Shown here piece by piece: positions 1-64,000 of a stretch of DNA of 64,000 bases. Each line of letters begins with the position of its first letter. Positions within the stretch are counted from its first letter, which is position 1. The position numbers were made by a program, and so were the translations under genes. Source of the DNA: Acidiphilium acidophilum (GTDB lineage: Bacteria; Pseudomonadota; Alphaproteobacteria; Acetobacterales; Acetobacteraceae); assembly GCF_033842475.1 (NCBI RefSeq), contig NZ_JAWXYB010000018.1:2773501-2837500 (forward strand), read 5' to 3'. The notes below the pieces were generated by a model. The model was not told where the DNA came from. It ran no database searches and saw nothing but the letters and a program-made list of their open reading frames with translations.

Positions 1-2
1 CG

Positions 3-689
3 GGTGCGGCCGAGGCGACCATGGGCTGGTACATGACGTGGCAGGGCATGACCAGCGACATCCTGCACCCCTCCCCGCTTTATCTCGCGCCGCATTTCAT
101 CCTCGCCATGCTGATCTTCACCGCCATGCTGTGGACCGCCCTGACCATCCGCAACCCCGAACCGGCCCCGATCATCGGCCACACCCGGCTGCGCGCCCTG
201 CTCAGTACCTCGATCGCCCTGCTCATCCTGACCATCGGACTGGGCGCGCTGGTGGCGGCAACCGGCGGAATCCACGTCTTCAACACGTTTCCGCTGATGA
301 ACGGGCATGCCCTGCCGCCGCATGGCCTGAAGCTCCATCCGTGGTGGCGCAATTTCGTGGCGAATGCGGCGACCGTGCAATTCGATCATCGCTGGATCGC
401 GACAGCAACCGCCATCGTCGTCGTGATCGCGGCGGTCATGGGGCTGCGCGCGCCGCTGGGGCCGAAGGCGCGCGACCTGTTTTTATTGTTGGCGGGGCTG
501 GTGACGCTCCAATATATACTGGGCATGAGCGCGCTGGTCTCCGGCATGTCGGGGATCGGCTATCTCCATGAACTGAACGCCGTCTTGCTGCTCGCCGCGT
601 GCATCGCCTGCCGTCATGCGCTGCGCGGGGCAACCGCTCCCGCAGCGGTTCGTGCCGGAACTCCCCTTGTCATGAAGGCCGCCGAATAA
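3..689 (+). CDS. ctaA: Heme A synthase (CtaA/COX15 family), C-terminal part
   Basis: This is an integral membrane enzyme that oxidises the C8 methyl group of heme O to give heme A for aa3-type cytochrome oxidases. The gene enters from outside the window: the frame is open from base 3 and reads GAAEAT before the first Met, and only about 228 residues remain of a family length near 350. Visible marks are the heme-ligand segments VQFDHRW and YLHELNAV, the NTFPLMNG segment before them, and several hydrophobic helices. Its TAA stop shares one base with the tldD start (TAATG), so translation is probably coupled. Confidence 0.88.
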   Translation, partial: GAAEATMGWYMTWQGMTSDILHPSPLYLAPHFILAMLIFTAMLWTALTIRNPEPAPIIGHTRLRALLSTSIALLILTIGLGALVAATGGIHVFNTFPLMNGHALPPHGLKLHPWWRNFVANAATVQFDHRWIATATAIVVVIAAVMGLRAPLGPKARDLFLLLAGLVTLQYILGMSALVSGMSGIGYLHELNAVLLLAACIACRHALRGATAPAAVRAGTPLVMKAAE

Positions 690-2149
690 TGCCCGATACC
701 ATCGTTTCCGCCCCGCACGACGCGCTCGCCACCGCCGACCGGCTGTTTCACGGCAACGATGGCCTGAGCGCGTTCGAAGCCCGCCGCACCATCGCCCCGG
801 TGCTCGACCCCGCCGATGACGGGGAGCTATTCCTCGAATACCGCGAATCCGAAATGGTCAGCCTCGATGACGGGCGGATTCGCAACGCGAGTTTCGACAA
901 CCGGCGCGGCTTCGGCCTGCGCTCGGTCACCGGCGAAGCCGCGATCTATGCCCATGCCGGCGAAATCACCGATGCCGCCCTGGCCCGCGCCGTCGCGACC
1001 TTGCAGGACGCGCGGCCCGATGAAGCAGGCGTCGTCGCCATGACACCGCCGAAAGCCGGCCCGGCCCTCTACACCGCCCTCAACCCGCTTGCGGAAATGC
1101 CCTTCGCCGCCCGCGCCGCCATGCTCGGCGAAATCGACGCCTATGCCCGCGGCAAGGACAGCCGGGTGGTGCAGGTCATGGCGAGCCTGTTCGGCGAATG
1201 GCAGGTGGTCGAAATCCTCCGCGCCGATGGCGTCCGCGTCGCCGACGTCCGCCCCCTCGTGGTGCTCCACGTTTCGGTCGTGATGGAACAGAATGGCCGG
1301 CGCGAATCCGGCGGTCACGGTGCCGGTGGCCGCGAAAGCTACGCCACTGTCACCGCCCCCGATTTCTGGCGCGCCGCCGTCGATGAATCGATCCGCAAAG
1401 CCACCCTCAACCTCGAAAGCATCGCCGCTCCCGCCGGTGAAATGCCCGTCGTGCTCGGCGCCGGTTGGCCCGGCATCCTGCTGCACGAAGCGATCGGCCA
1501 CGGTCTCGAAGGCGATTTCAATCGCAAGAAGACCTCGGCCTTCGCCGGGCTGATGGGCAAGCGCGTCGGCTCCAAAGGCGTCACCGTGGTCGATGACGGC
1601 ACCCTGCCCAACCGGCGCGGTTCGCTGACCGTCGATGACGAGGGCACGCCCACCAACCGCACCATCCTGATCGAGGACGGCATCCTCACCGGCTACATCC
1701 AGGACCGCCAGAACGCCCGCCTGATGGGCATGACCCCCACCGGCAACGGCCGCCGCCAATCCTACGCCCACCTGCCGATGCCGCGCATGACCAACACCAT
1801 CATGCTCGCCGGCGACGCCACCCGCGACGACATGATCCGCTCGGTCAAGCGCGGCCTCTACGCGGCGAATTTCGGCGGCGGTCAGGTCGATATCACCTCC
1901 GGCAAATTCGTCTTCTCCGCCTCCGAAGCCTACATGATCGAAGACGGGAAAATCGGCGCCCCGGTCAAGGGTGCCACCATCATCGGCAACGGCCCCGACG
2001 CCCTCACCAAAGTCGACATGATCGGCAGCGACCTCGAACTCGACGCCGGCATCGGCACCTGCGGCAAAAACGGCCAGGGCGTCCCGGTGGGCGTCGGACA
2101 GCCGACGATCAAGATTTCCGGGCTGACGATCGGCGGAACGGCGGCTTAG
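689..2149 (+). CDS. tldD: Metalloprotease TldD
   Basis: TldD is the zinc-protease subunit of the TldD/TldE (PmbA) pair, which processes modified peptides and degrades unfolded peptides in the cytoplasm. The zinc motif HEAIGH is at residues 266-271, within LLHEAIGHGLEGD. The glycine-rich C-terminal half with ASEAYMIEDGKIGAPVKGAT is typical. The start is the ATG in TAATG, overlapping the heme A synthase stop, which gives 486 residues, the usual family length. A longer reading upstream exists but has no support. The partner TldE/PmbA is not in the window. Confidence 0.95.
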   Translation: MPDTIVSAPHDALATADRLFHGNDGLSAFEARRTIAPVLDPADDGELFLEYRESEMVSLDDGRIRNASFDNRRGFGLRSVTGEAAIYAHAGEITDAALARAVATLQDARPDEAGVVAMTPPKAGPALYTALNPLAEMPFAARAAMLGEIDAYARGKDSRVVQVMASLFGEWQVVEILRADGVRVADVRPLVVLHVSVVMEQNGRRESGGHGAGGRESYATVTAPDFWRAAVDESIRKATLNLESIAAPAGEMPVVLGAGWPGILLHEAIGHGLEGDFNRKKTSAFAGLMGKRVGSKGVTVVDDGTLPNRRGSLTVDDEGTPTNRTILIEDGILTGYIQDRQNARLMGMTPTGNGRRQSYAHLPMPRMTNTIMLAGDATRDDMIRSVKRGLYAANFGGGQVDITSGKFVFSASEAYMIEDGKIGAPVKGATIIGNGPDALTKVDMIGSDLELDAGIGTCGKNGQGVPVGVGQPTIKISGLTIGGTAA

Positions 2150-2165
2150 GACGGTAAAAGGCAAG

Positions 2166-2190
2166 GGCCTCCTTTTGTAAAAAGGAAGCC
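2166..2190. repeat. AT-rich hairpin, short copy of a dispersed repeat
   Basis: A near-perfect palindrome of the form GGCCTCCTTTT-gta-AAAAGGAAGCC lies just after tldD. It is followed by ccaaacaacc, a degenerate version of the gcaaaaaactt tail seen at the other copies (35856, 38860, 41186). It could end tldD transcription, but its form links it to the repeat family. Confidence 0.55.
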
Positions 2191-2317
2191 AAACAACCTG
2201 TCGCGCGATTTGATCGATCGGCTCAAAACGTCGTCTTTCCGGATTCCACCACAAGAGACGAGGTGCAGCCGTGCCGATGGCGCGCTAAACCCCGATCTGG
2301 TTCCGGCGGAGGCAGGC

Positions 2318-3361
2318 GTGGACGAGGTCAGATGGGTGCAGGTGCAAAGGCGGGATAGCGCGGCGGACGGCATGTTCTGGTATTCGGTCGCCACCACCGG
2401 TGTCTATTGCCGCCCATCCTGCCCCTCGCGCCCGGCGCGGCGCGAACATGTCGCCTTTCACACGAGCGTGGCGGCTGCGGAAGCAGCGGGGTTTCGGGCA
2501 TGTCTGAGGTGCAACCCCGCCGGCGCCTCGCCGATCGAGGCGAATATCGCGCTCGTCGCAGCGGCGTGCCGCACCATCGAGCAGGCGGAAACACCGCCGT
2601 CACTGGCGGTTCTGGCGGCCGAGGCGAAGTTGAGTCCCACCTATTTCCACCGCGTCTTCTCCAGCATCGTTGGAATTACCCCGAAAGCGTATATCGATGC
2701 GCAGCGTGCCGCACGGGTGCGGGCCGCGCTGGATAAAGGCTGTGGCGTGACCGAGGCCATCTACCGCGCGGGCTTCAACTCCGGCAGCCGGTTCTACGCA
2801 AAATCAACCGCTGCCCTGGGGATGACGCCATCGCGCTTCCGTGCGCGCGGTGCGCAGGAAACCCTTCGTTTCGCGGTGGCCGATTGCGCCCTCGGCTCGG
2901 TTCTGGTCGCAGCGAGTGCGGTCGGCGTTGCCGCGATCCTGCTCGGCGACGATCCTGAGGCGCTCGTGCGCGATCTGCAGCAGAGATTCGCTCAGGCCGA
3001 GTTGATCGGGGGCGATCCCGGGTTCGAAGCCATGGTCGCGAAGGTGATTGGGTTGATCGCGGCCCCGGCGCAAAGGCACGACCTGCCACTCGACATCAGA
3101 GGAACCGCGTTTCAACACGCCGTCTGGCAGGCATTACAGCGGATTCCGCCCGGACAGACCGCAACCTATGCCGACATTGCCGCCGCAGTCGGTCGTCCCC
3201 GCGCAATACGGGCGGTGGCAGGGGCCTGCGCCGCAAATCCGCTGGCCGTCGCCGTTCCGTGCCATCGTGTCATCAGGCAGGACGGAACAATGTCCGGCTA
3301 CCGCTGGGGCGTCGAGCGCAAACGGCGTTTACTCACCCGTGAAGCCGAAACCAAAGCCTGA
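2318..3361 (+). CDS. ada: Bifunctional Ada: transcriptional regulator and O6-alkylguanine-DNA methyltransferase
   Basis: Ada removes methyl groups from damaged DNA by suicidal transfer to its own cysteines and, once methylated, activates the adaptive response. The N-terminal zinc domain has Cys31, Cys35, Cys62 and Cys65 (YCRPSC and CLRC). An AraC-type helix-turn-helix follows (SPTYFHRVFSSIVGITPKAY, then AIYRAGFNSGSRFY). The C-terminal methyltransferase carries PCHR with acceptor Cys315. The chosen GTG start has a GGAGG five bases upstream and gives 347 residues, close to the 354 of the E. coli protein. A TTG at 2210 is the alternative, but it adds 36 residues unlike Ada. It stands alone between tldD and a convergent gene. 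Confidence 0.93.
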   Translation: MDEVRWVQVQRRDSAADGMFWYSVATTGVYCRPSCPSRPARREHVAFHTSVAAAEAAGFRACLRCNPAGASPIEANIALVAAACRTIEQAETPPSLAVLAAEAKLSPTYFHRVFSSIVGITPKAYIDAQRAARVRAALDKGCGVTEAIYRAGFNSGSRFYAKSTAALGMTPSRFRARGAQETLRFAVADCALGSVLVAASAVGVAAILLGDDPEALVRDLQQRFAQAELIGGDPGFEAMVAKVIGLIAAPAQRHDLPLDIRGTAFQHAVWQALQRIPPGQTATYADIAAAVGRPRAIRAVAGACAANPLAVAVPCHRVIRQDGTMSGYRWGVERKRRLLTREAETKA

Positions 3362-3374
3362 TCGGCCTTTCCGC

Positions 3375-4226
3375 TCAGCGCAGCGTACGATCGGGAGCGA
3401 TCAGACGAATTTTGGTGACCGGCGGCGCTGCGGCGACTTCGGTGCTCCCGGCATTATGGGCATAGATCATACCGGCACCGGGATGCTGATCGTAAATGAA
3501 GCCGTATGTCGGATAGGTCGCACCGAACTGTCCACCGCCGATGGACACCTGCACTTCGGACCAGTTATTATTCGGCGAAACATCGATCACCGGCACATTG
3601 CGGGTGACCGAGTCCGGCACCCAGTTGGCCTGATCGACCAGGATTTCACGGCTGTTGATGACACGGCTGACCACCGCGACATGCCCGAGCGGAATTCGCG
3701 AACTCGAACGGAAATTGAGCACGGCGCCTGGTTCGGGCCGCTCACCACGCTGATAGCGCCCGGCCGCCTCCGCCCACCAGAGAAACGCATCGCCGGTCAG
3801 GTCGATATGCGAAACATCGCGCGCGTAAGGCACGCACCATAGGTAATCGGCCCGCCGGATGAAGCGGTGAGGAACGTAATGATGCTCGATATAACCATGC
3901 CGATAGTCCGGACGACGCACCGCGATCCGCCGGTATACCGCATGGGTCTCGACCGGTCGATGAAAAATCTCATGCCGAACCGCGACATGACGAACCGGCA
4001 CATGATGAACCGCGCGATGAACGATGGGTGCCCGGTGAATGACCCGATGGGCGGTTAACGCCCGGTCATGATAAACGATCTTATGAGCAGCTGCAGCATG
4101 GCGCAGGGTTGGATGCAGTTTCCGATGCTGCGTGGATGCATGGCTGATCTGTGAAAAACCTAAAACGGCGGTGAGGCATCCCAAAATCTGGACAGTTATC
4201 TTGGTTTTTTTACCGCTCAACCGCAT
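3375..4226 (-). CDS. Exported CHAP-domain peptidase/amidase with a His-rich N-terminal arm
   Basis: CHAP domains are cysteine amidases or endopeptidases that cut peptidoglycan peptides. A signal-peptide-like segment covers residues 1-30 (hydrophobic stretch ending ISHAS). Residues 34-120 are an unusual basic region with 18 histidines spaced roughly every five residues. The CHAP domain runs from about 125 to the end: the likely nucleophile is Cys131 (LWCVPYAR), the likely base is His182 (PLGHVAVV), and DQANW near 200 supplies the third position. The start is the ATG preceded by GAAGGTGA; an in-frame GTG further up would add 21 residues in front of the signal. The histidine arm is not part of the catalytic fold, and its role is unknown. 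Confidence 0.82.
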   Translation of the reverse strand: MRLSGKKTKITVQILGCLTAVLGFSQISHASTQHRKLHPTLRHAAAAHKIVYHDRALTAHRVIHRAPIVHRAVHHVPVRHVAVRHEIFHRPVETHAVYRRIAVRRPDYRHGYIEHHYVPHRFIRRADYLWCVPYARDVSHIDLTGDAFLWWAEAAGRYQRGERPEPGAVLNFRSSSRIPLGHVAVVSRVINSREILVDQANWVPDSVTRNVPVIDVSPNNNWSEVQVSIGGGQFGATYPTYGFIYDQHPGAGMIYAHNAGSTEVAAAPPVTKIRLIAPDRTLR

Positions 4227-4611
4227 GTCTCGTTCACCTTCAAATCCGCCGACACCAAGTTCATACGCAGCAAAACATAAATTAAACAACCACCTACCCC
4301 GTAACGTTCCGGCTTCGCTTTACTAAACCAACTCATTCAGTGAAGCGTGAAACACAACCGAAGCCATCGCGTTTGCGCATTACCGATACGGGGGCAATGC
4401 AGGACTTGCAACCCTTGGATTTGGCAAAAATGTCACGAAACAGAAAATTTTTCGCCGGCACCCAAGCGCCGGCATCGTTTTATGATCAATTTCCTAAAAC
4501 TTTATTAAGGAAACCAAACATAAGCCGCCGATAAACTATCCCTCTCGTAATGAGCGGACGGAGGCCGATTCGCCCGGCCAGAGACCGGAATCCGGTCCCC
4601 GACGATGCAGG
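4227..4611. other. Intergenic, AT-richer than its surroundings; no gene seen
   Basis: This 385-base gap lies upstream of the CHAP gene and downstream of ridA, both on the minus strand. Its bases are noticeably less GC-rich. It contains a GCCGGC-acccaagc-GCCGGC inverted repeat near 4456-4475. Short open frames on the plus strand have no family resemblance and no ribosome site. It should hold the CHAP promoter, but I cannot point to one with confidence. Confidence 0.4.
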
Positions 4612-4962
4612 CTATCGGCAGGCGGTGATCATGATTTCGACGAGATATCGCGGATCGGCCAGTTTCGCCTCCACACAGGCACGCGCCGGCGCACCGCCTT
4701 CCGGCAGCCAAGCCGACCACACCTCGTTCATTGCAGCGCGATCGTCGATCGATTTGAGCCAGATCTGGGCCTGCAGCAGGCGCGTATTGTCGGTGCCATG
4801 GTCTTCGAGAAGCGCGTCGATCTGCGCCAGCACATCGCGTGTCTGGGCCGCGACATCGCCCGAAAGATCGGTCGCCACGACGCCCTGAGTGTAAATAAAC
4901 CCGTGATATTCGACGACTTTGGCAAGAACCTGGTTCGCTTCGGTACGGATGATCCGGCTCAT
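4612..4962 (-). CDS. RidA/YjgF family protein
   Basis: RidA proteins hydrolyse reactive enamine/imine intermediates made by PLP enzymes; related YjgF proteins have other small-molecule roles. The protein has the single-domain trimer-forming fold, with YHGFIYTQGVVATDLSGD near the N-terminus, QTRDVLAQIDALLEDHG in the helix, and RACVEAKLADPRYLVEIMI at the end. The RxxVE-type arginine of the active site is present. The start ATG has AGGGAG just upstream and gives 116 residues, slightly shorter than canonical RidA (about 128). It belongs to the broader YjgF group, so deaminase activity on 2-aminoacrylate is not certain. Confidence 0.85.
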   Translation of the reverse strand: MSRIIRTEANQVLAKVVEYHGFIYTQGVVATDLSGDVAAQTRDVLAQIDALLEDHGTDNTRLLQAQIWLKSIDDRAAMNEVWSAWLPEGGAPARACVEAKLADPRYLVEIMITACR

Positions 4963-5098
4963 TGTGGTCTCCCTGATTGAATGAGGCGGTTCTATCGGTG
5001 GCCGGCCCCGAAGTCCAACCACCGCGCGAAATGAGGCTGGACAAACGGCCGGGCCTCTTGGTAACCTACAACCTAAACGCGATATTTTTCAGAAAGGT

Positions 5099-5929
5099 AT
5101 GGCGCGATTGTGGGAGAAACTGCTACGCGGCCTGCGCCCCACCCCGATACCGGATTTTCCGGATGCCCCGGCACGCCCGGCCCGGCGGGGCATGGCCGAA
5201 CACGCCACGTTCGATGCCGCCACACCCCAGACGGACGTGCCGTTCGCCACCACCGGCCCCGGCGGCCATCGCGGCCGGATGCGCGAAAGGCTGCTGGAGC
5301 GCGGGGCCGACGGATTGGCCGACTACGAATTGCTGGAAATGCTGCTGTTTCTCGCCTTCAAAAAGGGCGACACCAAGCCGCTCGCCAAAAAGCTGATCAA
5401 CCAGTTCGGCTCCTACGCCGCCGTGCTGACCGCCCCGGCCGACGCGCTGTTCGCGCAGGAGGGGATCGGCGTCCACAGCGTCGCCGCGATCAAACTGATC
5501 CACGCCTCCGCGCTGCGCCTCGCGCAAACCGAACTCGCCGCCATGCCGGTGCTGAACAACTGGGACCGGCTCATCGACTACCTCACCATCGCCATGGCGC
5601 GCGAGACCATCGAGCAGTTCCGCGTCCTCTATCTCGACAACCGCAACCGCCTGATCGCCAACGAAATCGCCTCGCGCGGCACGATCAACCACACCCAGGT
5701 CTACGTGCGCGAGCTGGTCAAGCGGACGCTCGAAACCCACGCGACCGCGCTCATCCTGGTACACAACCACCCCAGCGGCGACCCCTCCCCCTCGCGGGAG
5801 GACATCGAAATGACTCGTGAAGTCCAGCGCGCGATCGCCCTGCTCGACGTGACGCTGCACGACCACATCATCATCGGCAAAGGGGCATGGCTCAGTTTCC
5901 GGCGTGAAGGGCTGCTGAAGGCCGCATGA
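5099..5929 (+). CDS. radC: RadC family JAB/MPN+ domain protein
   Basis: RadC-type proteins carry a JAMM metalloprotease-like fold. Despite the name, a recombination role is not established. An N-terminal helix-hairpin-helix region (residues about 60-140) precedes the MPN domain. The JAMM signature is complete: LILVHNHPSGDPSPSREDI near residues 220-238, with both histidines, Ser and Asp. The preceding GTINHTQVYVREL is also typical. The stop overlaps the comM start by four bases (ATGA), so the two are co-translated. Length, 276 residues, is slightly above the usual 225-240 because of a proline-rich N-terminal extension. Confidence 0.92.
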   Translation: MARLWEKLLRGLRPTPIPDFPDAPARPARRGMAEHATFDAATPQTDVPFATTGPGGHRGRMRERLLERGADGLADYELLEMLLFLAFKKGDTKPLAKKLINQFGSYAAVLTAPADALFAQEGIGVHSVAAIKLIHASALRLAQTELAAMPVLNNWDRLIDYLTIAMARETIEQFRVLYLDNRNRLIANEIASRGTINHTQVYVRELVKRTLETHATALILVHNHPSGDPSPSREDIEMTREVQRAIALLDVTLHDHIIIGKGAWLSFRREGLLKAA

Positions 5930-7473
5930 GCATCGCCCGGGTCCAGACGTTTTCGTTCTCCGGGATCGACGCCCTCCCCGTCGAGGTCCAGGTGCAGATC
6001 GCCCCGGGCCTGCCGCTCTTCCTGATCGTCGGACTGGCCGACAAAGCCGTGGGCGAATCGCGCGAGCGGGTGCGCGCCGCCCTCACCGCCATGGGTCTCG
6101 CCCTGCCGCCCAAGCGCATCCTGGTCAACCTCGCCCCGGCCGATCTGCTCAAGGAGGGCAGCCATTTCGACCTGCCGATCGCGCTGGGCGTCCTGACCGC
6201 GATGGACATCCTCCCCGCCGAAGAAATGGCGCTGTTCGCCGCCCTGGGCGAATTGTCGCTCGATGGCAGGCTGGCCCCGGTCGCCGGCATACTCCCGGCG
6301 GCCATCGCGGCCGGCGCGCGCGATCTCGGCCTGATCTGCCCGCAATCCCAGGGCGCCGAAGCGAGCTGGGCCGGCGAGATCGGCGTACTGGCCCCGCCCG
6401 ATCTCCTGACCCTGATCAACCATTTCAAGGGCGACGCCGTGCTGGCATCCCCCGCGCGCGGCCCGATCGAGACCGGGCCGAACGGTCCGGACATGGCCGA
6501 TATCCGCGGCATGACCGTCGCACGCCGCGCCGCGGAAATCGCCGCGGCGGGCGGGCACAACCTGTTGATGATCGGCCCGCCCGGCGGCGGCAAGTCGATG
6601 CTGGCGGCGCGCATCCCCGGCCTGCTGCCCGATCTGAGTCCGCGCGAGGCCCTGGAAGTCAGCATGATCCACAGTGTGGCGGGGATGCTGCATGAAGGGC
6701 GTCTGGTCACACGTCCGCCGTTCCGCGAACCGCATCACTCGGCGAGCATGGCGGCGATCGCAGGGGGCGGCAACCGCGCGAAGCCCGGCGAAATCTCGCT
6801 CGCGCATCGGGGCGTGCTGTTCCTCGATGAGTTCCCCGAATTCCCCCGCGCCGCCCTCGAAGCCCTGCGCCAGCCGCTGGAATCCGGGCGCACCACCGTC
6901 GCCCGCGCGGCGGCGCATGTCACCTACCCCGCCCGGTTCCAACTGATCGCGGCAATGAACCCCTGCCGCTGCGGCTATCTGTTCGACCCCGCCCGCGCCT
7001 GCGGTCGCGCCCCTCGCTGCGGCGAGGACTACCAGGGCAAAATCAGCGGCCCGCTGATGGACCGCATCGACATCGTCATCGAAATGAGCCCGGTAACCCC
7101 GGCCGAGTTGCTCCACGCCCCGATCGGCGAGACCACCGCACTCATCGCATCGCGCATCGCCACCGCCCGGGCCGCCCAGCGCGAGCGCTATGGCGATGCC
7201 GCCGCCAACAACGCCGAAGCGCCGGGCGACATGATCGAACTGCTGCCCGACGCCAAAGGCTTCGTCGAGCACGCAGCGGAAAAACTGCGGCTGTCCGCGC
7301 GCGGCTTTACCCGAATTCTGCGGGTGGCGCGCAGCATCGCCGATCTTGCGGGCGCCGATTCCGTCCGTCGAGCCGACATCGCCGAAGCCCTCGCCTACCG
7401 CCACCGCGTTCCCGGCCGCAACCCGCTCACGCAACCCCCGATCAAACTGGTCGCCTCCCGCGATTCCGGTTGA
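5926..7473 (+). CDS. comM: ComM/YifB-type Mg-chelatase-like AAA+ ATPase
   Basis: ComM is a hexameric AAA+ helicase that promotes branch migration during integration of transforming DNA; YifB is the same family. Domain order is an N-terminal ChlI-like domain (SFSGIDALPVEVQVQIAPG, then GLADKAVGESRERVRAAL), the AAA+ core with Walker A GPPGGGKSM near residue 219 and Walker B VLFLDEFPEF near 305, then a C-terminal Mg-chelatase domain. The zinc-like NPCRCGY segment is present. Full length at 515 residues. It overlaps radC by four bases, a pairing that suggests a joint role in DNA uptake or recombination. Confidence 0.93.
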   Translation: MSIARVQTFSFSGIDALPVEVQVQIAPGLPLFLIVGLADKAVGESRERVRAALTAMGLALPPKRILVNLAPADLLKEGSHFDLPIALGVLTAMDILPAEEMALFAALGELSLDGRLAPVAGILPAAIAAGARDLGLICPQSQGAEASWAGEIGVLAPPDLLTLINHFKGDAVLASPARGPIETGPNGPDMADIRGMTVARRAAEIAAAGGHNLLMIGPPGGGKSMLAARIPGLLPDLSPREALEVSMIHSVAGMLHEGRLVTRPPFREPHHSASMAAIAGGGNRAKPGEISLAHRGVLFLDEFPEFPRAALEALRQPLESGRTTVARAAAHVTYPARFQLIAAMNPCRCGYLFDPARACGRAPRCGEDYQGKISGPLMDRIDIVIEMSPVTPAELLHAPIGETTALIASRIATARAAQRERYGDAAANNAEAPGDMIELLPDAKGFVEHAAEKLRLSARGFTRILRVARSIADLAGADSVRRADIAEALAYRHRVPGRNPLTQPPIKLVASRDSG

Positions 7474-7504
7474 ACTCTTCGCTGCGCCGCGTCATTTACC
7501 ATCC

Positions 7505-7810
7505 ATGACAAAACGCGCAGCACTCCCGTGGATGAACCCGACATACGGCTTCAACCTGATGTGGCAGACTACCAGAATGACGATGGACGCCCAGGCGGTC
7601 ATCGCCATGCGCCTCGTCAAGATCGCGGCGGGTGGTGCGGCGGGTCAGGCCGAAGCGAATTTGATGATCAGCGAAAAGATGCGCGCCCTCGGTGAAAGCC
7701 ACGCCATCGCGCTACGCGCCATCGGCAGCGCGGATGGTGGTGCCGCACGGATCACCAAACTGTATCAACGCAAGCTTGCCGCGAACCGCAGACGGTTGAG
7801 CAAAATCTAA
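7505..7810 (+). CDS. Small protein of unknown function (101 aa)
   Basis: I do not recognise a characterised function. The protein starts with an aromatic segment (MNPTYGFNLMWQTTRM) and is followed by an amphipathic helical region, ending in a basic tail (QRKLAANRRRLSKI). The pattern W-x-x-x-R-M then Q-x-V-I-A-M-R recalls small alphaproteobacterial proteins annotated only as hypothetical. It lies 31 bases after comM on the same strand. The ATG at 7505 lacks a strong Shine-Dalgarno sequence. Confidence 0.5.
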   Translation: MTKRAALPWMNPTYGFNLMWQTTRMTMDAQAVIAMRLVKIAAGGAAGQAEANLMISEKMRALGESHAIALRAIGSADGGAARITKLYQRKLAANRRRLSKI

Positions 7811-7847
7811 ACGAGGTCCTGAACAGCGCAGGCCGAAACATCCCGCC

Positions 7848-7979
7848 TTAAAAGTCGGTGCAGCGGCCGTTGCGTTCCCAATCGCCGTACCGTGTCGGCT
7901 CGGGCCCTTTCGGTCCGCCGATTTCCTTCGGCATGGGTTTCGGCGGGGGCGGCGGCGGATCTTTCGGTTTCTCGCTCAT
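7848..7979 (-). CDS. SDHAF4-type (DUF1674) succinate dehydrogenase assembly factor
   Basis: This 43-residue gene is easy to miss. The protein begins MSEKPKD, has a run of six prolines, and ends [20 protein letters not shown] followed by NGRCTDF. That C-terminal block is the DUF1674/SDHAF4 signature; in eukaryotes and alphaproteobacteria these proteins help assemble flavinylated SdhA. Its ATG overlaps the ccmI stop (ATGA), so it is the last gene of the ccm operon and probably translated by coupling. Placing a succinate dehydrogenase factor behind cytochrome c maturation genes groups respiratory-chain assembly functions. Confidence 0.85.
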
Positions 7980-8728
7980 GGTGTCGATGTGGCCCCGCCC
8001 GGCGTCGCCGGCAAGGTCACGGCGGCCTCACGCAGCCGCTGCTCGGCAAGCGAGCGCCACGGCGCATTGGCCGGTGCCTTGGCAAGCGCCTGATGGAACA
8101 ATTGCGCGGCCCCGGGCGTCACATGTCCTGCCGCCTCGGTTTCCGCCTCGGCGGTTTCGGCGGCCAGAGTCGCATTGAACTTCATGCTGAGCGCGACGTT
8201 CCACGCCTTCGCCGCCTCGGCCAGCTTGTGCTGACTGACCAGCGCCTGCCCGAGCAGGAGATAGCCCTGCCGCGCGCGCGGCGAATTGGGCGGAATTTCG
8301 GCGAGTTTACGCTGCAAGGCAGCGATCAGCGCATCGTCCTTGGAATCCGCCTCATGCACCGCCTTCATCACCGCCGAATGCGGCTCGGAGGGGATGAACG
8401 GCATATCGAACGGCACGAACAAAGCCAGCGCGGCAATCGGCACGGCCACCAACGTCACGATCAACAGCCCGCGCGCACTCCGATTGGCCTCCGGTTCGGG
8501 AATCGCATCCGCCGCCAGCAGGCGCCGCTGCACTTCGAGCCGCGCCCCCTGGAACTCGGATTCCGGCAACCGGCCGTCGGCCCGATCCCGTTCGATCTCA
8601 TCGAGTTGCGCCCGATGCAGCGCCACCGCCGTCTCGCGCCGGTAACGCACCGTGCCGCGCCGCGCCCAGACATAGCCGATCGGCGCCACGGCAAGCAGCG
8701 CAAGCAGCGCCATCCAAAGCCAGATCAC
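7976..8728 (-). CDS. ccmI: Cytochrome c biogenesis protein CcmI
   Basis: CcmI binds apocytochrome c and presents it to the heme ligation machinery. There are two membrane helices ([20 protein letters not shown] at the start, and [19 protein letters not shown] near residues 87-105) around a cytoplasmic loop with a leucine-zipper-like stretch ([19 protein letters not shown]). A short TPR-like periplasmic region follows ([20 protein letters not shown]). At 250 residues it is on the short side for the family. It overlaps ccmH and the SDHAF4-type gene by four bases each. Confidence 0.9.
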
Positions 8729-9189
8729 GAAAGAAGTTCCTTCAGACGGTCACGCTCGTCAGGCGAAAGAGAAGCCGGCTCGGCCTGCTTGCGGCGCCGC
8801 GCGAAAAACAGCACCACCAGCCCCAGCACCAGCGCGATCGCCGGCGAGAACCAGAGCAAAAACGTCAGCGGGATCAACGGCGGCTTGAGCAGAACGAAAA
8901 TCCCGTAGCGATGCACCATGAAATCGATGATCTGCTTGTTGGTCTCGCCCCGCACCACCCGGCGCCGGATGATGCCGCGAAACTGCTTGGCCAGCCCGGC
9001 CGCCGAATTCTCGACGGTCTCGTTCTGGCAGACCAGACAGCGCAGCTTATCCCCGATCACCTCGGCGCGTTTCTCCTGCGGCAGCGTCAGAACCACGCCA
9101 TCCCGCTTGATCGTGGTCGGCGTATCGGCGGCAGCGATACCGAAGGCCAGCCCAAGGCCGACGGCGCATAAAATCAGCAGGCGTTTCAT
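8725..9189 (-). CDS. ccmH: Cytochrome c maturation protein CcmH
   Basis: CcmH is a periplasmic, membrane-anchored thioredox protein that reduces the CXXCH cysteines of apocytochrome c. A signal segment is at residues 1-20, the redox motif LRCLVCQNE at about residues 49-57, and a C-terminal transmembrane helix (LTFLLWFSPAIALVLGLVVLFF) is followed by a basic cytoplasmic tail. At 154 residues it has the usual length of single-domain CcmH. It overlaps ccmI by four bases and lies 10 bases after ccmG. Confidence 0.95.
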   Translation of the reverse strand: MKRLLILCAVGLGLAFGIAAADTPTTIKRDGVVLTLPQEKRAEVIGDKLRCLVCQNETVENSAAGLAKQFRGIIRRRVVRGETNKQIIDFMVHRYGIFVLLKPPLIPLTFLLWFSPAIALVLGLVVLFFARRRKQAEPASLSPDERDRLKELLS

Positions 9190-9199
9190 CGGCGCGACT

Positions 9200-9760
9200 T
9201 CATGTGAGTTGTTGCAGGGCCGGCTTGAGCTGATCCTCGATGATCTCGGGAAACAGCGGTCCGGCGGTATGCCAGCGCACCTCGCCCCCCGGTGCGATCA
9301 GGAAGCTCTCCGGCACGCCATAGACCCCCCAGTTGATCGCGACCCGCCCGGAACGATCGCTGGCCAACCGGCGATAGGGGTTGCCGTATTTCGCAAGGTA
9401 CAAATCCAGCGCCGCCGCCTTGTCCTGATAGGCAATCCCCCAGATATCGAGACCGGCCTTCGCGATCGCATCGAGATACGGGGCCTCACCCGCGCATGGC
9501 ACGCACCATGAGGCGAAAAAATTCACCAGCAACGGGCGCGGCTGCGTCATCACCGCCGCCTGATCGAACCCTTTATGGCCATCGACTCCCGGCAGGGTGA
9601 ATGCGGGAACCTTGCGCCCGACCAGAGGGTTGTTGAACGCCTGCGGGTTATAGGTCCCCTTGCCCATGCGTTCGAGCAACGCAAAAAACCCCACGCCCCC
9701 GACCGCGACAGTAGCGAGCGGAATACCGAACAACAGGCGGCGGGAGAGCTTGGCGTCCAT
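9200..9760 (-). CDS. ccmG: Thiol:disulfide interchange protein CcmG/DsbE
   Basis: CcmG is a membrane-tethered thioredoxin-like reductant that passes electrons from CcdA/DsbD to CcmH and apocytochrome c. An N-terminal anchor (LLFGIPLATVAVGGVGFFALL) is followed by the thioredoxin fold. The motif is WCVPC (NFFASWCVPCAGEAP), and the characteristic GVYGVPESFLIAPGG with the cis-proline follows. Full length is 186 residues. It sits 9 bases downstream of ccmF in the operon. Confidence 0.95.
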   Translation of the reverse strand: MDAKLSRRLLFGIPLATVAVGGVGFFALLERMGKGTYNPQAFNNPLVGRKVPAFTLPGVDGHKGFDQAAVMTQPRPLLVNFFASWCVPCAGEAPYLDAIAKAGLDIWGIAYQDKAAALDLYLAKYGNPYRRLASDRSGRVAINWGVYGVPESFLIAPGGEVRWHTAGPLFPEIIEDQLKPALQQLT

Positions 9761-9769
9761 GCAACCGGC

Positions 9770-11761
9770 TCAGACCGTCGCCGAACCGGCGGGCTTGCGC
9801 GCCTTGGCCCGGGCCGGTGCACCGATCCGGAAGCGACGATCGCTCAACGATATCGCCCCGCCCAGCGCCATGATAAACCCACCGATCCAGATTTCCGGCG
9901 CGAACGGATGAACATTGAAGCGGAATTCGCCCCCGCCGCTGTTATCCTCACCGGCAAAGGTCGCGAACATGTTCCGCACCCCGTTGGTCTGGATCGCCGC
10001 CGCCACGGTCTTGACCTTTTCGGCGGTAAAGAACCGCCGCTCCGGATGCATCATCGTCACCAGCTTGCCATGGCGCGTCACCTTGATGGTGGCGAGCCGC
10101 GCGGTGTAATTCGGGCCGGACGCCGGAACGATCGATTCGAGTTTCCAGTTGAACCCACCGAGATCGACCGACTGGCCCGGATGCAGCACCGTCACGGTAT
10201 GCACCCGCAGCGTCATCCCCGCGATGCCGAGCACCACCACCCCGAACCCGAGATGCCCGAGCGCCGCACCGATCGAAGCACGCGGAATCGTGGTCAGCCG
10301 CGAGATCGATTGCCGCAACGGCACCCGGAACAACCGCACCCGCTCACCGAGGTCGATGAACGCGCCGATGATCACCCAGGTCGCGCCCGCCAGCCCGAGA
10401 GCCGCGATGAAATGGCTCTTGAACATGAAATAACCGAACACGATCAGCGCGGCGACCGCGCCGTACCACAGCTTCGCCAGCGCCGGCCCGATCGCGCCGC
10501 GCTTCCACGGCAGCATCGGCCCCACCGCCATCGCCAGGATCAACGGCGCCACCAGCGGCAGCACCGCCTGGTCATAAAAGGGCGCACCCACCGAAAGCTG
10601 CATGCCCAGCGCCAGATCCACGAACGGCGGATACATCGTGCCGGTGAACACTACGGCGGCGATGATGCACAGGAACACGTTGTTCAAAATCAACGCCCCC
10701 TCGCGCGAAACCGGCGCGAACATCCCGGTCGCTGTCAGCACCGGCGCGCGGATCGCGAACAGAAGAAGCGACCCACCGATCGTCAGCGCCAGCAGCACAA
10801 GAATAAACAGCCCCTGATTAGGCGAAGCCGCAAAAGCATGCACTGAGTTCAGCAGGCCCGATCGCACCAGAAACGTGCCGCACAGGCTGAGCGAGAAGGT
10901 CGCGATGGCGAGCAGCACGCTCCATGTCTTCAAAGCCTCGCGCTTCTCGACCACGATGGCCGAATGGATCAGCGCGGTGCCGGTCAGCCAGGGCAGCAGC
11001 GCGACGTTCTCCACCGGGTCCCAGAACCAGAACCCGCCCCAGCCGAGCGTATAATAGGACCACAGCGAACCGAAACAGATCCCGCAGGTCAGGAACACCC
11101 ATGAAACCAGCGTCCACGGCCGCACCCACCGCCCCCAGGCGGCATCGACCCGACCTTCGATCAACGCGGCCACCGCAAAGGCAAAAGCGATCGAGAATCC
11201 GACATAACCGGTATAGAGAATTGGCGGATGCACCGCGAGCCCCGGGTCCTGCAGAATCGGATTGACCCCCGCTCCATGCAGCGGCGGCGGCCAGATCCGG
11301 CGGAACGGATCGGACACGGCAATGGTGAACAACAGGAACCCGCCGGACACCAGCCCGAGCACGCCCAGCACCCGCGAGCGCAGGCTTGACGGAATATTAT
11401 TGCCGAACACTCCCACCGTCGCCCCGCACAGCGACAAAATCAGGCACCACAACAGCATCGAGCCGTCATGATTGCCCCAGGTTCCGGTGATCCGGTAAAA
11501 CAGCGGCGTCGTGCTCGACGAGAACTCAGCGACATTGCGCACAGTGAAATCCGAGACCACGCCCGACCACACCAGCGCCGCGAACGAGGCCGCGAGCATC
11601 AGGAACTGCCCGATCGCCAGAGCCGGCGCGGTCCGCAACACCAGCCGGTCGCGCAGCATCGGCCCGAACAGCCCGATGATCGCCTGTGCGATCGCCAGCG
11701 CCAGCGCCAGCGCCAGCGCGAAATGACCGAGTGAGGGTATCATGCCGTATGCCTCATCCAA
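9770..11761 (-). CDS. ccmF: Heme lyase CcmF
   Basis: CcmF is the large multi-spanning membrane protein that joins heme from holo-CcmE to apocytochrome c. The WWD heme-handling motif is clear (WGGFWFWDPVENVALLPWL, around residues 235-253), surrounded by about 15 hydrophobic segments. The C-terminal region holds the periplasmic domain. Its 663 residues match the family. It follows ccmE by 3 bases. The other CcmF-complex members (CcmH, CcmI) are immediately downstream. Confidence 0.96.
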   Translation of the reverse strand: MDEAYGMIPSLGHFALALALALAIAQAIIGLFGPMLRDRLVLRTAPALAIGQFLMLAASFAALVWSGVVSDFTVRNVAEFSSSTTPLFYRITGTWGNHDGSMLLWCLILSLCGATVGVFGNNIPSSLRSRVLGVLGLVSGGFLLFTIAVSDPFRRIWPPPLHGAGVNPILQDPGLAVHPPILYTGYVGFSIAFAFAVAALIEGRVDAAWGRWVRPWTLVSWVFLTCGICFGSLWSYYTLGWGGFWFWDPVENVALLPWLTGTALIHSAIVVEKREALKTWSVLLAIATFSLSLCGTFLVRSGLLNSVHAFAASPNQGLFILVLLALTIGGSLLLFAIRAPVLTATGMFAPVSREGALILNNVFLCIIAAVVFTGTMYPPFVDLALGMQLSVGAPFYDQAVLPLVAPLILAMAVGPMLPWKRGAIGPALAKLWYGAVAALIVFGYFMFKSHFIAALGLAGATWVIIGAFIDLGERVRLFRVPLRQSISRLTTIPRASIGAALGHLGFGVVVLGIAGMTLRVHTVTVLHPGQSVDLGGFNWKLESIVPASGPNYTARLATIKVTRHGKLVTMMHPERRFFTAEKVKTVAAAIQTNGVRNMFATFAGEDNSGGGEFRFNVHPFAPEIWIGGFIMALGGAISLSDRRFRIGAPARAKARKPAGSATV

Positions 11762-11764
11762 CCC

Positions 11765-12286
11765 TCAATCATTCGCGTCGGCCTCGATGGTACGGGGCGA
11801 TTTATCATCCCAGGTGGCGGCATTCGGCGGCGGCCCGAATTTGGGATTCCATTTGCCGGCCTTGCGCAGCGCCTGTTCGACATCGGCCGGCATATAGCTC
11901 GCCCCGTGCTTGGCAAGGACCGTGCTGGCATCGAAACTGGCATCGCCTTTGGTCATCGCGCCAATGGTCACCACGCCCTGCCCCTGCCGGAACAGCCCGG
12001 GCAATACGCCGGTATAAACCACCGGAATCGATGCCTGACCGTCGGTGATGCGGAATGTCGTATAGGGCCTGCCGTCCCGCGTACCCATCACTACGGTATT
12101 GGCCTGCACCACGCCGCCGAGGCGAAACACCATGCCCGGCGCCGGATGCTTGGCGAGTACCTCGTTGGGGGACAAAAAGAACGACAGGCTGGACCGGAAC
12201 GCCACCAGCATCAACGCCGTGGCGCTACACACCCCGATCCCGCACGCTGCGACAAGGTACAAACGGCGCTTCTTACGACTCATCAT
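11765..12286 (-). CDS. ccmE: Heme chaperone CcmE
   Basis: CcmE carries heme covalently on a histidine and delivers it to CcmF. An N-terminal membrane anchor (residues about 9-31) is followed by the OB-fold domain. The heme-attachment site is His127 with Tyr131 (LAKHGASYMP), the H-x-x-x-Y form of ordinary CcmE rather than the archaeal cysteine variant; the usual LAKHDE is LAKHGA here. The gene overlaps ccmD by four bases. Confidence 0.94.
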   Translation of the reverse strand: MMSRKKRRLYLVAACGIGVCSATALMLVAFRSSLSFFLSPNEVLAKHPAPGMVFRLGGVVQANTVVMGTRDGRPYTTFRITDGQASIPVVYTGVLPGLFRQGQGVVTIGAMTKGDASFDASTVLAKHGASYMPADVEQALRKAGKWNPKFGPPPNAATWDDKSPRTIEADAND

Positions 12287-12495
12287 GATGTGGCCCTCCG
12301 CCGTGACCGGGGTTCGATCGCCGCCAGCCGGCGCCGCGCACCACGATAGCGCAGCAGCGAGGTCAGCGCGAGACCGCCCAGAACCAGCACCGCTGCGCCG
12401 TAGCTGCCGGCAACGAACGGCATGACGTGATGCAGGATGTTGGATTTATCGACCAGCGGCACGAAATTGGCCGGAACCGAACTCGTCGCGGTCAT
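12283..12495 (-). CDS. ccmD: Heme exporter accessory protein CcmD
   Basis: CcmD is a small membrane protein needed to release holo-CcmE from the CcmABC transporter. The 70-residue product has one central hydrophobic helix (FVAGSYGAAVLVLGGLALTS), then a basic cytoplasmic tail (LLRYRGARRRL), the standard CcmD layout with the conserved YG..V pattern. The start ATG overlaps the ccmC stop and the stop overlaps the ccmE start, both as ATGA, which fixes the short form. Confidence 0.88.
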   Translation of the reverse strand: MTATSSVPANFVPLVDKSNILHHVMPFVAGSYGAAVLVLGGLALTSLLRYRGARRRLAAIEPRSRRRATS

Positions 12496-13307
12496 TGCGC
12501 CGGCCCCTGTTCGGCCTGGGCGAGCAACAGGCTCCGGGTGCGATTTTCCATGATGAAACTCGAAATCTGACTCAAACTCATCGTCACGAACGCAAGATAG
12601 AACCCGATCGTGCTGACGATCAGCGGATACAGCATCGTGACGTAAATTTTCGACGGGCCGGTGACCGATATGGAATTGCCCTGATGCAGCGTGTTCCACC
12701 AATAGACGCTGAACACGATGATCGGCAGATTGACCGCGCCGACCAGCCCGAGAATCGCCGCCGCCCGATATCCGTGTTGCGGATTATCGAAGGCGCGGAT
12801 CAACGCCATGTGCCCAAGGTAGAGAAACAGCAATATCAGCACCGATGTCAGGCGCGCATCCCACACCCAGTAAGTTCCCCATTCCGGCCGCCCCCAGAGC
12901 GAGCCCGAAATCAGGCACAGCGCGGTGAACCCGGCCCCGATCGGGCCGATCTCGCGCGCCGCGATATCCGCCAGCGGATGCCGCCACACGATCGACAGCA
13001 GCGAACAGATCGCGAGCGCCGCATAGCCGTTCATCGCCACCCAGGCCGAGGGAATATGAACATACATGATGCGCGAGGCGATGCCCTGCTGCCAGTCCGC
13101 CGGCGCATAGAAAAATCCCCACACCAGCCCGGCCACCGTCGTCACGAACGCGAGGATCGCAAGCCACGGCAAAATCGGGCGGACCAGCCGCTGAAACCGC
13201 CCCGGATTGGCAAAACGATGCAGCCACGCGCCCGCTTTCGATTGCGGGACGCCGATCGGGGTCGCTGTGACCTGCCCGGTGTAATCCGGCATTCCTGTCC
13301 GTTCCAT
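12492..13307 (-). CDS. ccmC: Heme exporter protein CcmC
   Basis: CcmC is a six-helix membrane protein that loads heme onto CcmE with CcmA, CcmB and CcmD. The tryptophan-rich WWD motif reads WGTYWVWDARLTS near residues 142-154, flanked by histidine-containing segments (YVHIPSAWVAMNGY and YLGHMALIRAF). It is the first gene of the ccm operon here. ccmA and ccmB, normally just upstream, are missing from this window; the next gene is divergent, so they must lie elsewhere in the genome. Confidence 0.95.
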   Translation of the reverse strand: MERTGMPDYTGQVTATPIGVPQSKAGAWLHRFANPGRFQRLVRPILPWLAILAFVTTVAGLVWGFFYAPADWQQGIASRIMYVHIPSAWVAMNGYAALAICSLLSIVWRHPLADIAAREIGPIGAGFTALCLISGSLWGRPEWGTYWVWDARLTSVLILLFLYLGHMALIRAFDNPQHGYRAAAILGLVGAVNLPIIVFSVYWWNTLHQGNSISVTGPSKIYVTMLYPLIVSTIGFYLAFVTMSLSQISSFIMENRTRSLLLAQAEQGPAQ

Positions 13308-13447
13308 GCATCAAGGTTTAATACGAAATCAGCGTTTTGCCATCCCCCCTGCATTTCCCGGAGGCAGCAATACCGTTCACATCTTGGCGTTGATATATAT
13401 CATGCAATCACGGCACATGCCGATCACTGCAATAAATCGAGGACTCC

Positions 13448-13741
13448 ATGCAATTCATTCTGATCGCCCACGACCGCCCAGCCTCGCTCACCCTGCGCAA
13501 ACAGGTGCGCCCCGACCACCTCGCCTATCTGACCGCGATCGCCGCCAGCATCGTCTTCGGCGGCCCGATGCTCGACGAACAGGGCAATCCCTGCGGCTCC
13601 ATGATCGTCTACGAAGCCGCCGACCGCGCCGCCGCCGAAGCCCTGATCGCCGCCGATCCCTACACCACCGCCGGCCTGTTCGGCAGCACCACCCTCAACC
13701 CGTTCCGCACCGTGGTCCGCGACGGGGTCGTGACCGCATGA
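13448..13741 (+). CDS. YciI family protein
   Basis: YCII-domain proteins are small alpha/beta ferredoxin-like dimers with a conserved histidine-aspartate pair; most have no proven reaction. The 97-residue product has VRPDHLAYLTA (histidine of the proposed active site), GGPMLDEQGNPCGSMIVYEA, and DPYTTAGLFGSTTLNPFRTV, all family hallmarks. It overlaps the EVE-domain gene by four bases, a common alphaproteobacterial pairing. No function beyond family membership can be claimed. Confidence 0.9.
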   Translation: MQFILIAHDRPASLTLRKQVRPDHLAYLTAIAASIVFGGPMLDEQGNPCGSMIVYEAADRAAAEALIAADPYTTAGLFGSTTLNPFRTVVRDGVVTA

Positions 13742-14199
13742 ACTACTGGCTGGTCAAATCCGAGCCGGACGCGTTCTCCTGGGCGCAGCAGGTCGCCAAC
13801 GGCGTCGAACCCTGGACCGGCGTGCGCAACCACATGGCCAAAAACAACCTCAAAGCCATGAAATGCGGCGATCGCGCCTTCTTCTACCACTCCAATATCG
13901 GTCGGGAGATCGTCGGCATCGTCGAAGTGGTGCGCGAAGCCTATCCCGATCCGAGTGCGGAAACTCCGGGCGCCGCGCCCGATGCGAAACCGGCGGGGTG
14001 GGTTGCGGTCGACATGCGCGCCCTCGCCCCGTTGCCCCATCCGGTCGGTCTCGCCGCCATCAAGGCCGATCCCGCCCTCGCCGGCATGGCGCTGATCCGT
14101 CTCTCGCGCCTCTCGGTCTGCCCGGTCAGCGCGGAGCACTGGGCCCATATCTGCGCCCTCGGCGGCTTCAAGGAACGCGGCAAGTCCCGAAAACCCTAG
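13738..14199 (+). CDS. EVE domain-containing protein
   Basis: EVE domains are PUA-like folds that in several systems bind modified bases in nucleic acids. The protein opens with YWLVKSEPDAFSW, then WTGVRNHMAKNNLKAMKCGD and FFYHSNIGREIVGIVEV, the classic EVE start, and ends with ICALGGF. It is 153 residues, a stand-alone housekeeping-type EVE protein. The start overlaps the yciI stop (ATGA). Its ligand cannot be read from sequence. Confidence 0.92.
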   Translation: MNYWLVKSEPDAFSWAQQVANGVEPWTGVRNHMAKNNLKAMKCGDRAFFYHSNIGREIVGIVEVVREAYPDPSAETPGAAPDAKPAGWVAVDMRALAPLPHPVGLAAIKADPALAGMALIRLSRLSVCPVSAEHWAHICALGGFKERGKSRKP

Positions 14200-14247
14200 A
14201 AATAGCGCACCCGATGCTCCGGGAAAACCCGGCCAGAATTCCGGACA

Positions 14248-14278
14248 AAAAAAAGCGCCGCACGAGGCGACGCTTTTT
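14248..14278. terminator. Bidirectional intrinsic terminator
   Basis: A hairpin of form AAAAAAGCGcCGC-acga-GGCGaCGCTTTTT has one mismatch, with an A-run on one side and a T-run on the other. It lies between the convergent EVE gene and cold shock gene and can end both. Confidence 0.75.
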
Positions 14279-14299
14279 CAGTAACCTGTTCGGACCGGA

Positions 14300-14506
14300 T
14301 TAGGCGGCCTTGAGGTTCTCAGCGGACATCTTGCCCTGCTGGCCACGCTGAACTTCGTACTGGACCTTTTGGCCCTCGTTCAGACGACCGAGACCCGAGC
14401 GTTCGACGGCCGAAATATGCACGAACACATCTTTCGAACCATCATCGGGCTGAATGAAACCGTAGCCCTTGGTCGCATTGAACCACTTAACCGTACCTGT
14501 CGACAT
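14300..14506 (-). CDS. Cold shock protein (CspA family)
   Basis: This is a 68-residue single OB-fold RNA/DNA chaperone. Both RNA-binding motifs are present: GYGFIQ (RNP1) and DVFVHIS (RNP2), after the usual [14 protein letters not shown] opening. The start ATG is preceded by GGAGAG (TTGGAGAGTTGTT-ATG). Upstream, about 230 bases to clpS leave room for the long 5' leader typical of csp messages; no leader structure was proven. Confidence 0.96.
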
Positions 14507-14740
14507 AACAACTCTCCAACTTAACCAACTAACGGCGACCCACACTGTGTGAGCCAGGAAACTCTTCAACGAGGGAAGGTGTCGAATGCGACGGATCGCA
14601 CAGAGGCACGCAGCAACCCGGACCGAAAAAAAGCGCCGTACCAAATCCTATAGGCGTATTCCGGTGCCATGACCAGTGCCCCGCGCGCATGCCGCAACCA
14701 AAGGTTTTGCCGCTGCGCGCAAGGCTCGATCGTCCCCGCG

Positions 14741-15061
14741 TCAGGCCAGTTCCATCATGCACTGAAGCGGGTGCTGGTTTTCCCGCGCCAGATCCATCAC
14801 CTGCGTCATCTTGGTCTCCGCGATCTCGTAGGTGAACACCCCGCATTCGCCGACACCGCGGCGATGGATATGCACCGTGATCTGCGAGGCCTCGTCCCGG
14901 CTCTTGCCGAAAAACCGCTCCAGCACATGAACCACGAACTCCATCGGGGTATAATCGTCGTTCAGCATCAATACCTTGTACATCGGGGGCCGCTTCGGCT
15001 TCACCCGCGTATCGGCATCGAGCCCGTGACCCGCATCATCCCAACGCTGAAAATCACTCAT
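14741..15061 (-). CDS. clpS: ATP-dependent Clp protease adaptor ClpS
   Basis: ClpS delivers N-degron proteins to ClpAP. The core is complete: [20 protein letters not shown] with the Asp/Asn of the substrate pocket, [20 protein letters not shown], and the ending [13 protein letters not shown]. It is 106 residues. No clpA follows in this window; downstream is the cold shock gene, unlike the usual clpS-clpA pair. Many alphaproteobacteria have two ClpS copies, so this may be one of two. Confidence 0.95.
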
Positions 15062-15306
15062 GGTCGTTCATTCCTATCGCCTGGCCCCGCACCCGGTCGG
15101 CACGGTCGCGAAAGCGTCGTAGTCCTGCAAGGCAGGGACGTCACGGGCCGATCCCGCAACCCATCCTCGCGCTTAATAGTTAAGACCCTCAAAACAAATT
15201 GCCGGAAATCGGCGACCGACCGCGAAAACATCAACGGGCGAACCGCACCGGCCCGCCCGCTGATGACATCATCGTGATCGGCAAGTGCGCGATCCGCTAG
15301 CCCGGC

Positions 15307-15840
15307 TCAGAGCGCCGCGCCGAACTTTTCGACCGCCAGCGTCATCCGCGCGGTCAGCGGCGCAATGACCTTCTCGGTCAGCTTCATCGACTCGTCGGTC
15401 ATCCGCCCGGTCTCGGCCATCGCCTTCTCCATCATGGTCCGCGCGAAGCCCGACTGCAGATCGACCGCCTCCTTGACCGACTTGACCCCGGCAATCGCCT
15501 TGGTCATCGCCACGGTCTCCTCGACCGATGCCTGCGTGGTGGCGGCGATGTGCTTGGAAAGCCCCTGCAGGCCGCTGGTGAAAATCTGGCTCGCCTTCAT
15601 GAAGGCTTCCATGTTGCCCTGGGTGAAGGCCATCATCTCTTCGCTGGTCTTCATCGCCTTGGCCATGGTTTCCTTCATCTTGATCTGCTGGGTCTCGAAG
15701 CCCTTGGCCGCATTGGCCATGCCATCCTTCATCGAGGCCATCGTGGTCTCGAAACCGGCGGTCGCCTTGGCCTTGCCTTCGTTCATCAAATCGGCAGCGC
15801 CGGCCTCGATGCTCTCGATCGTCTTGGGTTTGGTGGTCAT
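15307..15840 (-). CDS. Phasin family protein
   Basis: Phasins coat polyhydroxyalkanoate granules and control their size. The 177-residue product is almost wholly helical with heptad-like Ala/Met/Lys patterns and repeated segments of the type GFETTMASMKDGMANAAKGF, then the phasin core near residues 75-140 (FTSGLQGLSKHIAATTQ). The start ATG has AAAGGA about 10 bases upstream. A promoter with an overlapping inverted repeat lies upstream (15954-16009). No PHA synthase gene is nearby. Confidence 0.85.
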   Translation of the reverse strand: MTTKPKTIESIEAGAADLMNEGKAKATAGFETTMASMKDGMANAAKGFETQQIKMKETMAKAMKTSEEMMAFTQGNMEAFMKASQIFTSGLQGLSKHIAATTQASVEETVAMTKAIAGVKSVKEAVDLQSGFARTMMEKAMAETGRMTDESMKLTEKVIAPLTARMTLAVEKFGAAL

Positions 15841-15953
15841 GGTGATCTGTCCTTTCCTTCGGTTGCTGGTCCCGCCTGCCCGTTCAGGGCAGAGCAGCCG
15901 GCGCGTCCGTTGCGAAAGTGCAAACACGACCGCCGTAGAATGGGTTGACGCAC

Positions 15954-16009
15954 TGCGATATACCGCATCGCAACATCGTCGTTCTACGCCGCCGGATATG
16001 ATGCGTCAA
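15954..16009 (-). promoter_or_regulatory. Predicted phasin promoter with operator-like inverted repeat
   Basis: On the minus strand TTGACG (16009-16004) and TAGAAC (15986-15981) are separated by exactly 17 bases, a good sigma-70-type match. Just downstream, covering the likely transcription start, is the inverted repeat TGCGAT-7 bases-ATCGCA (15954-15972). Such a place suits a repressor; PhaR-type regulators of phasin genes prefer TGC-rich sites, but that link is an inference. Confidence 0.5.
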
Positions 16010-16204
16010 GTAAAATTGTTGCACCGCACAACGAGGTGATCGGACTTATCGCCCCGTCCTTGCCACCCGACCCCTTTCGCCGTCGTAACACTATTCGTTA
16101 ACCCATTGGGTTTTTTATTAATTATCGCGCTTTTGGCTGGACATCGCACCGGCTTTCATCCTACGAGTTTGTCAGGGATTGTTCACGAGCAGGGAGTAAG
16201 GCTG

Positions 16205-17536
16205 ATGTCGGCTGGCGGTTTGCGTGTCTGGGTTGCGGCAAAAGCCAGGCGTCTTCTCGCCCTCTCGCTCGGTGCCGGCCTCGCCCTCACCCAGGCCATG
16301 CCCGCCGCCCGTGCCTTCCCGGTCGGGTATGGCCCGGTCTCCCCGGGGACCGACTGGATCGTGATGGACGTCAACACCGGCGCCATCCTGTCCCAGAACA
16401 ACCCCTATACCGAACGCTTCCCCGCCAGCCTGACCAAGCTGATGACCCTCGATCTCGCCTTCCACGCCCTGCGCGCGGGCACCCTGTCGCCCGATACCGC
16501 CATCCCGGTCACCGCCGCCGCCGCCGATGTCCAGCCGGTCAAACTCAATCTGGTGCTCGGCCAGACCATCACCGTCCGTCAGGCCATGCTGGGCATGACC
16601 ACCCTGTCCGCCAACGATGCCGCAACCGCTCTCGGCCAGTATCTCGGCGGCGGCAGCATCTCCCGCGCCGCCGCCGCCATGACCGCGAAGGCCCACGCCC
16701 TCGGCATGTTGCATACCCAGTTCTACAACCCGTCCGGCCTCCCCAATCCCGGTCAGGTCACTGATGCCTACGACATGGCCATCCTCGCCCGCCACATTCT
16801 GCTCACCTATCCCCAATACCGCTATCTGTTCTCGGTCTCGAGCTTCATGTTCGAAGGCCGCCCGATCCCGAATATCGACGGAATGCTGAAACTCTACCCC
16901 GGCTGCATCGGCATGAAGACCGGCTTCACCAATCTCGCCCGCTTCAACCTCGTCACCGCCGCCGTGCGCGACGGGCACATGCTGGTCGGCGTCGAGCTCC
17001 ACGCCCGCAACTGGAGCACCGCCTACGCCACCATGACCACCCTACTCAACCAGGGCTTCGCCGCCGAAGGTGCCGGCAGCAACCCGATGATCGCCCTGCG
17101 CAAGGCCCTGCCCAGCATCGTGCCGACCGCCGATGCCGCAACCATCCGCCCCGCCGCCGCCCGCACCGTCGCCCGCACCGCGCCGGTCGCCGCACGCCGC
17201 GTTCTGGTCACCGCGAGCCGCCACAAACTCACCATCCGCCACATCGTGATGCGAACCGGCCACGTCACCCAGGAGATGGTCCCGGGCTGGACCGCCCAGA
17301 TCGGCGCCTACGACACCTACGCGCTCGCCCAGCGCCAGGCCCTGAAAATCCGCAGCGAACGCCGCGTCGGCACCGCCCGCGTCAGCAGCGTGCTCATTCG
17401 CCACCGCCGCCTCTGGCGCGCCCAGCTCGCCGGCCTGAACGAAGCGGCGGCCCACGCCACCTGCTCGCTCCTCGCCCGCCAGCACCAATCCTGTTTCCTC
17501 ATCGCCCCGCGTCAGGAAGACCTCGCGATGCGCTGA
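16205..17536 (+). CDS. D-alanyl-D-alanine carboxypeptidase (DacC/DacF type) with C-terminal SPOR-like domain
   Basis: This is a low-molecular-mass penicillin-binding protein trimming the terminal D-Ala of peptidoglycan stem peptides in the periplasm. A signal peptide occupies about residues 1-37. Catalytic motifs are SLTK (Ser75, Lys78), SAN (TTLSANDAATAL) and KTG (GMKTGFTN). After a linker rich in Ala/Arg/Thr, the end (about residues 360-440) looks like a SPOR peptidoglycan-binding domain: WTAQIGAYDTYALAQRQALK to CSLLARQHQSCFLIAP. The start ATG follows AGGGAG. Confidence 0.93.
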   Translation: MSAGGLRVWVAAKARRLLALSLGAGLALTQAMPAARAFPVGYGPVSPGTDWIVMDVNTGAILSQNNPYTERFPASLTKLMTLDLAFHALRAGTLSPDTAIPVTAAAADVQPVKLNLVLGQTITVRQAMLGMTTLSANDAATALGQYLGGGSISRAAAAMTAKAHALGMLHTQFYNPSGLPNPGQVTDAYDMAILARHILLTYPQYRYLFSVSSFMFEGRPIPNIDGMLKLYPGCIGMKTGFTNLARFNLVTAAVRDGHMLVGVELHARNWSTAYATMTTLLNQGFAAEGAGSNPMIALRKALPSIVPTADAATIRPAAARTVARTAPVAARRVLVTASRHKLTIRHIVMRTGHVTQEMVPGWTAQIGAYDTYALAQRQALKIRSERRVGTARVSSVLIRHRRLWRAQLAGLNEAAAHATCSLLARQHQSCFLIAPRQEDLAMR

Positions 17537-17547
17537 CCGGCGCCGCC

Positions 17548-20500
17548 CTATTCCGCACGCGGCAGCGCCAGTTTCAGCAACACCGGCAGCGCCAGCAGCA
17601 CCAGCGGAAACTGCACGAGGAACCCGGAAATGATCGCAATCGCCAGCGGTTGCTGCATGCCCGACCCCTCGCCGAGCGCGAACGCCAGCGGCAGCAGGGT
17701 CAGGATCGCCGCCAGAGTGGTCATCGCGATCGGACGCAGCCGGTTGCGGCTGGCCATCACCAGCGAGTCCCGCCGGTCGTTATGTTCGGCGAGCGCCTGG
17801 TATTCCGAGACATAAAAAATCGCCATCTCGGTCGCGAGCCCCACGATCATGGTCATACCCATCAACGCGGTGATATTCAGCTGCACGCCTGACACGAACA
17901 GTCCGATAAACACGGCAAGACTCGCCAGCAGCGCGGTGAACAGGATCGCGCCTGCAATGACGAAGCTCCGGTAGAGAAACAGCAGCAGAATGAACTCGGC
18001 GGCCATCGCGGCGACAAACACCTTCGCCAGTCCCCGGAACGCAATCTGCTGCTGCTTGTAAAGCCCGCCCAGCGTGTAATGCATCCCCGCCGGGATCAAT
18101 CCCGGCTGCGCCAGCGTCCGCCGGACATCACCGATCACGCCCCCGATCCCCCGGCCACTGATCCGCGCCGTGACCGCCGCAATCTGCTGGAGATTTTCCC
18201 GGTCGATCTCCGGCTGGCCGGACGCAATGCTGAACCTTGCAAAATCACCCACCGGCACGAGCGCACCGCTCGCGGTCGCGATCGGGATGCGCCGCAACGC
18301 CGCGATATCCGCATGATCGGCGGCGGGAAGCATCACGCGCACCCCGGTAAACCGGTAATCACCGGGTAGAGCGGTCACCACACTGCCCTCGATCGCGGTC
18401 TGCAGCCCCTGGCGGATCTGTTCGGCATCGAGCCCGAGCATCGCCGCCCGCGCGGGATCGACATGAATATTCACCGCATCCCCCGCCAAGGTCACCCCGT
18501 CGAACATCGAAACGACGCCCGGGATTTTCGCAATCGCCGCACCGACCTTGCGCGCGGTGGCATCCAGCTCGGCCGGATCGCCATCCAGCTTGATCTCGAT
18601 CGGCTGCGGCACCCCGGTCAGGTCGCCGAGCAAATCGCTCAGCATCTGCGACATATCGAAATCCACCCCCGGAACCCGGCTCTCGATCCGAGTCCGCAGC
18701 CGGTCCATCACCGCCCATATCGCGGCCCGATCCGCCCGTGGCTTGAGATCCACGAAAATATCGCCCTGATAGGGTTCGTTGAGATCGCCGCCGAGCCCCG
18801 CACCGGTCCGGCGGGAAAATGTCGCCACAGCCGGATCGGCGCGCAGAATCGCCTCGATCTGCCTTACCTCGCGCACCGACTCACCGAGCGACGTGCCCGG
18901 CCGCGTCTGGTAATTCACGACGAAGCCGCCCTCGTCGAGATGCGGCAGAAATCCGGTCGGCACCGCGCGATAGGCCAGAAGCCCGACCACGATCAGCGGC
19001 ACGATCCCGAGCGCCAGCAGCACGGGCCGGCCCATCAGCCGCCCGAGCACGAGGGCGTGCCAGCGCTCCATCCACCCCTCGCGCCCGGCCCGGCTGCGCC
19101 GTTCCGCCGGGTCCTGCCATCGGTCGAAATCGATCAGCGCCCGCGCCAGCACCGGCACCGCAAAGGCCGAGAGCAGCCACGAGGCCACCAGCGTGGCAGC
19201 CAGCGTGATCGATAGCGCCTTGAAAAACGCCCCGGTCACACCCGACAGGAACGCAAGCGGCATGAACACGATCAGCGTCGCCATCGACGAGCCGGTGAGC
19301 GGCGGCAGAAACTCCGAGGCCGCCGCCAGCACCGCCCCCTTCGCCGCAGCACCCGCCGCATGCCCGGCCCGCCGCGCGATATGCTCGATCATCACGATCG
19401 CATCGTCGATCACCAGCCCGACCGAAGCGGCCAGCCCGCCGAGCGTCATGATATTGAAACTCAACCCCAGCAGCGAGAGCAGCAGGATCGCGGACGCCAT
19501 CGACGCCGGCACCACGAGCAGCGCCACCAGCGTCACCCGCCAGCTTCGCAGAAACCCGATCAGCACGAGCCCCGCCAGAACGATGCCGATCAAAATCGCA
19601 TCGCGCACCGATCCGGCAGCCGCCGTCACCAGCCCGCTCTGATCGTACCATTTCACCAGCGTCACGCCCCGTGGCAGCTCGGCCCGATAGGCGGCCAGCG
19701 CCTTGCGCACCGCGGCATCCACCGCGACCGCATTGCCATCCGGCTGCTGGAACACCTGCAGCGTCACCGCCGGAACCCCATCCTGCGCGACCCGGTCATA
19801 AACCGGCACCGTCCCCATCCGCACCGTCGCGACCTGATCGAGCCGCACCACCCCGTCCGGCCCGCCGCGCACCGCGATCCGCCCGATCTGCCGGGCGGTG
19901 TGCAGCGTATTGTCCTGCACCACGAGATAGAGCCGGTCGTAATCGGTCATCCGCCCCACGGCGGCGAGCACGTTCGCCTTCGAAACCGCCTGCTCCACCT
20001 GCGCCAGCGTGACATGCATGGCGGCCAGACGATGCGGCGCGATCAGCACATGCACTTCCGGCGTGGCACCCCCCTGCACGTTCACCTTCGCCACCCCGGC
20101 AATCCGGGTAAGATCCGGCACGATATGATCCTCCGCGATCGCGCGCAGCGCGGTCTCGGGAATACTGTGCGAGATCATCGCATAGGCAATGATGGGAAAC
20201 ACCGTCGGGTCCATCCGGCGCACCAGATACCGGGTCCCGGCCGGAAAATCCGGCAGCATCTGCGCGATCGCGGCATCGACCTCCAGCGTCGCCCGCCCCA
20301 TGTCCTGACCCCAGCCGAAATCGACATAAATCTGCGCCGACCCGCGCGATGTCGCCGAGCGAACCGAAACTACCCCCGGAATCGCCCGCAGCGCCTGCTC
20401 CACCGGCTTGGTCACCTGCAACACCATCTGCTGCGCCGGCCGCGCCCCGGCATCGATGTTGATCCGCACCCGGGGAAACGAGGTCTGCGGAAACAGCCCG

Positions 20501-20604
20501 ACCGGCAAAAACAGCGCCGCCACCACCCCGGCCAGCGCCAGACTTGCCATCAGAAACAGGATCGCACGCTGCTGGCGGGCGAGAAACCGCGCAAGACCCA
20601 TCAA
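17548..20604 (-). CDS. RND-family efflux transporter, inner-membrane pump
   Basis: This is a proton-driven trimeric pump of the AcrB/CusA superfamily, 1018 residues. N-terminal helix, two large periplasmic loops and two blocks of membrane helices are visible. The TM4 proton-relay pair is in GLVIDDAIVMIEH near residue 400. It resembles heavy-metal or multi-substrate pumps of alphaproteobacteria (FPQTSFPRVRINIDAG near the start) rather than classic AcrB. It overlaps the adaptor gene by four bases and completes a tripartite system with the two genes upstream. The substrate is not evident; I see no clear methionine cluster of a CusA site. Confidence 0.92.
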   Translation of the reverse strand: MMGLARFLARQQRAILFLMASLALAGVVAALFLPVGLFPQTSFPRVRINIDAGARPAQQMVLQVTKPVEQALRAIPGVVSVRSATSRGSAQIYVDFGWGQDMGRATLEVDAAIAQMLPDFPAGTRYLVRRMDPTVFPIIAYAMISHSIPETALRAIAEDHIVPDLTRIAGVAKVNVQGGATPEVHVLIAPHRLAAMHVTLAQVEQAVSKANVLAAVGRMTDYDRLYLVVQDNTLHTARQIGRIAVRGGPDGVVRLDQVATVRMGTVPVYDRVAQDGVPAVTLQVFQQPDGNAVAVDAAVRKALAAYRAELPRGVTLVKWYDQSGLVTAAAGSVRDAILIGIVLAGLVLIGFLRSWRVTLVALLVVPASMASAILLLSLLGLSFNIMTLGGLAASVGLVIDDAIVMIEHIARRAGHAAGAAAKGAVLAAASEFLPPLTGSSMATLIVFMPLAFLSGVTGAFFKALSITLAATLVASWLLSAFAVPVLARALIDFDRWQDPAERRSRAGREGWMERWHALVLGRLMGRPVLLALGIVPLIVVGLLAYRAVPTGFLPHLDEGGFVVNYQTRPGTSLGESVREVRQIEAILRADPAVATFSRRTGAGLGGDLNEPYQGDIFVDLKPRADRAAIWAVMDRLRTRIESRVPGVDFDMSQMLSDLLGDLTGVPQPIEIKLDGDPAELDATARKVGAAIAKIPGVVSMFDGVTLAGDAVNIHVDPARAAMLGLDAEQIRQGLQTAIEGSVVTALPGDYRFTGVRVMLPAADHADIAALRRIPIATASGALVPVGDFARFSIASGQPEIDRENLQQIAAVTARISGRGIGGVIGDVRRTLAQPGLIPAGMHYTLGGLYKQQQIAFRGLAKVFVAAMAAEFILLLFLYRSFVIAGAILFTALLASLAVFIGLFVSGVQLNITALMGMTMIVGLATEMAIFYVSEYQALAEHNDRRDSLVMASRNRLRPIAMTTLAAILTLLPLAFALGEGSGMQQPLAIAIISGFLVQFPLVLLALPVLLKLALPRAE

Positions 20605-21611
20605 TGCGTCACCCGCACGGCAATACCCGGCGTGAGCTGATAATTCCCGGTGGCCACGATCGGCAGCGCCGGATCGATCGCGCCACGCACCACCGCACTG
20701 CCCGCCGTCCGTGCCACGATCCGCACCGCGACCGGTCGGGCATGCCCGTCCTCAACCTGCCAGATCCGAAACCCCTGCCCCACCGGCAGCGCCGCATCGC
20801 GCGGCACGATCACCCCGCGCGCGGTGCCGACATCGATCTCGGCATCCACAGGCTGCCCCACCAGAAACCCCGAAGCCGGCAGCGCGATCGTCGCATCGAG
20901 CAACCCGCTCAGCGGATCGACCATCCCCCCGATCGCCGTGACCCGCCCCCGCACCGCGCGCCCCGCCGGGGTGAACCGCATCACCGCCGCCGGATCGCCG
21001 ACATGGACCTCATCGGCCTGCTGCGGATCGAGCCCGATCTTCGCGACCAACGCATCCGCCCGCACGAGGGTCAGCACCGCACCGCCCGCCATCAGGACCG
21101 CGCCCGATCCGACCGCGACAGACGAAACCACCCCGTCATACGGTGCCGTCAGCGTTGTCCGCGCGCGGCCCGCCCCCTCAAGGCGCAGCGCATCGCGCGC
21201 CGAAACCGCCACCTGCACGGCCTGTTCCGCCTGCGCAAGCTGGATCGTGGTGGCGAGATGCGCCGCAACCAGCCGGCGGGTATCCGCAAGCGCCGCCGTC
21301 GCCGCCCGCACTGCCGCCTCGGCCTGGGCATAGGCCGCACGCGCACGCGGCGCGGTCCCGATCACCGCAAGCGCCTGCCCCCGCCGCACCGTCTGTCCGG
21401 GCGCCACATCGAGCCGCGTGACAATCCCGGCATAAGCGATCGTCATGGTCTCGCTCCCCCCCGGCCCGGCACCGATCGTGCCAAAGCCGGTGACGCTCTG
21501 CGGAATCGATCCGGTCCGCACCGGTATCGTCGTCACCAGCACACTCGGCGCCGGTGCCGCCCGCGCCACCGGCACGATCGATACCAACGCGGCCAACGCC
21601 CATCGCCTCAT
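20601..21611 (-). CDS. RND periplasmic adaptor (membrane fusion protein)
   Basis: The adaptor links the pump to the outer-membrane channel. A signal peptide is at residues 1-20, then a biotinyl-lipoyl half (GIVTRLDVAPGQTVRRGQAL), an alpha-hairpin rich in Ala and Gln (about 80-140), the second lipoyl half (TTLTAPYDGVVSSVAVGSGA) and beta-barrel domains ending VTH. It is 336 residues. It overlaps both neighbours by four bases, so the three proteins are made from one message. Confidence 0.92.
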   Translation of the reverse strand: MRRWALAALVSIVPVARAAPAPSVLVTTIPVRTGSIPQSVTGFGTIGAGPGGSETMTIAYAGIVTRLDVAPGQTVRRGQALAVIGTAPRARAAYAQAEAAVRAATAALADTRRLVAAHLATTIQLAQAEQAVQVAVSARDALRLEGAGRARTTLTAPYDGVVSSVAVGSGAVLMAGGAVLTLVRADALVAKIGLDPQQADEVHVGDPAAVMRFTPAGRAVRGRVTAIGGMVDPLSGLLDATIALPASGFLVGQPVDAEIDVGTARGVIVPRDAALPVGQGFRIWQVEDGHARPVAVRIVARTAGSAVVRGAIDPALPIVATGNYQLTPGIAVRVTH

Positions 21612-22966
21612 CGCGCGCCCCCCCTGATGCTCACAACCGGCAATCCCGCCCCCAGCAGCGTCGCAAGCGCGATCCGTCCCGCCGCGATTTTGTGGTCGAG
21701 CGCGATCAGTTCGGCTCGCCGCAGCGCCTGCTGATCGATCAGGTCGGTCTCGACCCGCGCATCGATCAGCCCGGCCCGGTAAGGCCCGCGTGCCGCGCGC
21801 ACCGCCCGATCGGCCAGCCGCACCCGCGCCCGCGCCGCCTCGCGCTGCCGATCGAGCACTCCCAGCGCCCGCCGCGCCGCAAGCGCCCCGCCCTGCGCCG
21901 CCGCGAGTGCGGCGGTGAACGCCGCATCGAGCTGCCGCCGCGTCGCCCGTGCCACCGCCACATTGCCCCGGTTGCCATTGAACACCGGCAGGTTCAGCGA
22001 AATCGTCGGCCCCGCGGTTGCGACCCGGCTGGTGTCCGACCCACCATTCACACTCAGCGCCAGCAGCGGAAACCGGGCCAGAATCGCCGCCCGCAAATCC
22101 GCATCCGCCGCCTGATACCCATAGCGCAACGCAATCAGATCGGGCCGCCGATCCGCCAGACTCGCCACCAGCCCATCAGTCGCAACCCTCGGAATCACCG
22201 GCCGCGCGAGCCGGATCGACACATCAGGAACCACGCCCAGCACCGCAGCCAGCGCCGCCCGGTCGGTCAGATCCTGTTGCGCCAGCCCATCCCGGGTCGC
22301 ATCGAGCCCGGCGAGGCTGGCCTCCGCTGCCGAAGCCTGATCCAGGGTAACCGTCCCCGCCGCCACCTGCCGCCGCGCCCCCTCAACCTGCGCCCGCAAT
22401 GCAGCCCGCGCCCGATCCAGTGCCGCGAGACCGGCACGATCCGCCCATAACGCGCTCGCCAGCGTCTCAGCCTGCGATGCCACCTGAAATTCCTGCCACA
22501 GCATCGCCGCCACCGCCTCGCCCTGCCGCGCCCGCGCCGCCCGCACCCGCGCCCCCCGGGTGATCAGCGCGGCGATATCCTGGCTGATCGACCCCGCGAC
22601 CGATGGCGCAACCCCCGGCCCTCCCAGCAAGGCCCCGAACCCGCCCTGCACATTCGGATCGGGGATCAACCCGGCCGCAAAAACCTTCGCCCGCTCAACC
22701 CCCAGCCGAGCCCGCGCCACCGCAAGCGCCGGGTCGTTCAGCACCGCCAGAGCCGCCACCGCCTGCGGTGTCAACGGCGCATCCACCGCGATCATCCGCC
22801 CATCCGGCAACGCACGATCCAGTGCCGCCAGCGATGTCCGCAACGGAGGAACCAGCACCAGCGGTCGCGCCCGGTACGACGCGCACCCGGCCAGCACCAC
22901 GCTCACCGCCAGCGGCACGAGCAAAGGGCGGAAGCATCGGAGGGCGTTCGTCATCGGGCGGGTCAT
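21608..22966 (-). CDS. TolC-type outer membrane efflux lipoprotein
   Basis: This is the outer-membrane channel of the tripartite efflux system, first gene of the operon. The lipoprotein signal ends in a lipobox (VVLAGCAS, Cys near residue 28). Two repeated outer-membrane-factor domains follow, with long Ala-rich helices. Length, 452 residues, is usual for the CzcC/OprM group. The divergent two-component system upstream is probably its regulator. Confidence 0.9.
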   Translation of the reverse strand: MTRPMTNALRCFRPLLVPLAVSVVLAGCASYRARPLVLVPPLRTSLAALDRALPDGRMIAVDAPLTPQAVAALAVLNDPALAVARARLGVERAKVFAAGLIPDPNVQGGFGALLGGPGVAPSVAGSISQDIAALITRGARVRAARARQGEAVAAMLWQEFQVASQAETLASALWADRAGLAALDRARAALRAQVEGARRQVAAGTVTLDQASAAEASLAGLDATRDGLAQQDLTDRAALAAVLGVVPDVSIRLARPVIPRVATDGLVASLADRRPDLIALRYGYQAADADLRAAILARFPLLALSVNGGSDTSRVATAGPTISLNLPVFNGNRGNVAVARATRRQLDAAFTAALAAAQGGALAARRALGVLDRQREAARARVRLADRAVRAARGPYRAGLIDARVETDLIDQQALRRAELIALDHKIAAGRIALATLLGAGLPVVSIRGGAR

Positions 22967-23019
22967 CGGTCGCCCACGCTGTGCCCGCCTCCGCCTGCGC
23001 GCGCCCTTACCCGATCTGT

Positions 23020-23035
23020 GTCATTCTGTAATGTG
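23020..23035. promoter_or_regulatory. Candidate OmpR-type response-regulator site between efflux operon and regulator
   Basis: Two 8-base direct repeats, TGTCATTC and TGTAATGT, stand side by side in the 118-base divergent space. OmpR/PhoB-family regulators bind such tandem half-sites. A single occurrence is weak support. Confidence 0.3.
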
Positions 23036-23084
23036 CCGAAAACCGGCTTGACCTGCCGCCCGATTCCCCGCTCCACCTACCGGC

Positions 23085-23780
23085 ATGGAGCCCAGACGCG
23101 GCCTGAACATCCTGCTGATCGAGGACGATGCCCGCAGCGCCGAACTGGTCCGCGCCGGCCTCGCCCCCGAAGGCCATGCCGTCACGATCGCGCCCGATGG
23201 CCGCATTGGCCTGCTGCGCGCGGGCGGCGAGGAGTGGGACGTCGTCATCGTCGATCGCATGCTGCCCGGCCTGGATGGTCTCGGCCTGCTCCGCATGCTG
23301 CGCGGTGCCGGCATCGCCACACCCGTCCTGTTCCTCACCGCACTCGGCGGGGTCGACGACCGGGTCGCGGGCCTGCGCGCGGGCGGCGACGATTATCTGG
23401 TCAAACCCTTCGCCATCGCCGAACTCAGCGCCCGGATCGCCGCCCTGATCCGGCGCGGCAGCACCAAACCCGCCGCCACCACCATCCGCATCGCCGACCT
23501 CGAAATCGACCGCCTGACCCACCGCGTCACCCGCGCGGGCCGCTCCATCACCCTCAAGCCCCGCGAATACGCCCTGCTCGACTACCTCGCCCGCCACGCC
23601 GGCGAAGTCGTCACCCGCACCATGCTGCTCGAAGACGTCTGGGGCTTTCACTTCGACCCGCAAACCAGCGTCGTCGAATCCCACATCTCCCGCCTGCGCG
23701 CCAAACTCCGCACCGGCCCTGAACCCGAACTCATCCACACCATCCGTGGTGCCGGCTACCGGCTGGCCGATGAAACCTAG
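23085..23780 (+). CDS. OmpR/PhoB-family response regulator
   Basis: The receiver domain covers residues 7-120, with acidic pocket EDD (13-15), phospho-acceptor Asp57 (VIVDRMLPG) and Lys107 (DDYLVKPFA). The C-terminal winged helix follows (ITLKPREYALLDYLARHAGE, then VVESHISRLRAKLR and IHTIRGAGYRL). The next gene, its histidine kinase, starts inside this gene's last codons. Divergent placement next to an RND operon makes control of efflux the natural proposal. Confidence 0.95.
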   Translation: MEPRRGLNILLIEDDARSAELVRAGLAPEGHAVTIAPDGRIGLLRAGGEEWDVVIVDRMLPGLDGLGLLRMLRGAGIATPVLFLTALGGVDDRVAGLRAGGDDYLVKPFAIAELSARIAALIRRGSTKPAATTIRIADLEIDRLTHRVTRAGRSITLKPREYALLDYLARHAGEVVTRTMLLEDVWGFHFDPQTSVVESHISRLRAKLRTGPEPELIHTIRGAGYRLADET

Positions 23781-25167
23781 ACTCTTCCGCACCACCAGCG
23801 TCCGCCTCGCCACCCTCGGCGTCGGCTTCGCGACCCTGAGCACCGGAATCGTCTTCGCCATCGTCTATCTCGGCACGCTCGGCGCCATCCGCGCCACGAT
23901 CGATGCCGATATCGACAACGAAATCGCCGAAATCACCATCCAGGGCCCCACCACCCCCCTGCCCGCAATCACCGCCGCCGTCCGCGCCGCCATCGCCGCG
24001 CCGCCCGGCGGCACGTTCTACCTCCTCACCGGCCCCACCGGCCACCCGATCGCCGGCAACCTCGCAATCCCGATGCCGCGCCCCGGCTGGCACAACCTAA
24101 CCGCCCCGGCATCCCACCCCTTCGCCCCCCACATCACCAACCTGCGTGCCCGCGCCGAACCGCTCGGCACCACCGGCGCGACCCTCCTGGTCGCTGAAAA
24201 CGCCACCATTCTGGTCGAACTCGACCAACTCATCCGCCGCAGCTTCATCCTCGCCTTCATCGTCACCCTCGCCCTCGGCCTCGCCGGCGGCATCGCCTTC
24301 GGACGCCGCGCCCTCTCACGGATCGAAGCGGTCAGCGAAGCCGGCGAAACCATCATGAAAGGCGACCTCACCCGCCGCATCCCCCTCTCCAGAGCCGGCG
24401 ACGAATTCGACCACCTCGCCACCGTCATCAACACCATGCTCGCCCGCATCGAAGACCTCATGAACAATATCCGCGCCGTCGGCGATGAAATCGCCCACGA
24501 CCTCCGCTCCCCCCTCGCCCGCCTGCGCGAATCCCTCGAACTCCTCCTGCTCGACCCCACCCGCCTGACCCCCGCCCGCATCGTCCCCGCCATCGAGGAT
24601 GCCATCACCCAGGTCGATGCCACCCTCGCCCTCGCCGCCGGCATCCTCCGTCTCGCCCAGATCGAATCCGGTGCCCGCCGCACCGGCTTCGCTCCGATCG
24701 ACCTCACCACCCTGCTCACCGAAATCGCCGAAACCTACGAAGCCGTCGCCGAAGACGCCGGCGCCACCCTCCTCACCACGATCGCCCCCAACCTCACCAT
24801 CGAGGGTGACGCCACCCTCCTCACCCAATGCCTCGCCAACCTGCTCGAAAACGCCATTACCCATGGCCGCGCAACGCCGCCCGCGCCCTCCACCATCCAC
24901 CTCACCGCCCGCTCCACCCCACCCACCATCACCATCGCCATCGCCGATAACGGCCCCGGTATCCCTGCACCCCGCCACGCCGAAGCCCTCCGCCGCTTCG
25001 GCCGCCTCGACCCCAGCCGCACCACCACCGGACACGGCCTCGGCCTGCCCCTCGCCGCCGCCATCGCCACCCTCCACGACACCACCCTCACCCTCACCCC
25101 AACCCACCCCGACAGCCACGGCCTCACCGTGACACTGATCCTGAACGGATATGAGATCTCCGGGTGA
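23770..25167 (+). CDS. Sensor histidine kinase (HAMP, HisKA, HATPase)
   Basis: This is an inner-membrane sensor for the preceding regulator. Two membrane helices (about 13-38 and 150-172) enclose a periplasmic domain. HAMP is near 175-225 and HisKA has His243 (DEIAHDLRSPLARL). The ATPase domain has LANLLENAITHG (N-box), ADNGPGIP (G1) and TTGHGLGLPLA (G2). The start chosen is the ATG at 23770, overlapping the regulator by 11 bases; a GTG at 23746 would add 8 residues. The signal sensed is unknown. Confidence 0.93.
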   Translation: MKPRLFRTTSVRLATLGVGFATLSTGIVFAIVYLGTLGAIRATIDADIDNEIAEITIQGPTTPLPAITAAVRAAIAAPPGGTFYLLTGPTGHPIAGNLAIPMPRPGWHNLTAPASHPFAPHITNLRARAEPLGTTGATLLVAENATILVELDQLIRRSFILAFIVTLALGLAGGIAFGRRALSRIEAVSEAGETIMKGDLTRRIPLSRAGDEFDHLATVINTMLARIEDLMNNIRAVGDEIAHDLRSPLARLRESLELLLLDPTRLTPARIVPAIEDAITQVDATLALAAGILRLAQIESGARRTGFAPIDLTTLLTEIAETYEAVAEDAGATLLTTIAPNLTIEGDATLLTQCLANLLENAITHGRATPPAPSTIHLTARSTPPTITIAIADNGPGIPAPRHAEALRRFGRLDPSRTTTGHGLGLPLAAAIATLHDTTLTLTPTHPDSHGLTVTLILNGYEISG

Positions 25168-25180
25168 GGGCGTGAGGGTA

Positions 25181-25244
25181 GGGAAGGCAAGCAAGGCGAG
25201 GCGCGCTGCCCCTCGACCCCGCCAAAGGCGGAGCCTTTGGAATC
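25181..25244. repeat. GC-rich double-hairpin repeat, copy 1
   Basis: The sequence carries a GAGGCGCGCTGCCCCTC hairpin followed by CCAAAGGC-gga-GCCTTTGG and then aatc. Almost the same string recurs at 31937-31993. It lies between the convergent kinase and rsmA genes, where a terminator would sit. Confidence 0.7.
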
Positions 25245-25259
25245 TATCAGTTCCTGCCC

Positions 25260-26096
25260 TTACTCCCTCACGCCACCCGGCGTCTCACGCCGTTCCAGCG
25301 CCTCTGCCAGAGCGACGTAGTCGGCGGGGGTAAGCGTCTCAGCGCGCCGTTGCGGGTCGATGCCGGTCTGCTCCAGCAGGGCCGCACCCCCGAGCGATTT
25401 GAGGGCGCCGCGCAGCATCTTGCGGCGTTGCCCGAAGGCAGCGGCGGTGATCCGGCCGATGGTGGCGAGCCGGGCGGGGCTGGGCTGGCTGGCGTGGGGG
25501 ATCAGGCGGACCACGGCGGATTCGACTTTGGGCGGTGGTGAAAAGGCAGCGGCGGGCACGTTCAGCGCGATCGCCCCGGTCGTGGTCAGGGCCGCGAGCA
25601 CGGCAAGCCGCCCGTAATGGGGTGTGTCGGGGCGAGCGATGATCCGTTCCGCGACTTCCTGCTGAAACATCAGGGTCAGGGAGCGGAAATCCCCGGCCTG
25701 ATGCAGCCAGCGCACCAGCATTGCGGTGCCGGCGTTATAGGGCAGGTTGGCCACGATCGCGCGCGGTGGCGGAACAATCGTCTCAAGCGCCAGTTCGAGC
25801 GCATCCGCCGCGACGATCCGCAGCCGGTCGCCATGGTCCGCAAGCAGTTCGGAGGTCGCGGCAACCGCGCGCGGGTCGATTTCGATGGCGGTGACGCTGG
25901 CCGCCGCGCTGTCGAGCAAGGCGCGGGTCAGCCCGCCCGGTCCCGGTCCGATTTCAAGCACATTGACCCCATCGAGGTCCCCGGCGCAGCGCACGATCCG
26001 TTCGAGCAGATGACCATCGAGCAGGAAATGCTGCCCGAGCGATTTGCGCGTCGCCAGCCCGTGCCGCGCGATCACCTCCCGCAGCGGCGGGCGCAT
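25260..26096 (-). CDS. rsmA: 16S rRNA (adenine1518-N6/adenine1519-N6) dimethyltransferase
   Basis: RsmA/KsgA dimethylates two adjacent adenines in helix 45 of 16S rRNA. Motifs are SLGQHFLLD (N-terminal), the SAM loop EIGPGPGGLT near residues 48-57, EIDPRAV (motif II) and the catalytic NLPYN near residue 119. Full length is 278 residues. It follows surA by 7 bases. In many relatives pdxA lies between surA and rsmA; it is absent here. Confidence 0.96.
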   Translation of the reverse strand: MRPPLREVIARHGLATRKSLGQHFLLDGHLLERIVRCAGDLDGVNVLEIGPGPGGLTRALLDSAAASVTAIEIDPRAVAATSELLADHGDRLRIVAADALELALETIVPPPRAIVANLPYNAGTAMLVRWLHQAGDFRSLTLMFQQEVAERIIARPDTPHYGRLAVLAALTTTGAIALNVPAAAFSPPPKVESAVVRLIPHASQPSPARLATIGRITAAAFGQRRKMLRGALKSLGGAALLEQTGIDPQRRAETLTPADYVALAEALERRETPGGVRE

Positions 26097-26103
26097 CGCG
26101 CTA

Positions 26104-27393
26104 TCAGCCGGGTTCGCGCTGGATCACGGCGTTGCGGTGCAGCGTATCCATCAACTGCTGCGATTCGAGCGAAACCCGCCGCTGGATCAACAGACTGCCG
26201 ATCTCGTTGAGCGAAGGCAGCCCGGTGGTGCTGGTCTTGCGCGAGCACACCATCACCAGCGCCACCCCATTATGCGAGACCAGCGGCTGGCTGATCTGCC
26301 CGATCGGCAGGCCGGAGAGCAGGCTCTGGAACGCGGCAGGCTGCACGGTCGCGAGGTTCACCGGCCCGGGATCGGCCTTGCGCACATTTCCCGCCGCCGC
26401 ATTGGCCGCACTTACCGCGCTGCAATCATGCAACCCGCCGCGCATGGCGGTCGCATGGCTCAGCACCGCAAGCTGCCCCGCCGTCGGCTGGCCGCCCTGA
26501 AACGGCGCCGGGAACGGCAGGAACACCTGCCGGATATGCAGCGTGGTCTCCTTCACCTCGCCGAATTTGCGGGTGCCGAGCAGGTTGACGATCTCGAACC
26601 CGCCGGCCACCCGCACCGGGTCCGAAATCGCCCCCGCCGGCATCCGCTCCACGATCGCGCGCACCGTCGGGTCGAGCAGGTCGGGCGCCACCCAGCCGCG
26701 ATCGCCCCCGGTCAAGGCGCTCTGGCTCTGGCTGAACTGCGCTGCGACCACCGGGAACGGCGCGCCGTTGCGCAGTTGCTTGATCACGGTATCGGCAAAC
26801 CGCTTGGCGTTGGCCTCGTCGGAGGGCCGCTCGATCGGAATGAAGATCTCCGCGACATGATACTGCGTCTGCCCCAGCTCGTGCTTCATCGCCCGCTGCT
26901 CGGCCAGCACATCCTCACGGGTCGGGCGCAGATTTTCGCCGAGTTCCTTCTTCAGCACATCGGTCCAGCCGAGTTCGGTGCGGAACTGCTGCACCAGGGT
27001 CGAATACGGAATCCCCACCGCCGCCAGCTTCTTCTGCAACCCGCCCGGCGGCAGCCCGTTCGCCTTGTCGATCCGCGCGAGCGCCGCCGCGATCTTGTCC
27101 TGCGGCACCACCACCTTGTGCCGCTCGATCGCCTGAAGCTGCAACGCCTGATCGATCAACTCGCTGGTGATCTGCGGCTTGAGCCGGTCGAGCACCTCGG
27201 GGTTCTGCGGCAGCCCGGCGGAAAGCGCGAACAGCCGCGCCCGCGCATCGACATCCTGATTGGTGATCACCGCTCCGTTCACCACCACCGCGATACGCGC
27301 TCCCCCGGCATCCTGGGCATGCCCCCGATGCAGCGGTGCCAGGCACAAGGCCCCGAGGCCGAGCGAAAAGCCGAAACGAAGCAGTGATTTCAT
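26104..27393 (-). CDS. surA: Periplasmic chaperone/peptidyl-prolyl isomerase SurA
   Basis: SurA escorts outer-membrane proteins, LptD among them, to the BAM complex. The signal peptide is residues 1-26 (ending RGHAQ). The SurA N-domain follows (IAVVVNGAVITNQDVDARAR), then parvulin domains (YHVAEIFIPIERPSD and TTLHIRQVFLPF) and a C-terminal helix. It is 429 residues. The ATG overlaps the lptD stop (ATGA), giving the common lptD-surA pairing. An open frame continues upstream of this start but lies inside lptD in another frame. Confidence 0.93.
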   Translation of the reverse strand: MKSLLRFGFSLGLGALCLAPLHRGHAQDAGGARIAVVVNGAVITNQDVDARARLFALSAGLPQNPEVLDRLKPQITSELIDQALQLQAIERHKVVVPQDKIAAALARIDKANGLPPGGLQKKLAAVGIPYSTLVQQFRTELGWTDVLKKELGENLRPTREDVLAEQRAMKHELGQTQYHVAEIFIPIERPSDEANAKRFADTVIKQLRNGAPFPVVAAQFSQSQSALTGGDRGWVAPDLLDPTVRAIVERMPAGAISDPVRVAGGFEIVNLLGTRKFGEVKETTLHIRQVFLPFPAPFQGGQPTAGQLAVLSHATAMRGGLHDCSAVSAANAAAGNVRKADPGPVNLATVQPAAFQSLLSGLPIGQISQPLVSHNGVALVMVCSRKTSTTGLPSLNEIGSLLIQRRVSLESQQLMDTLHRNAVIQREPG

Positions 27394-29636
27394 AGGGCGC
27401 TGAATCCGAAGTTGCCGAGCGTTTTGAGTGTGATGTTGATCAGCAGCGTCGTGGTGCCGTGATCGTAGTTGAACGAGGTGAACGACCGATAGAACGTGAC
27501 GTTCACCGCAGTACATTCGTTCTGCCAGGTCGCTGCCAGAGCCGCATTGTCGAACTGGCCGGTCTGGATGTTCCGCTGGGTCGAGCCCGAGAGCGTCCAG
27601 TGCGGAATGAGCGTGGTCGAAGCGCCGAAGGTGAACTCGTGGCGCGGAATATAATACGCCGCCGGCGGCGGCCCAGGCTGGGTGAACAGGTAATACGGGT
27701 TGGTCGTCGTGTACAAATACCCGCCATTGACGCTCAGCGTCTTGTTGCCGAACGTCGCGTAGGTATCGATCATCCGCGCACCCAGATCCTGATGCGACAA
27801 CCGGGTCCGATACGTCACGCTGAACCACGAGACCGGCGCCACCGTGGCCCGTCCCACAATGTCCGAAACATTGTCGTTCAAGCCGCTGTCCGGCGGATAG
27901 AGCAGACTCTTGTGAAACGAGTACGATTGCCCGACCAGCCCGGTCACATACGCCCCGCCCGGCAGGTACCACGCGCCCTGCAACGCGTAATCCACCCGCG
28001 ATCCGCCGGCGAATCGGTCGAGCCCGCCGAAGCGTTGCAGGCTGAACAGGTTGGCATCGGTAAACTGGAAGTCGAGACTGTCCTCGTTCGGAATAACCTG
28101 CGTCTGCCCCAGCCCGTAGCTCGGCGCGACCTCCAGCTGCACCCGCGGCTCAATGATCTGCTCGCCCCAATCCCCCGCGCTGCGCTCCAATGGCCACCGC
28201 GCCGAGATTGCCCCGATCGGGATCGCCCGCGCGGTCTGCGCCGAACCCACATTGGAATAATTCGGCTGCTCGTTCAGCTTGCTCGCAGTATACCCCGCCG
28301 CCACCAGCCGCACCCGCGCATCGAGCAGAATCCCATCCGGCCCGGTCCCCGGCAGATCGTAATTGCCCACCACCGCCACCCGCCGGCTCTGGGTGCCGAC
28401 CTGCCGCAACACGTTATACGCGCTCGCTTCCATCGAGAACCGGCCACCGAATTCATCCGGCGCACCGAAATAATCGTAATGCGCATAGGGTGCCACAATC
28501 GGCAGTTCGCTCTGGGTGATGGTCGCGACCAGCCCCTGATAGGTATCCGCGCTGATCTTCGCGTACGATCCCTCGCCGAACCCCTCGATATACGCGTTCG
28601 ACGCCAGGAACGCCGCATTCGGCAGATACCGGAAATCGTTGAGATACTGCACGCTCGACGTATGGTTGTACGAAAACCCCGCCCGCCAGGTATCGTTGAG
28701 GTCGAACACCCCGTTCGAGAAAATCGAATCCGACAGGCCGGTATTCTGTGCGTAGCGATCCTTGCCCGCCGAAATATTCACCGTCAGCTTGCCGTCGTTC
28801 AGCGCCTGACGATACTTCACATCCAGCACCGGCCCCGCCTTGGTCGCGATGATCGGCACGATCGTCGCATCCTGGCTCTTGCTGATGTCCCAGAAATAAG
28901 GGATCGCGAAAAATTCCCCGATATGGGTCGAAGACCCGAACGAAGGAATGAGCATCCCGCTCTGGCGCTTCACCGAAGGATCGGGCTGCGAAATATAAGG
29001 CAGCCAGAACACCGGAAACCCGTAAATCTGCAATTCCGCGTCGTGGTACTCGATCACCTTGTGCTGCAGATCATCGATCGCGCTGCGTGCCTTGATCTGC
29101 CACAGCGGCGCCGCGTTCGGATTGCGCTTGCACAGATCGCAGGTTGAATAGACCGGCTTGCTCAGCTCGTTCAGCACCCCGCCGTAACGCCGCGCCCCGT
29201 TGGCGACGATCCGCCCGTTCTCGGCCAGTATCGTCGCGACATCATGCATCACCGCGTTCTTCATGCCCTGCGACAAATAAGCCCGCCTGGCGAACGCCAC
29301 CTCGCCCGAAGGCTCCATCATCACCACATGCCCGATCGCGGTGGCGGTGTTGTTGTTGCGGTCGATCACCACCTTGTCGGCATACAGCACATGCCCGTTC
29401 TGCCACGCCTCGACATCCCCGGTCGCAGTAATGATCCCGGTCTGCCGGTCATACGAGACCCCGTCGGCCAGAAACGTCACCGGCGCCGATTTCGAGATCG
29501 GCCGCTGCGGTCCGGAAACCAGACCCGCCATCTGCGCACGCGCAACCGGCGCGCTCACCAGCCCGAGGCCGAGCGCGGCCAGCAGCGCTCCCGACCCGAC
29601 GATATGACTATGCCGGCGGCATCGCGCACCCTTCAT
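27390..29636 (-). CDS. lptD: LPS-assembly protein LptD
   Basis: LptD is the outer-membrane barrel that inserts lipopolysaccharide together with lipoprotein LptE. A signal peptide ends near residue 34 (PVARAQ). The N-terminal OstA-like beta-jellyroll covers about 55-150 (VSYDRQTGIITATGDVEAW), and the C-terminal barrel fills the rest. Cysteines in TCDLCKRNP near residue 167 may be those used for disulfide bonding, though their arrangement differs from the E. coli set. It is 748 residues. It starts 3 bases after the lptG stop. Confidence 0.94.
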   Translation of the reverse strand: MKGARCRRHSHIVGSGALLAALGLGLVSAPVARAQMAGLVSGPQRPISKSAPVTFLADGVSYDRQTGIITATGDVEAWQNGHVLYADKVVIDRNNNTATAIGHVVMMEPSGEVAFARRAYLSQGMKNAVMHDVATILAENGRIVANGARRYGGVLNELSKPVYSTCDLCKRNPNAAPLWQIKARSAIDDLQHKVIEYHDAELQIYGFPVFWLPYISQPDPSVKRQSGMLIPSFGSSTHIGEFFAIPYFWDISKSQDATIVPIIATKAGPVLDVKYRQALNDGKLTVNISAGKDRYAQNTGLSDSIFSNGVFDLNDTWRAGFSYNHTSSVQYLNDFRYLPNAAFLASNAYIEGFGEGSYAKISADTYQGLVATITQSELPIVAPYAHYDYFGAPDEFGGRFSMEASAYNVLRQVGTQSRRVAVVGNYDLPGTGPDGILLDARVRLVAAGYTASKLNEQPNYSNVGSAQTARAIPIGAISARWPLERSAGDWGEQIIEPRVQLEVAPSYGLGQTQVIPNEDSLDFQFTDANLFSLQRFGGLDRFAGGSRVDYALQGAWYLPGGAYVTGLVGQSYSFHKSLLYPPDSGLNDNVSDIVGRATVAPVSWFSVTYRTRLSHQDLGARMIDTYATFGNKTLSVNGGYLYTTTNPYYLFTQPGPPPAAYYIPRHEFTFGASTTLIPHWTLSGSTQRNIQTGQFDNAALAATWQNECTAVNVTFYRSFTSFNYDHGTTTLLINITLKTLGNFGFSAL

Positions 29637-29639
29637 GGC

Positions 29640-30767
29640 TCAGCCATCCTCCAGATGCAGCAGTAACGCAAGCGCGAGCATCAGCCCCGCCGCCGCCGGC
29701 GCCCACGCGGCCAGATAAACCGGCAAAGCCCCGGATTTACCGAACTGCGCCGAAACCTCCGAAAGCATGAACAAGGCAAACCCGCTCACCAGCCCCGCCC
29801 CGAGCATCTGCGCCCCCCCGCCCCGCCGCGCCGGACGCATCGAAAACCCCGCCGCCACCAGCGCCATGGTCGCGCACAGCAACGGCAGCGCCATCAGGCT
29901 CTGAAACGCCAGTTCATGCCGCGTCGGCGAAAACCCGGATTGCTTCAACAGCCGGATGAACCGCGGCAACGCCCAGAACGACAGCGCACTGGGGCTCGCG
30001 AAACTCTCCTGCACCCGTCCCACGGTCAAATCAGTCGCAAACCGCATGCTCGGCATCGTCACCGGTGCCTGATCCGGCCGCAATTTCGAAACCTGCTCCA
30101 GCGTCCACCCCCCCGGCCGCAACACCCCGCTCTGCGCCTCGATCCGGTCATGCAGTCTGGTATGCCGATCCAGCCGCAAAATCGTCACATGCCCGGTGGT
30201 CAGCGTCTTGCCCTTCAAATGAACGTCCCGCGCATGCAAAATCGCCACCCCGCCCGGCCCCGCCGCCGGATCGGCCTGACGCAACCACATCTGCCCCCCC
30301 GCGAGCGACAGCGGCCCCGATCCCACCTGCAGATACATCGAATACAACGTCTCCGCCCGCGCGAACATCACCGCCGAAAGCGGGCTGATCACCGTGGTCG
30401 CAATCCCCCCCACCAGCGCCGCACACAAAACCGGAACCGCCAGAAACTGCCACGCCGAAACCCCGCTCGCCCGCGCCACCACCAGTTCGGACGACCTCGT
30501 GAGCCGCCAGAACGCAAAAATCCCGCCCAGCAGCACCGCAAACGGCAGGATCTGCATCCCCAGCCACGGCACCCGCAGAATCTCCATCACCACGATCCGC
30601 CCGAACGTCGCCTGCGGCTTGTCCGATGCCTGACGCAGCAAATCCAGAAAATCGAACAACGACCCGATCGCGGTCAACCCCGCCTGCATCCCCAGCACCG
30701 CCAGCAGAAACCGCCGCCCGACATAAATCGAGAGCGTCAGCGGCATCGTCCCGCTCCGCACCCTCAT
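29640..30767 (-). CDS. lptG: LPS export ABC transporter permease LptG
   Basis: LptG and LptF form the membrane part of the LptB2FG transporter that extracts LPS from the inner membrane. It has three helices at each end (e.g. RRFLLAVLGMQAGLTAIGSL, and MALPLLCATMALVAAGFSM) and a central periplasmic jellyroll. The start chosen is the ATG overlapping the lptF stop (ATGA), giving 375 residues; MPLTL seven codons on is the alternative. The order lptF-lptG-lptD-surA-rsmA groups outer-membrane assembly. Confidence 0.92.
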   Translation of the reverse strand: MRVRSGTMPLTLSIYVGRRFLLAVLGMQAGLTAIGSLFDFLDLLRQASDKPQATFGRIVVMEILRVPWLGMQILPFAVLLGGIFAFWRLTRSSELVVARASGVSAWQFLAVPVLCAALVGGIATTVISPLSAVMFARAETLYSMYLQVGSGPLSLAGGQMWLRQADPAAGPGGVAILHARDVHLKGKTLTTGHVTILRLDRHTRLHDRIEAQSGVLRPGGWTLEQVSKLRPDQAPVTMPSMRFATDLTVGRVQESFASPSALSFWALPRFIRLLKQSGFSPTRHELAFQSLMALPLLCATMALVAAGFSMRPARRGGGAQMLGAGLVSGFALFMLSEVSAQFGKSGALPVYLAAWAPAAAGLMLALALLLHLEDG

Positions 30768-31870
30768 GCCGCAACCATCCGCCGCCGATGGACACCCCGC
30801 ACCAGCATCATCCCGCACACCAGCCCCGGCCCCGCCGACACCACCAATATCAACGGAATCAACCCGTTCTGCCGCGCCGCCAGACTATCCACCCCAATCC
30901 CCAGGGCCACCAGCGCCATCACCCCGAACACCGCCGCCGCCAACCCCGCAATGCTCGACTGCCGGCGAAACGGACTGCGCAACACCGCAATCAGGGCCAC
31001 CATCACATACGACATCACCTCGAACGGCGTGAACAGCCGCCGCCACGCCTCGGCATGCCATTTCTTGCGCGTCGCCGGCGGAATCTGCGCCGGGTTGGGA
31101 TGAAACAACTGCCAGATCGTCGCCTCCGAGGTCTTCGGCGCCGCATCGTCCGTCGCCGTGCTCGACTGCGCCAGATCGATCAGATTGCGCTTGAAACTCA
31201 ACACGTTGAGCCGCCCGGTCTTGGGGTCGATCTGCTCGCGCGACCCATCCTTCAACAACACCTCCGGCCCGTTCGGCCCCGCCACCAGCCGCCCGGTCCG
31301 CGCCAATATCGTCGCCGGCTGCCCCGGCTGCCGCGAATCCTCGATCAATATCCCGTGCAGCACATCCGCCTTGTCCCGGCTCTGAATATACACCGTGATA
31401 TGCCCGGGAATCGGCGTAAAAACCCCCGGTTCCAACAAAAACGCCGCCACCTTGTTGCGAATCTCGAACTCGAACTTGCTGAACTGATGCAAACTCGCGG
31501 GCACCAGCCACACATTCAAAATCCAGCACAACACCATGCCCACAACCGCAATTCCGAGCGCCGGCCGCGCAATCGCCGCATCCGACATCCCGGCCGCCCG
31601 CATCACCGTCAACTCCCGGTCCGTCGTCAGCCGCGCATAAACAAACAACGTCACGATAAAACACGTGATCGGCAAAATCACCGCGACAAAACTCGGCAGC
31701 AACAACCCGGTCAAATGCACGAACACGAACGGCGACAACCCGCGCTGAACGATCAACTGAATGAACCGCAACGACTGCGTCAGCCAGATCAACGCCACCA
31801 GCCCAGCCGTCGTCACCGCCAGCCCCAACGCCAACTGGCCGAACACATAACGATCAAGCCGGGATATCAT
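30764..31870 (-). CDS. lptF: LPS export ABC transporter permease LptF
   Basis: Partner of LptG. It has the YjgP/YjgQ pattern: MISRLDRYVFGQLALGLAVT at the N-terminus, LTTDRELTVMRAAGMSDAAI in the coupling region, a periplasmic domain, and three C-terminal helices ending in a basic tail. The start at 31870 gives 368 residues; an ATG at 31885 (five residues longer) has an AAAGGG at good distance and is equally possible. It is the first gene of the operon, with repeat-rich DNA upstream. Confidence 0.92.
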   Translation of the reverse strand: MISRLDRYVFGQLALGLAVTTAGLVALIWLTQSLRFIQLIVQRGLSPFVFVHLTGLLLPSFVAVILPITCFIVTLFVYARLTTDRELTVMRAAGMSDAAIARPALGIAVVGMVLCWILNVWLVPASLHQFSKFEFEIRNKVAAFLLEPGVFTPIPGHITVYIQSRDKADVLHGILIEDSRQPGQPATILARTGRLVAGPNGPEVLLKDGSREQIDPKTGRLNVLSFKRNLIDLAQSSTATDDAAPKTSEATIWQLFHPNPAQIPPATRKKWHAEAWRRLFTPFEVMSYVMVALIAVLRSPFRRQSSIAGLAAAVFGVMALVALGIGVDSLAARQNGLIPLILVVSAGPGLVCGMMLVRGVHRRRMVAA

Positions 31871-31936
31871 GAAAGGCGAACGCATGCCCGCCCTTTTGGC
31901 GATACCCCGCCCCGATGGCAAGGCAGCGCCGGGGGG

Positions 31937-31993
31937 CAGCAAGGCGAGGGGCTCTGCCCCTCGACCCCGCCAAAGGCGGAGCCTTTGGAATCC
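31937..31993. repeat. GC-rich double-hairpin repeat, copy 2
   Basis: The strong hairpins GAGGGGC-tct-GCCCCTC and CCAAAGGC-gga-GCCTTTGG stand in tandem and are followed by aatcc. The string matches the copy at 25181-25244 with only a few differences, and those keep or improve pairing. Confidence 0.75.
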
Positions 31994-31996
31994 ACC

Positions 31997-32073
31997 AGTT
32001 TCAGGCGGGAGGAGGGCGCGGCCTCGGTCGTTCCGCTGATCTGGCCTCGACAGCCCTCCTCCCGCCTGAAACT
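31997..32073. repeat. Perfect 21-base inverted repeat
   Basis: The arms at 31997-32017 and 32053-32073 are exact reverse complements (AGTTTCAGGCGGGAGG and onward), separated by 35 bases. Two more hairpins follow: TAAGGGC-cgc-GCCCTTA (32083-32099) and CCAGGGGGC-agc-GCCCCCTGG (32108-32128). The 260 bases between lptF and serB hold no gene and are nearly all structured repeat. Confidence 0.8.
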
Positions 32074-32107
32074 CCAGGGTTCTAAGGGCCGCGCCCTTAG
32101 CGGGGGT

Positions 32108-32128
32108 CCAGGGGGCAGCGCCCCCTGG
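32108..32128. repeat. Strong GC hairpin near the serB end
   Basis: A 9-base perfect stem CCAGGGGGC / GCCCCCTGG with a 3-base loop lies 17 bases after the serB stop. It could halt serB transcription, but it has no T-run and looks like part of the dispersed repeat cluster. Confidence 0.5.
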
Positions 32129-32144
32129 CCTTCCTGACCCGCGC

Positions 32145-33017
32145 TCAGCCCCTGAACACCGAGGCCGGGTATCCCTGCAGGAACAGCAGGGCGCGCAGGT
32201 CGGCGTGGTTAATGTGGAGTTTGGTGGCGGCCTGCAGGATGGTCTGGGCGTGATAGGCCACTCCCATTCCGGCGTCGCTCACCATGGCGACGTCGTTGGA
32301 GCCATCGCCCACGGCCATGCAGGCGCCGAGTTTCACTCCTCGCGCCGCCGCGACCTCGTGAAGGGCCGTGCGTTTGGCGTCACGATCGAGCACCGGTTCG
32401 CTCACCGCCCCGATCAGGCGCGAGCCGTCGTCGAGCAGGGTATTGGCCCGATGGCTGTCGAACCCCAGTTCGGCGGCAACGCGCGCGGTGAACCAGGTGA
32501 ACCCGCCCGAGACCAGCGCGGTCACCGCCCCGTGCGCGCGCATCGTCGCCACCAGTTCCCGCGCGCCGGGCATAATCTCGGTCCGCCGCCAGGTCCGCTC
32601 CAGTGCCGCGAGTTCCAGCCCGCGCAGCAGCGCCACCCGCTCGCGCAGCGCGCCGGCGAATTCCAGTTCCCCGGCCATCGAGCGCCGGGTGATCGCCGCC
32701 ACCGCCTCGCCCACCCCGGCCTCGGCTGCCAGTTCGTCCAGCGTTTCCGACGTCACGATCGTACTGTCCATATCGGCGACCAGCACCGCCTTGCGCCGCC
32801 CCCGCGCCTTCACGCACAGCGCATCCACGCCCGCCCCATCGAGCGCAGCCCCCACCAGTGCGAGGTCCGGCTCAACCATGCACGGAATTTCCGCTGCCTC
32901 GCCCGGCGAGAGCCAGCCAACCTCGCCGCCGCCGACCAAGGCGCGCACCCGCGCCACCATCGCCTCGGTGAGAACAATCTTGTCGCGCGGCGCAACCAGG
33001 ACCAGAACGAATTTCAT
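32145..33017 (-). CDS. serB: Phosphoserine phosphatase SerB
   Basis: SerB performs the last step of serine synthesis, a HAD-family phosphatase. Motif I is DMDSTIVTSET, motif II contains VSGGFTWF, and motif III is GDGSNDVAMVSDAGMGVAYHA. An N-terminal ACT-like region of about 80 residues precedes the HAD core. It is 290 residues. The start ATG overlaps the divergent miaA start codon by two bases. A longer in-frame extension would run into miaA and has no family support. Confidence 0.94.
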   Translation of the reverse strand: MKFVLVLVAPRDKIVLTEAMVARVRALVGGGEVGWLSPGEAAEIPCMVEPDLALVGAALDGAGVDALCVKARGRRKAVLVADMDSTIVTSETLDELAAEAGVGEAVAAITRRSMAGELEFAGALRERVALLRGLELAALERTWRRTEIMPGARELVATMRAHGAVTALVSGGFTWFTARVAAELGFDSHRANTLLDDGSRLIGAVSEPVLDRDAKRTALHEVAAARGVKLGACMAVGDGSNDVAMVSDAGMGVAYHAQTILQAATKLHINHADLRALLFLQGYPASVFRG

Positions 33018-33993
33018 GGACCGACCGCCTAAAGCAATAACCCCACCGCCCGCAAGGCCGCTGCTCATCGTCGCCGGCCCCACCGCATCCGGCAAATCCG
33101 CCCTCGCCCTCACCCTCGCCACACGCCTCGGCGGCACCATCATCAATGCCGATGCGATGCAATGCTATGCCGACTGGCGGATCATCACCGCCCGCCCCAC
33201 CCCCGCCGACGAAGCCGCCGCCCCCCACCGCCTCTACGGCGTCCGCCCCCTCGAACAACCGGTCGATGCCGCCTGGTGGCGCACCGCCGCCATCGCCGAA
33301 CTCCAGGCCGCGACCCTCCCCATTCTCTGCGGCGGCACCGGCATGTACCTCTCCTCATTGATCCACGGCATCGCCGCCATCCCCGCGATTCCGCCCGAAG
33401 CCCGCGCCGAAGCCCGCGCCCGCCTCGCCGCCGAAGGCCCGCACCGCCTCCATGCGTGGCTCGCCGAAAACGACCCCGAAACCGCCCTCAAACTCCGCCC
33501 CACCGACTCCCAGCGCCTCGCCCGCGCCGCCGAAATCCTCCTCGCCACCGGCCACGGCCTCGCTTATTTCCACGCCCAGCCGCGCGAAACCCTCACCACC
33601 CACCGCCCGTGTCTGATCCTGCTCGACCCGCCGCGCGAAGATCTCCGCACCGCCATCGCCACAAGGTTCCACGCCATGCTCGATGCCGGCGCCCTCGATG
33701 AAATCCGCCGGATCGACGCCACCACCCCCGACCCCGCCCTTCCCGGCCTGCGCGCCCACGGCGTTCCCGAACTCCGCGCCCACCTCGCCGGTACAATCAC
33801 CCTCGAAGCCGCCGCCGCCGCCGCCATCGCCGCCACCATCGCCTACACCAAACGCCAGGCCACCTGGTTTCGCCACCAGAGATTGACGAACCCCGCCGAC
33901 ACGCAAATGATCCATGCGCGATTCAGCCATGCAACGCAATTTTCGGAAAGTATTAACAACAAAATCATGTCATTTATTAACAACGAGGGTTGA
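33016..33993 (+). CDS. miaA: tRNA dimethylallyltransferase MiaA
   Basis: MiaA adds the isopentenyl group to A37 of tRNAs reading U-starting codons. The P-loop is GPTASGKS (residues about 21-28), followed by INADAMQCYADW, the DMAPP/tRNA-contact CGGTGMYLSSL, and the C-terminal YTKRQATWFR. It is 325 residues. The start codon overlaps that of serB. The last 30 residues after the conserved core are AT-richer and diverged. Confidence 0.94.
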   Translation: MDRPPKAITPPPARPLLIVAGPTASGKSALALTLATRLGGTIINADAMQCYADWRIITARPTPADEAAAPHRLYGVRPLEQPVDAAWWRTAAIAELQAATLPILCGGTGMYLSSLIHGIAAIPAIPPEARAEARARLAAEGPHRLHAWLAENDPETALKLRPTDSQRLARAAEILLATGHGLAYFHAQPRETLTTHRPCLILLDPPREDLRTAIATRFHAMLDAGALDEIRRIDATTPDPALPGLRAHGVPELRAHLAGTITLEAAAAAAIAATIAYTKRQATWFRHQRLTNPADTQMIHARFSHATQFSESINNKIMSFINNEG

Positions 33994-34046
33994 CCTATAG
34001 GGTATCGCGGGCTACCTCTCGCCCCTTGACCACACAGGACGAACCC

Positions 34047-35828
34047 ATGAATGCCGTGACCACCACCGCCCTCTCCGGTGCCGAAATCCTCCTCCGTGCC
34101 CTTCGCGCCCAAGGCGTCGAGGTCATTTTCGGCTATCCCGGCGGTGCCGTCCTGCCGATTTACGACGCCCTGTTCCAGCAAAACGACATTCGCCACATCC
34201 TCGTCCGCCACGAACAGGCCGCGGTCCACGCCGCCGAAGGCTACGCCCGCTCCACCGGCAAAACCGGCGTCGTCCTCGTCACCTCCGGCCCCGGCGCCAC
34301 CAACGCGGTCACCGGCCTCGTCGATGCCCTGATGGACAGCATCCCCGTCGTCTGCCTCACCGGTCAGGTCCCCACCCACCTCATCGGCAACGACGCGTTC
34401 CAGGAAGCCGACACCACCGGCATCACCCGTCAGGCGACCAAACACAACTATCTGGTCAAACGCTCGGAAGACCTCTCCCGCATCGTCCACGAAGCCTTCT
34501 ACGTCGCCCGCACCGGCCGCCCCGGCCCGGTCCTGATCGACCTCCCGAAGGACATCCTGATCAACCCGGCCCCTTATGACGACCCCGCCCCCGGCCCGCA
34601 CCGCTCCTACCGCCCGCGCACCGAACCCGACCCCGCGCGCATCGCGGAGGCCATCCGCCTGATCAAATCCGCCCGCCGCCCCATCCTTTACACCGGCGGC
34701 GGCATCATCAACGCCGGTCCCGAAGCCTCGGAACTCCTGCGCGAATTCGCCCGCCTCACCGGCGCGCCGGTCACCTCCACCCTCATGGGCCTCGGCGCCT
34801 TCCCCGCTGGCTTGCCCGCCTTCCTCGGCATGCTCGGCATGCACGGCACCTACGAGGCCAACCTCGCCATGCACGGGTGCGACGTCATGGTGAACCTCGG
34901 CGCCCGGTTCGACGATCGCGTCACCGGCCGCCTCAACGCCTTCGCCCCCGGCGCCAAAAAAATCCACGTCGATATCGACCCCGCCAACATCAACAAAAAC
35001 GTGGTCGTGGACATCCCGATCATCGCGGACGCCGCCCTCGCCCTCCGCGCCCTGATCGAGGCCTGGAAAAACGACGCCACCCGCCAGGACCGCGCCGCCC
35101 TGACCGACTGGTGGGCCCGCATCGAAGCCTGGCGCGCCAAGGACAGCCTGAAATTCACCCAGAGCCACGCCCCCGGCGCCATCATCAAACCCCAGCACGC
35201 CATCAAACGCCTCTGGGAACTCACGCGGGACCGCGAAACCTACATCACCACCGAAGTCGGCCAGCACCAGATGTGGGCCGCCCAGCACTACCGCTTCGAA
35301 CACCCCAACCGCTGGATGACCTCCGGCGGCCTCGGCACCATGGGCTACGGCCTCCCCGCCGCCATGGGCACCCAGCTCGCCCACCCCGACGCCCTGGTGA
35401 TCGACATCGCAGGCGAAGCCTCCATCCTGATGAACATCCAGGAAATGGGCACCCTCGCCCAATACCGCCTGCCGGTGAAAATCTTCATCCTCAACAACGA
35501 ATACATGGGCATGGTCCGCCAGTGGCAGGAACTCCTGCACGGCAGCCGCTACTCCGAAAGCTACTCGGCAGCCCTGCCCGACTTCGTCAAACTCGCCGAA
35601 AGCTTCCACGCCGTCGGCCTCCGCGCCAACACGATCGACGACCTCGACCGCGTGATCATGGAAATGATCGCCTCAGATCAACCCGTCATCGCCGACATCC
35701 ACGTCGACCGCTTCGAAAACTGCTTCCCCATGATCCCCTCGGGCGCCGCCCATAACGACATGATCCTGGGCCCCGAACACGAGCAGGACGCACGCGGCAT
35801 CACCGATGAAGGGCTCGTCCTCGTCTGA
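34047..35828 (+). CDS. ilvB: Acetolactate synthase large subunit
   Basis: This is the TPP enzyme joining pyruvate to pyruvate or 2-ketobutyrate in branched-chain amino acid synthesis. The N-terminal pyrimidine-binding domain has the catalytic glutamate in RHEQAAVHAAEGYARSTG, then GPGATNAVTG. The central FAD domain has the usual PKDIL and GGGIINAG. The C-terminal TPP motif reads GEASILMNIQEMGT with LNNEYMGMVRQW. It is 593 residues. The start ATG has AGGAC upstream. The leader of 53 bases shows no leader peptide or attenuator. Confidence 0.96.
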   Translation: MNAVTTTALSGAEILLRALRAQGVEVIFGYPGGAVLPIYDALFQQNDIRHILVRHEQAAVHAAEGYARSTGKTGVVLVTSGPGATNAVTGLVDALMDSIPVVCLTGQVPTHLIGNDAFQEADTTGITRQATKHNYLVKRSEDLSRIVHEAFYVARTGRPGPVLIDLPKDILINPAPYDDPAPGPHRSYRPRTEPDPARIAEAIRLIKSARRPILYTGGGIINAGPEASELLREFARLTGAPVTSTLMGLGAFPAGLPAFLGMLGMHGTYEANLAMHGCDVMVNLGARFDDRVTGRLNAFAPGAKKIHVDIDPANINKNVVVDIPIIADAALALRALIEAWKNDATRQDRAALTDWWARIEAWRAKDSLKFTQSHAPGAIIKPQHAIKRLWELTRDRETYITTEVGQHQMWAAQHYRFEHPNRWMTSGGLGTMGYGLPAAMGTQLAHPDALVIDIAGEASILMNIQEMGTLAQYRLPVKIFILNNEYMGMVRQWQELLHGSRYSESYSAALPDFVKLAESFHAVGLRANTIDDLDRVIMEMIASDQPVIADIHVDRFENCFPMIPSGAAHNDMILGPEHEQDARGITDEGLVLV

Positions 35829-35855
35829 GGCGTCGGCAGGAAAGCAAGGCAAGCA

Positions 35856-35877
35856 CTGCTTTTTTGTAAAAAAGCAG
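35856..35877. repeat. AT hairpin repeat between ilvB and ilvH
   Basis: The 10-base perfect stem CTGCTTTTTT / AAAAAAGCAG has GT in the loop and is followed by caaaaaactttta. It shares its layout with copies at 38860 and 41186, but the four outer bases differ and pair correctly. It sits inside an operon, so full termination is unlikely. Confidence 0.75.
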
Positions 35878-35909
35878 CAAAAAACTTTTATTCGTAAAGA
35901 TCAAAGCCC

Positions 35910-36428
35910 ATGAACGCCATCGTCGAACAAACCCTTCGCTCGGCTACCATCTCCGTGCTCGTCGAAAACGAATCCGGCGTCCTCGCCCGCGTCATCGGCC
36001 TGTTCTCCGGCCGCGGCTACAATATCGACAGCCTCACCGTCGCCCCGGTCGAAGACGACCGCCGCAAAAGCCGCATCACCATCGTCACCTCCGGCACCGA
36101 ACTGGTGATCGACCAGATCAAAGCCCAACTCGACCGCCTCGTCCCGGTCTACCGCGTCTCCGACCTCTCCCGCGAAGGTCCCCATCTGGCCCGCGAACTC
36201 GCCCTCATCAAAGTCATCGGCCAAGGCCAAAACCGCGCCGAAGCCCTCCGCCTCGCCGACGCCTTCCGCGCCCGCGTCATCGACGCCACCACCGAAAGCT
36301 TCGTATTCGAACTAACCGGCGCGACAGATAAACTGGACGCATTCCTGGACCTGATGCGCCCGCTCGGGCTGGCGGAGGTTTCGAGGACAGGGGTTGCAGC
36401 GATAGCGCGGGGAACAAGAACAATTTAA
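35910..36428 (+). CDS. ilvH: Acetolactate synthase small (regulatory) subunit
   Basis: The small subunit activates IlvB and confers valine feedback inhibition. The N-terminal ACT domain has ISVLVENESGVLARVIGLFS then GRGYNIDSLTVAPV. The C-terminal domain follows with LALIKVIGQGQNRAEALRLA. It is 172 residues. The TAA stop overlaps the next ATG by one base (TAATG), so the potassium channel gene behind it may be translated with it. Confidence 0.96.
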   Translation: MNAIVEQTLRSATISVLVENESGVLARVIGLFSGRGYNIDSLTVAPVEDDRRKSRITIVTSGTELVIDQIKAQLDRLVPVYRVSDLSREGPHLARELALIKVIGQGQNRAEALRLADAFRARVIDATTESFVFELTGATDKLDAFLDLMRPLGLAEVSRTGVAAIARGTRTI

Positions 36429-37117
36429 TGCAAAAAGCACTGCAGAGATTGAAAATCTTATCCATCACTGCAGTCGCAATCATACCAACCGTTAGCCTTT
36501 TGTTTGTATTATCAAAATTTGCAAATGAGCTTGTTGATATCTTTCTAGCGCTTATCTCTATAATGTGTCTTATTTCTGTATTAATTTACAATAATAAGGC
36601 GTTTAAAAGTGCACTAGTATTAATAATTAGTTTAGAACTGCTAGCGATTTTGACGCTTATCAGCGCAAGATTTTTTTCGGTATCGAGCGTTCGACCAACT
36701 CTTCTTATAATGACTATAGATAATTTTATTGCGGTCATCTCGTTATGTTTTTACGCAATAAGAAGGCTTAGCAATCCCGAAGATACCCCTGTTCTTGCAA
36801 ATCTATTGGGCTTTTTGATTTTTAATTATATTGCAATATATATTGCAATAATAACTCTTTTTTCTGAAATATATTATTTATTTTGTAGTTTAAATGCGTC
36901 AACGAAGACATATAGTCATGCTTGGTTAAGTGTATATTTTTCCGTTATCACACAAACAACCGTAGGATACGGCGACGTTTATCCTGCAAATCAGTTTGCT
37001 CAGTCAATTGCGGCAATTCAGGCGTTAGTGGGGGCTGGCATGCTTCCTATATTTGTATCCATCTTATTTTTCTCTATTTCTTCCTCGCGATCAAAACAAA
37101 GCGACGCGCAACGGTAG
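36428..37117 (+). CDS. Potassium channel family protein, AT-rich
   Basis: This membrane protein of 229 residues is almost all hydrophobic helices, with the K+ selectivity filter TVGYGD near residue 179, preceded by the pore helix VYFSVITQT. The single pore segment is at the C-terminal end, so tetramers are expected. Several helices stand before the usual two-helix pore unit, and no RCK or cyclic-nucleotide domain follows. Base composition is strikingly AT-rich against its neighbours, with codons such as ATA, TTA and AAT that are nearly absent elsewhere here. It begins in the ilvH stop (TAATG). This suggests a recent acquisition placed in the ilv operon. Confidence 0.85.
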   Translation: MQKALQRLKILSITAVAIIPTVSLLFVLSKFANELVDIFLALISIMCLISVLIYNNKAFKSALVLIISLELLAILTLISARFFSVSSVRPTLLIMTIDNFIAVISLCFYAIRRLSNPEDTPVLANLLGFLIFNYIAIYIAIITLFSEIYYLFCSLNASTKTYSHAWLSVYFSVITQTTVGYGDVYPANQFAQSIAAIQALVGAGMLPIFVSILFFSISSSRSKQSDAQR

Positions 37118-37144
37118 GGCGGAAGAGCGCAGCGTAATCCGCCC
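37117..37144. terminator. Hairpin after the channel gene
   Basis: GGGCGGA (37117-37123) pairs with TCCGCCC (37138-37144) around agagcgcagcgtaa, and is followed by ctttcg. The string resembles a palindrome found scattered in many proteobacteria; it probably ends the ilvBH-channel transcript. From here to 37378 I see no gene on either strand. Confidence 0.5.
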
Positions 37145-37378
37145 CTTTCGGCCCCAATCCCTACGCCTCGCACCCACCTCGCGCCCCGACCAATTATCCA
37201 GCATTTCACTCCGAACGGGTTGCGAAGCACAACCCCTCAACTTACCTACATCACGACCATCGACCGGATCGCCATCGACCGTCTTCGCACCCCGATCAAT
37301 CAAATCATCCGCCCAAACCGCCGGCCGACCCATCCACCCCCAAGCCCCAACGCCCCAGCCTGAACGCCGAGGAGACAA

Positions 37379-37702
37379 ATCATCGCCATCGTCAAAAGCC
37401 ATGCACTGGGCCTCGTCGAAACCAAAGGCCTAATCGGTGCCCTCGAAGCGGCGGACGTCATGGTCAAATCCGCGAACGTCGAACTCGTCGGCAAGGAACT
37501 CATCGGCGGCGGCTACTGCACCATCATCGTTCGCGGCAGCGTCGATGCCGTCAAGGCCGCAACCGAGGCCGGCGGTGAAGCGGCCAAACGTGTCGGCGAA
37601 CTGGTCTCGGTCCACGTCATCCCAAGCCCCCACAACGACCTCCCTGCACTCCTCCCCGCCCCGAGAACCACCCGAAAACCCGCAAAACCCCGCCGCACCT
37701 GA
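37379..37702 (+). CDS. Orphan bacterial microcompartment (BMC) shell protein with no canonical start codon
   Basis: The frame reads a complete single BMC domain of the PduA/EutM hexamer type: [37 protein letters not shown], then [20 protein letters not shown] and [11 protein letters not shown] basic proline tail follows. In frame, the only codons between the upstream TGA (37361) and the domain are non-starts; the first ATG (37460) lies inside the fold and would remove the first strand and helix. A GAGGAG site at 37369-37374 stands just before ATC ATC GCC ATC, where ATG is expected. So either translation starts at ATC, or a point change has silenced the gene. No other shell or microcompartment enzyme gene is in the window. 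Confidence 0.75.
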
Positions 37703-37834
37703 TCCCGGCCCTCACCCCTCCCCAACTAACAAAAGTTTCCATGCACCTTTTTTCCAAAAAATAGCCATTCTTTCACCTTCCTCTACCGTCTCAGCAGCCC
37801 GCCCCCGTCATTCCGAAGCCAAAACCGCTCTTTC

Positions 37835-38824
37835 TTACCCCAGCACCCCCAACATCCGCCGCCGCGTCCCCGCCCATTCCCGCGTCAGATACGGTGAAGC
37901 CGCCCCCACCGCGCTGACCGCCTCCAGCAACGGAAAACCCGGCGCCTCCCGCCGCCGATAATCCCACGAGCCATCCCCCGTCTGCATGATCGTACCAACC
38001 CCCTCCCAGCACCGCCGCCCGATCCGCACCACCCCATCCGGAAACGCCCGATCCACCGCCTCGACCACCGGCCCGATCGCCTCTCGCGGCACGGAAACCC
38101 CTCGCCGCTCCGCCCACAAACTCAGCGCCGTCAGCCCCCTGATCACATCGTAATGATAAAACCGTGGAAAACACGGCAGCATCCAGGACGCCGCCGCCTC
38201 CCGCTCCGCCGCATTATGCCGCGTCTCCGAGCCCATCGTCAGCCGCCGCCCCACCATGAACCCCGCCGCACGATCGAGAAAACTGGCCGCCTCCTCGCTC
38301 AACCCCTCCGCCGATTTCAACGCCATCGCCTCGAACGCCGCAATCGTCCCCACCATCGAACTCGGGCACTCATCCGTCACGGCATACGCCGATTCATCGC
38401 AATTCATCCCGCCATCCGCCATCTGATTGGCCACGAACCACGGCCCGACCCACGGCAGTTCCGCATCCACATCGACCCCGAACCCATCGAGCACCCGATA
38501 CACATTGCCCAACTGGCAATGACACGCCGTAAAATAAGGATCAGCCCCCTTTGGCAATTCCCCAGGCCCGTCCATGAAAATCGTGAACGGCGTCGCCTTC
38601 ATCGCATCAACGAACGCCCGCATCGTCCGCTCCGGAATCCGCCGCGTCTCGCCCATCTCATGCAACAGCAACATATGCCACCAGGGCGAATCCCATTTCG
38701 GCCAGTAGGAACTCGCCTCCAGACAAGCCAGCGCCTCGGCGGACCCCAAATACCCGACACTCGCGGCAATCTCGTCATCGAACATCATCGTCCTCCATAT
38801 ATCGATCACATCATCGCAACTCAT
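37835..38824 (-). CDS. Prenyltransferase/squalene-cyclase-like alpha-toroid protein
   Basis: I infer an alpha/alpha-toroid fold from repeated segments of the terpenoid-cyclase/protein-prenyltransferase kind: WPKWDSPWWHMLLLHEMGET, CHCQLGNVYRVLDGFG, ADGGMNCDESAYAVTDECPS followed by SSMVGTIAAFEAM, HYDVIRGLTALSLWAERRG and MQTGDGSWDYRRR. The DGGxNC...SS...GT block resembles uncharacterised bacterial members. No DxDD cyclase motif is present, so a cyclase reaction should not be assumed. It is 329 residues from the ATG at 38824; open frame upstream of it is only repeat DNA. No neighbour suggests a pathway. Confidence 0.6.
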   Translation of the reverse strand: MSCDDVIDIWRTMMFDDEIAASVGYLGSAEALACLEASSYWPKWDSPWWHMLLLHEMGETRRIPERTMRAFVDAMKATPFTIFMDGPGELPKGADPYFTACHCQLGNVYRVLDGFGVDVDAELPWVGPWFVANQMADGGMNCDESAYAVTDECPSSMVGTIAAFEAMALKSAEGLSEEAASFLDRAAGFMVGRRLTMGSETRHNAAEREAAASWMLPCFPRFYHYDVIRGLTALSLWAERRGVSVPREAIGPVVEAVDRAFPDGVVRIGRRCWEGVGTIMQTGDGSWDYRRREAPGFPLLEAVSAVGAASPYLTREWAGTRRRMLGVLG

Positions 38825-38840
38825 CCGCGCCGGAGGCGGT

Positions 38841-38983
38841 AGGGAAGGCAAGGGAAGTTGTTCTTTTTTGCAAAAAAGAACCAAAAAACTCTCTGACTCC
38901 GGGCCCGTGCCCGTGAAAACGCCCGTGCCCCAGAGGAGCGAAAGTTTTTTGCTACTTTTTTTCAAAAAAGTAGCCTTCTTCCC
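38841..38983. repeat. Long composite palindromic repeat, copy A
   Basis: The order is agggaaggcaagg, hairpin GTTCTTTTTTG/CAAAAAAGAAC (38860-38881), caaaaaact, a GC-rich core with cccgtgccc motifs, aaagttttttgc, hairpin GCTACTTTTTTT/AAAAAAGTAGC, then ccttcttccct. The two halves are inverted with respect to each other, so the entire 140 bases can fold on itself. It lies between two divergent genes. Confidence 0.75.
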
Positions 38984-39029
38984 TCCACTACGCTTTCTCA
39001 CCCCCCACCCCATGTGATGAATAGCATGC

Positions 39030-39662
39030 GTGTCCAGCATCGCGCCCCCTCACCCTCACGCCGCCGCCGATCCGATCGGCCAGTTCATCCAGATCCTGCG
39101 GGATCTTCTGGCCGTCATCGCGCGCAAGCGTCCCAGCCCCTTTCTCGCGGTCAGCGTCCTCGACAGTCTGTGCCGGCACCTCGAATATTTCCTCCACCGC
39201 CTCACCCGCGCCGCGATCACGCTGGCCAAACCCACAGTCTTCGGCCCGCCCGCACCCCGCACCCGCCCCGCATCGACCAAGCCGCGCAAACCCCGCGAAA
39301 TCATGCACATCCTCGGCTGGATACCCGCCCTCGCCGCCTACTGGCTGTCGGACATCGCCGAAGACATCGGCATCACCAGCACCGAACTCACCACCCTGCT
39401 GGCCGGTCAACCCTTCCAATCCCTCGTCGCGCGCTACCCCAAACTCGGCCGCACCATCCGCCCGATCTGCCGCGCCTTCGGCATCAAACCCCCCGGACTC
39501 CTCCGCCTGCCGCAGCGCCCGCGCCCCAAACCCGCGCCCTGGCCGATCCCCCTCGACCCCGCCGACATCCGCATCCCCGACAAACACTACCACGGCGTCC
39601 ATTTCGGCCCCGGCAACCGCTTCTGGCCACCCCAACGCAAAGCCCCGCGAAAACGACCCTGA
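39030..39662 (+). CDS. Uncharacterised protein, paralogue of the gene at 49933-50496
   Basis: I recognise no known domain. The 210-residue protein has a helical N-terminal half with LHRLTRAAITLAKP, a proline/arginine linker, HILGWIPALAAYWLSDI, then ELTTLLAGQPFQSLVARYPK with LGRTIRPICRAFGIKPPGLL. The same blocks in the same order occur in the gene at 49933-50496 (FTRAALIGPRP, QGWLRRLLPDS, QLSDLLADPAMAELIETNPA, IGRTLRPLFAALGMARPPIL). The tail is rich in Pro and His. Two copies in one window imply a lineage-specific family. Confidence 0.6.
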   Translation: MSSIAPPHPHAAADPIGQFIQILRDLLAVIARKRPSPFLAVSVLDSLCRHLEYFLHRLTRAAITLAKPTVFGPPAPRTRPASTKPRKPREIMHILGWIPALAAYWLSDIAEDIGITSTELTTLLAGQPFQSLVARYPKLGRTIRPICRAFGIKPPGLLRLPQRPRPKPAPWPIPLDPADIRIPDKHYHGVHFGPGNRFWPPQRKAPRKRP

Positions 39663-39789
39663 ACACCAACGCCCCAACACATCCATTTCGTTACGATTTA
39701 GCAACTTAAACCTCCGGAACCGTCCTCCGATATTGTCCGCCACCCGTCCCTATGGCACCACCATCCCCACCACGATCAAGGGCCATCCC

Positions 39790-40344
39790 ATGAACCACGC
39801 GATCCGCCTCGCAACTGCCGCCTCACTCGCCCTCGTTTCAATCTCCCCCGCCTTCGCCTCACCCGAAACCCTTCAGCTCACCCCCGGCAACATGCTGGCG
39901 CAAACCCATTCCAGCGCCATGCTGTTCACCGTCACCGGCACCTACCGCCAGCTCGCCGGAACCCTCACCTTCGATCCGGTCGCGAAAACCTGCGCGGTCG
40001 ATGTCACGTTCCAGACCCGCAGCCTCGCTCTGCCCAATGCCATCGTCCGCGGTCAGGTCATGGCGAAAGACTTCCTCGACCCGCAGAAATACCCCACCTC
40101 CCGCTACGTCGGCACCTGCGCCGATAACGGCACCATGATGATCGGCAACCTCACCAACCACGGCCAGACCCATCCGTTCGACATGAAAATCACCTACGTC
40201 ATGAAAGACGGCAAACTGATCGGCATCGATACCGAGGGCGCGTTCAACCGCTATCACTGGGGCCTCAACGGCGAGTCGATGACGGTCGGCAAAATGATCA
40301 GGGTCACCAACAAAATCTCCCTCGACGGCAAACCCCCGACCTGA
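39790..40344 (+). CDS. YceI family exported protein
   Basis: YceI proteins are lipocalin-like periplasmic barrels that bind isoprenoid-type lipids. A signal peptide ends near residue 24 (ISPAFAS). Family features are HSSAMLFTVTGTYRQLAGTL, AIVRGQVMAKDFLDPQKYPT, and GNLTNHGQTHPFDMKITYV. It is 184 residues. The start ATG follows the poorly conserved GGCCATCCC, with no strong ribosome site. It lies 3 bases before the sulfotransferase gene. Confidence 0.85.
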   Translation: MNHAIRLATAASLALVSISPAFASPETLQLTPGNMLAQTHSSAMLFTVTGTYRQLAGTLTFDPVAKTCAVDVTFQTRSLALPNAIVRGQVMAKDFLDPQKYPTSRYVGTCADNGTMMIGNLTNHGQTHPFDMKITYVMKDGKLIGIDTEGAFNRYHWGLNGESMTVGKMIRVTNKISLDGKPPT

Positions 40345-40347
40345 CCG

Positions 40348-41175
40348 ATGGGGAAGCTGATCTGGCTCGCCTCCTTCCCGAAATCCGGCAACACCTGGCT
40401 GCGCGCCTTCCTCCACAACTACCTCACCGACCCCGCAACCCCCCACCCGATCAACCGTCTGACCGATCTCACCACCGGCGAAAGCGGCGCTGCCCTCTAC
40501 CACCGGCACGACCCCCGCCCCGCAAGCACCTACACCGCCGCCGATGCCGCCCGCCTCCGCCCCCGCGTCCACCACGACCTGATGGGCAACGACCCCGAAC
40601 GCGTCTTCGTCAAAACCCATAACCCCGCCATCACCCTCCACGGCACCCCGTTGATCACACCCGAAGTCACCGACCGCGCGATTTACCTCCTCCGCGACCC
40701 GCGCGACATCGCCATCTCCTACGCCGCCCATCTCGGCATCACCCTCGATGCCATGATTGCCCTCCTCGCCGACGATCGCGCGGTCGGCGGCGGCAACGAC
40801 CATAAAATCCTCGAATTCATCGGCTCCTGGTCCCGTCACGTCGCCTCATGGACCAGCAACCCCCACCCCAAACTCCTCGTCCTCCGCTACGAAGACCTCC
40901 TCGCCGACCCCACCGACGCCTTCACCGACGTCATCCGCTTCCTCGGCGCGACCCCCGACCCCGCCCGCCTCCAGCGCGCCATCAGCTTCAGCAGCTTCGC
41001 CACCCTCAGCCGGCAGGAACATGCCACCGGCTTCGCCGAACGCCCCGCGCAGGCAAAAACCCCGTTCTTCCGCACCGGCATATCAGCCCAATGGCGCACC
41101 CTCCTCACCAACACCCAACGCCGCCGGATCGAGCGGGATCACGCAGTGCAGATGCGGCGGTTTGACTATAAGTAG
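40348..41175 (+). CDS. Sulfotransferase domain-containing protein
   Basis: This enzyme probably moves a sulfuryl group from PAPS to an alcohol or amine. The 5'-phosphosulfate loop is SFPKSGNTWLRAFLHNYL at residues 9-26, and the 3'-phosphate site is YLLRDPRDIAISYAAHLG near 112-129. VLRYEDLLADP is another family mark, and RTGISAQWRTLL stands near the end. It is 275 residues. The acceptor is unknown. The coding strand is extremely C-rich, as are its neighbours. It follows the YceI gene closely and likely shares its transcript. Confidence 0.88.
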   Translation: MGKLIWLASFPKSGNTWLRAFLHNYLTDPATPHPINRLTDLTTGESGAALYHRHDPRPASTYTAADAARLRPRVHHDLMGNDPERVFVKTHNPAITLHGTPLITPEVTDRAIYLLRDPRDIAISYAAHLGITLDAMIALLADDRAVGGGNDHKILEFIGSWSRHVASWTSNPHPKLLVLRYEDLLADPTDAFTDVIRFLGATPDPARLQRAISFSSFATLSRQEHATGFAERPAQAKTPFFRTGISAQWRTLLTNTQRRRIERDHAVQMRRFDYK

Positions 41176-41304
41176 GGAAGCAAGCGCTTCTTTTTTGTAA
41201 AAAAGAAGCAAAAAACTTCTTTTACCTGGGGCACGGGCGCTCCAAAGGCACGGGCACAGAGGAACAAAGTTTTTTTGCTTCTTTTTGTTCACAAAAAGAA
41301 GTCT
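41174..41304. repeat. Long composite palindromic repeat, copy B
   Basis: Hairpin GCTTCTTTTTT-gt-AAAAAAGAAGC (41186-41209), then aaaaaacttc, a GC-rich core (tggggcacgggcg and cacgggcac), agaggaacaaag, and hairpin CTTCTTTTTG-ttca-CAAAAAGAAG (41278-41301). It is the same plan as 38841-38983 with the hairpin sequences changed but still paired. It lies between two convergent genes and could end transcription from both sides. Confidence 0.75.
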
Positions 41305-41319
41305 TAACCCTCCCCTTCC

Positions 41320-42300
41320 TCAATACCCCTTCTCAAAATCCACCACCGTCCCCGGCTCCCGCCCCTCCGCCAGCGCCGTCAGATTGGCAAAGAACATCGC
41401 GAGCGTCGCCGCATTGTAGTGGTCCGGATCATCCGACGAGATATGCGGGGTGATCACCAGATTCCGCGCCTCCCAGACCGGATCGCCCGGCGGTATCGGC
41501 TCCTCGGCAAACACGTCGAGCACCGCCCCCGCAATCTCCTCCGCGTTCAGTGCCGCCACCAGCGCTGGCTGATCCACCAGCCCGCCCCGCCCGATATTGA
41601 TCACCCCGGCATGGCGCGGCAGCAACCCGATCCGCCGCGCATCGAGCAGATGTCGCGTCGCCGGCGTCAACGGGCAGGCCAGCAGCAGAAAATCCGTCCC
41701 CGGCAGCACCGCATCAAGATCCCCGATCGTCCGGGTCTCGTCACAATCGGGATGCGGTGCATCCCCATTGCGAATCCCGGTCACATGAATCCTGAACTGC
41801 CGCGCCCGCCGCGCCGCCCCGCCACCCAGCCCGCCGACACCCACGATTGTGGCCCGCCGCCCCGCCACCACCCCGGACGGACGCCGATGCCAGCGATGAG
41901 CCCGCTGATCGGTTGCGAAACGCGGCATATGCGCGGCCAGCATCAGCATCGCCATGATCGCGAATTCCCCGGCCCGATCCGCATGAACCCCACGATTGTT
42001 CAGCAGCTTCACCCCGGCCGGAATCATATCGAACGGCACCAGCGCATCCACCCCTGCCGCGGTCGATTGAATGATCCGCAGCCTCGGCGCCCGTGTCAGA
42101 TCGAGCCGCCGCACCGCCCCCGGCGTCGCGATCAGCACTTCCATCGTGGGTGCCGCCGCCGCGAAATCATCGAGCGTGACCCCCATCGTCAGGGAATGCC
42201 CCTGCCCGATCGCACCGGCCAGCGCCGCCGCCTCGTGAAACTCGGCTGCAGTCAGCTTGAGAAACGGGCTGTCGGCGAATTCGTGGATATGGATATGCAT
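41320..42300 (-). CDS. D-2-hydroxyacid dehydrogenase, NAD-binding
   Basis: This 326-residue protein has the D-isomer-specific 2-hydroxyacid dehydrogenase fold. The N-terminal catalytic domain has IQSTAAGVDALVP and LNNRGVHADRAGEFAIMAML. The Rossmann part has TIVGVGGLGGGAARRAR and INIGRGGLVDQPALVAAL. The active set is Arg (NIGRGG), Glu (FAEEP) and His (TPHISSD). The exact substrate is not evident; glyoxylate/hydroxypyruvate reductases and phosphoglycerate dehydrogenases share these marks. The start ATG is 2 bases after the DUF445 gene stop. Confidence 0.88.
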   Translation of the reverse strand: MHIHIHEFADSPFLKLTAAEFHEAAALAGAIGQGHSLTMGVTLDDFAAAAPTMEVLIATPGAVRRLDLTRAPRLRIIQSTAAGVDALVPFDMIPAGVKLLNNRGVHADRAGEFAIMAMLMLAAHMPRFATDQRAHRWHRRPSGVVAGRRATIVGVGGLGGGAARRARQFRIHVTGIRNGDAPHPDCDETRTIGDLDAVLPGTDFLLLACPLTPATRHLLDARRIGLLPRHAGVINIGRGGLVDQPALVAALNAEEIAGAVLDVFAEEPIPPGDPVWEARNLVITPHISSDDPDHYNAATLAMFFANLTALAEGREPGTVVDFEKGY

Positions 42301-42302
42301 GG

Positions 42303-43583
42303 CTACCCCTGCTGATGAAATCCGAAATGCAGCAGCAGGAACAGCACACCGCCGATCAGAAATCCAACCAGCGTCCCGTTGACCCGGATGAACTGCAAAT
42401 CCTTGCCCACCCGCAATTCCAGCTTGTCGGTGATCGTCGCGGCATCCCAGTTGCCGACCACCCGCCCGATGAACCCGGCAATCTCCACCTGCGCCGCCGG
42501 CAGCAGCCGCGCGACCACCGCCCCCGCCGCCGCCGAAATCCGCGCCCGGGTCGAAGGATCATCGCGCAACATCCCTCCGAGATTGGCCAGCGCGTTATGG
42601 ATCAGCGCGACACTGTGCCCCCCCGGTCGCATCGCATCATCCGCGATCGCATCGCGCAGCCGCGCCCAGATATCCGCCCCCCAGGCCCGCATGCTCTCAT
42701 GGGTCACCACCGTCCGCAGCGCCGCCCCGAGCTCGGCGGCCCGCGCCGGGTCCTCGGTCAGCCGGGTGATCTCGCGCCCCACCCATTCATCGAACGCCGC
42801 CCGCAATTCCGACCCATCCGGCCCCACCCGATCCAGCTCGGTGTTCAGCGCGGTCACCACCTTCGCCGCGATATTCGCCCCCACCGCCCAGCCGACCAGC
42901 ATCCCCCCCTGCTCGCGCACCCGCTCGCGCACGATGGTCTTGAGTTCCGCCTCGCGGGTCTGCAACATCGCGCGAAGTTGTTCGAGTATGAACGAAAACA
43001 CCTCCTGATGCCGCCCGCTCTGCACCAGCGAGGCCAGCGCCCGCGCCACCACCCGCCCTGCCGCCGGCCCCCCGGCAATCCGGGGCAGCAACCGCCCGAC
43101 CAGCTTGCGCGCCCGGCCATCCTCGACCGATTGCAACAATCGCGGCAGCGACCCCGCCAGCGTTTCCGCCATCGGCTGGGCGAGTGCCGGGTCCGCCAGA
43201 AACCGCCCGAGCAGATCGGGAATATCGAGCCCCTCCAGAAACCGCGCGACATCCGCCTCGGTAAACACATGATTGGCAACGAACCGCCCGAGCGCGGCAC
43301 CCAGACGCTCCTTCTGCGCGGGCAGGATCGCAGTATGCGGGATCGGCAAGCCGAGCGGGTGGCGGAACAGCGCGGTCACTGCGAACCAGTCGGCGATCCC
43401 GCCGATCACCCCGGCCTTCGCCGCATCGCGCAGAAACAACGCTCCCAAAGTCGGGGGGAGCCAGTACGCAAAGACCGCCAAAGCGGCCATGAGCACCAGC
43501 AATCCGGTCGCGAATGCACGGTGACGGGCGAGCGACCGGCGAAGCGGTGCATCGGGATCGGGAGCGGTCGTCGGTGAAGCCAT
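42303..43583 (-). CDS. DUF445 family membrane protein
   Basis: DUF445 proteins have membrane helices at both ends around a long helical body; the function is not known. Here the N-terminal helix is FATGLLVLMAALAVFAYWLP, followed by the family core AGVIGGIADWFAVTALFRHP and ILPAQKERLGAALGRFVANH. The C-terminal helix is LVGFLIGGVLFLLLHFGF, preceded by the conserved DLQFIRVNG. It is 426 residues from the ATG at 43583. A longer frame upstream has no family resemblance. It is co-oriented with the dehydrogenase. Confidence 0.88.
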   Translation of the reverse strand: MASPTTAPDPDAPLRRSLARHRAFATGLLVLMAALAVFAYWLPPTLGALFLRDAAKAGVIGGIADWFAVTALFRHPLGLPIPHTAILPAQKERLGAALGRFVANHVFTEADVARFLEGLDIPDLLGRFLADPALAQPMAETLAGSLPRLLQSVEDGRARKLVGRLLPRIAGGPAAGRVVARALASLVQSGRHQEVFSFILEQLRAMLQTREAELKTIVRERVREQGGMLVGWAVGANIAAKVVTALNTELDRVGPDGSELRAAFDEWVGREITRLTEDPARAAELGAALRTVVTHESMRAWGADIWARLRDAIADDAMRPGGHSVALIHNALANLGGMLRDDPSTRARISAAAGAVVARLLPAAQVEIAGFIGRVVGNWDAATITDKLELRVGKDLQFIRVNGTLVGFLIGGVLFLLLHFGFHQQG

Positions 43584-43695
43584 CGGCGAGATGTGGCCTG
43601 AGGGCGTCCGATCGGCAAGGCTCGGCGGGCGCGATGAATGTTTTGCTTGCCCACCCGCCGCCCGATGGTGCAAATTGCGCTTGGAGGATCGAGCC

Positions 43696-43881
43696 ATGGT
43701 CGGGCGCAACGCGGATCAGGTCAAACCACCATCACAATCATCCGCCGGCTGGCGCCCCGGCTCCGCCGGCTGGCGACCGAGCCGCAATCGCGAACGATTA
43801 TCGCCCGCCATCTGGATCGCCGGTTTCCTGCTCGCCGCCGCGGTGATCGCCGTAATGGCTGCCCTGTTCGGCACGACCTGA
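43696..43881 (+). CDS. Small single-helix membrane protein (61 aa)
   Basis: The first half is polar with a duplicated SAGWRPGSAGWRPS stretch, then one transmembrane helix (AIWIAGFLLAAAVIAVMAALFG). A strong GGAGG stands 7-8 bases before the ATG, which supports it as a real gene. I do not recognise a family. Confidence 0.5.
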   Translation: MVGRNADQVKPPSQSSAGWRPGSAGWRPSRNRERLSPAIWIAGFLLAAAVIAVMAALFGTT

Positions 43882-43925
43882 TACGTCTCTGGGCAACCTC
43901 GCCCACCCGGGTCTAGACTTGCGCC

Positions 43926-44771
43926 ATGGACCGAAACGAAGATGCGATCAATTCCGACCTCGCCGCCCTGACGGGTCGCACCGCACTGGTGCGCGATACC
44001 GTCTCCGCCCACCGGATCGCGGCCCTCGCCGCGACGCTCGACACCGATCCACCGTCCGATGGCACGGTGCCGCCGCTCTGGCACTGGGTCCTGTTCCAGG
44101 ACTGGCCGAAATGGAGCACCCTCGGCCCCGACGGCCATGCCGCTCGCGGCGAGTTCATGCCCGCGATCGCGGGGATGGAACGGCGGATGTGGGCCGGAAG
44201 CGCGATAACCTTTCACCGCTCCCTGCGGATCGGCGAGGCGGTGGAACGCCGCTCCACTATCGCCGGTGCCACGCTGAAACGCGGCCGCACCGGCCTGCTT
44301 GCCTTCATCCAGCTACGCCACGAAATCGGTCCGACCGGCGAAATCGCGATCACCGAATTACAGGACGTGGTCTACCGCGCCGCCGATGACCCCGCCATCA
44401 GCGCCGCCACGCCCGAGCCCATCCCCCAAGCTGCCCGCACCCGCAGCGTCATGCCGGATGCGCTGACCCTGTTCCGCTACTCCGCGGTCACCGGCAACAG
44501 CCACCGCATTCATTACGATTACGAATATGTCACCGGCACCGAACATTATCCCGGCCTCGTGGTTCAGGGCGCCCTCCAGGCGACCTGGCTGGCCGATTTC
44601 GCCCGAACCTGCCGGGGCAGCGCCCCGATCGGGCATTTCGAATTCCGCGCCCGCCGCGCGGTGTTTCAGGGCCGGCCCGTAACCCTCACCGCTCTCGACA
44701 CCCCGGACGGCCTCGATCTCGCCCTGCGCGACAGCAGCGATGCGATCTGCATGGTCGGCCGGGCGCGCTGA
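43926..44771 (+). CDS. HTD2/mesaconyl-C4-CoA hydratase-like hot-dog dehydratase
   Basis: The protein has two hot-dog halves, like the mesaconyl-C4-CoA hydratase and fungal/mitochondrial HTD2 group that hydrate or dehydrate acyl-CoA or acyl-ACP. Marks are WHWVLFQDWPKWSTLGPDGH, GSAITFHRSLRIGEAVERRS, and in the second half LFRYSAVTGNSHRIHYDYEY then YPGLVVQGALQATWLADF, which contains the hydratase histidine. It is 281 residues. The stop overlaps the start of the metallo-beta-lactamase-fold gene by one base (TGATG). Confidence 0.85.
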   Translation: MDRNEDAINSDLAALTGRTALVRDTVSAHRIAALAATLDTDPPSDGTVPPLWHWVLFQDWPKWSTLGPDGHAARGEFMPAIAGMERRMWAGSAITFHRSLRIGEAVERRSTIAGATLKRGRTGLLAFIQLRHEIGPTGEIAITELQDVVYRAADDPAISAATPEPIPQAARTRSVMPDALTLFRYSAVTGNSHRIHYDYEYVTGTEHYPGLVVQGALQATWLADFARTCRGSAPIGHFEFRARRAVFQGRPVTLTALDTPDGLDLALRDSSDAICMVGRAR

Positions 44772-45589
44772 TGGGATTTCTGACCGAAGCCGAACCCGAA
44801 CGCGGTGTCGCGCAGCAAATCCTGCCCGGAATCCGCCGCCTCGTCGCCCGCAATCCCGGGATCATGACGTATCACGGCACCAACACCTACCTGATCGACG
44901 GCGATGACGGCCTGACCGTGCTCGACCCCGGACCCGACGATCCGGCCCATATCCGCGACCTTCTGAACGCAGCGGGCAACGTACCGATCACCCGGATCGT
45001 CCTATCCCACACCCATCACGACCATCTCGGCGCACTCGCCGGGCTGAAAGCCGCAACCGGCGCGCCGAGCTACGGATTTCAACGCCCGGCAACCCGGTCA
45101 TTCACCCCGGACCACAAGCTGGCGGACGGTGATTCGATCGCCGGGCTGGTTGCGGTTCACACCCCGGGCCACGCCAGCGACCATCTCGCCTTCGCGTATC
45201 GAGATTTTCTGTTCAGCGCCGATCACGTGATGTCGTGGTCGTCCTCGATCGTCAATCCGCCGGATGGCGACATGCAGGCCTATTACGCCTCGCTGCACCG
45301 CCTGCTCGACCGGAACGACACCGCTTATCTCCCCGGTCACGGCCCGCTGCTACCCAACCCGCGCGCTCTTGTTGCGGAAATGCTCGCCCATCGGCGCAAA
45401 CGCGAGGAAACCATTCTGGCGGCGGTGCAAAACGCTCCAACCACAGTCGCCGAATTGGCACATCACCTCTACGCCAAGCAGGACCCGATGCTGAAAATCG
45501 CGGCGGAACGTAACGTTCTCGCGCATCTGATCAAGCTGCGGGCAGAGGGCATCGTCATCGAGCATGCGAATATCTGGCAGGCGATATGA
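44771..45589 (+). CDS. MBL-fold metallohydrolase (LACTB2/RNase Z-like group)
   Basis: The zinc motif HTHHDHLGAL is at residues 79-88, with further ligands in HTPGHASDHLAFAY and LFSADHVMSWSS, and LPGHGPLLPNP near 196. The C-terminal winged-helix tail (EETILAAVQNAPTTVAELAH) is typical of the LACTB2-like branch, some of which are endoribonucleases and others hydrolases of small esters. It is 272 residues. It follows the hydratase gene with one-base overlap. Confidence 0.9.
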   Translation: MGFLTEAEPERGVAQQILPGIRRLVARNPGIMTYHGTNTYLIDGDDGLTVLDPGPDDPAHIRDLLNAAGNVPITRIVLSHTHHDHLGALAGLKAATGAPSYGFQRPATRSFTPDHKLADGDSIAGLVAVHTPGHASDHLAFAYRDFLFSADHVMSWSSSIVNPPDGDMQAYYASLHRLLDRNDTAYLPGHGPLLPNPRALVAEMLAHRRKREETILAAVQNAPTTVAELAHHLYAKQDPMLKIAAERNVLAHLIKLRAEGIVIEHANIWQAI

Positions 45590-45662
45590 ATTTACTCACG
45601 GCCCCGTGATATTCCGGGCGGATCGTCCCATATCAGCGATCCCTCAATACCGGAGCCATCAC

Positions 45663-45908
45663 ATGACGTTCGTCCGTTCGACCCTCGCCGCCGCCCTCGC
45701 CGTTCTGGCGATCGGCAGTTTCACCCAGGCCCAGGCCAAAGGCTGCCTCAAAGGTGCCGTGGTAGGCGGCGTCGCCGGCCATTACGCCCATCACCATGCC
45801 GTTCTCGGTGCGGTCGGCGGCTGCGTCGCCGGGCATGAACTCGCCAAGCACAAAGCCAGGGTCGCCCGCGAGAAAGCCGCCCAACAGCACGCCACCGCCG
45901 GTAACTGA
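45663..45908 (+). CDS. Small exported glycine-zipper-like protein (81 aa)
   Basis: A clear signal peptide (MTFVRSTLAAALAVLAIGSF, then TQAQA) precedes a short mature part of CLKGAVVGGVAGHYAHHHAV and LGAVGGCVAGHELAKHKARV. The two glycine-rich stretches, each with a Cys, form a glycine-zipper pattern seen in small outer-membrane or periplasmic proteins. The end is Lys/Ala-rich. Function unknown. A hairpin terminator follows at 45918. Confidence 0.65.
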   Translation: MTFVRSTLAAALAVLAIGSFTQAQAKGCLKGAVVGGVAGHYAHHHAVLGAVGGCVAGHELAKHKARVAREKAAQQHATAGN

Positions 45909-45917
45909 GCAAAACAA

Positions 45918-45945
45918 AACGGCCGACCCTTTTCGGGCCGGCCGT
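45918..45945. terminator. Hairpin between convergent genes
   Basis: AACGGCCGACCC pairs with GGGCCGGCCGTT around a tttc loop, with one mismatch and an A-rich left side (caaaac). It separates the small exported protein from rpoH and can serve both. Confidence 0.7.
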
Positions 45946-45969
45946 TCATCTCTCCAATAACCGAGGCGA

Positions 45970-46881
45970 TCAGGCCCCGAGGCGCGCCTGCACCGCATTA
46001 CGCTGTTCGGCCCGCTGTTCCGAAACTTGGGTCTTCATCGATTTCTGAAGCTTCTCGAACGCCCGGACCTCGATCTGGCGCACCCGCTCCCGCGAGATAT
46101 TATACTGTTGCGACAGATCTTCGAGAGTGGTCGGCTCGTCCTTGAGCCGGCGCTGGATCAGGATGTGCCGCTCGCGATCATTCAGGGTCTTGAGCGCGGT
46201 GGCCAAAAGCGCCCGTCGACCGGTCATTTCCTCGCGATCGCCAATGCTCTCTTCCTGGCTGTCGGCATCGTCGACCAGCCAATCCTGCCATTCGCCCTCG
46301 CCATCCATCCGGATCGGCGCGTTCAGGCTGTTATCCGGCGCCGCAAGGCGACGGTTCATGCTGATGACGTCCTGCTCCGGTACGCCGAGCACGCGGGCCA
46401 CCTTGGCCACCTGCTCGGGCTGCATGTCGCCATCCTCGATCGCCTGCATCTGACCCTTCAGGCGACGAAGGTTGAAGAACAGCTTCTTCTGCGACGCGGT
46501 AGTGCCCATTTTGACCAGCGACCAGGAATGCAGAATGTATTCCTGAATTGCGGCCCTTATCCACCACATTGCATAGGTCGCGAGGCGGAAACCGCGTTCC
46601 GGATCGAACCGCTTCACCGCCTGCATCATGCCGACGTTACCCTCGGAAATCAGCTCGCCGAGCGGCAAACCATAACCTCGATACCCCATCGCGATCTTGG
46701 CAACGAGCCGCAGATGCGAGGTGACCAGCTTGTGAGCGGCCTTGTGATCCTCATTGTCGCGCCAGGCACGGGCCAGACGATCCTCTTCCTCGGGTGCCAG
46801 CATCGGGTATTTGCGGATTTCCTGAAGGTACCGCGAAAGATTGCCCTCGCTCGGGGCCATAGTGCTCATTCCGGAGGCCAT
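45970..46881 (-). CDS. rpoH: RNA polymerase heat-shock sigma factor RpoH (sigma-32)
   Basis: This alternative sigma factor drives heat-shock genes. Region 2 is complete (GLPLGELISEGNVGMMQAVK, then FDPERGFRLATYAMWWIRAA). The RpoH box is present as QKKLFFNLRRLK. Region 4 holds the helix-turn-helix TTLEDLSQQYNISRERVRQI. It is 303 residues. The first ATG has GAGGAG six bases upstream and is preferred over the ATGs at 46869 and 46860. A promoter candidate lies about 220 bases upstream, leaving a long 5' leader. Confidence 0.96.
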   Translation of the reverse strand: MASGMSTMAPSEGNLSRYLQEIRKYPMLAPEEEDRLARAWRDNEDHKAAHKLVTSHLRLVAKIAMGYRGYGLPLGELISEGNVGMMQAVKRFDPERGFRLATYAMWWIRAAIQEYILHSWSLVKMGTTASQKKLFFNLRRLKGQMQAIEDGDMQPEQVAKVARVLGVPEQDVISMNRRLAAPDNSLNAPIRMDGEGEWQDWLVDDADSQEESIGDREEMTGRRALLATALKTLNDRERHILIQRRLKDEPTTLEDLSQQYNISRERVRQIEVRAFEKLQKSMKTQVSEQRAEQRNAVQARLGA

Positions 46882-47100
46882 TGGTAGCTCCTCTCGACGT
46901 GTTTGTGTCGTCTTCTGTTCAGACTGGACATGGATCAGGTGTGCAACAACCGACCCTTCGTGATGCCTCGTCTCTTGCTGCGAGGGTTATACACCCAGAA
47001 CCGGTTTCGCAGCATCACGGTCTCGTGATATGACCTGAAAACGCGGTAATCGGGGGTTAAGCTGAGGGGTCTAAACAAATAATTCACTTGACAGTGGTTT

Positions 47101-47129
47101 TCATACTACGAAATCGCGCCAGAAGTCAA
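47101..47129 (-). promoter_or_regulatory. Candidate promoter upstream of rpoH
   Basis: On the minus strand TTGACT (47129-47124) is followed after 17 bases by GTATGA (47106-47101), or after 15 bases by TAGTAT. The -35 match is good and the -10 weak. The 293 bases between rluD and rpoH are AT-richer than the neighbours and show no gene; the long leader could hold RNA structure that senses temperature, as in other rpoH messages, but I found no clear fold. Confidence 0.35.
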
Positions 47130-47174
47130 GAATATCAGACTGCATAAGTCCGGTATAAGACCTGTTCAAAACCG

Positions 47175-48200
47175 TTATAAATCGTCCAGCGCATCGATCA
47201 GCGCGGCGAAATCGCCAGGTGCCGGCGTCTCGAACCTGAGCGCCTTTCCGGTGCGCGGATGGACGAAACCGAGGCTCGCGGCATGGAGTGCCTGACGGGG
47301 AAAATCGAGCAACAGCGACCGCGCCGGCTCGGTGATATGCATGGCAGCTGCTGGTTTGCGCCGCAGATATACCGGGTCGCCCACGATCGGATGGCCGGCG
47401 TTCGCGAGATGCACGCGGATCTGGTGGGTGCGACCGGTCGCGAGCCGGCAGGCGATCAGCGCCGCCCCCAGCCCGAATTGCCGTTCGGTGGCGTAGTGGG
47501 TCAAGGCGTAGCGTCCTCCGCGTGCCACCACCGCCATCCGTTTGCGCTCGCGCGGATCGCGGCCGATCGCGCCCTCGATCGCGCCCGATGCCGGTTGCGG
47601 CGCGCCCCAGCACAGAGCGAGATAGTGACGCTCGATATCGCGCGCAGCGAAGGCTTCGCTGAGCGCGTGGTGGGCGATTTCGGTTTTCGCGACGACCATC
47701 ACACCCGACGTATCCTTGTCGAGCCGGTGCACGATGCCGGGCCGGCGTTCGCCGCCGATCCCCTGGAGGCTGTCGCCGCAATGGGCGATCAGCGCGTTCA
47801 CCAGCGTTCCTTCCTGATTTCCCGGCGCGGGGTGCACGACGAGCCCGGCGGGTTTGTCGAGGACGATCAGGTCGTCATCCTCATGGAGGATCGGAAACGG
47901 TATCGACTGGCCCCGCGGCGTCGCGGGCAGCGGGGCCGGAATCTCGATCTGGACAGTATCGCCCGCGCGCACCGGGGCCGATGGGGTGCGGCTCGGGATG
48001 GCATTGCACGTTACTGCCCCGTCCTCGATCAGGATTTTTATCCGTGAGCGTGACAGTCCGGCGAGATGGTCGGCGAGAAACCGGTCCAGCCGCTCACCCT
48101 GATCGGCGGGCGTGGCGCAAACGAGGATCGTCCCATACAATAAGGCCGGATCAGGGAGTTGGCTGGATGGATCAGACTCGGGACTCACGGAAAGGGACAC
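47175..48200 (-). CDS. rluD: 23S rRNA pseudouridine synthase, RluD family
   Basis: The enzyme makes pseudouridines in helix 69 of 23S rRNA. The S4 RNA-binding domain is at the N-terminus (RLDRFLADHLAGLSRSRIKI). The catalytic motif is HRLDKDTSGVMVVAKT with Asp near residue 151. Downstream, RLATGRTHQIRVHLANAGHP and VGDPVY are typical. It is 341 residues. Its 5' end overlaps the divergent DUF6476 gene by 34 bases; a TTG near residue 20 would avoid the overlap. Confidence 0.93.
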   Translation of the reverse strand: MSLSVSPESDPSSQLPDPALLYGTILVCATPADQGERLDRFLADHLAGLSRSRIKILIEDGAVTCNAIPSRTPSAPVRAGDTVQIEIPAPLPATPRGQSIPFPILHEDDDLIVLDKPAGLVVHPAPGNQEGTLVNALIAHCGDSLQGIGGERRPGIVHRLDKDTSGVMVVAKTEIAHHALSEAFAARDIERHYLALCWGAPQPASGAIEGAIGRDPRERKRMAVVARGGRYALTHYATERQFGLGAALIACRLATGRTHQIRVHLANAGHPIVGDPVYLRRKPAAAMHITEPARSLLLDFPRQALHAASLGFVHPRTGKALRFETPAPGDFAALIDALDDL

Positions 48201-48502
48201 CGGATTTGCGGGGGTTGAAGGCGCTGGTGATCGGGCTGGGCGTGCTGATCGTGCTCGGCACCGCCCTCGTGATCGGGGTTGTGGTCAAACGGTTCATGGA
48301 GTCAACCGGACACGCACCGGTGAGTATCGTGAGTGGGGCACCGTTTGCGACGGTTCTGCCTGGCGGGTCGGGCGGCAAAATCGCGGGGATCGCCGGGGCG
48401 GGTGGCGAGGTGGCGGTTTGGATCGATGATGGCAAAGGAGGCCGGATCGATTTCATCGATCCGCGGAGCGGGGCCGTTTTGGGCTCCGCACGGGTGCGAT
48501 GA
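48167..48502 (+). CDS. DUF6476 family small membrane protein
   Basis: This is a 111-residue protein with one membrane helix (LKALVIGLGVLIVLGTALVI) followed by a periplasmic beta-rich domain (GGSGGKIAGIAGAGGEVAVW, IDFIDPRSGAVLG). This small family is found in alphaproteobacteria next to rluD, which supports it here. The ATG has AGGGAG upstream. The stop overlaps the DUF2256 start by three bases (ATGA). Function unknown. Confidence 0.75.
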   Translation: MDQTRDSRKGTPDLRGLKALVIGLGVLIVLGTALVIGVVVKRFMESTGHAPVSIVSGAPFATVLPGGSGGKIAGIAGAGGEVAVWIDDGKGGRIDFIDPRSGAVLGSARVR

Positions 48503-48669
48503 ACCGAAAAACCGCTCTGCCCAGCAAGATTTGCGCTGCTTGCGGGCGGCCGTTCAACTGGCGGCGCAAATGGGCGCGTGACTGGGATAATGTGAGGTAT
48601 TGTTCGGACGCGTGCCGTTCGGGCCGCCGTGACGCGGCGCTTTCGCGGCGGAGCGGGCGCGGCTCTTGA
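48499..48669 (+). CDS. DUF2256 family zinc-ribbon-like protein (56 aa)
   Basis: This short gene reads MNRKTALPSKICAACGRPFN followed by WRRKWARDWDNVRYCSDACR, then an Arg/Ser-rich tail. Two CxxC-type pairs (CAAC and CSDAC) and the FxWRRKWxxxWDxVxYC spacing are the DUF2256 signature. It may bind zinc; no function is known. It is coupled to the DUF6476 gene by ATGA overlap and lies 35 bases before the tRNA. Confidence 0.85.
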   Translation: MNRKTALPSKICAACGRPFNWRRKWARDWDNVRYCSDACRSGRRDAALSRRSGRGS

Positions 48670-48704
48670 AGAGCGGCACGATCTCGATTATCAACCGGCT
48701 CGAC

Positions 48705-48780
48705 GTCCCGTTCGTCTAGAGGCCTAGGACACTGCCCTTTCACGGCGGCAACACCGGTTCGAATCCGGTACGGGATACCA
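48705..48780 (+). tRNA. tRNA-Glu (anticodon UUC)
   Basis: The 76-base gene includes an encoded CCA. The acceptor stem GTCCCGT pairs with ACGGGAT, and the anticodon stem CTGCC/GGCGG holds loop CTTTCAC with TTC at 48739-48741. The T arm CCGGTTCGAATCCGG is perfect. The sequence is close to standard bacterial tRNA-Glu. Confidence 0.97.
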
Positions 48781-48821
48781 AATGCATCGGCTGGGCTGGT
48801 TTTGCCAGCGGGGGATGTGAG

Positions 48822-49991
48822 ATGGGCGGGGCGAGTATTGTCGGGTGGGCGCATCTGGCGTTCGGGAAGCTCGCGGCGCCCGATGTGGAAACTCTGATCG
48901 ATGACGTTGCCGGGGCGGCGATTGCCGATGCGGGGGTTGATCCTGCGGAGGTCGACGGGGTGTTCGTCGGCAATTTCAACAATGGGTTCAGCCGGCAGGA
49001 TTTTCCCTCATCGTTGGCGATGCAGGGGGTGCCGGAATTGCGATTCAAGCCGGCGATGCGCTGCGAGAACGCCTGTGCTTCGGGGTCGGCTGCGGTTTAT
49101 GCCGCGCGGGATTTCATTGCGGCGGGGCGGGGGCGGATTGCGCTGGTGGTGGGGGTTGAGAAAATGACCGGCGTGGCTTCGGCTGCGGTGGGGGATATTC
49201 TGCTGGGGGCTTCGTACCGGCGGGAGGAGGGTGAGACGCCGGGGGGATTTGCCGGGGTGTTCGGGCGGATTGCGGAGAGTTATTTTCAGCGGTTCGGCGA
49301 TCAATCGGATGCGCTGGCGGCGATTGCGGCGAAGAATCATCGCAACGGAGTGGATAATCCGTATGCGCAGATGCGGCGGGATTTCGGAGTGGAATTCTGC
49401 CGGAACGTTTCAGAGAAAAATCCTTATGTGGCGGGGCCGTTGAAGCGGACCGACTGTTCGCTGGTGAGCGACGGGGCGGCGGCGCTGGTTCTGGCGGATG
49501 AGGAGGTTGCGGCGGGGCTCGCGCGGGCGGTGCGGTTTCGGGCGGCGCAGCATGTCAATGATTTTCTGCCGATGTCGCGGCGGGATGTGACGCGGTTCGA
49601 GGGCGGGGCGGTTGCCTGGGGGCGGGCGCTGGAGCAGGCGGGGCTCACGATCGGGGATTTGTCGTTCGTGGAGACGCATGATTGCTTCACGATCGCGGAG
49701 TTGATCGAGTACGAGGCGATGGGGCTGGCGCCGCATGGGCAGGGGGCGCGGGTGGTGCTGGACGGGGTAGTTTCGGCGGAGGGGCGGTTGCCGGTCAATC
49801 GGTCGGGCGGGTTGAAGGCCAAGGGGCATCCGGTGGGGGCGACCGGGGTTTCCATGCATGTTATGGCCGCGATGCAGCTCACCGGGGAGGCCGGTGGGAT
49901 GCAGTTGCCGCGCGCGGAGATTGGCGGGGTGTTCAACATGGGGGGCGCGGCGGTCGCCAATTACGTTTCGATATTGGAACGCTCACGATAG
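48822..49991 (+). CDS. Thiolase-family acetyl-CoA acetyltransferase (SCP-x-like)
   Basis: This 389-residue protein belongs to the thiolase branch without a strict biosynthetic assignment. The nucleophile Cys is in RCENACASGSAAVYAARD near residue 85, and the conserved GGLKAKGHPVGATG and FNMGGAAVANYVS lie at the C-terminal end. HDCFTIAELIEYEAMG is typical of the SCP-x/acetyl-CoA acetyltransferase group. The coding strand is G-rich with GGG/GCG codons, the opposite of the C-rich genes at 23-41 kb. The last 59 bases overlap a convergent gene. Confidence 0.9.
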   Translation: MGGASIVGWAHLAFGKLAAPDVETLIDDVAGAAIADAGVDPAEVDGVFVGNFNNGFSRQDFPSSLAMQGVPELRFKPAMRCENACASGSAAVYAARDFIAAGRGRIALVVGVEKMTGVASAAVGDILLGASYRREEGETPGGFAGVFGRIAESYFQRFGDQSDALAAIAAKNHRNGVDNPYAQMRRDFGVEFCRNVSEKNPYVAGPLKRTDCSLVSDGAAALVLADEEVAAGLARAVRFRAAQHVNDFLPMSRRDVTRFEGGAVAWGRALEQAGLTIGDLSFVETHDCFTIAELIEYEAMGLAPHGQGARVVLDGVVSAEGRLPVNRSGGLKAKGHPVGATGVSMHVMAAMQLTGEAGGMQLPRAEIGGVFNMGGAAVANYVSILERSR

Positions 49992-50496
49992 GATTGCCGG
50001 GCGGCTCGGCGGGTTCGATGGCGTGATGCGCTTGCGGCGGGGCTGGCTGGGGTTCGGGCTGGGGCGCGGGGATTGCGAGGATTGGCGGGCGGGCCATGCC
50101 GAGGGCGGCGAAGAGGGGGCGCAGGGTGCGACCGATGGCGGGGTTGGTTTCGATGAGTTCGGCCATTGCGGGGTCGGCGAGGAGATCGCTGAGCTGTTGC
50201 GCGGGGTAGATGAGGGCGCTGGGCATTGTTTCGCTATCGGGGAGCAGGCGGCGGAGCCAGCCCTGGCTTGTGGGCAGAGGGGGTTCGGGCCTGATTGGGG
50301 CCGGCTTGCGGATTTGCGGGGCGCGGATGCGGCGCGGGCGCGGGCCGATGAGGGCGGCGCGAGTGAAGCGGGCGGCGAGGCGGGTGATGCGCTGCCAGAT
50401 CTGGATGAGACGGGGGAAGGCGATACCGGAGGCGCGGCCCTGATCCATTATGATGTGGATCAGGATCGCGATGACCAGGTCGAAGCGGCCGAGCAT
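49933..50496 (-). CDS. Uncharacterised protein, paralogue of the gene at 39030-39662
   Basis: I recognise no known domain. From the ATG at 50496 it has 187 residues: helical start (MLGRFDLVIAILIHIIMDQG), FTRAALIGPRPRRIRAP, QGWLRRLLPDS, then QLSDLLADPAMAELIETNPA and IGRTLRPLFAALGMARPPIL, and a Pro-rich tail. The blocks match the gene at 39030-39662 in order and spacing. The frame stays open upstream, so the start is uncertain (a GTG near 50529 is another choice). It overlaps the thiolase end tail-to-tail by 59 bases. Confidence 0.55.
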   Translation of the reverse strand: MLGRFDLVIAILIHIIMDQGRASGIAFPRLIQIWQRITRLAARFTRAALIGPRPRRIRAPQIRKPAPIRPEPPLPTSQGWLRRLLPDSETMPSALIYPAQQLSDLLADPAMAELIETNPAIGRTLRPLFAALGMARPPILAIPAPQPEPQPAPPQAHHAIEPAEPPGNPIVSVPISKRNWRPPRPPC

Positions 50497-50596
50497 GGCC
50501 TGCTGGGAGGGAGTGGGGGCGGTTCGCACAGCGGGAGATAAGCATGACGGGCGGGGGGTGAGAAAGTGGGGTGGGTTTGGGGGTCGGCGAGTGTTT

Positions 50597-50947
50597 CTAT
50601 AGTCGGGGCCCGTCGCTATTCGAGACACGATCGTGCAACAGTCCGGCGAGTGCGTCGCGGTGGATTGGAAAAATGTCGGGGATGACAAGGTCAGTCATCG
50701 ATCGACCGTATGCGCAGCGGCGAACGCGAACGCCGCTTGGAACGCCTGCCGTGGTGGTCGGCCGCCACGACACAACGCTGATTCCTGCGACCTCGCTCCA
50801 CGGGACGAATTGCGCACGAGTCAATTCACGCAGGGTGATCCCGCTGTCGTCCACCGTCAGGGCGTAACGGGCCGGAATGATCAGGCTGATGAGACCGAAG
50901 GCGAACACGCAGAACGCGATCAGCATGGCGCTACCGGGAAAAGGCAT
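50597..50947 (-). CDS. Membrane protein with bacterial PH-like domain, next to an IS
   Basis: A hydrophobic helix (GSAMLIAFCVFAFGLISLII) is followed by a beta-rich domain with YALTVDDSGITLRELTRAQF, VPWSEVAGISVVSW and a C-terminal helix, the pattern of small bacterial PH-domain membrane proteins. From the ATG at 50947 it has 116 residues; an ATG at 51004 is an alternative, and the frame is open to 51103 and beyond. The IS1634-type element begins about 100 bases upstream of the start in AT-rich DNA, so the native promoter or N-terminus may be lost. Confidence 0.5.
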   Translation of the reverse strand: MPFPGSAMLIAFCVFAFGLISLIIPARYALTVDDSGITLRELTRAQFVPWSEVAGISVVSWRPTTTAGVPSGVRVRRCAYGRSMTDLVIPDIFPIHRDALAGLLHDRVSNSDGPRL

Positions 50948-51036
50948 GCTTAGCCCATCTTTAGCACTAAAACGATCATAATTTGCAACCAAAGCGCATA
51001 ACATATTGATATTGTATACTTTATGTTTTGCTTTTA

Positions 51037-51048
51037 TTTGTAGTGCCA
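51037..51048. repeat. 12-base direct repeat, left of IS1634-type element
   Basis: TTTGTAGTGCCA, identical to 52990-53001. If both are collapsed to one copy, the flanking DNA joins into one continuous AT-rich stretch. Confidence 0.65.
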
Positions 51049-52989
51049 TAATATTATTGATGATCCCTTGACCCCCCACGGCACCAGCCTCATGTCTCGG
51101 CAATGTTTATCCGCAAAACAAAAACCCGGAATAAGTCCGATAACGAAACATACTTCACCTATCGCCTCGTCGCCTCCGAGCGCATCGGTAAGCAGGTCCG
51201 CCAGATCACCCTGCTCAACCTTGGCCGCCAGTTCGACCTGCCACAGAGCGACTGGCAGGCCCTGTGCGCCAGGATAGACGCCTTGCTTGCCGGACAGGTC
51301 GGTATGCTCGCAGAACCCGAGATCATCGAGACCTTGGCTCAACGATATGCCGCCCGTCTTATTGCGGCCCAGCCAGGGGCAGCCCGATCGGATGCTGGAC
51401 ACCAAGCTCCACCGACCCCGTCGACCGCCGTTCAGGCATCCTTATTCCCATCACCTGCCGCGCCATCTGCAGTTTACGCCGAGGTCGACATCGCCTCGCT
51501 GCAACTCATCCGGCCCCGGTCGGTCGGGGTCGAAGCGGTCGGCCTTGCAGCGATGAACTGGTTGGGAATCGATCAGATTCTCCGCGATCTCGATTTCAAT
51601 GGTGTCCAGCGAGCCGCGGTGGTCGGCAGCCTCATAGGTCGCATGGCAGCGCCGGGCAGCGAACTCGCAACCTGGCGCTGGCTGCGCGAGCGCAGTGCCC
51701 TCGGCGAACTGCTGGACGTGGACTTCGAAGCCATGCCGTTGATCCGTCTGTATCGGACCTCCGACCTTCTTGTGCGACACCGTGACAAGATCGAGACCGC
51801 ACTGTTCAGCCGGATCCAGGATTTGTTTGGACTGCCGGTTACCGTCACCCTCTACGATCTGACCAACACGTATTTCGAAGGTACCGCCAGCGGTAACGCC
51901 AAGGCTGCTCGCGGTCGATCAAAGGAGAAGCGAACCGACTGCCCTCTGGTTACCCTCGGCCTGGTCCTCGATGGCAGCGGCTTCGTGCGCCGCTCAAAGA
52001 TGTTCGCCGGCAATGTCGGTGAAGCCACGACCCTTGAGGAGATGCTCGACGGCCTCACCGCTCCCAAGGGGGCGCTGGTCATCATGGATGCCGGCATCGC
52101 GACCGCAGCCAACGTCGCTTGGCTCATAAAACACGGATACCGTTACCTGGTGGTCAGCCGCGAACGCACCCGCCAGTTCGATCCGGATCAGGCGATCAGC
52201 ACGCTGACCGCGTCGAACGAGACGGTCCAATTGCAACGTGTGCTGAGCGAGGATGGCACGGAGGTTCGGCTCTATTGCCATTCCGAGGGGCGCAAGACCA
52301 AGGAGACCGCAATCACTGATCGGTTCATCACCCGGTTCGAGGCCGGTCTCACCACGCTCGTCGACGGACTGGCAAAACCCCACGGACAGAAAAACCTGGC
52401 TGATATCCAGCGACGCATCGGCCGATTGATAGAGAAGAGCAGCGGCATCGGGCAACACTACGAGATCATCGTGACTCCCGATGAGACCGGAACCAAGGCC
52501 GCGTCGATCACCTGGGTCAAGGTTCCACTCGAGGGTTCAATGCTGACACATCCCGGGGTCTATTGTCTGCGCAGCAATGAAACCACCTGGGACGCCGCCA
52601 CCTTGTGGCACACCTACACCATGTTGACCGATCTGGAGGCGGTGTTCCGCGGTCTCAAATCGGAACTCGGCCTCCGACCGGTGTTCCATCACAAAGCGGA
52701 CCGCACCGAAGGGCATCTGTTCATCACCGTGCTGGCCTATCAACTGGTCCAGGCAATCCGGCATAAACTGAAAGCGGCAGGGGAGCCCCTGTCATGGACC
52801 CGATTGCGCGAAATCATCTCGGTGCAGCAACGGATCACCGCAACCTTCCAGCAGCGCGACGGTCGCACCCTGCATGTCCGCAAGGCCACAGTCGCCGAAC
52901 CAGCCTTGCGCCGGATTTATGATGCGTTGGCACTCAATGCCTCGCCAAGAGGGATCCAGAAACTCACCGTCTGATCCCCTTTGGATATG
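51049..52989 (+). mobile_element. IS1634-type insertion sequence
   Basis: The transposase gene 51103-52974 is bounded by identical 12-base direct repeats TTTGTAGTGCCA at 51037-51048 and 52990-53001, read as a target duplication. I did not find convincing terminal inverted repeats, so the ends given are the inner edges of the direct repeats. IS1634-family elements are known for target duplications of variable length, which fits. Confidence 0.7.
51103..52974 (+). CDS. IS1634-family DDE transposase
   Basis: This 623-residue transposase belongs to the IS4-like superfamily, IS1634 branch. It has VTLYDLTNTYFEGTASGNAK (first catalytic Asp), RSKEKRTDCPLVTLGLVLDG, LVIMDAGIATAANVAWL (second Asp), and the C-terminal LEAVFRGLKSELGLRPVFHH (Glu) followed by GHLFITVLAYQLVQAIR. 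No frameshift or stop is seen, so it may be active. Confidence 0.9.
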   Translation: MFIRKTKTRNKSDNETYFTYRLVASERIGKQVRQITLLNLGRQFDLPQSDWQALCARIDALLAGQVGMLAEPEIIETLAQRYAARLIAAQPGAARSDAGHQAPPTPSTAVQASLFPSPAAPSAVYAEVDIASLQLIRPRSVGVEAVGLAAMNWLGIDQILRDLDFNGVQRAAVVGSLIGRMAAPGSELATWRWLRERSALGELLDVDFEAMPLIRLYRTSDLLVRHRDKIETALFSRIQDLFGLPVTVTLYDLTNTYFEGTASGNAKAARGRSKEKRTDCPLVTLGLVLDGSGFVRRSKMFAGNVGEATTLEEMLDGLTAPKGALVIMDAGIATAANVAWLIKHGYRYLVVSRERTRQFDPDQAISTLTASNETVQLQRVLSEDGTEVRLYCHSEGRKTKETAITDRFITRFEAGLTTLVDGLAKPHGQKNLADIQRRIGRLIEKSSGIGQHYEIIVTPDETGTKAASITWVKVPLEGSMLTHPGVYCLRSNETTWDAATLWHTYTMLTDLEAVFRGLKSELGLRPVFHHKADRTEGHLFITVLAYQLVQAIRHKLKAAGEPLSWTRLREIISVQQRITATFQQRDGRTLHVRKATVAEPALRRIYDALALNASPRGIQKLTV

Positions 52990-53058
52990 TTTGTAGTGCC
53001 ACTCGGATTTTTTTAAGAGTGTAAGATGCTGATATTATGTGGTTTATTCGAGGCACTG

Positions 53059-53203
53059 CTAAATATGGGTTAGAACGACGATCGCAAGCATGGCGATGCT
53101 TCCGACCAGCGGAATGATCATAAGGAGGCGTGTGGGGGACGGGCGAAGAGTAGTAACACCAATGACACGCTCCAACCTTTGAATAAAATTCCATGTAGGA
53201 GCT
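53059..53203 (-). pseudogene. 3' remnant of a membrane-protein gene cut by the IS4-type element
   Basis: Read from the IS4 edge, the frame gives FIQRLERVIGVTTLRPSPTR and then a helix (LLMIIPLVGSIAMLAIVVLT) before TAG at 53061-53059. It has the look of the last 45-48 residues of a real protein, without a start. The 5' part was probably removed with the insertion or a later deletion. No family can be assigned from so little. Confidence 0.35.
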
Positions 53204-54482
53204 CAGGAATCCCCCCATTTTCCATAGGTCCAGGTATTGCGCCGATTCGCTGCGATTCTCTACCAAGCGTTGGAATGCATGGATGAGGGTGGATCATGGG
53301 AATTGCAGCATCGAAAAAGCGTGATGGTGGGCGGTTGAAGGACATCCGCGCATTCATTGACGAGTTGTATGCCCACGATCTCCACGCCAAACGCGTTGAC
53401 TCCCTGTCTGCTGCGACACTGGGCGTGATGACCGGCGCGTCGCTCGCCGTCGCGATGATCGGTCAGGCGTTGGCACAGGCGCGCGGGCTGGTGACCAAGC
53501 ACGCGATCAAGCAGGTTGATCGCATGCTCAGTAACGAGAGTATCGACGTCTGGGAAAGCTTCGCCCGTTGGGTACCGCATCTGGTGGGTTCGCAGACCGA
53601 CATCGTCGTTGCCATGGACTGGACGGATTTCGACGGCGACGATCAGGCAACGTTGGCGCTCAACCTGGTGAGCAAGCATGGCCGGGCGATGCCTCTGTTG
53701 TGGCTGTCGATGTGGAAAGAGGAATTGAAAGATCAGCGCAACGCCATCGAGGATACTTGCCTGCGCCGCCTGTCGGAGGTTGTCCCGCCCGGCTGCCGCG
53801 TGACCATCCTGGCCGACCGCGGCTTCGGTGACCACAAGCTGTTCGCGTATCTTACGGAGCTTGGCTTTGCCTATATCATTCGCTTCCGCGGCAACATCCA
53901 TGTCACCGATGCCGCAGGCGAGACGCGAACCGCGGCGGACTGGGTCGGCAAATCGGGCCGGGCGCGCAAACTGCGTGGTGCGCGCGTCACCGCCTCGCAC
54001 GCCTATCAGGTCGGTGCCGTGGTGTGCGTACATGCGCGTGACATGAAGGAGCCGTGGTGCCTGGCGAGCAGTGACGCCGTGGCGTCTGCAGGGACATTGA
54101 TCAAGCAATATTCCCGGCGCTGGACGATCGAACCCAGCTTCAGGGACGTCAAGGATTTGCGTTTTGGGATGGGGATGGCTGAGATCCGCATCGCCGAACC
54201 AGAGCGGCGCGATCGGCTGCTGCTCATCAGCGCGTTTGCGATGGCGCTGCTGACCATGCTCGGGACGGCAGGCGAGAGCCTGGGAATGGATCGACAGCTC
54301 AAGTCCAACACTTCGAAGACCCGCTCACACTCGTTGTTCCGTCAGGGGTGCATGCTCTATGAATTGATCCCGAACATGCCGAAGCACCGGCTACTGCCCC
54401 TGATGCGGCGGTTCACGGAAATGCTGCGCAGCAGCGGCATATTCGGCAATTCCATGCCGGCTACGTAATGAGGGGATGAGTG
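53204..54482 (+). mobile_element. IS4-family insertion sequence
   Basis: Imperfect terminal inverted repeats are CAGGAATCCCCCCATT (53204-53219) and its counterpart CACTCATCCCCTCATT (reverse complement of 54467-54482), 12 of 16 bases equal. The right repeat includes the transposase stop codon. I found no target duplication at the edges, which suggests that one flank was lost by a deletion after insertion. Confidence 0.7.
53296..54468 (+). CDS. IS4-family transposase
   Basis: This 390-residue DDE transposase has AMDWTDFDGDDQATLALNLV (first Asp), VTILADRGFGDHKLFAYLTE (second Asp) and the IS4 signature YSRRWTIEPSFRDVKDLRFG (Y-R-E-K box with the catalytic Glu). It is intact, with no stop or frameshift. 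Confidence 0.92.
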   Translation: MGIAASKKRDGGRLKDIRAFIDELYAHDLHAKRVDSLSAATLGVMTGASLAVAMIGQALAQARGLVTKHAIKQVDRMLSNESIDVWESFARWVPHLVGSQTDIVVAMDWTDFDGDDQATLALNLVSKHGRAMPLLWLSMWKEELKDQRNAIEDTCLRRLSEVVPPGCRVTILADRGFGDHKLFAYLTELGFAYIIRFRGNIHVTDAAGETRTAADWVGKSGRARKLRGARVTASHAYQVGAVVCVHARDMKEPWCLASSDAVASAGTLIKQYSRRWTIEPSFRDVKDLRFGMGMAEIRIAEPERRDRLLLISAFAMALLTMLGTAGESLGMDRQLKSNTSKTRSHSLFRQGCMLYELIPNMPKHRLLPLMRRFTEMLRSSGIFGNSMPAT

Positions 54483-54826
54483 AGCCTGCACGCCCCACTT
54501 ATTTTGGGCGACGTTTCGGGCGTGTCGAATGCCCGAAAAGGATAGCGTCCAATTGGCGGAGGTCATATCTGTCTGCCGTCTCGCCAAATATAACTTTTTG
54601 AACCGATACCCTGCCTGCGAAAATGTGCACTGTTCATATGGATAGTCAAAAACGACAGAAAATAATGACCTTTGATTTCTGAAGTTCATAGGCACTAACA
54701 GAGGGCGAATTTGTGGTTCAAGCATTCGACTTCTTTGGAATACGATTCCATATGGCAACGTATCGTGGACAAAATGACCAAAGTTATGGTTCGCAGGAAA
54801 CGAATCAACCCACAGTACCGGATATT

Positions 54827-54834
54827 CTATATTT
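54827..54834. repeat. Target-site duplication, left of IS66-type element
   Basis: CTATATTT, identical to 56499-56506. Its perfect state points to a fairly recent insertion. Confidence 0.9.
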
Positions 54835-56498
54835 GTAACCATTCACACCCCCCCTTTCTTGCCTCGAATGAAGCGTTAGCCAACGGCCGGTAAAATGTCG
54901 AAAGGCTGGGCTTGCTTTTCCACCCGAACCGGACTCTACGATTCTGATGCCCCGTCAGAGAATCCCCGGCCTGAAAGACATTAAACGTACTGATTTATCT
55001 GCGATGTCGCGCGTCGAGCTTGAAGAACTGACCTGGGATTTACATGAATTGGCGCGAGCGCTGGCAAACCATGCCGGCGAGGATTCAACAACCAGTTCCC
55101 GTCCGCCTTCCAGCGACAATCCCTACCGGCGTAACACCAAGAGCGGGCAAAGTTCTGAGCGCTCCGACCGGGACGACAAAACCGATGGGGGTGGTGGTTC
55201 CGCGCCGGGCGGCAACGCTTCCGCCGGCAACCCTGGACCCAAGCCGGCCGGCAAACGGCCAGGGACGAAAGGGTTTTGGCGCCGGTTGCCGATTATAGTC
55301 AGCGGTGAACTCCTGCATGCGCCGACAGCGTGCGACGCATGCCGTGCAGTTTTCGGATCTTCCACCGTCTCGCAAAGCCGCCAAGTCAGCGCTCATCTGA
55401 GCTTTGAACTCACCCGCGGCGACATGAGCCTTCATGTCGCAGCCACGAAACATTGCTATCTGGCGATACGCTGCGACTGTGGCCACGAGACCATCGCACG
55501 CCCCGCAACCGGACTGTGCTCACATGTCGAGGGGCGCCGGCGCGACCTGCTGATGAGCGAGCGCTGCCTGGTTGGCCCGATGCTCGCCACCTTCATCGCG
55601 GCGCTGTCGCTGCGTTTCCGCCTCTCGCGCGTCAAGATCGCTGAATTCCTGGCTGACTGGCTGGGCGTTGAGCTCGGGATTGCCACCATCGAACGCTGCA
55701 TTCACGAATTCGGTCTGGCGAGCGAACCCGTGGTCGAGCAATTGATCGAAGATGTGCGTGCGGCTGACATCGTCCATCTCGACGAAACCCCGTGGTATCA
55801 AAAGGCAAGTCTGCTGTGGCTCTGGGTTGCGGTGACGGCAACCACGATCGTCTATCGGATCGGCAGCCGCAAGCACTGCGAATTGGCCGCGCTGATCGGC
55901 GAGGCCTTTCTGGGTTGGCTCGTCACCGACGGTTACGGTGCCTATCGCGATCATCCACGCCGCCAGAGATGTCTGGCGCACCTGATCCGTAAGGCCCGCG
56001 CGCTGGCAGAGGGGCATTACGGCGCGGGATCAGGCTTCGGCAGCGATCTGGTCCGCGATCTGCGCCGCCTGATCGAGCGCGTGCATGACGGCGACGACCC
56101 CGCCGCCATCAAGCGCCTGACCGCGAGCATCAAATGGAACTGTCAATGCAATCGCCATGAGATCGATGCGAAAGTTCGCGGGCTGGCAGGTGAAATCCTC
56201 AATGACTGGGACGCAGTGGTCGCCTTCGTCGCCGATCGGGATTTACCGCCCACCAACAATGATGCCGAACGTGCGCTCCGCCACGCGGTGATCTCGAGGC
56301 GCATCAGCTTTGGCACGCGATCCGATGAAGGGAGCCGGTTCTATGCCGCCGCGCTCAGCGTCATTGACACCTGCCGCAAGCGTGGCACTGATCCATGGGC
56401 CTATGCCTGCGCCCTCATCACCGCCGCACGAGCTAACAATCTGCTGCCCACAATCCCTGCCCAGGTAGCGGTCTGACCCGGGGGGTGTGAACGGTTAC
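54835..56498 (+). mobile_element. IS66-family insertion sequence, single-gene type
   Basis: Ends are exact: inverted repeats GTAACCATTCACACCCCCC (left) and GTAACCGTTCACACCCCCC (reverse complement of the right end, one mismatch), flanked by 8-base duplications CTATATTT at 54827-54834 and 56499-56506. The GTAA ends and 8-base duplication are IS66-family marks. Length 1664 bases. Only the large transposase gene is present, without tnpA/tnpB. Confidence 0.92.
54947..56476 (+). CDS. IS66-family transposase
   Basis: This 509-residue transposase has the TnpC-like layout: N-terminal helix, SSRPPSSDNPYRRNTKSG region, zinc-finger-like CDACRAVFGSSTVSQSRQV and CDCGHET, then the DDE core with VHLDETPWYQKASLLWLWVA (Asp), WLVTDGYGAYRDHPRRQRCL (Asp) and LPPTNNDAERALRHAVISRR (Glu). 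The end is the usual SVIDTCRKRG and LLP. It is intact. Confidence 0.94.
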   Translation: MPRQRIPGLKDIKRTDLSAMSRVELEELTWDLHELARALANHAGEDSTTSSRPPSSDNPYRRNTKSGQSSERSDRDDKTDGGGGSAPGGNASAGNPGPKPAGKRPGTKGFWRRLPIIVSGELLHAPTACDACRAVFGSSTVSQSRQVSAHLSFELTRGDMSLHVAATKHCYLAIRCDCGHETIARPATGLCSHVEGRRRDLLMSERCLVGPMLATFIAALSLRFRLSRVKIAEFLADWLGVELGIATIERCIHEFGLASEPVVEQLIEDVRAADIVHLDETPWYQKASLLWLWVAVTATTIVYRIGSRKHCELAALIGEAFLGWLVTDGYGAYRDHPRRQRCLAHLIRKARALAEGHYGAGSGFGSDLVRDLRRLIERVHDGDDPAAIKRLTASIKWNCQCNRHEIDAKVRGLAGEILNDWDAVVAFVADRDLPPTNNDAERALRHAVISRRISFGTRSDEGSRFYAAALSVIDTCRKRGTDPWAYACALITAARANNLLPTIPAQVAV

Positions 56499-56506
56499 CT
56501 ATATTT
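56499..56506. repeat. Target-site duplication, right of IS66-type element
   Basis: CTATATTT, second copy of the duplication flanking the IS66-type element (see 54827-54834). Confidence 0.9.
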
Positions 56507-56920
56507 CCAGTTTCCCTAATACATTCTTCATATATATCAATTGTTTTATCTGCCTTGTTGTAGATTCCGGGGAGCCACGGGACGTCTTTCCAGTCCGGCG
56601 GCATGTAATGAATTGTATCTGAAATCCAGTTATCTTTCCAAATTACACCACCGCGATCAACTATAATTGCATTATCTAGAATTATTAAATCATCGCCTGT
56701 GTCATTCAGTATTAATCCGTCCGACTCAATTTGAGCGGCGAGCACTCTCGACCTTGGAATATATGTTAAATCCGGATGGCTTTTCAATTCGTCGAAGGTC
56801 TTGTGGTGAAAGATCATACGGACTCTACTGGAATTGTTATTTTCTCTACCAGGTTCGACATCATGCTCAATATACGATCTCTAGGAATTCGGATTTTTGG
56901 GATTACTTCCATTAAAATTT

Positions 56921-57555
56921 TTATTCCAATGCCCGCTTTAATTGCATGATCATGATTTTTTCGGAGAACATCTTTTCGATCAACTTGGCAGCCAGGACCA
57001 ACATTTTTTCGTTCCATTCCTCATCGGTGAGAAGTCGCGAAAGTTTTTCCGCGAAGTCTTTGGGGGATCGGGCGATCAGCCAAGTCAGGTCGCCTTCGAT
57101 GGGGAGGCCTTCGGCGGCGATTTCGGACATCAGGCAGGGGAGGCCGTGGGCGAAGGATCGAGGACTTTGCCTTTGACGCCGGCGCCGTAGCGGAGGGGGG
57201 CGATGGTGCAGCGGAGGTGGTTCAGGGCGTCCGCCAGGATCGGGACGTGGCCGCGGACATCGATGCCGGCGCTGTGGAGCTGGGCGATTTCGGGCGGCAT
57301 GTTGCTGCCGATGATGGTGAAGCGCTGGGATTCGGGCTGCGGGAGGGCGGGCATGATGGTTTCGACGAAGTATTTCACCGCATCGACGTTGGGGGGGTGG
57401 CGGAAGCCGCCGACGAAGCCGTAGCCGGTGCGTTCGGCGAAGGGGATTTTGGTGGGGCGGAGGGGGACGGCCCAGGCGACGGTTTCGATATGGGTATCGG
57501 GCAGGAGGGGGCGGAGGAGTTCGGCTTCGGCCGAGGAGTGGACGATGACGCCATA
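56921..57555 (-). pseudogene. Glycosyltransferase family 4 gene remnant, 5'-deleted and frameshifted
   Basis: The 3' two-thirds of a GT4 glycosyltransferase remain: VIVHSSAEAELLRPLLPDTH, GYGFVGGFRHPPNVDAVKYF, FTIIGSNMPPEIAQLHSAG, CTIAPLRYGAGVKGKVLD. At about 57155 one base is missing, so the frame shifts; the other frame continues SFAHGLPCLMSEIAAEGLPI and ends MQLKRALE at 56921. The 5' end is joined to the cytochrome-like gene. Both lesions show loss of function. Confidence 0.8.
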
Positions 57556-58176
57556 GACCTCCTGCGCCAGTTGATCGACCTGCGGGGTCGCCGCCGGAGC
57601 CGGCGCGAGGTAGGAGTGAATGAACGGATAACCCCAATCCGGTGTCGAGTTCCACAGATCCGTCACGGTCGGCGCGTTGTTGAAGGTGAAGCCGTAGATC
57701 AGCGAACGGTTGAACAGATGCGCCGAGCGGGCGAGGCGGATATCGGTGTTGTCCCAGTGCCATGATTTGCTGACATTGTCGTAGGTGACCTGGATGAAGG
57801 CGCCGATGCCGAGAGCGGCATCGATCGCGCCGCCGTAATAGAGGCTCGATTGCTGCGCCGCGACCCAGGCGTCGTTGGATTTATAGCCGGGGCGCAGGCC
57901 GCCCGCGATCTTGTCGTGCAACTGGGTGAAGCCGGTCTGCGACATCAGGGCGAAATTCTTCCAGGTCGGGAAGGTGCCGCCGGTGATGTAGCCCTGGAGC
58001 TTGAACATCCGTCCATAGGGTGTGAGTTGCGGAAACCCGATATGGCAGGCCGAGCAATGCATGCCGGTCTGCGCCGCGAAAGCGGGGATGGCATGGGCGG
58101 TGCCGGAATATCCGGTCGCGGCAGCGATCAGGGCAGCCCCGATCATCCGGCGATTGAGCCGTTGCGTTTGCGACAT
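57130..58176 (-). CDS. Chimeric frame: cytochrome-like N-terminal part fused to a glycosyltransferase C-terminal part
   Basis: Residues 1-29 are a signal peptide. Residues about 30-207 resemble cytochrome-like proteins of acidophiles: AQTGMHCSACHIGFPQLTPY with one CxxCH heme site at 41-45, GRMFKLQGYITGGTFPTW, then SLYYGGAIDAALGIGAFIQV and WDNTDIRLARSAH. From about residue 208 the sequence becomes a GT4 glycosyltransferase (VIVHSSAEAELL onward) without change of frame, and it ends early at a frameshift (VLDPSPTASPA, stop at 57130). The fusion has no functional logic (periplasmic heme protein plus cytoplasmic transferase), so it is best seen as a deletion product. The N-terminal part has its own ATG and could still be made. 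Confidence 0.7.
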   Translation of the reverse strand: MSQTQRLNRRMIGAALIAAATGYSGTAHAIPAFAAQTGMHCSACHIGFPQLTPYGRMFKLQGYITGGTFPTWKNFALMSQTGFTQLHDKIAGGLRPGYKSNDAWVAAQQSSLYYGGAIDAALGIGAFIQVTYDNVSKSWHWDNTDIRLARSAHLFNRSLIYGFTFNNAPTVTDLWNSTPDWGYPFIHSYLAPAPAATPQVDQLAQEVYGVIVHSSAEAELLRPLLPDTHIETVAWAVPLRPTKIPFAERTGYGFVGGFRHPPNVDAVKYFVETIMPALPQPESQRFTIIGSNMPPEIAQLHSAGIDVRGHVPILADALNHLRCTIAPLRYGAGVKGKVLDPSPTASPA

Positions 58177-58247
58177 TTTGGAACCCCATGGGAAAATTGA
58201 CGTCGCGCTGTCCTACGCGGCATCACCGGCGGGGTCGTTGATCCAGA

Positions 58248-58823
58248 TCAATTGCGATGTTCAAATCCGAGGGCCGCAGCCGCACGGGCCACGCACAGCT
58301 CGAACACATCGAGCGCATCGAACGCCCGGTCGCGGCCATCGCCGGGGATCACGATCGGGCACAGGCCGCCATACACCACGGCACCCACGACCATCAGATT
58401 ATCCGCGAGGCCGAAACTTTCATGCATCAGGCCGGTTGCCGGATCGGGGACGAACGCGGACTGCGCCCGGCTGCGGTCGGCGAACGGGGTCGCGCTGTTG
58501 GAGTAGCCGAAGATTTTTCTGCCGCGCCCGAGGAACCAGCCGAGTTCGACCAGCGTGCCGGCATCGGCCGAGGCGCCACGGAACGGGGTGAGGTTGGCGA
58601 TGACGATGTCGCTCGCGGCCATCATCGCGATATCCTTGTGGAAAATCGCGCGCCAGGCTTCATCCTCGGTCATCGCGGCGGTGCTGGCATCATCGAGCGG
58701 GGCGAGCCCGGTGATGCCGTAGCGCGCCGCGATCGCGATTTTCCGTGCCGCGTGTTCCGCCGCATCGGGCAGGAACACGTCGGGGCCGGCGAGATACGCC
58801 GTGATCGCGCGATCAGAAGGCAG
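58248..58823 (-). CDS. Nucleoside 2-deoxyribosyltransferase
   Basis: The enzyme moves deoxyribose between bases or hydrolyses deoxynucleoside phosphates. The fold begins with ITAYLAGPDVFLPDAAEHAA, which supplies the first strand and the Asp of the pocket; IFHKDIAMMAASDIVIANL, TPFRGASADAGTLVELGWFL (catalytic Glu) and HESFGLADNLMVVGA follow. The first ATG/GTG/TTG in frame is the GTG at 58778, inside the conserved AGPDVF, which would delete the strand. Upstream only CTG (58823) or rarer codons can serve before an in-frame TGA. The extent given uses CTG; the gene overlaps the end of the acyl-CoA dehydrogenase gene. Confidence 0.8.
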   Translation of the reverse strand: MPSDRAITAYLAGPDVFLPDAAEHAARKIAIAARYGITGLAPLDDASTAAMTEDEAWRAIFHKDIAMMAASDIVIANLTPFRGASADAGTLVELGWFLGRGRKIFGYSNSATPFADRSRAQSAFVPDPATGLMHESFGLADNLMVVGAVVYGGLCPIVIPGDGRDRAFDALDVFELCVARAAAALGFEHRN

Positions 58824-60597
58824 AGTCTTCGAACTCCATCATGGTCGCCGAACCGGACTGGATCGCGGCGAGCAGCGCGCCGGTCTGGGGCAGCAGGCGC
58901 TGCATGAAGAATTTCGCGGTCTGCACCTTGGCTCGGTAGAATTGCGCATCCTCGCCCTCCGCTTTGGGAGCGGCGATCGCGACCATCCGCGCCCAGACGA
59001 AAGCAAGCGCGGTGAGGCCGAACAAACGGAGGTAATCGACCGAGGCCGCACCGATTTCATCGTGGTTGGACATGGCGTTTTCCATGATGTAGCCGGTCGC
59101 GACCTGAACGTGCTCCAGCGCCTGCTGCAACGGCGGCAGGAATTCGGCCAGCGCCTCGTTGTCCTCATGCGCCTCGATGAATTCCAGCACCGGATCGAGG
59201 AAGCGGGTGAGCAGCCGCCCGCCATCCTGCGGCAGTTTGCGCCCGACGAGATCGAGCGCCTGAATGCCGTTGGTGCCCTCGTAGAGCATCGAAATCCGGG
59301 CATCGCGGACATATTGCTCGATGCCGTGATCGCGGATGTAGCCGTGGCCGCCATAGGTCTGCACCGCGAGCGAGGCGATTTCGAAGCCGAGATCGGTGAA
59401 CATCGCCTTGACGATCGGGGTCATCAGCGAGGCGAAATCGTCGGCCGCCTGCCGCGCATCCTCATCGGTCGATTTGGCGAGGATTTCGAGCTCGCGCGCA
59501 ACCCAGCCGGCCAAGGCGCGGCAACCCTCGATATAGGCGCGCATGGTCAGCAGCATGCGCCGGACATCGGGGTGGACCATGATCGGGTCGGCCTGCTTGT
59601 CGGCGGCCTTGACGCCGGTGAGCGAGCGGCCCTGAATGCGGTCGCGCGCGTAGGCAACCGCATTCTGATAGGCGGTTTCAGCCACACCGAGCCCCTGGAT
59701 GCCGACCGAGAGGCGTTCGGTGTTCATCATCACGAACATCGCCCGCATCCCCTTATGGGGTTCGCCGACCAGCCAGCCCTTGGCGCCATCGAAGCTCATG
59801 GCGCAGGTCGCGGACGCCTTGATGCCCATTTTATGCTCGATCGCGGTGCATTGCGCCCCGTTGCGCGGCCCAAGCGAGCCATCCTCGCGCAGCAGGAATT
59901 TCGGCACCACGAACATCGAGATCCCCTTCACCCCCGCCGGTGCATCCGGCAGGCGGGCGAGGACGAGGTGGATGATGTTTTCGGTCAGATCGTGCTCGCC
60001 GGCGCTGATGAAGATCTTGTTGCCGGTGATGCTGTACGAGCCATCGTCGTTCGGCACCGCGCGGGTGCGCAGCATGCCGAGATCGGTGCCGCAATGCGGT
60101 TCGGTCAGGCACATGGTGCCGGACCATTTGCCGCTCACGAGGTTGGGCAGATACATCTGCTTCTGCTCCGCGCTGCCGGCATGTTTGAGCGCCAGATAGG
60201 CACCATGGGTCAGGCCGGGATAGAGACCGAAGGCGACATTCGCCGAGCAGAGCATTTCCTCGACCATCATCGCCGCCGGGATCGGCAGGCCCTGACCGCC
60301 ATATTCCGGGTCCGCCCCCATTGCGGTCCAGCCGCCCTCGCAGAACGCCTTGTAGGCATCCTTGAAGCCGGCGGGCGTGCGGACCACACCGTTTTCGTAG
60401 GTGCAACCTTCGAGATCGCCGGACTGGTTGAGCGGGAACAGCACGCCTTCGGAGAATTTCGCGGCTTCCTCCAGCACGCTGTCGATCAGTTCGGGGGTGA
60501 ACTCCTCATTGCCGTGCAGCGCCGTGACCTCGTTGCTGTCGAACAGCTGGTGCAGCACGAAGCGCATATCCTCAAGCGGGGCTTTATAGACGGGCAT
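58813..60597 (-). CDS. Acyl-CoA dehydrogenase (DmdC/FadE-like, 594 aa)
   Basis: This FAD enzyme introduces the alpha-beta double bond in acyl-CoA. The N-terminal segment MPVYKAPLEDMRFVLHQLFD is the mark of the long acyl-CoA dehydrogenase branch that includes 3-methylmercaptopropionyl-CoA dehydrogenase. FAD-domain motifs are MCLTEPHCGTDLGMLRTRAV and YSITGNKIFISAGEHDL; the C-terminal part has QTYGGHGYIRDHGIEQYVRD and YEGTNGIQALDLVGRKL. It follows the fadB-like gene by 21 bases, the third enzyme of a beta-oxidation operon. Confidence 0.94.
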   Translation of the reverse strand: MPVYKAPLEDMRFVLHQLFDSNEVTALHGNEEFTPELIDSVLEEAAKFSEGVLFPLNQSGDLEGCTYENGVVRTPAGFKDAYKAFCEGGWTAMGADPEYGGQGLPIPAAMMVEEMLCSANVAFGLYPGLTHGAYLALKHAGSAEQKQMYLPNLVSGKWSGTMCLTEPHCGTDLGMLRTRAVPNDDGSYSITGNKIFISAGEHDLTENIIHLVLARLPDAPAGVKGISMFVVPKFLLREDGSLGPRNGAQCTAIEHKMGIKASATCAMSFDGAKGWLVGEPHKGMRAMFVMMNTERLSVGIQGLGVAETAYQNAVAYARDRIQGRSLTGVKAADKQADPIMVHPDVRRMLLTMRAYIEGCRALAGWVARELEILAKSTDEDARQAADDFASLMTPIVKAMFTDLGFEIASLAVQTYGGHGYIRDHGIEQYVRDARISMLYEGTNGIQALDLVGRKLPQDGGRLLTRFLDPVLEFIEAHEDNEALAEFLPPLQQALEHVQVATGYIMENAMSNHDEIGAASVDYLRLFGLTALAFVWARMVAIAAPKAEGEDAQFYRAKVQTAKFFMQRLLPQTGALLAAIQSGSATMMEFEDSAF

Positions 60598-60618
60598 GGT
60601 GGTCTCCGTTCGGTTCGA

Positions 60619-62979
60619 TCAATTACGCAAAGGCTTGCCGGTTTCGAGCGTGTGCCTGATCCGTGCCTGAGATTCCTTGGTGCGGAACAGCGCCATGAAC
60701 GCCGCGCGCTCCAGCGCCATGACATCGGCCTCGCTCACCGGATCGATGATATCGACATCCCCGCCGGTCAGCACCCGGGCGAGATGGGTGGACACCGTCA
60801 CGTCATGCGCGGTGGCCAGACCTTTTTTGCGATACTCCGCCACCGCCATGCCGAGCCCGACCCGACCACTTTCGCCCGGCAGTTGCAGAACGGCGGGCGC
60901 GGGCGGCTGATAGCCCTGGACCATCGCCAGCGCGCGGGCTTTGGCATCGGCCAGCACCCGCATCCGGTTCATCGTGATGCCGTCATCGGGTTTCAGGAAT
61001 TTCAGATCCTTCGCCTCCGCCGCCGAGGTCGAAACCTTGGCAGTGGAGACCATCTCGAACACTTTGGCGACCGCCGGCATCGGCCCTTTCGGCGCGTCCT
61101 TCGGGGTCTGCCAGCGCGCGAGCATGGTGGTGCAGCCGCCCCAGCCCGGCACCAGCCCGACGCCGCATTCCACCAGCCCGATATAGGTCTCGGCATGGGC
61201 CTGAACCGCAGAGCAGTGCAGCAGAATTTCGCAGCCGCCGCCCAGCGCGCGTCCCGCCGGGGCGCCGATCACCGGGAAGGGCGCGTAGCGCAGGGATTGG
61301 TAGGTCTTCTGACCGTCCTTGATCGTGCCTTCGATTTTCCCCCACATCCGCAGATTGGCAGCGAATTGCGCAAGGCCGAGATTGGCCCCGACCGAGAAAT
61401 TCTCCCGGCCCGGCGCGGCGCGCAGATTTTCGGTATAGATCACCAGCGCCTTGTAACTCTTGCTGACCAGAGCAATGGTTTTGTCGAGCAGGGACAGAAT
61501 GTCGCCGTCGAGCGAATTCATGATCGAGTGGAACTCGAAGCACAGGACACCCTCGCCGATATCCCAGACCGAGGCCGATTTATTGCCCAGCACCGGCTTC
61601 GCGCCGCGCTTGATATCTTCGAGCAGCAGCACGCCCGCGGGCCGCCCGACCGGGCGATAACGTCCCGCGCTGTCGAATTGCTGCAAGCCGCCATCGACGG
61701 TTTTGTAAAATGTCCCGTTGCCCAGCTTCGCGAGGATCGGCGGCACCGCGATGCCGAGCGCAGCCAGATTTTCGGCCACCCAGGCGGCCCCGAGCCGGTC
61801 GATCAATTCGAACGGGCCGTATTTCCAGGTATAGCCGAGGCGCATCGCCTCATCGACATCGCTGATGTCATCGGCAATCTCCGGCACCAGCGATGCGGCA
61901 TAAGCCAGCACCCGGCCCAGCACGCCCCACGCATACCGACCGGCAATGCTCCTGGCGCCGACGAGTTTTTTCAGATCCTTTTTGGCGTCCTTCACTTCGG
62001 CGAGATCGGATTTCACGGTCGCGCGCCATTCCAGCCGGCCCGCCGCCGCTGCCTTGAGCGAGAGGGTCTCGCGCAGCGCATCCGCCCCGCGCCCGCTGCG
62101 GCGATAGAACCCGCCTTTGCCTTTCCGCCCGGTATAGCCTTGATCGATCATCATGCCGATCATGGGCATGTCGCGATTGATCGCGTGGAACGCATCGCCC
62201 TCCGGCAGCAACCGCGCGAGCGATGCATTGACATGCGGGCCGAGATCGATCCCGACCAGATCCATCAACCCGAACACGCCGGTCGAGGGAAACCCCATCG
62301 GCTTGCCCATGATCGCATCGGCATCCTCGATTTCGAGACCCATCTCGACCGCGAGCACCAGCGCGGTCTGGATCCAGTAGGTCCCGATCCGGTTGGCGAT
62401 GAAACCCGGCGTGTCGCGGCAGGCAATCACCGACTTGCCCAGCATCACATCGCAGAATTGCGTGATCCGGCCTGCGGTTTCCGGGTTCGTCGCCGGGCCG
62501 GTCACCAGTTCGAGCAGCCGCATGTAGCGCGGCGGGTTGAAGAAATGGGTGATCACGAAATCCGGCCGCAGGCTCTCCGGCATCGCGCCCATCAGCTCGG
62601 CGAGCGGGATCGTCGAGGTGTTCGACGAAACCACCGAACCCGGCTTGCGGATTTCGGCCAGCCGCGCATAGAGCGCCTGCTTGACATCGAGCCGCTCGAT
62701 CACCGCCTCGACGATCCAGTCGCAATCCGCGAGCCTGTCGAAATCATCCTCGGTATTGCCCGGCGTGATCAGCCGTGCCGCCCTCGGCGACATCAGAGGC
62801 GCCGGCTGCATCTTCTTCAACCGCTCGATCGCGCCTCTGGCGATCGCATTGCGATCCGCGCTGCCCGGCCTGACGATGTCGAGCAGCATGACCTTCACCC
62901 CGGCATTGGCGACATGGGCGGCGATCGCCGCCCCCATCACCCCCGCGCCGATCACCGCGACCGATCTGATTTCGGACAT
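60619..62979 (-). CDS. 3-hydroxyacyl-CoA dehydrogenase/enoyl-CoA hydratase (FadN/FadB type)
   Basis: This bifunctional beta-oxidation enzyme has 786 residues. The NAD-binding dehydrogenase part comes first (VAVIGAGVMGAAIAAHVANA, SNTSTIPLAELM, THFFNPPRYMRLLELV), then the 3HCDH C-domain, and last a crotonase domain (ENFSVGANLGLAQFAANLRM, PAGRALGGGCEILLHCSAVQ, GLVECGVGLVPGWGGCTTML). This order is that of FadN, the reverse of E. coli FadB. The ATG overlaps the thiolase stop by one base (TGATG), giving strong coupling. Confidence 0.94.
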   Translation of the reverse strand: MSEIRSVAVIGAGVMGAAIAAHVANAGVKVMLLDIVRPGSADRNAIARGAIERLKKMQPAPLMSPRAARLITPGNTEDDFDRLADCDWIVEAVIERLDVKQALYARLAEIRKPGSVVSSNTSTIPLAELMGAMPESLRPDFVITHFFNPPRYMRLLELVTGPATNPETAGRITQFCDVMLGKSVIACRDTPGFIANRIGTYWIQTALVLAVEMGLEIEDADAIMGKPMGFPSTGVFGLMDLVGIDLGPHVNASLARLLPEGDAFHAINRDMPMIGMMIDQGYTGRKGKGGFYRRSGRGADALRETLSLKAAAAGRLEWRATVKSDLAEVKDAKKDLKKLVGARSIAGRYAWGVLGRVLAYAASLVPEIADDISDVDEAMRLGYTWKYGPFELIDRLGAAWVAENLAALGIAVPPILAKLGNGTFYKTVDGGLQQFDSAGRYRPVGRPAGVLLLEDIKRGAKPVLGNKSASVWDIGEGVLCFEFHSIMNSLDGDILSLLDKTIALVSKSYKALVIYTENLRAAPGRENFSVGANLGLAQFAANLRMWGKIEGTIKDGQKTYQSLRYAPFPVIGAPAGRALGGGCEILLHCSAVQAHAETYIGLVECGVGLVPGWGGCTTMLARWQTPKDAPKGPMPAVAKVFEMVSTAKVSTSAAEAKDLKFLKPDDGITMNRMRVLADAKARALAMVQGYQPPAPAVLQLPGESGRVGLGMAVAEYRKKGLATAHDVTVSTHLARVLTGGDVDIIDPVSEADVMALERAAFMALFRTKESQARIRHTLETGKPLRN

Positions 62980-64000
62980 CACACCGCCTCCAGCACCGTG
63001 GCGATCCCCTGCCCGCCGCCGATGCACTGGGTCGCCAGCGCGTAACGCCCGCCCTCGCGCTGGAGCAACTGCGCCGCCTTGCCGGTGATGCGCGCGCCGG
63101 TCGCGCCGAGCGGATGGCCGAGGGCGATCGCCCCGCCATCGAGATTGACCCTGGCCCCGTCGAGGTCGAGCTCGCGCATGCAGGCGAGCGCCTGGGATGC
63201 GAACGCCTCGTTCAGCTCGACTACATCGATATCCTTCGCCGAAATCCCGGCCCGCGCCATTGCCTTGCGCGAGGCCGCCACCGGGCCGATGCCCATGATA
63301 TCCGGCGCGCACCCGGCGACCGCGACCGAGGCGATCCGCGCGGTGATGGCAAGCCCGTGCGCGCGGGCATAATCCTCGGAACACACCAGCACCGCCGAAG
63401 CGCCATCGGTGAGCGGCGAGGAGGTTCCGGCGGTGACGGTGCCATTGGCATCGAATGCCGGTTTCAGCCCGGCGAGCCCTTCGCGCGAGGCATCGTGGCG
63501 GATGCATTCATCTTGCGTCGCGTTCGCGTTGCCCAGCGTGATCGGCACAATCTCACCGGACAACCGCCCGTCCTTCTGCGCGGCGGCGGCCTTCAGGTGG
63601 CTCGCGAGTGCGAATTCCTCCTGCGCGTCGCGGGTGATCTGCCAGCGCTGGGCGACGTTTTCGGCGGTATCGCCCATGCCCATGTAGGCGGCGGGGTTTT
63701 TGGCATACAAAGCGGGCGAGGGCATCGGGTTGTAGCCGCCCATCGGCACCCGCGTCATGCTCTCAACCCCGAGCGCCACGAACGCCTCGCCGGCCCCCAT
63801 CGCGATCGCGCCCGCCGCCATATGGATCGCATACATCGAGGAACCGCAGAACCGGTTGACCGTGGCACCCGCCACCGTGATCGGCAGGTCGGCCAGCAGC
63901 GCGATCAGCCGCGCGACGTTCAGCCCCTGCTCGGCCTCGGGGAAGGCGCAACCGACGATGATGTCCTCGATGTCCGCCGGGTTCACCCCGGTGCGCGCGA
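62979..64000 (-). CDS. fadA: Acetyl-CoA C-acyltransferase (FadA-type thiolase), 5' end outside window
   Basis: This is the thiolase of the operon. Visible are the nucleophilic Cys in NRFCGSSMYAIHMAAGAIAM, ELNEAFASQALACMREL, the His in GGAIALGHPLGATGARITG, and the second Cys in CIGGGQG. The frame is open to the window edge and begins in the middle of the N-terminal domain (NPADIEDIIVGCAFPEAEQG); about 45 residues are missing against the usual 390-400. A GTG at 63986 is an internal valine codon and not the start. Confidence 0.93.
   Translation of the reverse strand, partial: ARTGVNPADIEDIIVGCAFPEAEQGLNVARLIALLADLPITVAGATVNRFCGSSMYAIHMAAGAIAMGAGEAFVALGVESMTRVPMGGYNPMPSPALYAKNPAAYMGMGDTAENVAQRWQITRDAQEEFALASHLKAAAAQKDGRLSGEIVPITLGNANATQDECIRHDASREGLAGLKPAFDANGTVTAGTSSPLTDGASAVLVCSEDYARAHGLAITARIASVAVAGCAPDIMGIGPVAASRKAMARAGISAKDIDVVELNEAFASQALACMRELDLDGARVNLDGGAIALGHPLGATGARITGKAAQLLQREGGRYALATQCIGGGQGIATVLEAV

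Follow-up and report, generated by a model that had tools for sequence, protein, structure and literature searches.

A satellite microcompartment shell gene of Acidiphilium acidophilum that probably starts at an ATC codon

The window, by which we mean the whole 64,000-nucleotide stretch of Acidiphilium acidophilum DNA analyzed here, contains an orphan gene for a microcompartment (BMC) shell protein that lacks a canonical start codon (ATG, GTG, or TTG). From sequence comparison, it is probably a functional satellite gene of the hexamer class (BMC-H) that would be translated from ATC, most likely the ATC at 37382, behind an AGGAG ribosome site. Initiation at ATC best explains the kept ribosome site, the kept ATC codons, the missing canonical start, and the constraint on the protein. 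In a literature search of limited extent, we found no description of a shell gene with an ATC start and none of a satellite BMC-H gene in Acidiphilium.

The orphan frame follows an in-frame TGA and closes at a TGA at 37700 to 37702 on the forward strand (Table 1). Codons from 37361 read TGA, then ACG CCG AGG AGA CAA, ATC (37379), ATC (37382), GCC ATC GTC AAA AGC CAT GCA, CTG (37406), and GGC. The first-pass annotation had begun the gene at 37361, which is a stop codon; the coding part runs instead from 37379 (107 amino acids) or 37382 (106 amino acids). Its observation that usual start codons are missing between that stop and the BMC domain was borne out, the in-frame codon listing holding zero, and so was the ribosome site followed by ATC ATC GCC ATC, with AGGAG ending 4 nt before the first ATC and 7 nt before the second. 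Under a simple composition model of the leader (37122 to 37378; 44% C, 18% G), the chance of AGGAG in one of six places is about 0.002. With a ribosome site present and no ATG, GTG, or TTG before the domain, the gene qualifies as a candidate non-canonical-start gene. Among the points against an ATC-started gene, ATC starts are inefficient, and a search of the forward strand of the leader (37118 to 37378) turned up no sigma-70-like promoter.

Table 1. Features of the orphan shell gene and its leader in the window
Feature	Position	Strand	Basis
In-frame TGA stop closing the frame upstream	37361..37363	+	Translation, sequence
AGGAG, Shine-Dalgarno-like ribosome site (GAGGAG from 37369)	37370..37374	+	Sequence; identical in L007
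ATC, alternative start codon	37379..37381	+	4 nt after AGGAG; kept in L007
ATC, likeliest start codon, GCC next	37382..37384	+	7-nt spacing; kept in L007; ATC GCC in infC of two congeners
Predicted CDS of the orphan BMC-H shell protein	37382..37702	+	Frame, domain match, dN/dS
BMC domain PF00936, profile 1-75 of 75	37403..37630	+	Profile search
CTG (TTG in L007), rival start within the first strand, no AGGAG ahead	37406..37408	+	Sequence comparison
Proline/basic C-terminal tail past the BMC fold	37658..37699	+	Sequence; low confidence in model

A species-representative genome scan, which uses short conserved peptides and may miss relatives, yielded 463 candidate stretches and 89 relatives, of which 80 were kept. 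The sole close relative found is L007, from the MAG Acidiphilium sp. STC_15, at 97% protein identity; the next best reaches 71% over its best segment. L007 carries the identical AGGAG ACAA ATC ATC GCC ATC and has no canonical start either. The first-pass annotation had raised the question of whether relatives have ATG at 37379 or 37382, and L007 has ATC at both. This identity makes a base error or a very recent silencing unlikely. That the start codon was misread or misassembled is thus extremely improbable, the same bases standing in two separate assemblies, although the L007 contig has low coverage (2.18 according to its title). The first-pass annotation had also offered a choice between an ATC-initiated gene and one just silenced by a single base change; the first is favored by the identical L007 sequence and by the constraint described below, and the second is unlikely.

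Among the 13 genomes of the genus, the orphan gene is present in 2, its own and G060, which is graded as the same species as the window genome. Because the coordinates of the match on G060 contig C439 are those of L007, the two are evidently the same record. Searches for wider orthologs matched 11 of 397 family genomes, with only the two known copies above 56% identity, and 13 of 385 class genomes, with none above 63% among the matches listed except its own. BMC-H genes in the same-family genomes G104 and G405 (54 to 56% identity) were rejected as orthologs and represent another type. The G104 gene lies within an operon with aldehyde dehydrogenase-like and aminotransferase-like open reading frames (ORFs) named by eye; this microcompartment operon (L146, 6265-11327) comprises BMC-T, BMC-H, and BMC-P genes alongside those ORFs. 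Start codons were surveyed at 96 loci (the 80 from the scan plus 16 family-genome loci, fragment L109 being left out), some of which overlap and give the same protein, for 86 distinct proteins including the window's. All 95 other relatives have a canonical start (ATG, GTG, or TTG) before the position that aligns with codon 10, so the missing start is peculiar to the orphan gene; in L007, codon 10 alone is TTG.

The two copies of the CDS differ at 12 of 324 bases with no indel, and 8 of the 12 changes fall at third codon positions. Nine are synonymous and three alter an amino acid (V to I, V to A, and K to R), giving a dS of 0.114, a dN of 0.013, and a dN/dS of 0.11 (Fisher P of about 5e-4; one pair, 12 changes); the two genomes are graded as the same species, so few changes carry this estimate. 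When 12 substitutions were placed at random with transition weights of 1, 2, and 4, three or fewer residues changed in 0.04%, 0.085%, and 0.17% of runs, respectively. Stop-free outcomes occurred in 77 to 86% of random runs, so the absence of stops is uninformative alone. In the upstream flank (37122 to 37335), 44 of 214 aligned bases differ (20.6%) and L007 has 21 additional bases; 4 of 43 bases differ from 37336 to 37378; and in the downstream flank (37703 to 37834), 16 of 132 bases differ, with 3 extra bases. By these counts, dS is close to downstream-flank divergence, and amino acid change is about ninefold rarer. Protein-level constraint thus looks to act between the two copies, as judged from this comparison.

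These data bear on the rival explanation that the gene is an older pseudogene, its start lost in the common ancestor of both genomes and its frame yet to decay. Such a history would account for the missing canonical start in both copies, for the absence of the gene from the other 11 genus genomes, and for the lack of adjoining shell genes or BMC enzymes in the stretches examined. In addition, the long branch of the orphan clade (1.37) and its unusual residues could reflect relaxed constraint before the copies split. However, dN/dS after the split is 0.11 with no indel, whereas neighboring noncoding DNA changed by 12 to 21% with indels, and the ribosome site and ATC codons are unchanged in L007. 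We therefore regard an older pseudogene as unlikely. With a canonical start missing from both copies, the most parsimonious history is loss before the split and constraint after it.

The complete BMC hexamer domain reported in the first-pass annotation was recovered as a single PF00936 match covering the whole profile, at 97 bits against a curated cut-off of 24.5. The orphan protein scores below the curated models for EutM (NF012018; 111.2 bits against a cut-off of 133) and for alpha-carboxysome CsoS1 (NF053791; 92.5 against 166). In an AlphaFold monomer model built with 70 aligned sequences (pLDDT of 85.6, pTM of 0.75), the BMC fold is intact, the first strand spans residues 9 to 16, and residues 1 to 4 and the tail have low confidence. 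The nearest solved structure to the model is EutM from C. difficile, 4axj_A (69% identity, rmsd of 0.5, target TM of 0.97), with a Foldseek E value of 3.9e-13 that places the model in the BMC fold. The product is thus a predicted EutM/PduA-type hexamer protein and not a curated EutM or CsoS1. Like EutM, PduA, and CutN, it has the whole PF00936 domain, keeps Lys30 and the GGG pore region, and has EutM 4axj (E value of 8e-35) and CutN 7mmx as its nearest structures. It differs from these proteins in lacking a canonical start codon, in standing outside any shell or enzyme operon, and in its basic proline-rich tail and long branch. It also deviates at alignment positions 47, 54, 56, 66, and 89, in columns that are invariant or nearly so in the other rows. 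An Arg-to-Ser exchange at position 83 was rejected as a special change, Ser being commoner there (46 of 84 rows).

The model also bears on whether a shortened protein is made, with a start at codon 10 (CTG in the window, TTG in L007) or at ATG 37460 inside the frame. The L007 codon is a canonical start, and an 80-amino-acid frame opens at ATG 37460. However, codon 10 has no preceding AGGAG, and because the first strand comprises residues 9 to 16, a start there would trim it; ATG 37460 would remove the strand and part of the first helix. The modeled fold would stay whole with a start at residue 1, 2, or 4. Furthermore, the codon 10 difference is a plain synonymous exchange between Leu codons, and relatives with an upstream start can likewise have TTG at this Leu. 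A shortened protein is accordingly improbable. Genes starting outside ATG, GTG, and TTG are overlooked or shortened by gene finders, and the gene listing of L007 opens the orphan gene inside the first strand.

Upstream entry of ribosomes into the frame is another alternative, whether through reinitiation after a short upstream ORF, a frameshift, or read-through of the stop. A 47-codon ORF opening at TTG ends at the in-frame TGA at 37361 to 37363, and in L007 an ORF of 114 codons ends at the corresponding TGA. However, the leader insertions between the copies are not multiples of three, 20.6% of the aligned leader bases differ, and the two upstream ORFs are not one frame end to end, which leaves upstream entry very unlikely.

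As a control for non-canonical starts in the genus, we examined infC, which was found in all 13 genomes, the window's own included. Start sites were aligned at the N-terminal VN(E/D)DIR motif, and none has a canonical start at the aligned site; the codon there is ATA in 11 genomes and ATC in 2, behind a purine-rich ribosome site. In the in-frame text, GGAG lies 6 nt before the start site in 12 of 13; at L155, a stop stands directly before GAG. The open frame is without any canonical start in 10 of 13, and the other 3 have such codons farther upstream, two of them at 54 codons before the motif and one at 46, 44, and 27. Thus, infC in this genus appears, by these alignments, to start at ATA or ATC. 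In G001 and G010, the start reads ATC GCC, matching the orphan gene at 37382. The infC loci are G000:C18:1238220-1238717 (L149) and L150 to L161, and gene callers limited to ATG, GTG, and TTG would misplace the infC start in the whole genus set.

It has been described that the start codon of infC is ATT in E. coli and, in Streptomyces, ATC, that Streptomyces sigR has a GTC start repressed by IF3, and that IF3 represses non-canonical starts; few genes of this kind besides infC and sigR have been characterized (PMC5472188). As in infC (ATT, ATC, or ATA) and sigR (GTC), a conserved non-canonical codon follows the ribosome site in the orphan gene, whose translation would likely be limited by IF3. 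The orphan gene differs from them in showing no apparent regulatory loop and in that conservation of its start is based on two genomes.

Shell genes elsewhere in the genome were sought with the BMC profile, which matched five stretches: the orphan gene, three CsoS1-type BMC-H genes, and one BMC-T-like gene. A. acidophilum is a carboxysome-bearing species, and all of the matches apart from the orphan gene lie in one operon, an alpha-carboxysome operon near 497 to 511 kb of C18, the same contig, about 2.3 Mb from the orphan gene. Two BMC-P genes follow in this operon, which contains RuBisCO large and small chains, a carboxysome carbonic anhydrase (579.6 bits, above its cut-off), three CsoS1 (187 bits, above the NF053791 cut-off), CbbQ, and a VWA protein. 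CsoS2-like matches (635 and 404.5 bits; curated cut-offs, 1100 and 850) and a bacterioferritin-like ORF (48 bits) fell below their cut-offs. The first-pass annotation had found no shell proteins nearby; the orphan gene is indeed the sole BMC profile match near the window, but the genome does hold this operon. The orphan protein is 49 to 51% identical to the genome's CsoS1. In a tree of 86 rows and 98 columns with many unresolved forks, it groups with L007 (support of 100/100, branch of 1.37), and the CsoS1 rows form a separate clade (100/100, branch of 1.71); given these long branches, the exact placement of both clades is unsure. Given this identity and separation, recent copying from the resident csoS1 genes was rejected; nor is the gene a plain pseudogene copy of an operon elsewhere, a case that the first-pass annotation had allowed for.

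Lying 2.3 Mb from the main BMC-H/BMC-P locus, the orphan gene is a satellite BMC locus. The ccmK3 and ccmK4 genes of beta-carboxysomes are described as satellite loci (PMC8217296, PMC5853843, PMC4207490), and satellite shell genes are thought to tune permeability (PMC8217296, PMC5853843). Like ccmK3 and ccmK4, the orphan gene is far from the main shell locus and open to separate regulation; unlike them, it encodes a predicted metabolosome-type hexamer beside an alpha-carboxysome.

In the mechanism we propose, initiator tRNA would read ATC with fMet, IF3, in discriminating against non-canonical starts, would hold translation low, and the product would fold into an EutM/PduA-type hexamer and serve as a minor shell component. 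The alpha-carboxysome would be the most plausible partner, since the genome search found no other shell operon, and a dosed foreign hexamer could alter its pore properties. We favor a minor carboxysome role because of the permeability function ascribed to satellite shell genes, but this partnership, drawn by analogy, is the weakest step and is put forward tentatively. That an alpha-carboxysome bacterium has adopted an EutM-like metabolosome-type hexamer, with a fixed, IF3-controlled ATC start holding its amount low, is a long shot. If true, start-codon choice would set shell composition and tie it to the condition of the translation machinery. Because shell proteins assemble by stoichiometry, a dose-capping start codon would control shell composition in an easily testable way.

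Upstream of the orphan gene are ilvB/ilvN-like genes (assigned by eye from ORFs) and an ion-channel gene (PF07885). An Mrr-type endonuclease gene replaces the channel in L007, and G006 has a different, divergent channel and no orphan gene; hence the orphan gene occupies a variable location, which after ilvN spans 36428 to 37117 in the window and 1800 to 2549 in L007. Phage origin was rejected, with no relative on viral contigs. Plasmid origin was also rejected: among the matches listed (best 20 of 47), identity to plasmid relatives reaches about 67% at most, and a megablast of the neighborhood against plasmids gave one 91-base match only. A repeat suspected in the leader was rejected, as its pattern has a single occurrence in the window and a single one in the whole genome. 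About 40 kb upstream, eutB and eutC lie side by side without shell genes (G000:C18:2769708-2771886; L168, 5709-7887). A link to ethanolamine utilization was rejected, as 5 of the 13 genus genomes carry eutB and 3 of these lack the orphan gene, and no further BMC profile match lies near eutB and eutC. Downstream, a conserved ORF on the reverse strand (37835 to 39040), also present in L007 and G006, has no Pfam match. A dispersed repeat of about 150 bases (around 38834 to 39050), found in many places in this genome and in congeners, overlaps the 5' end of that ORF and makes its ATG at 39040 doubtful.
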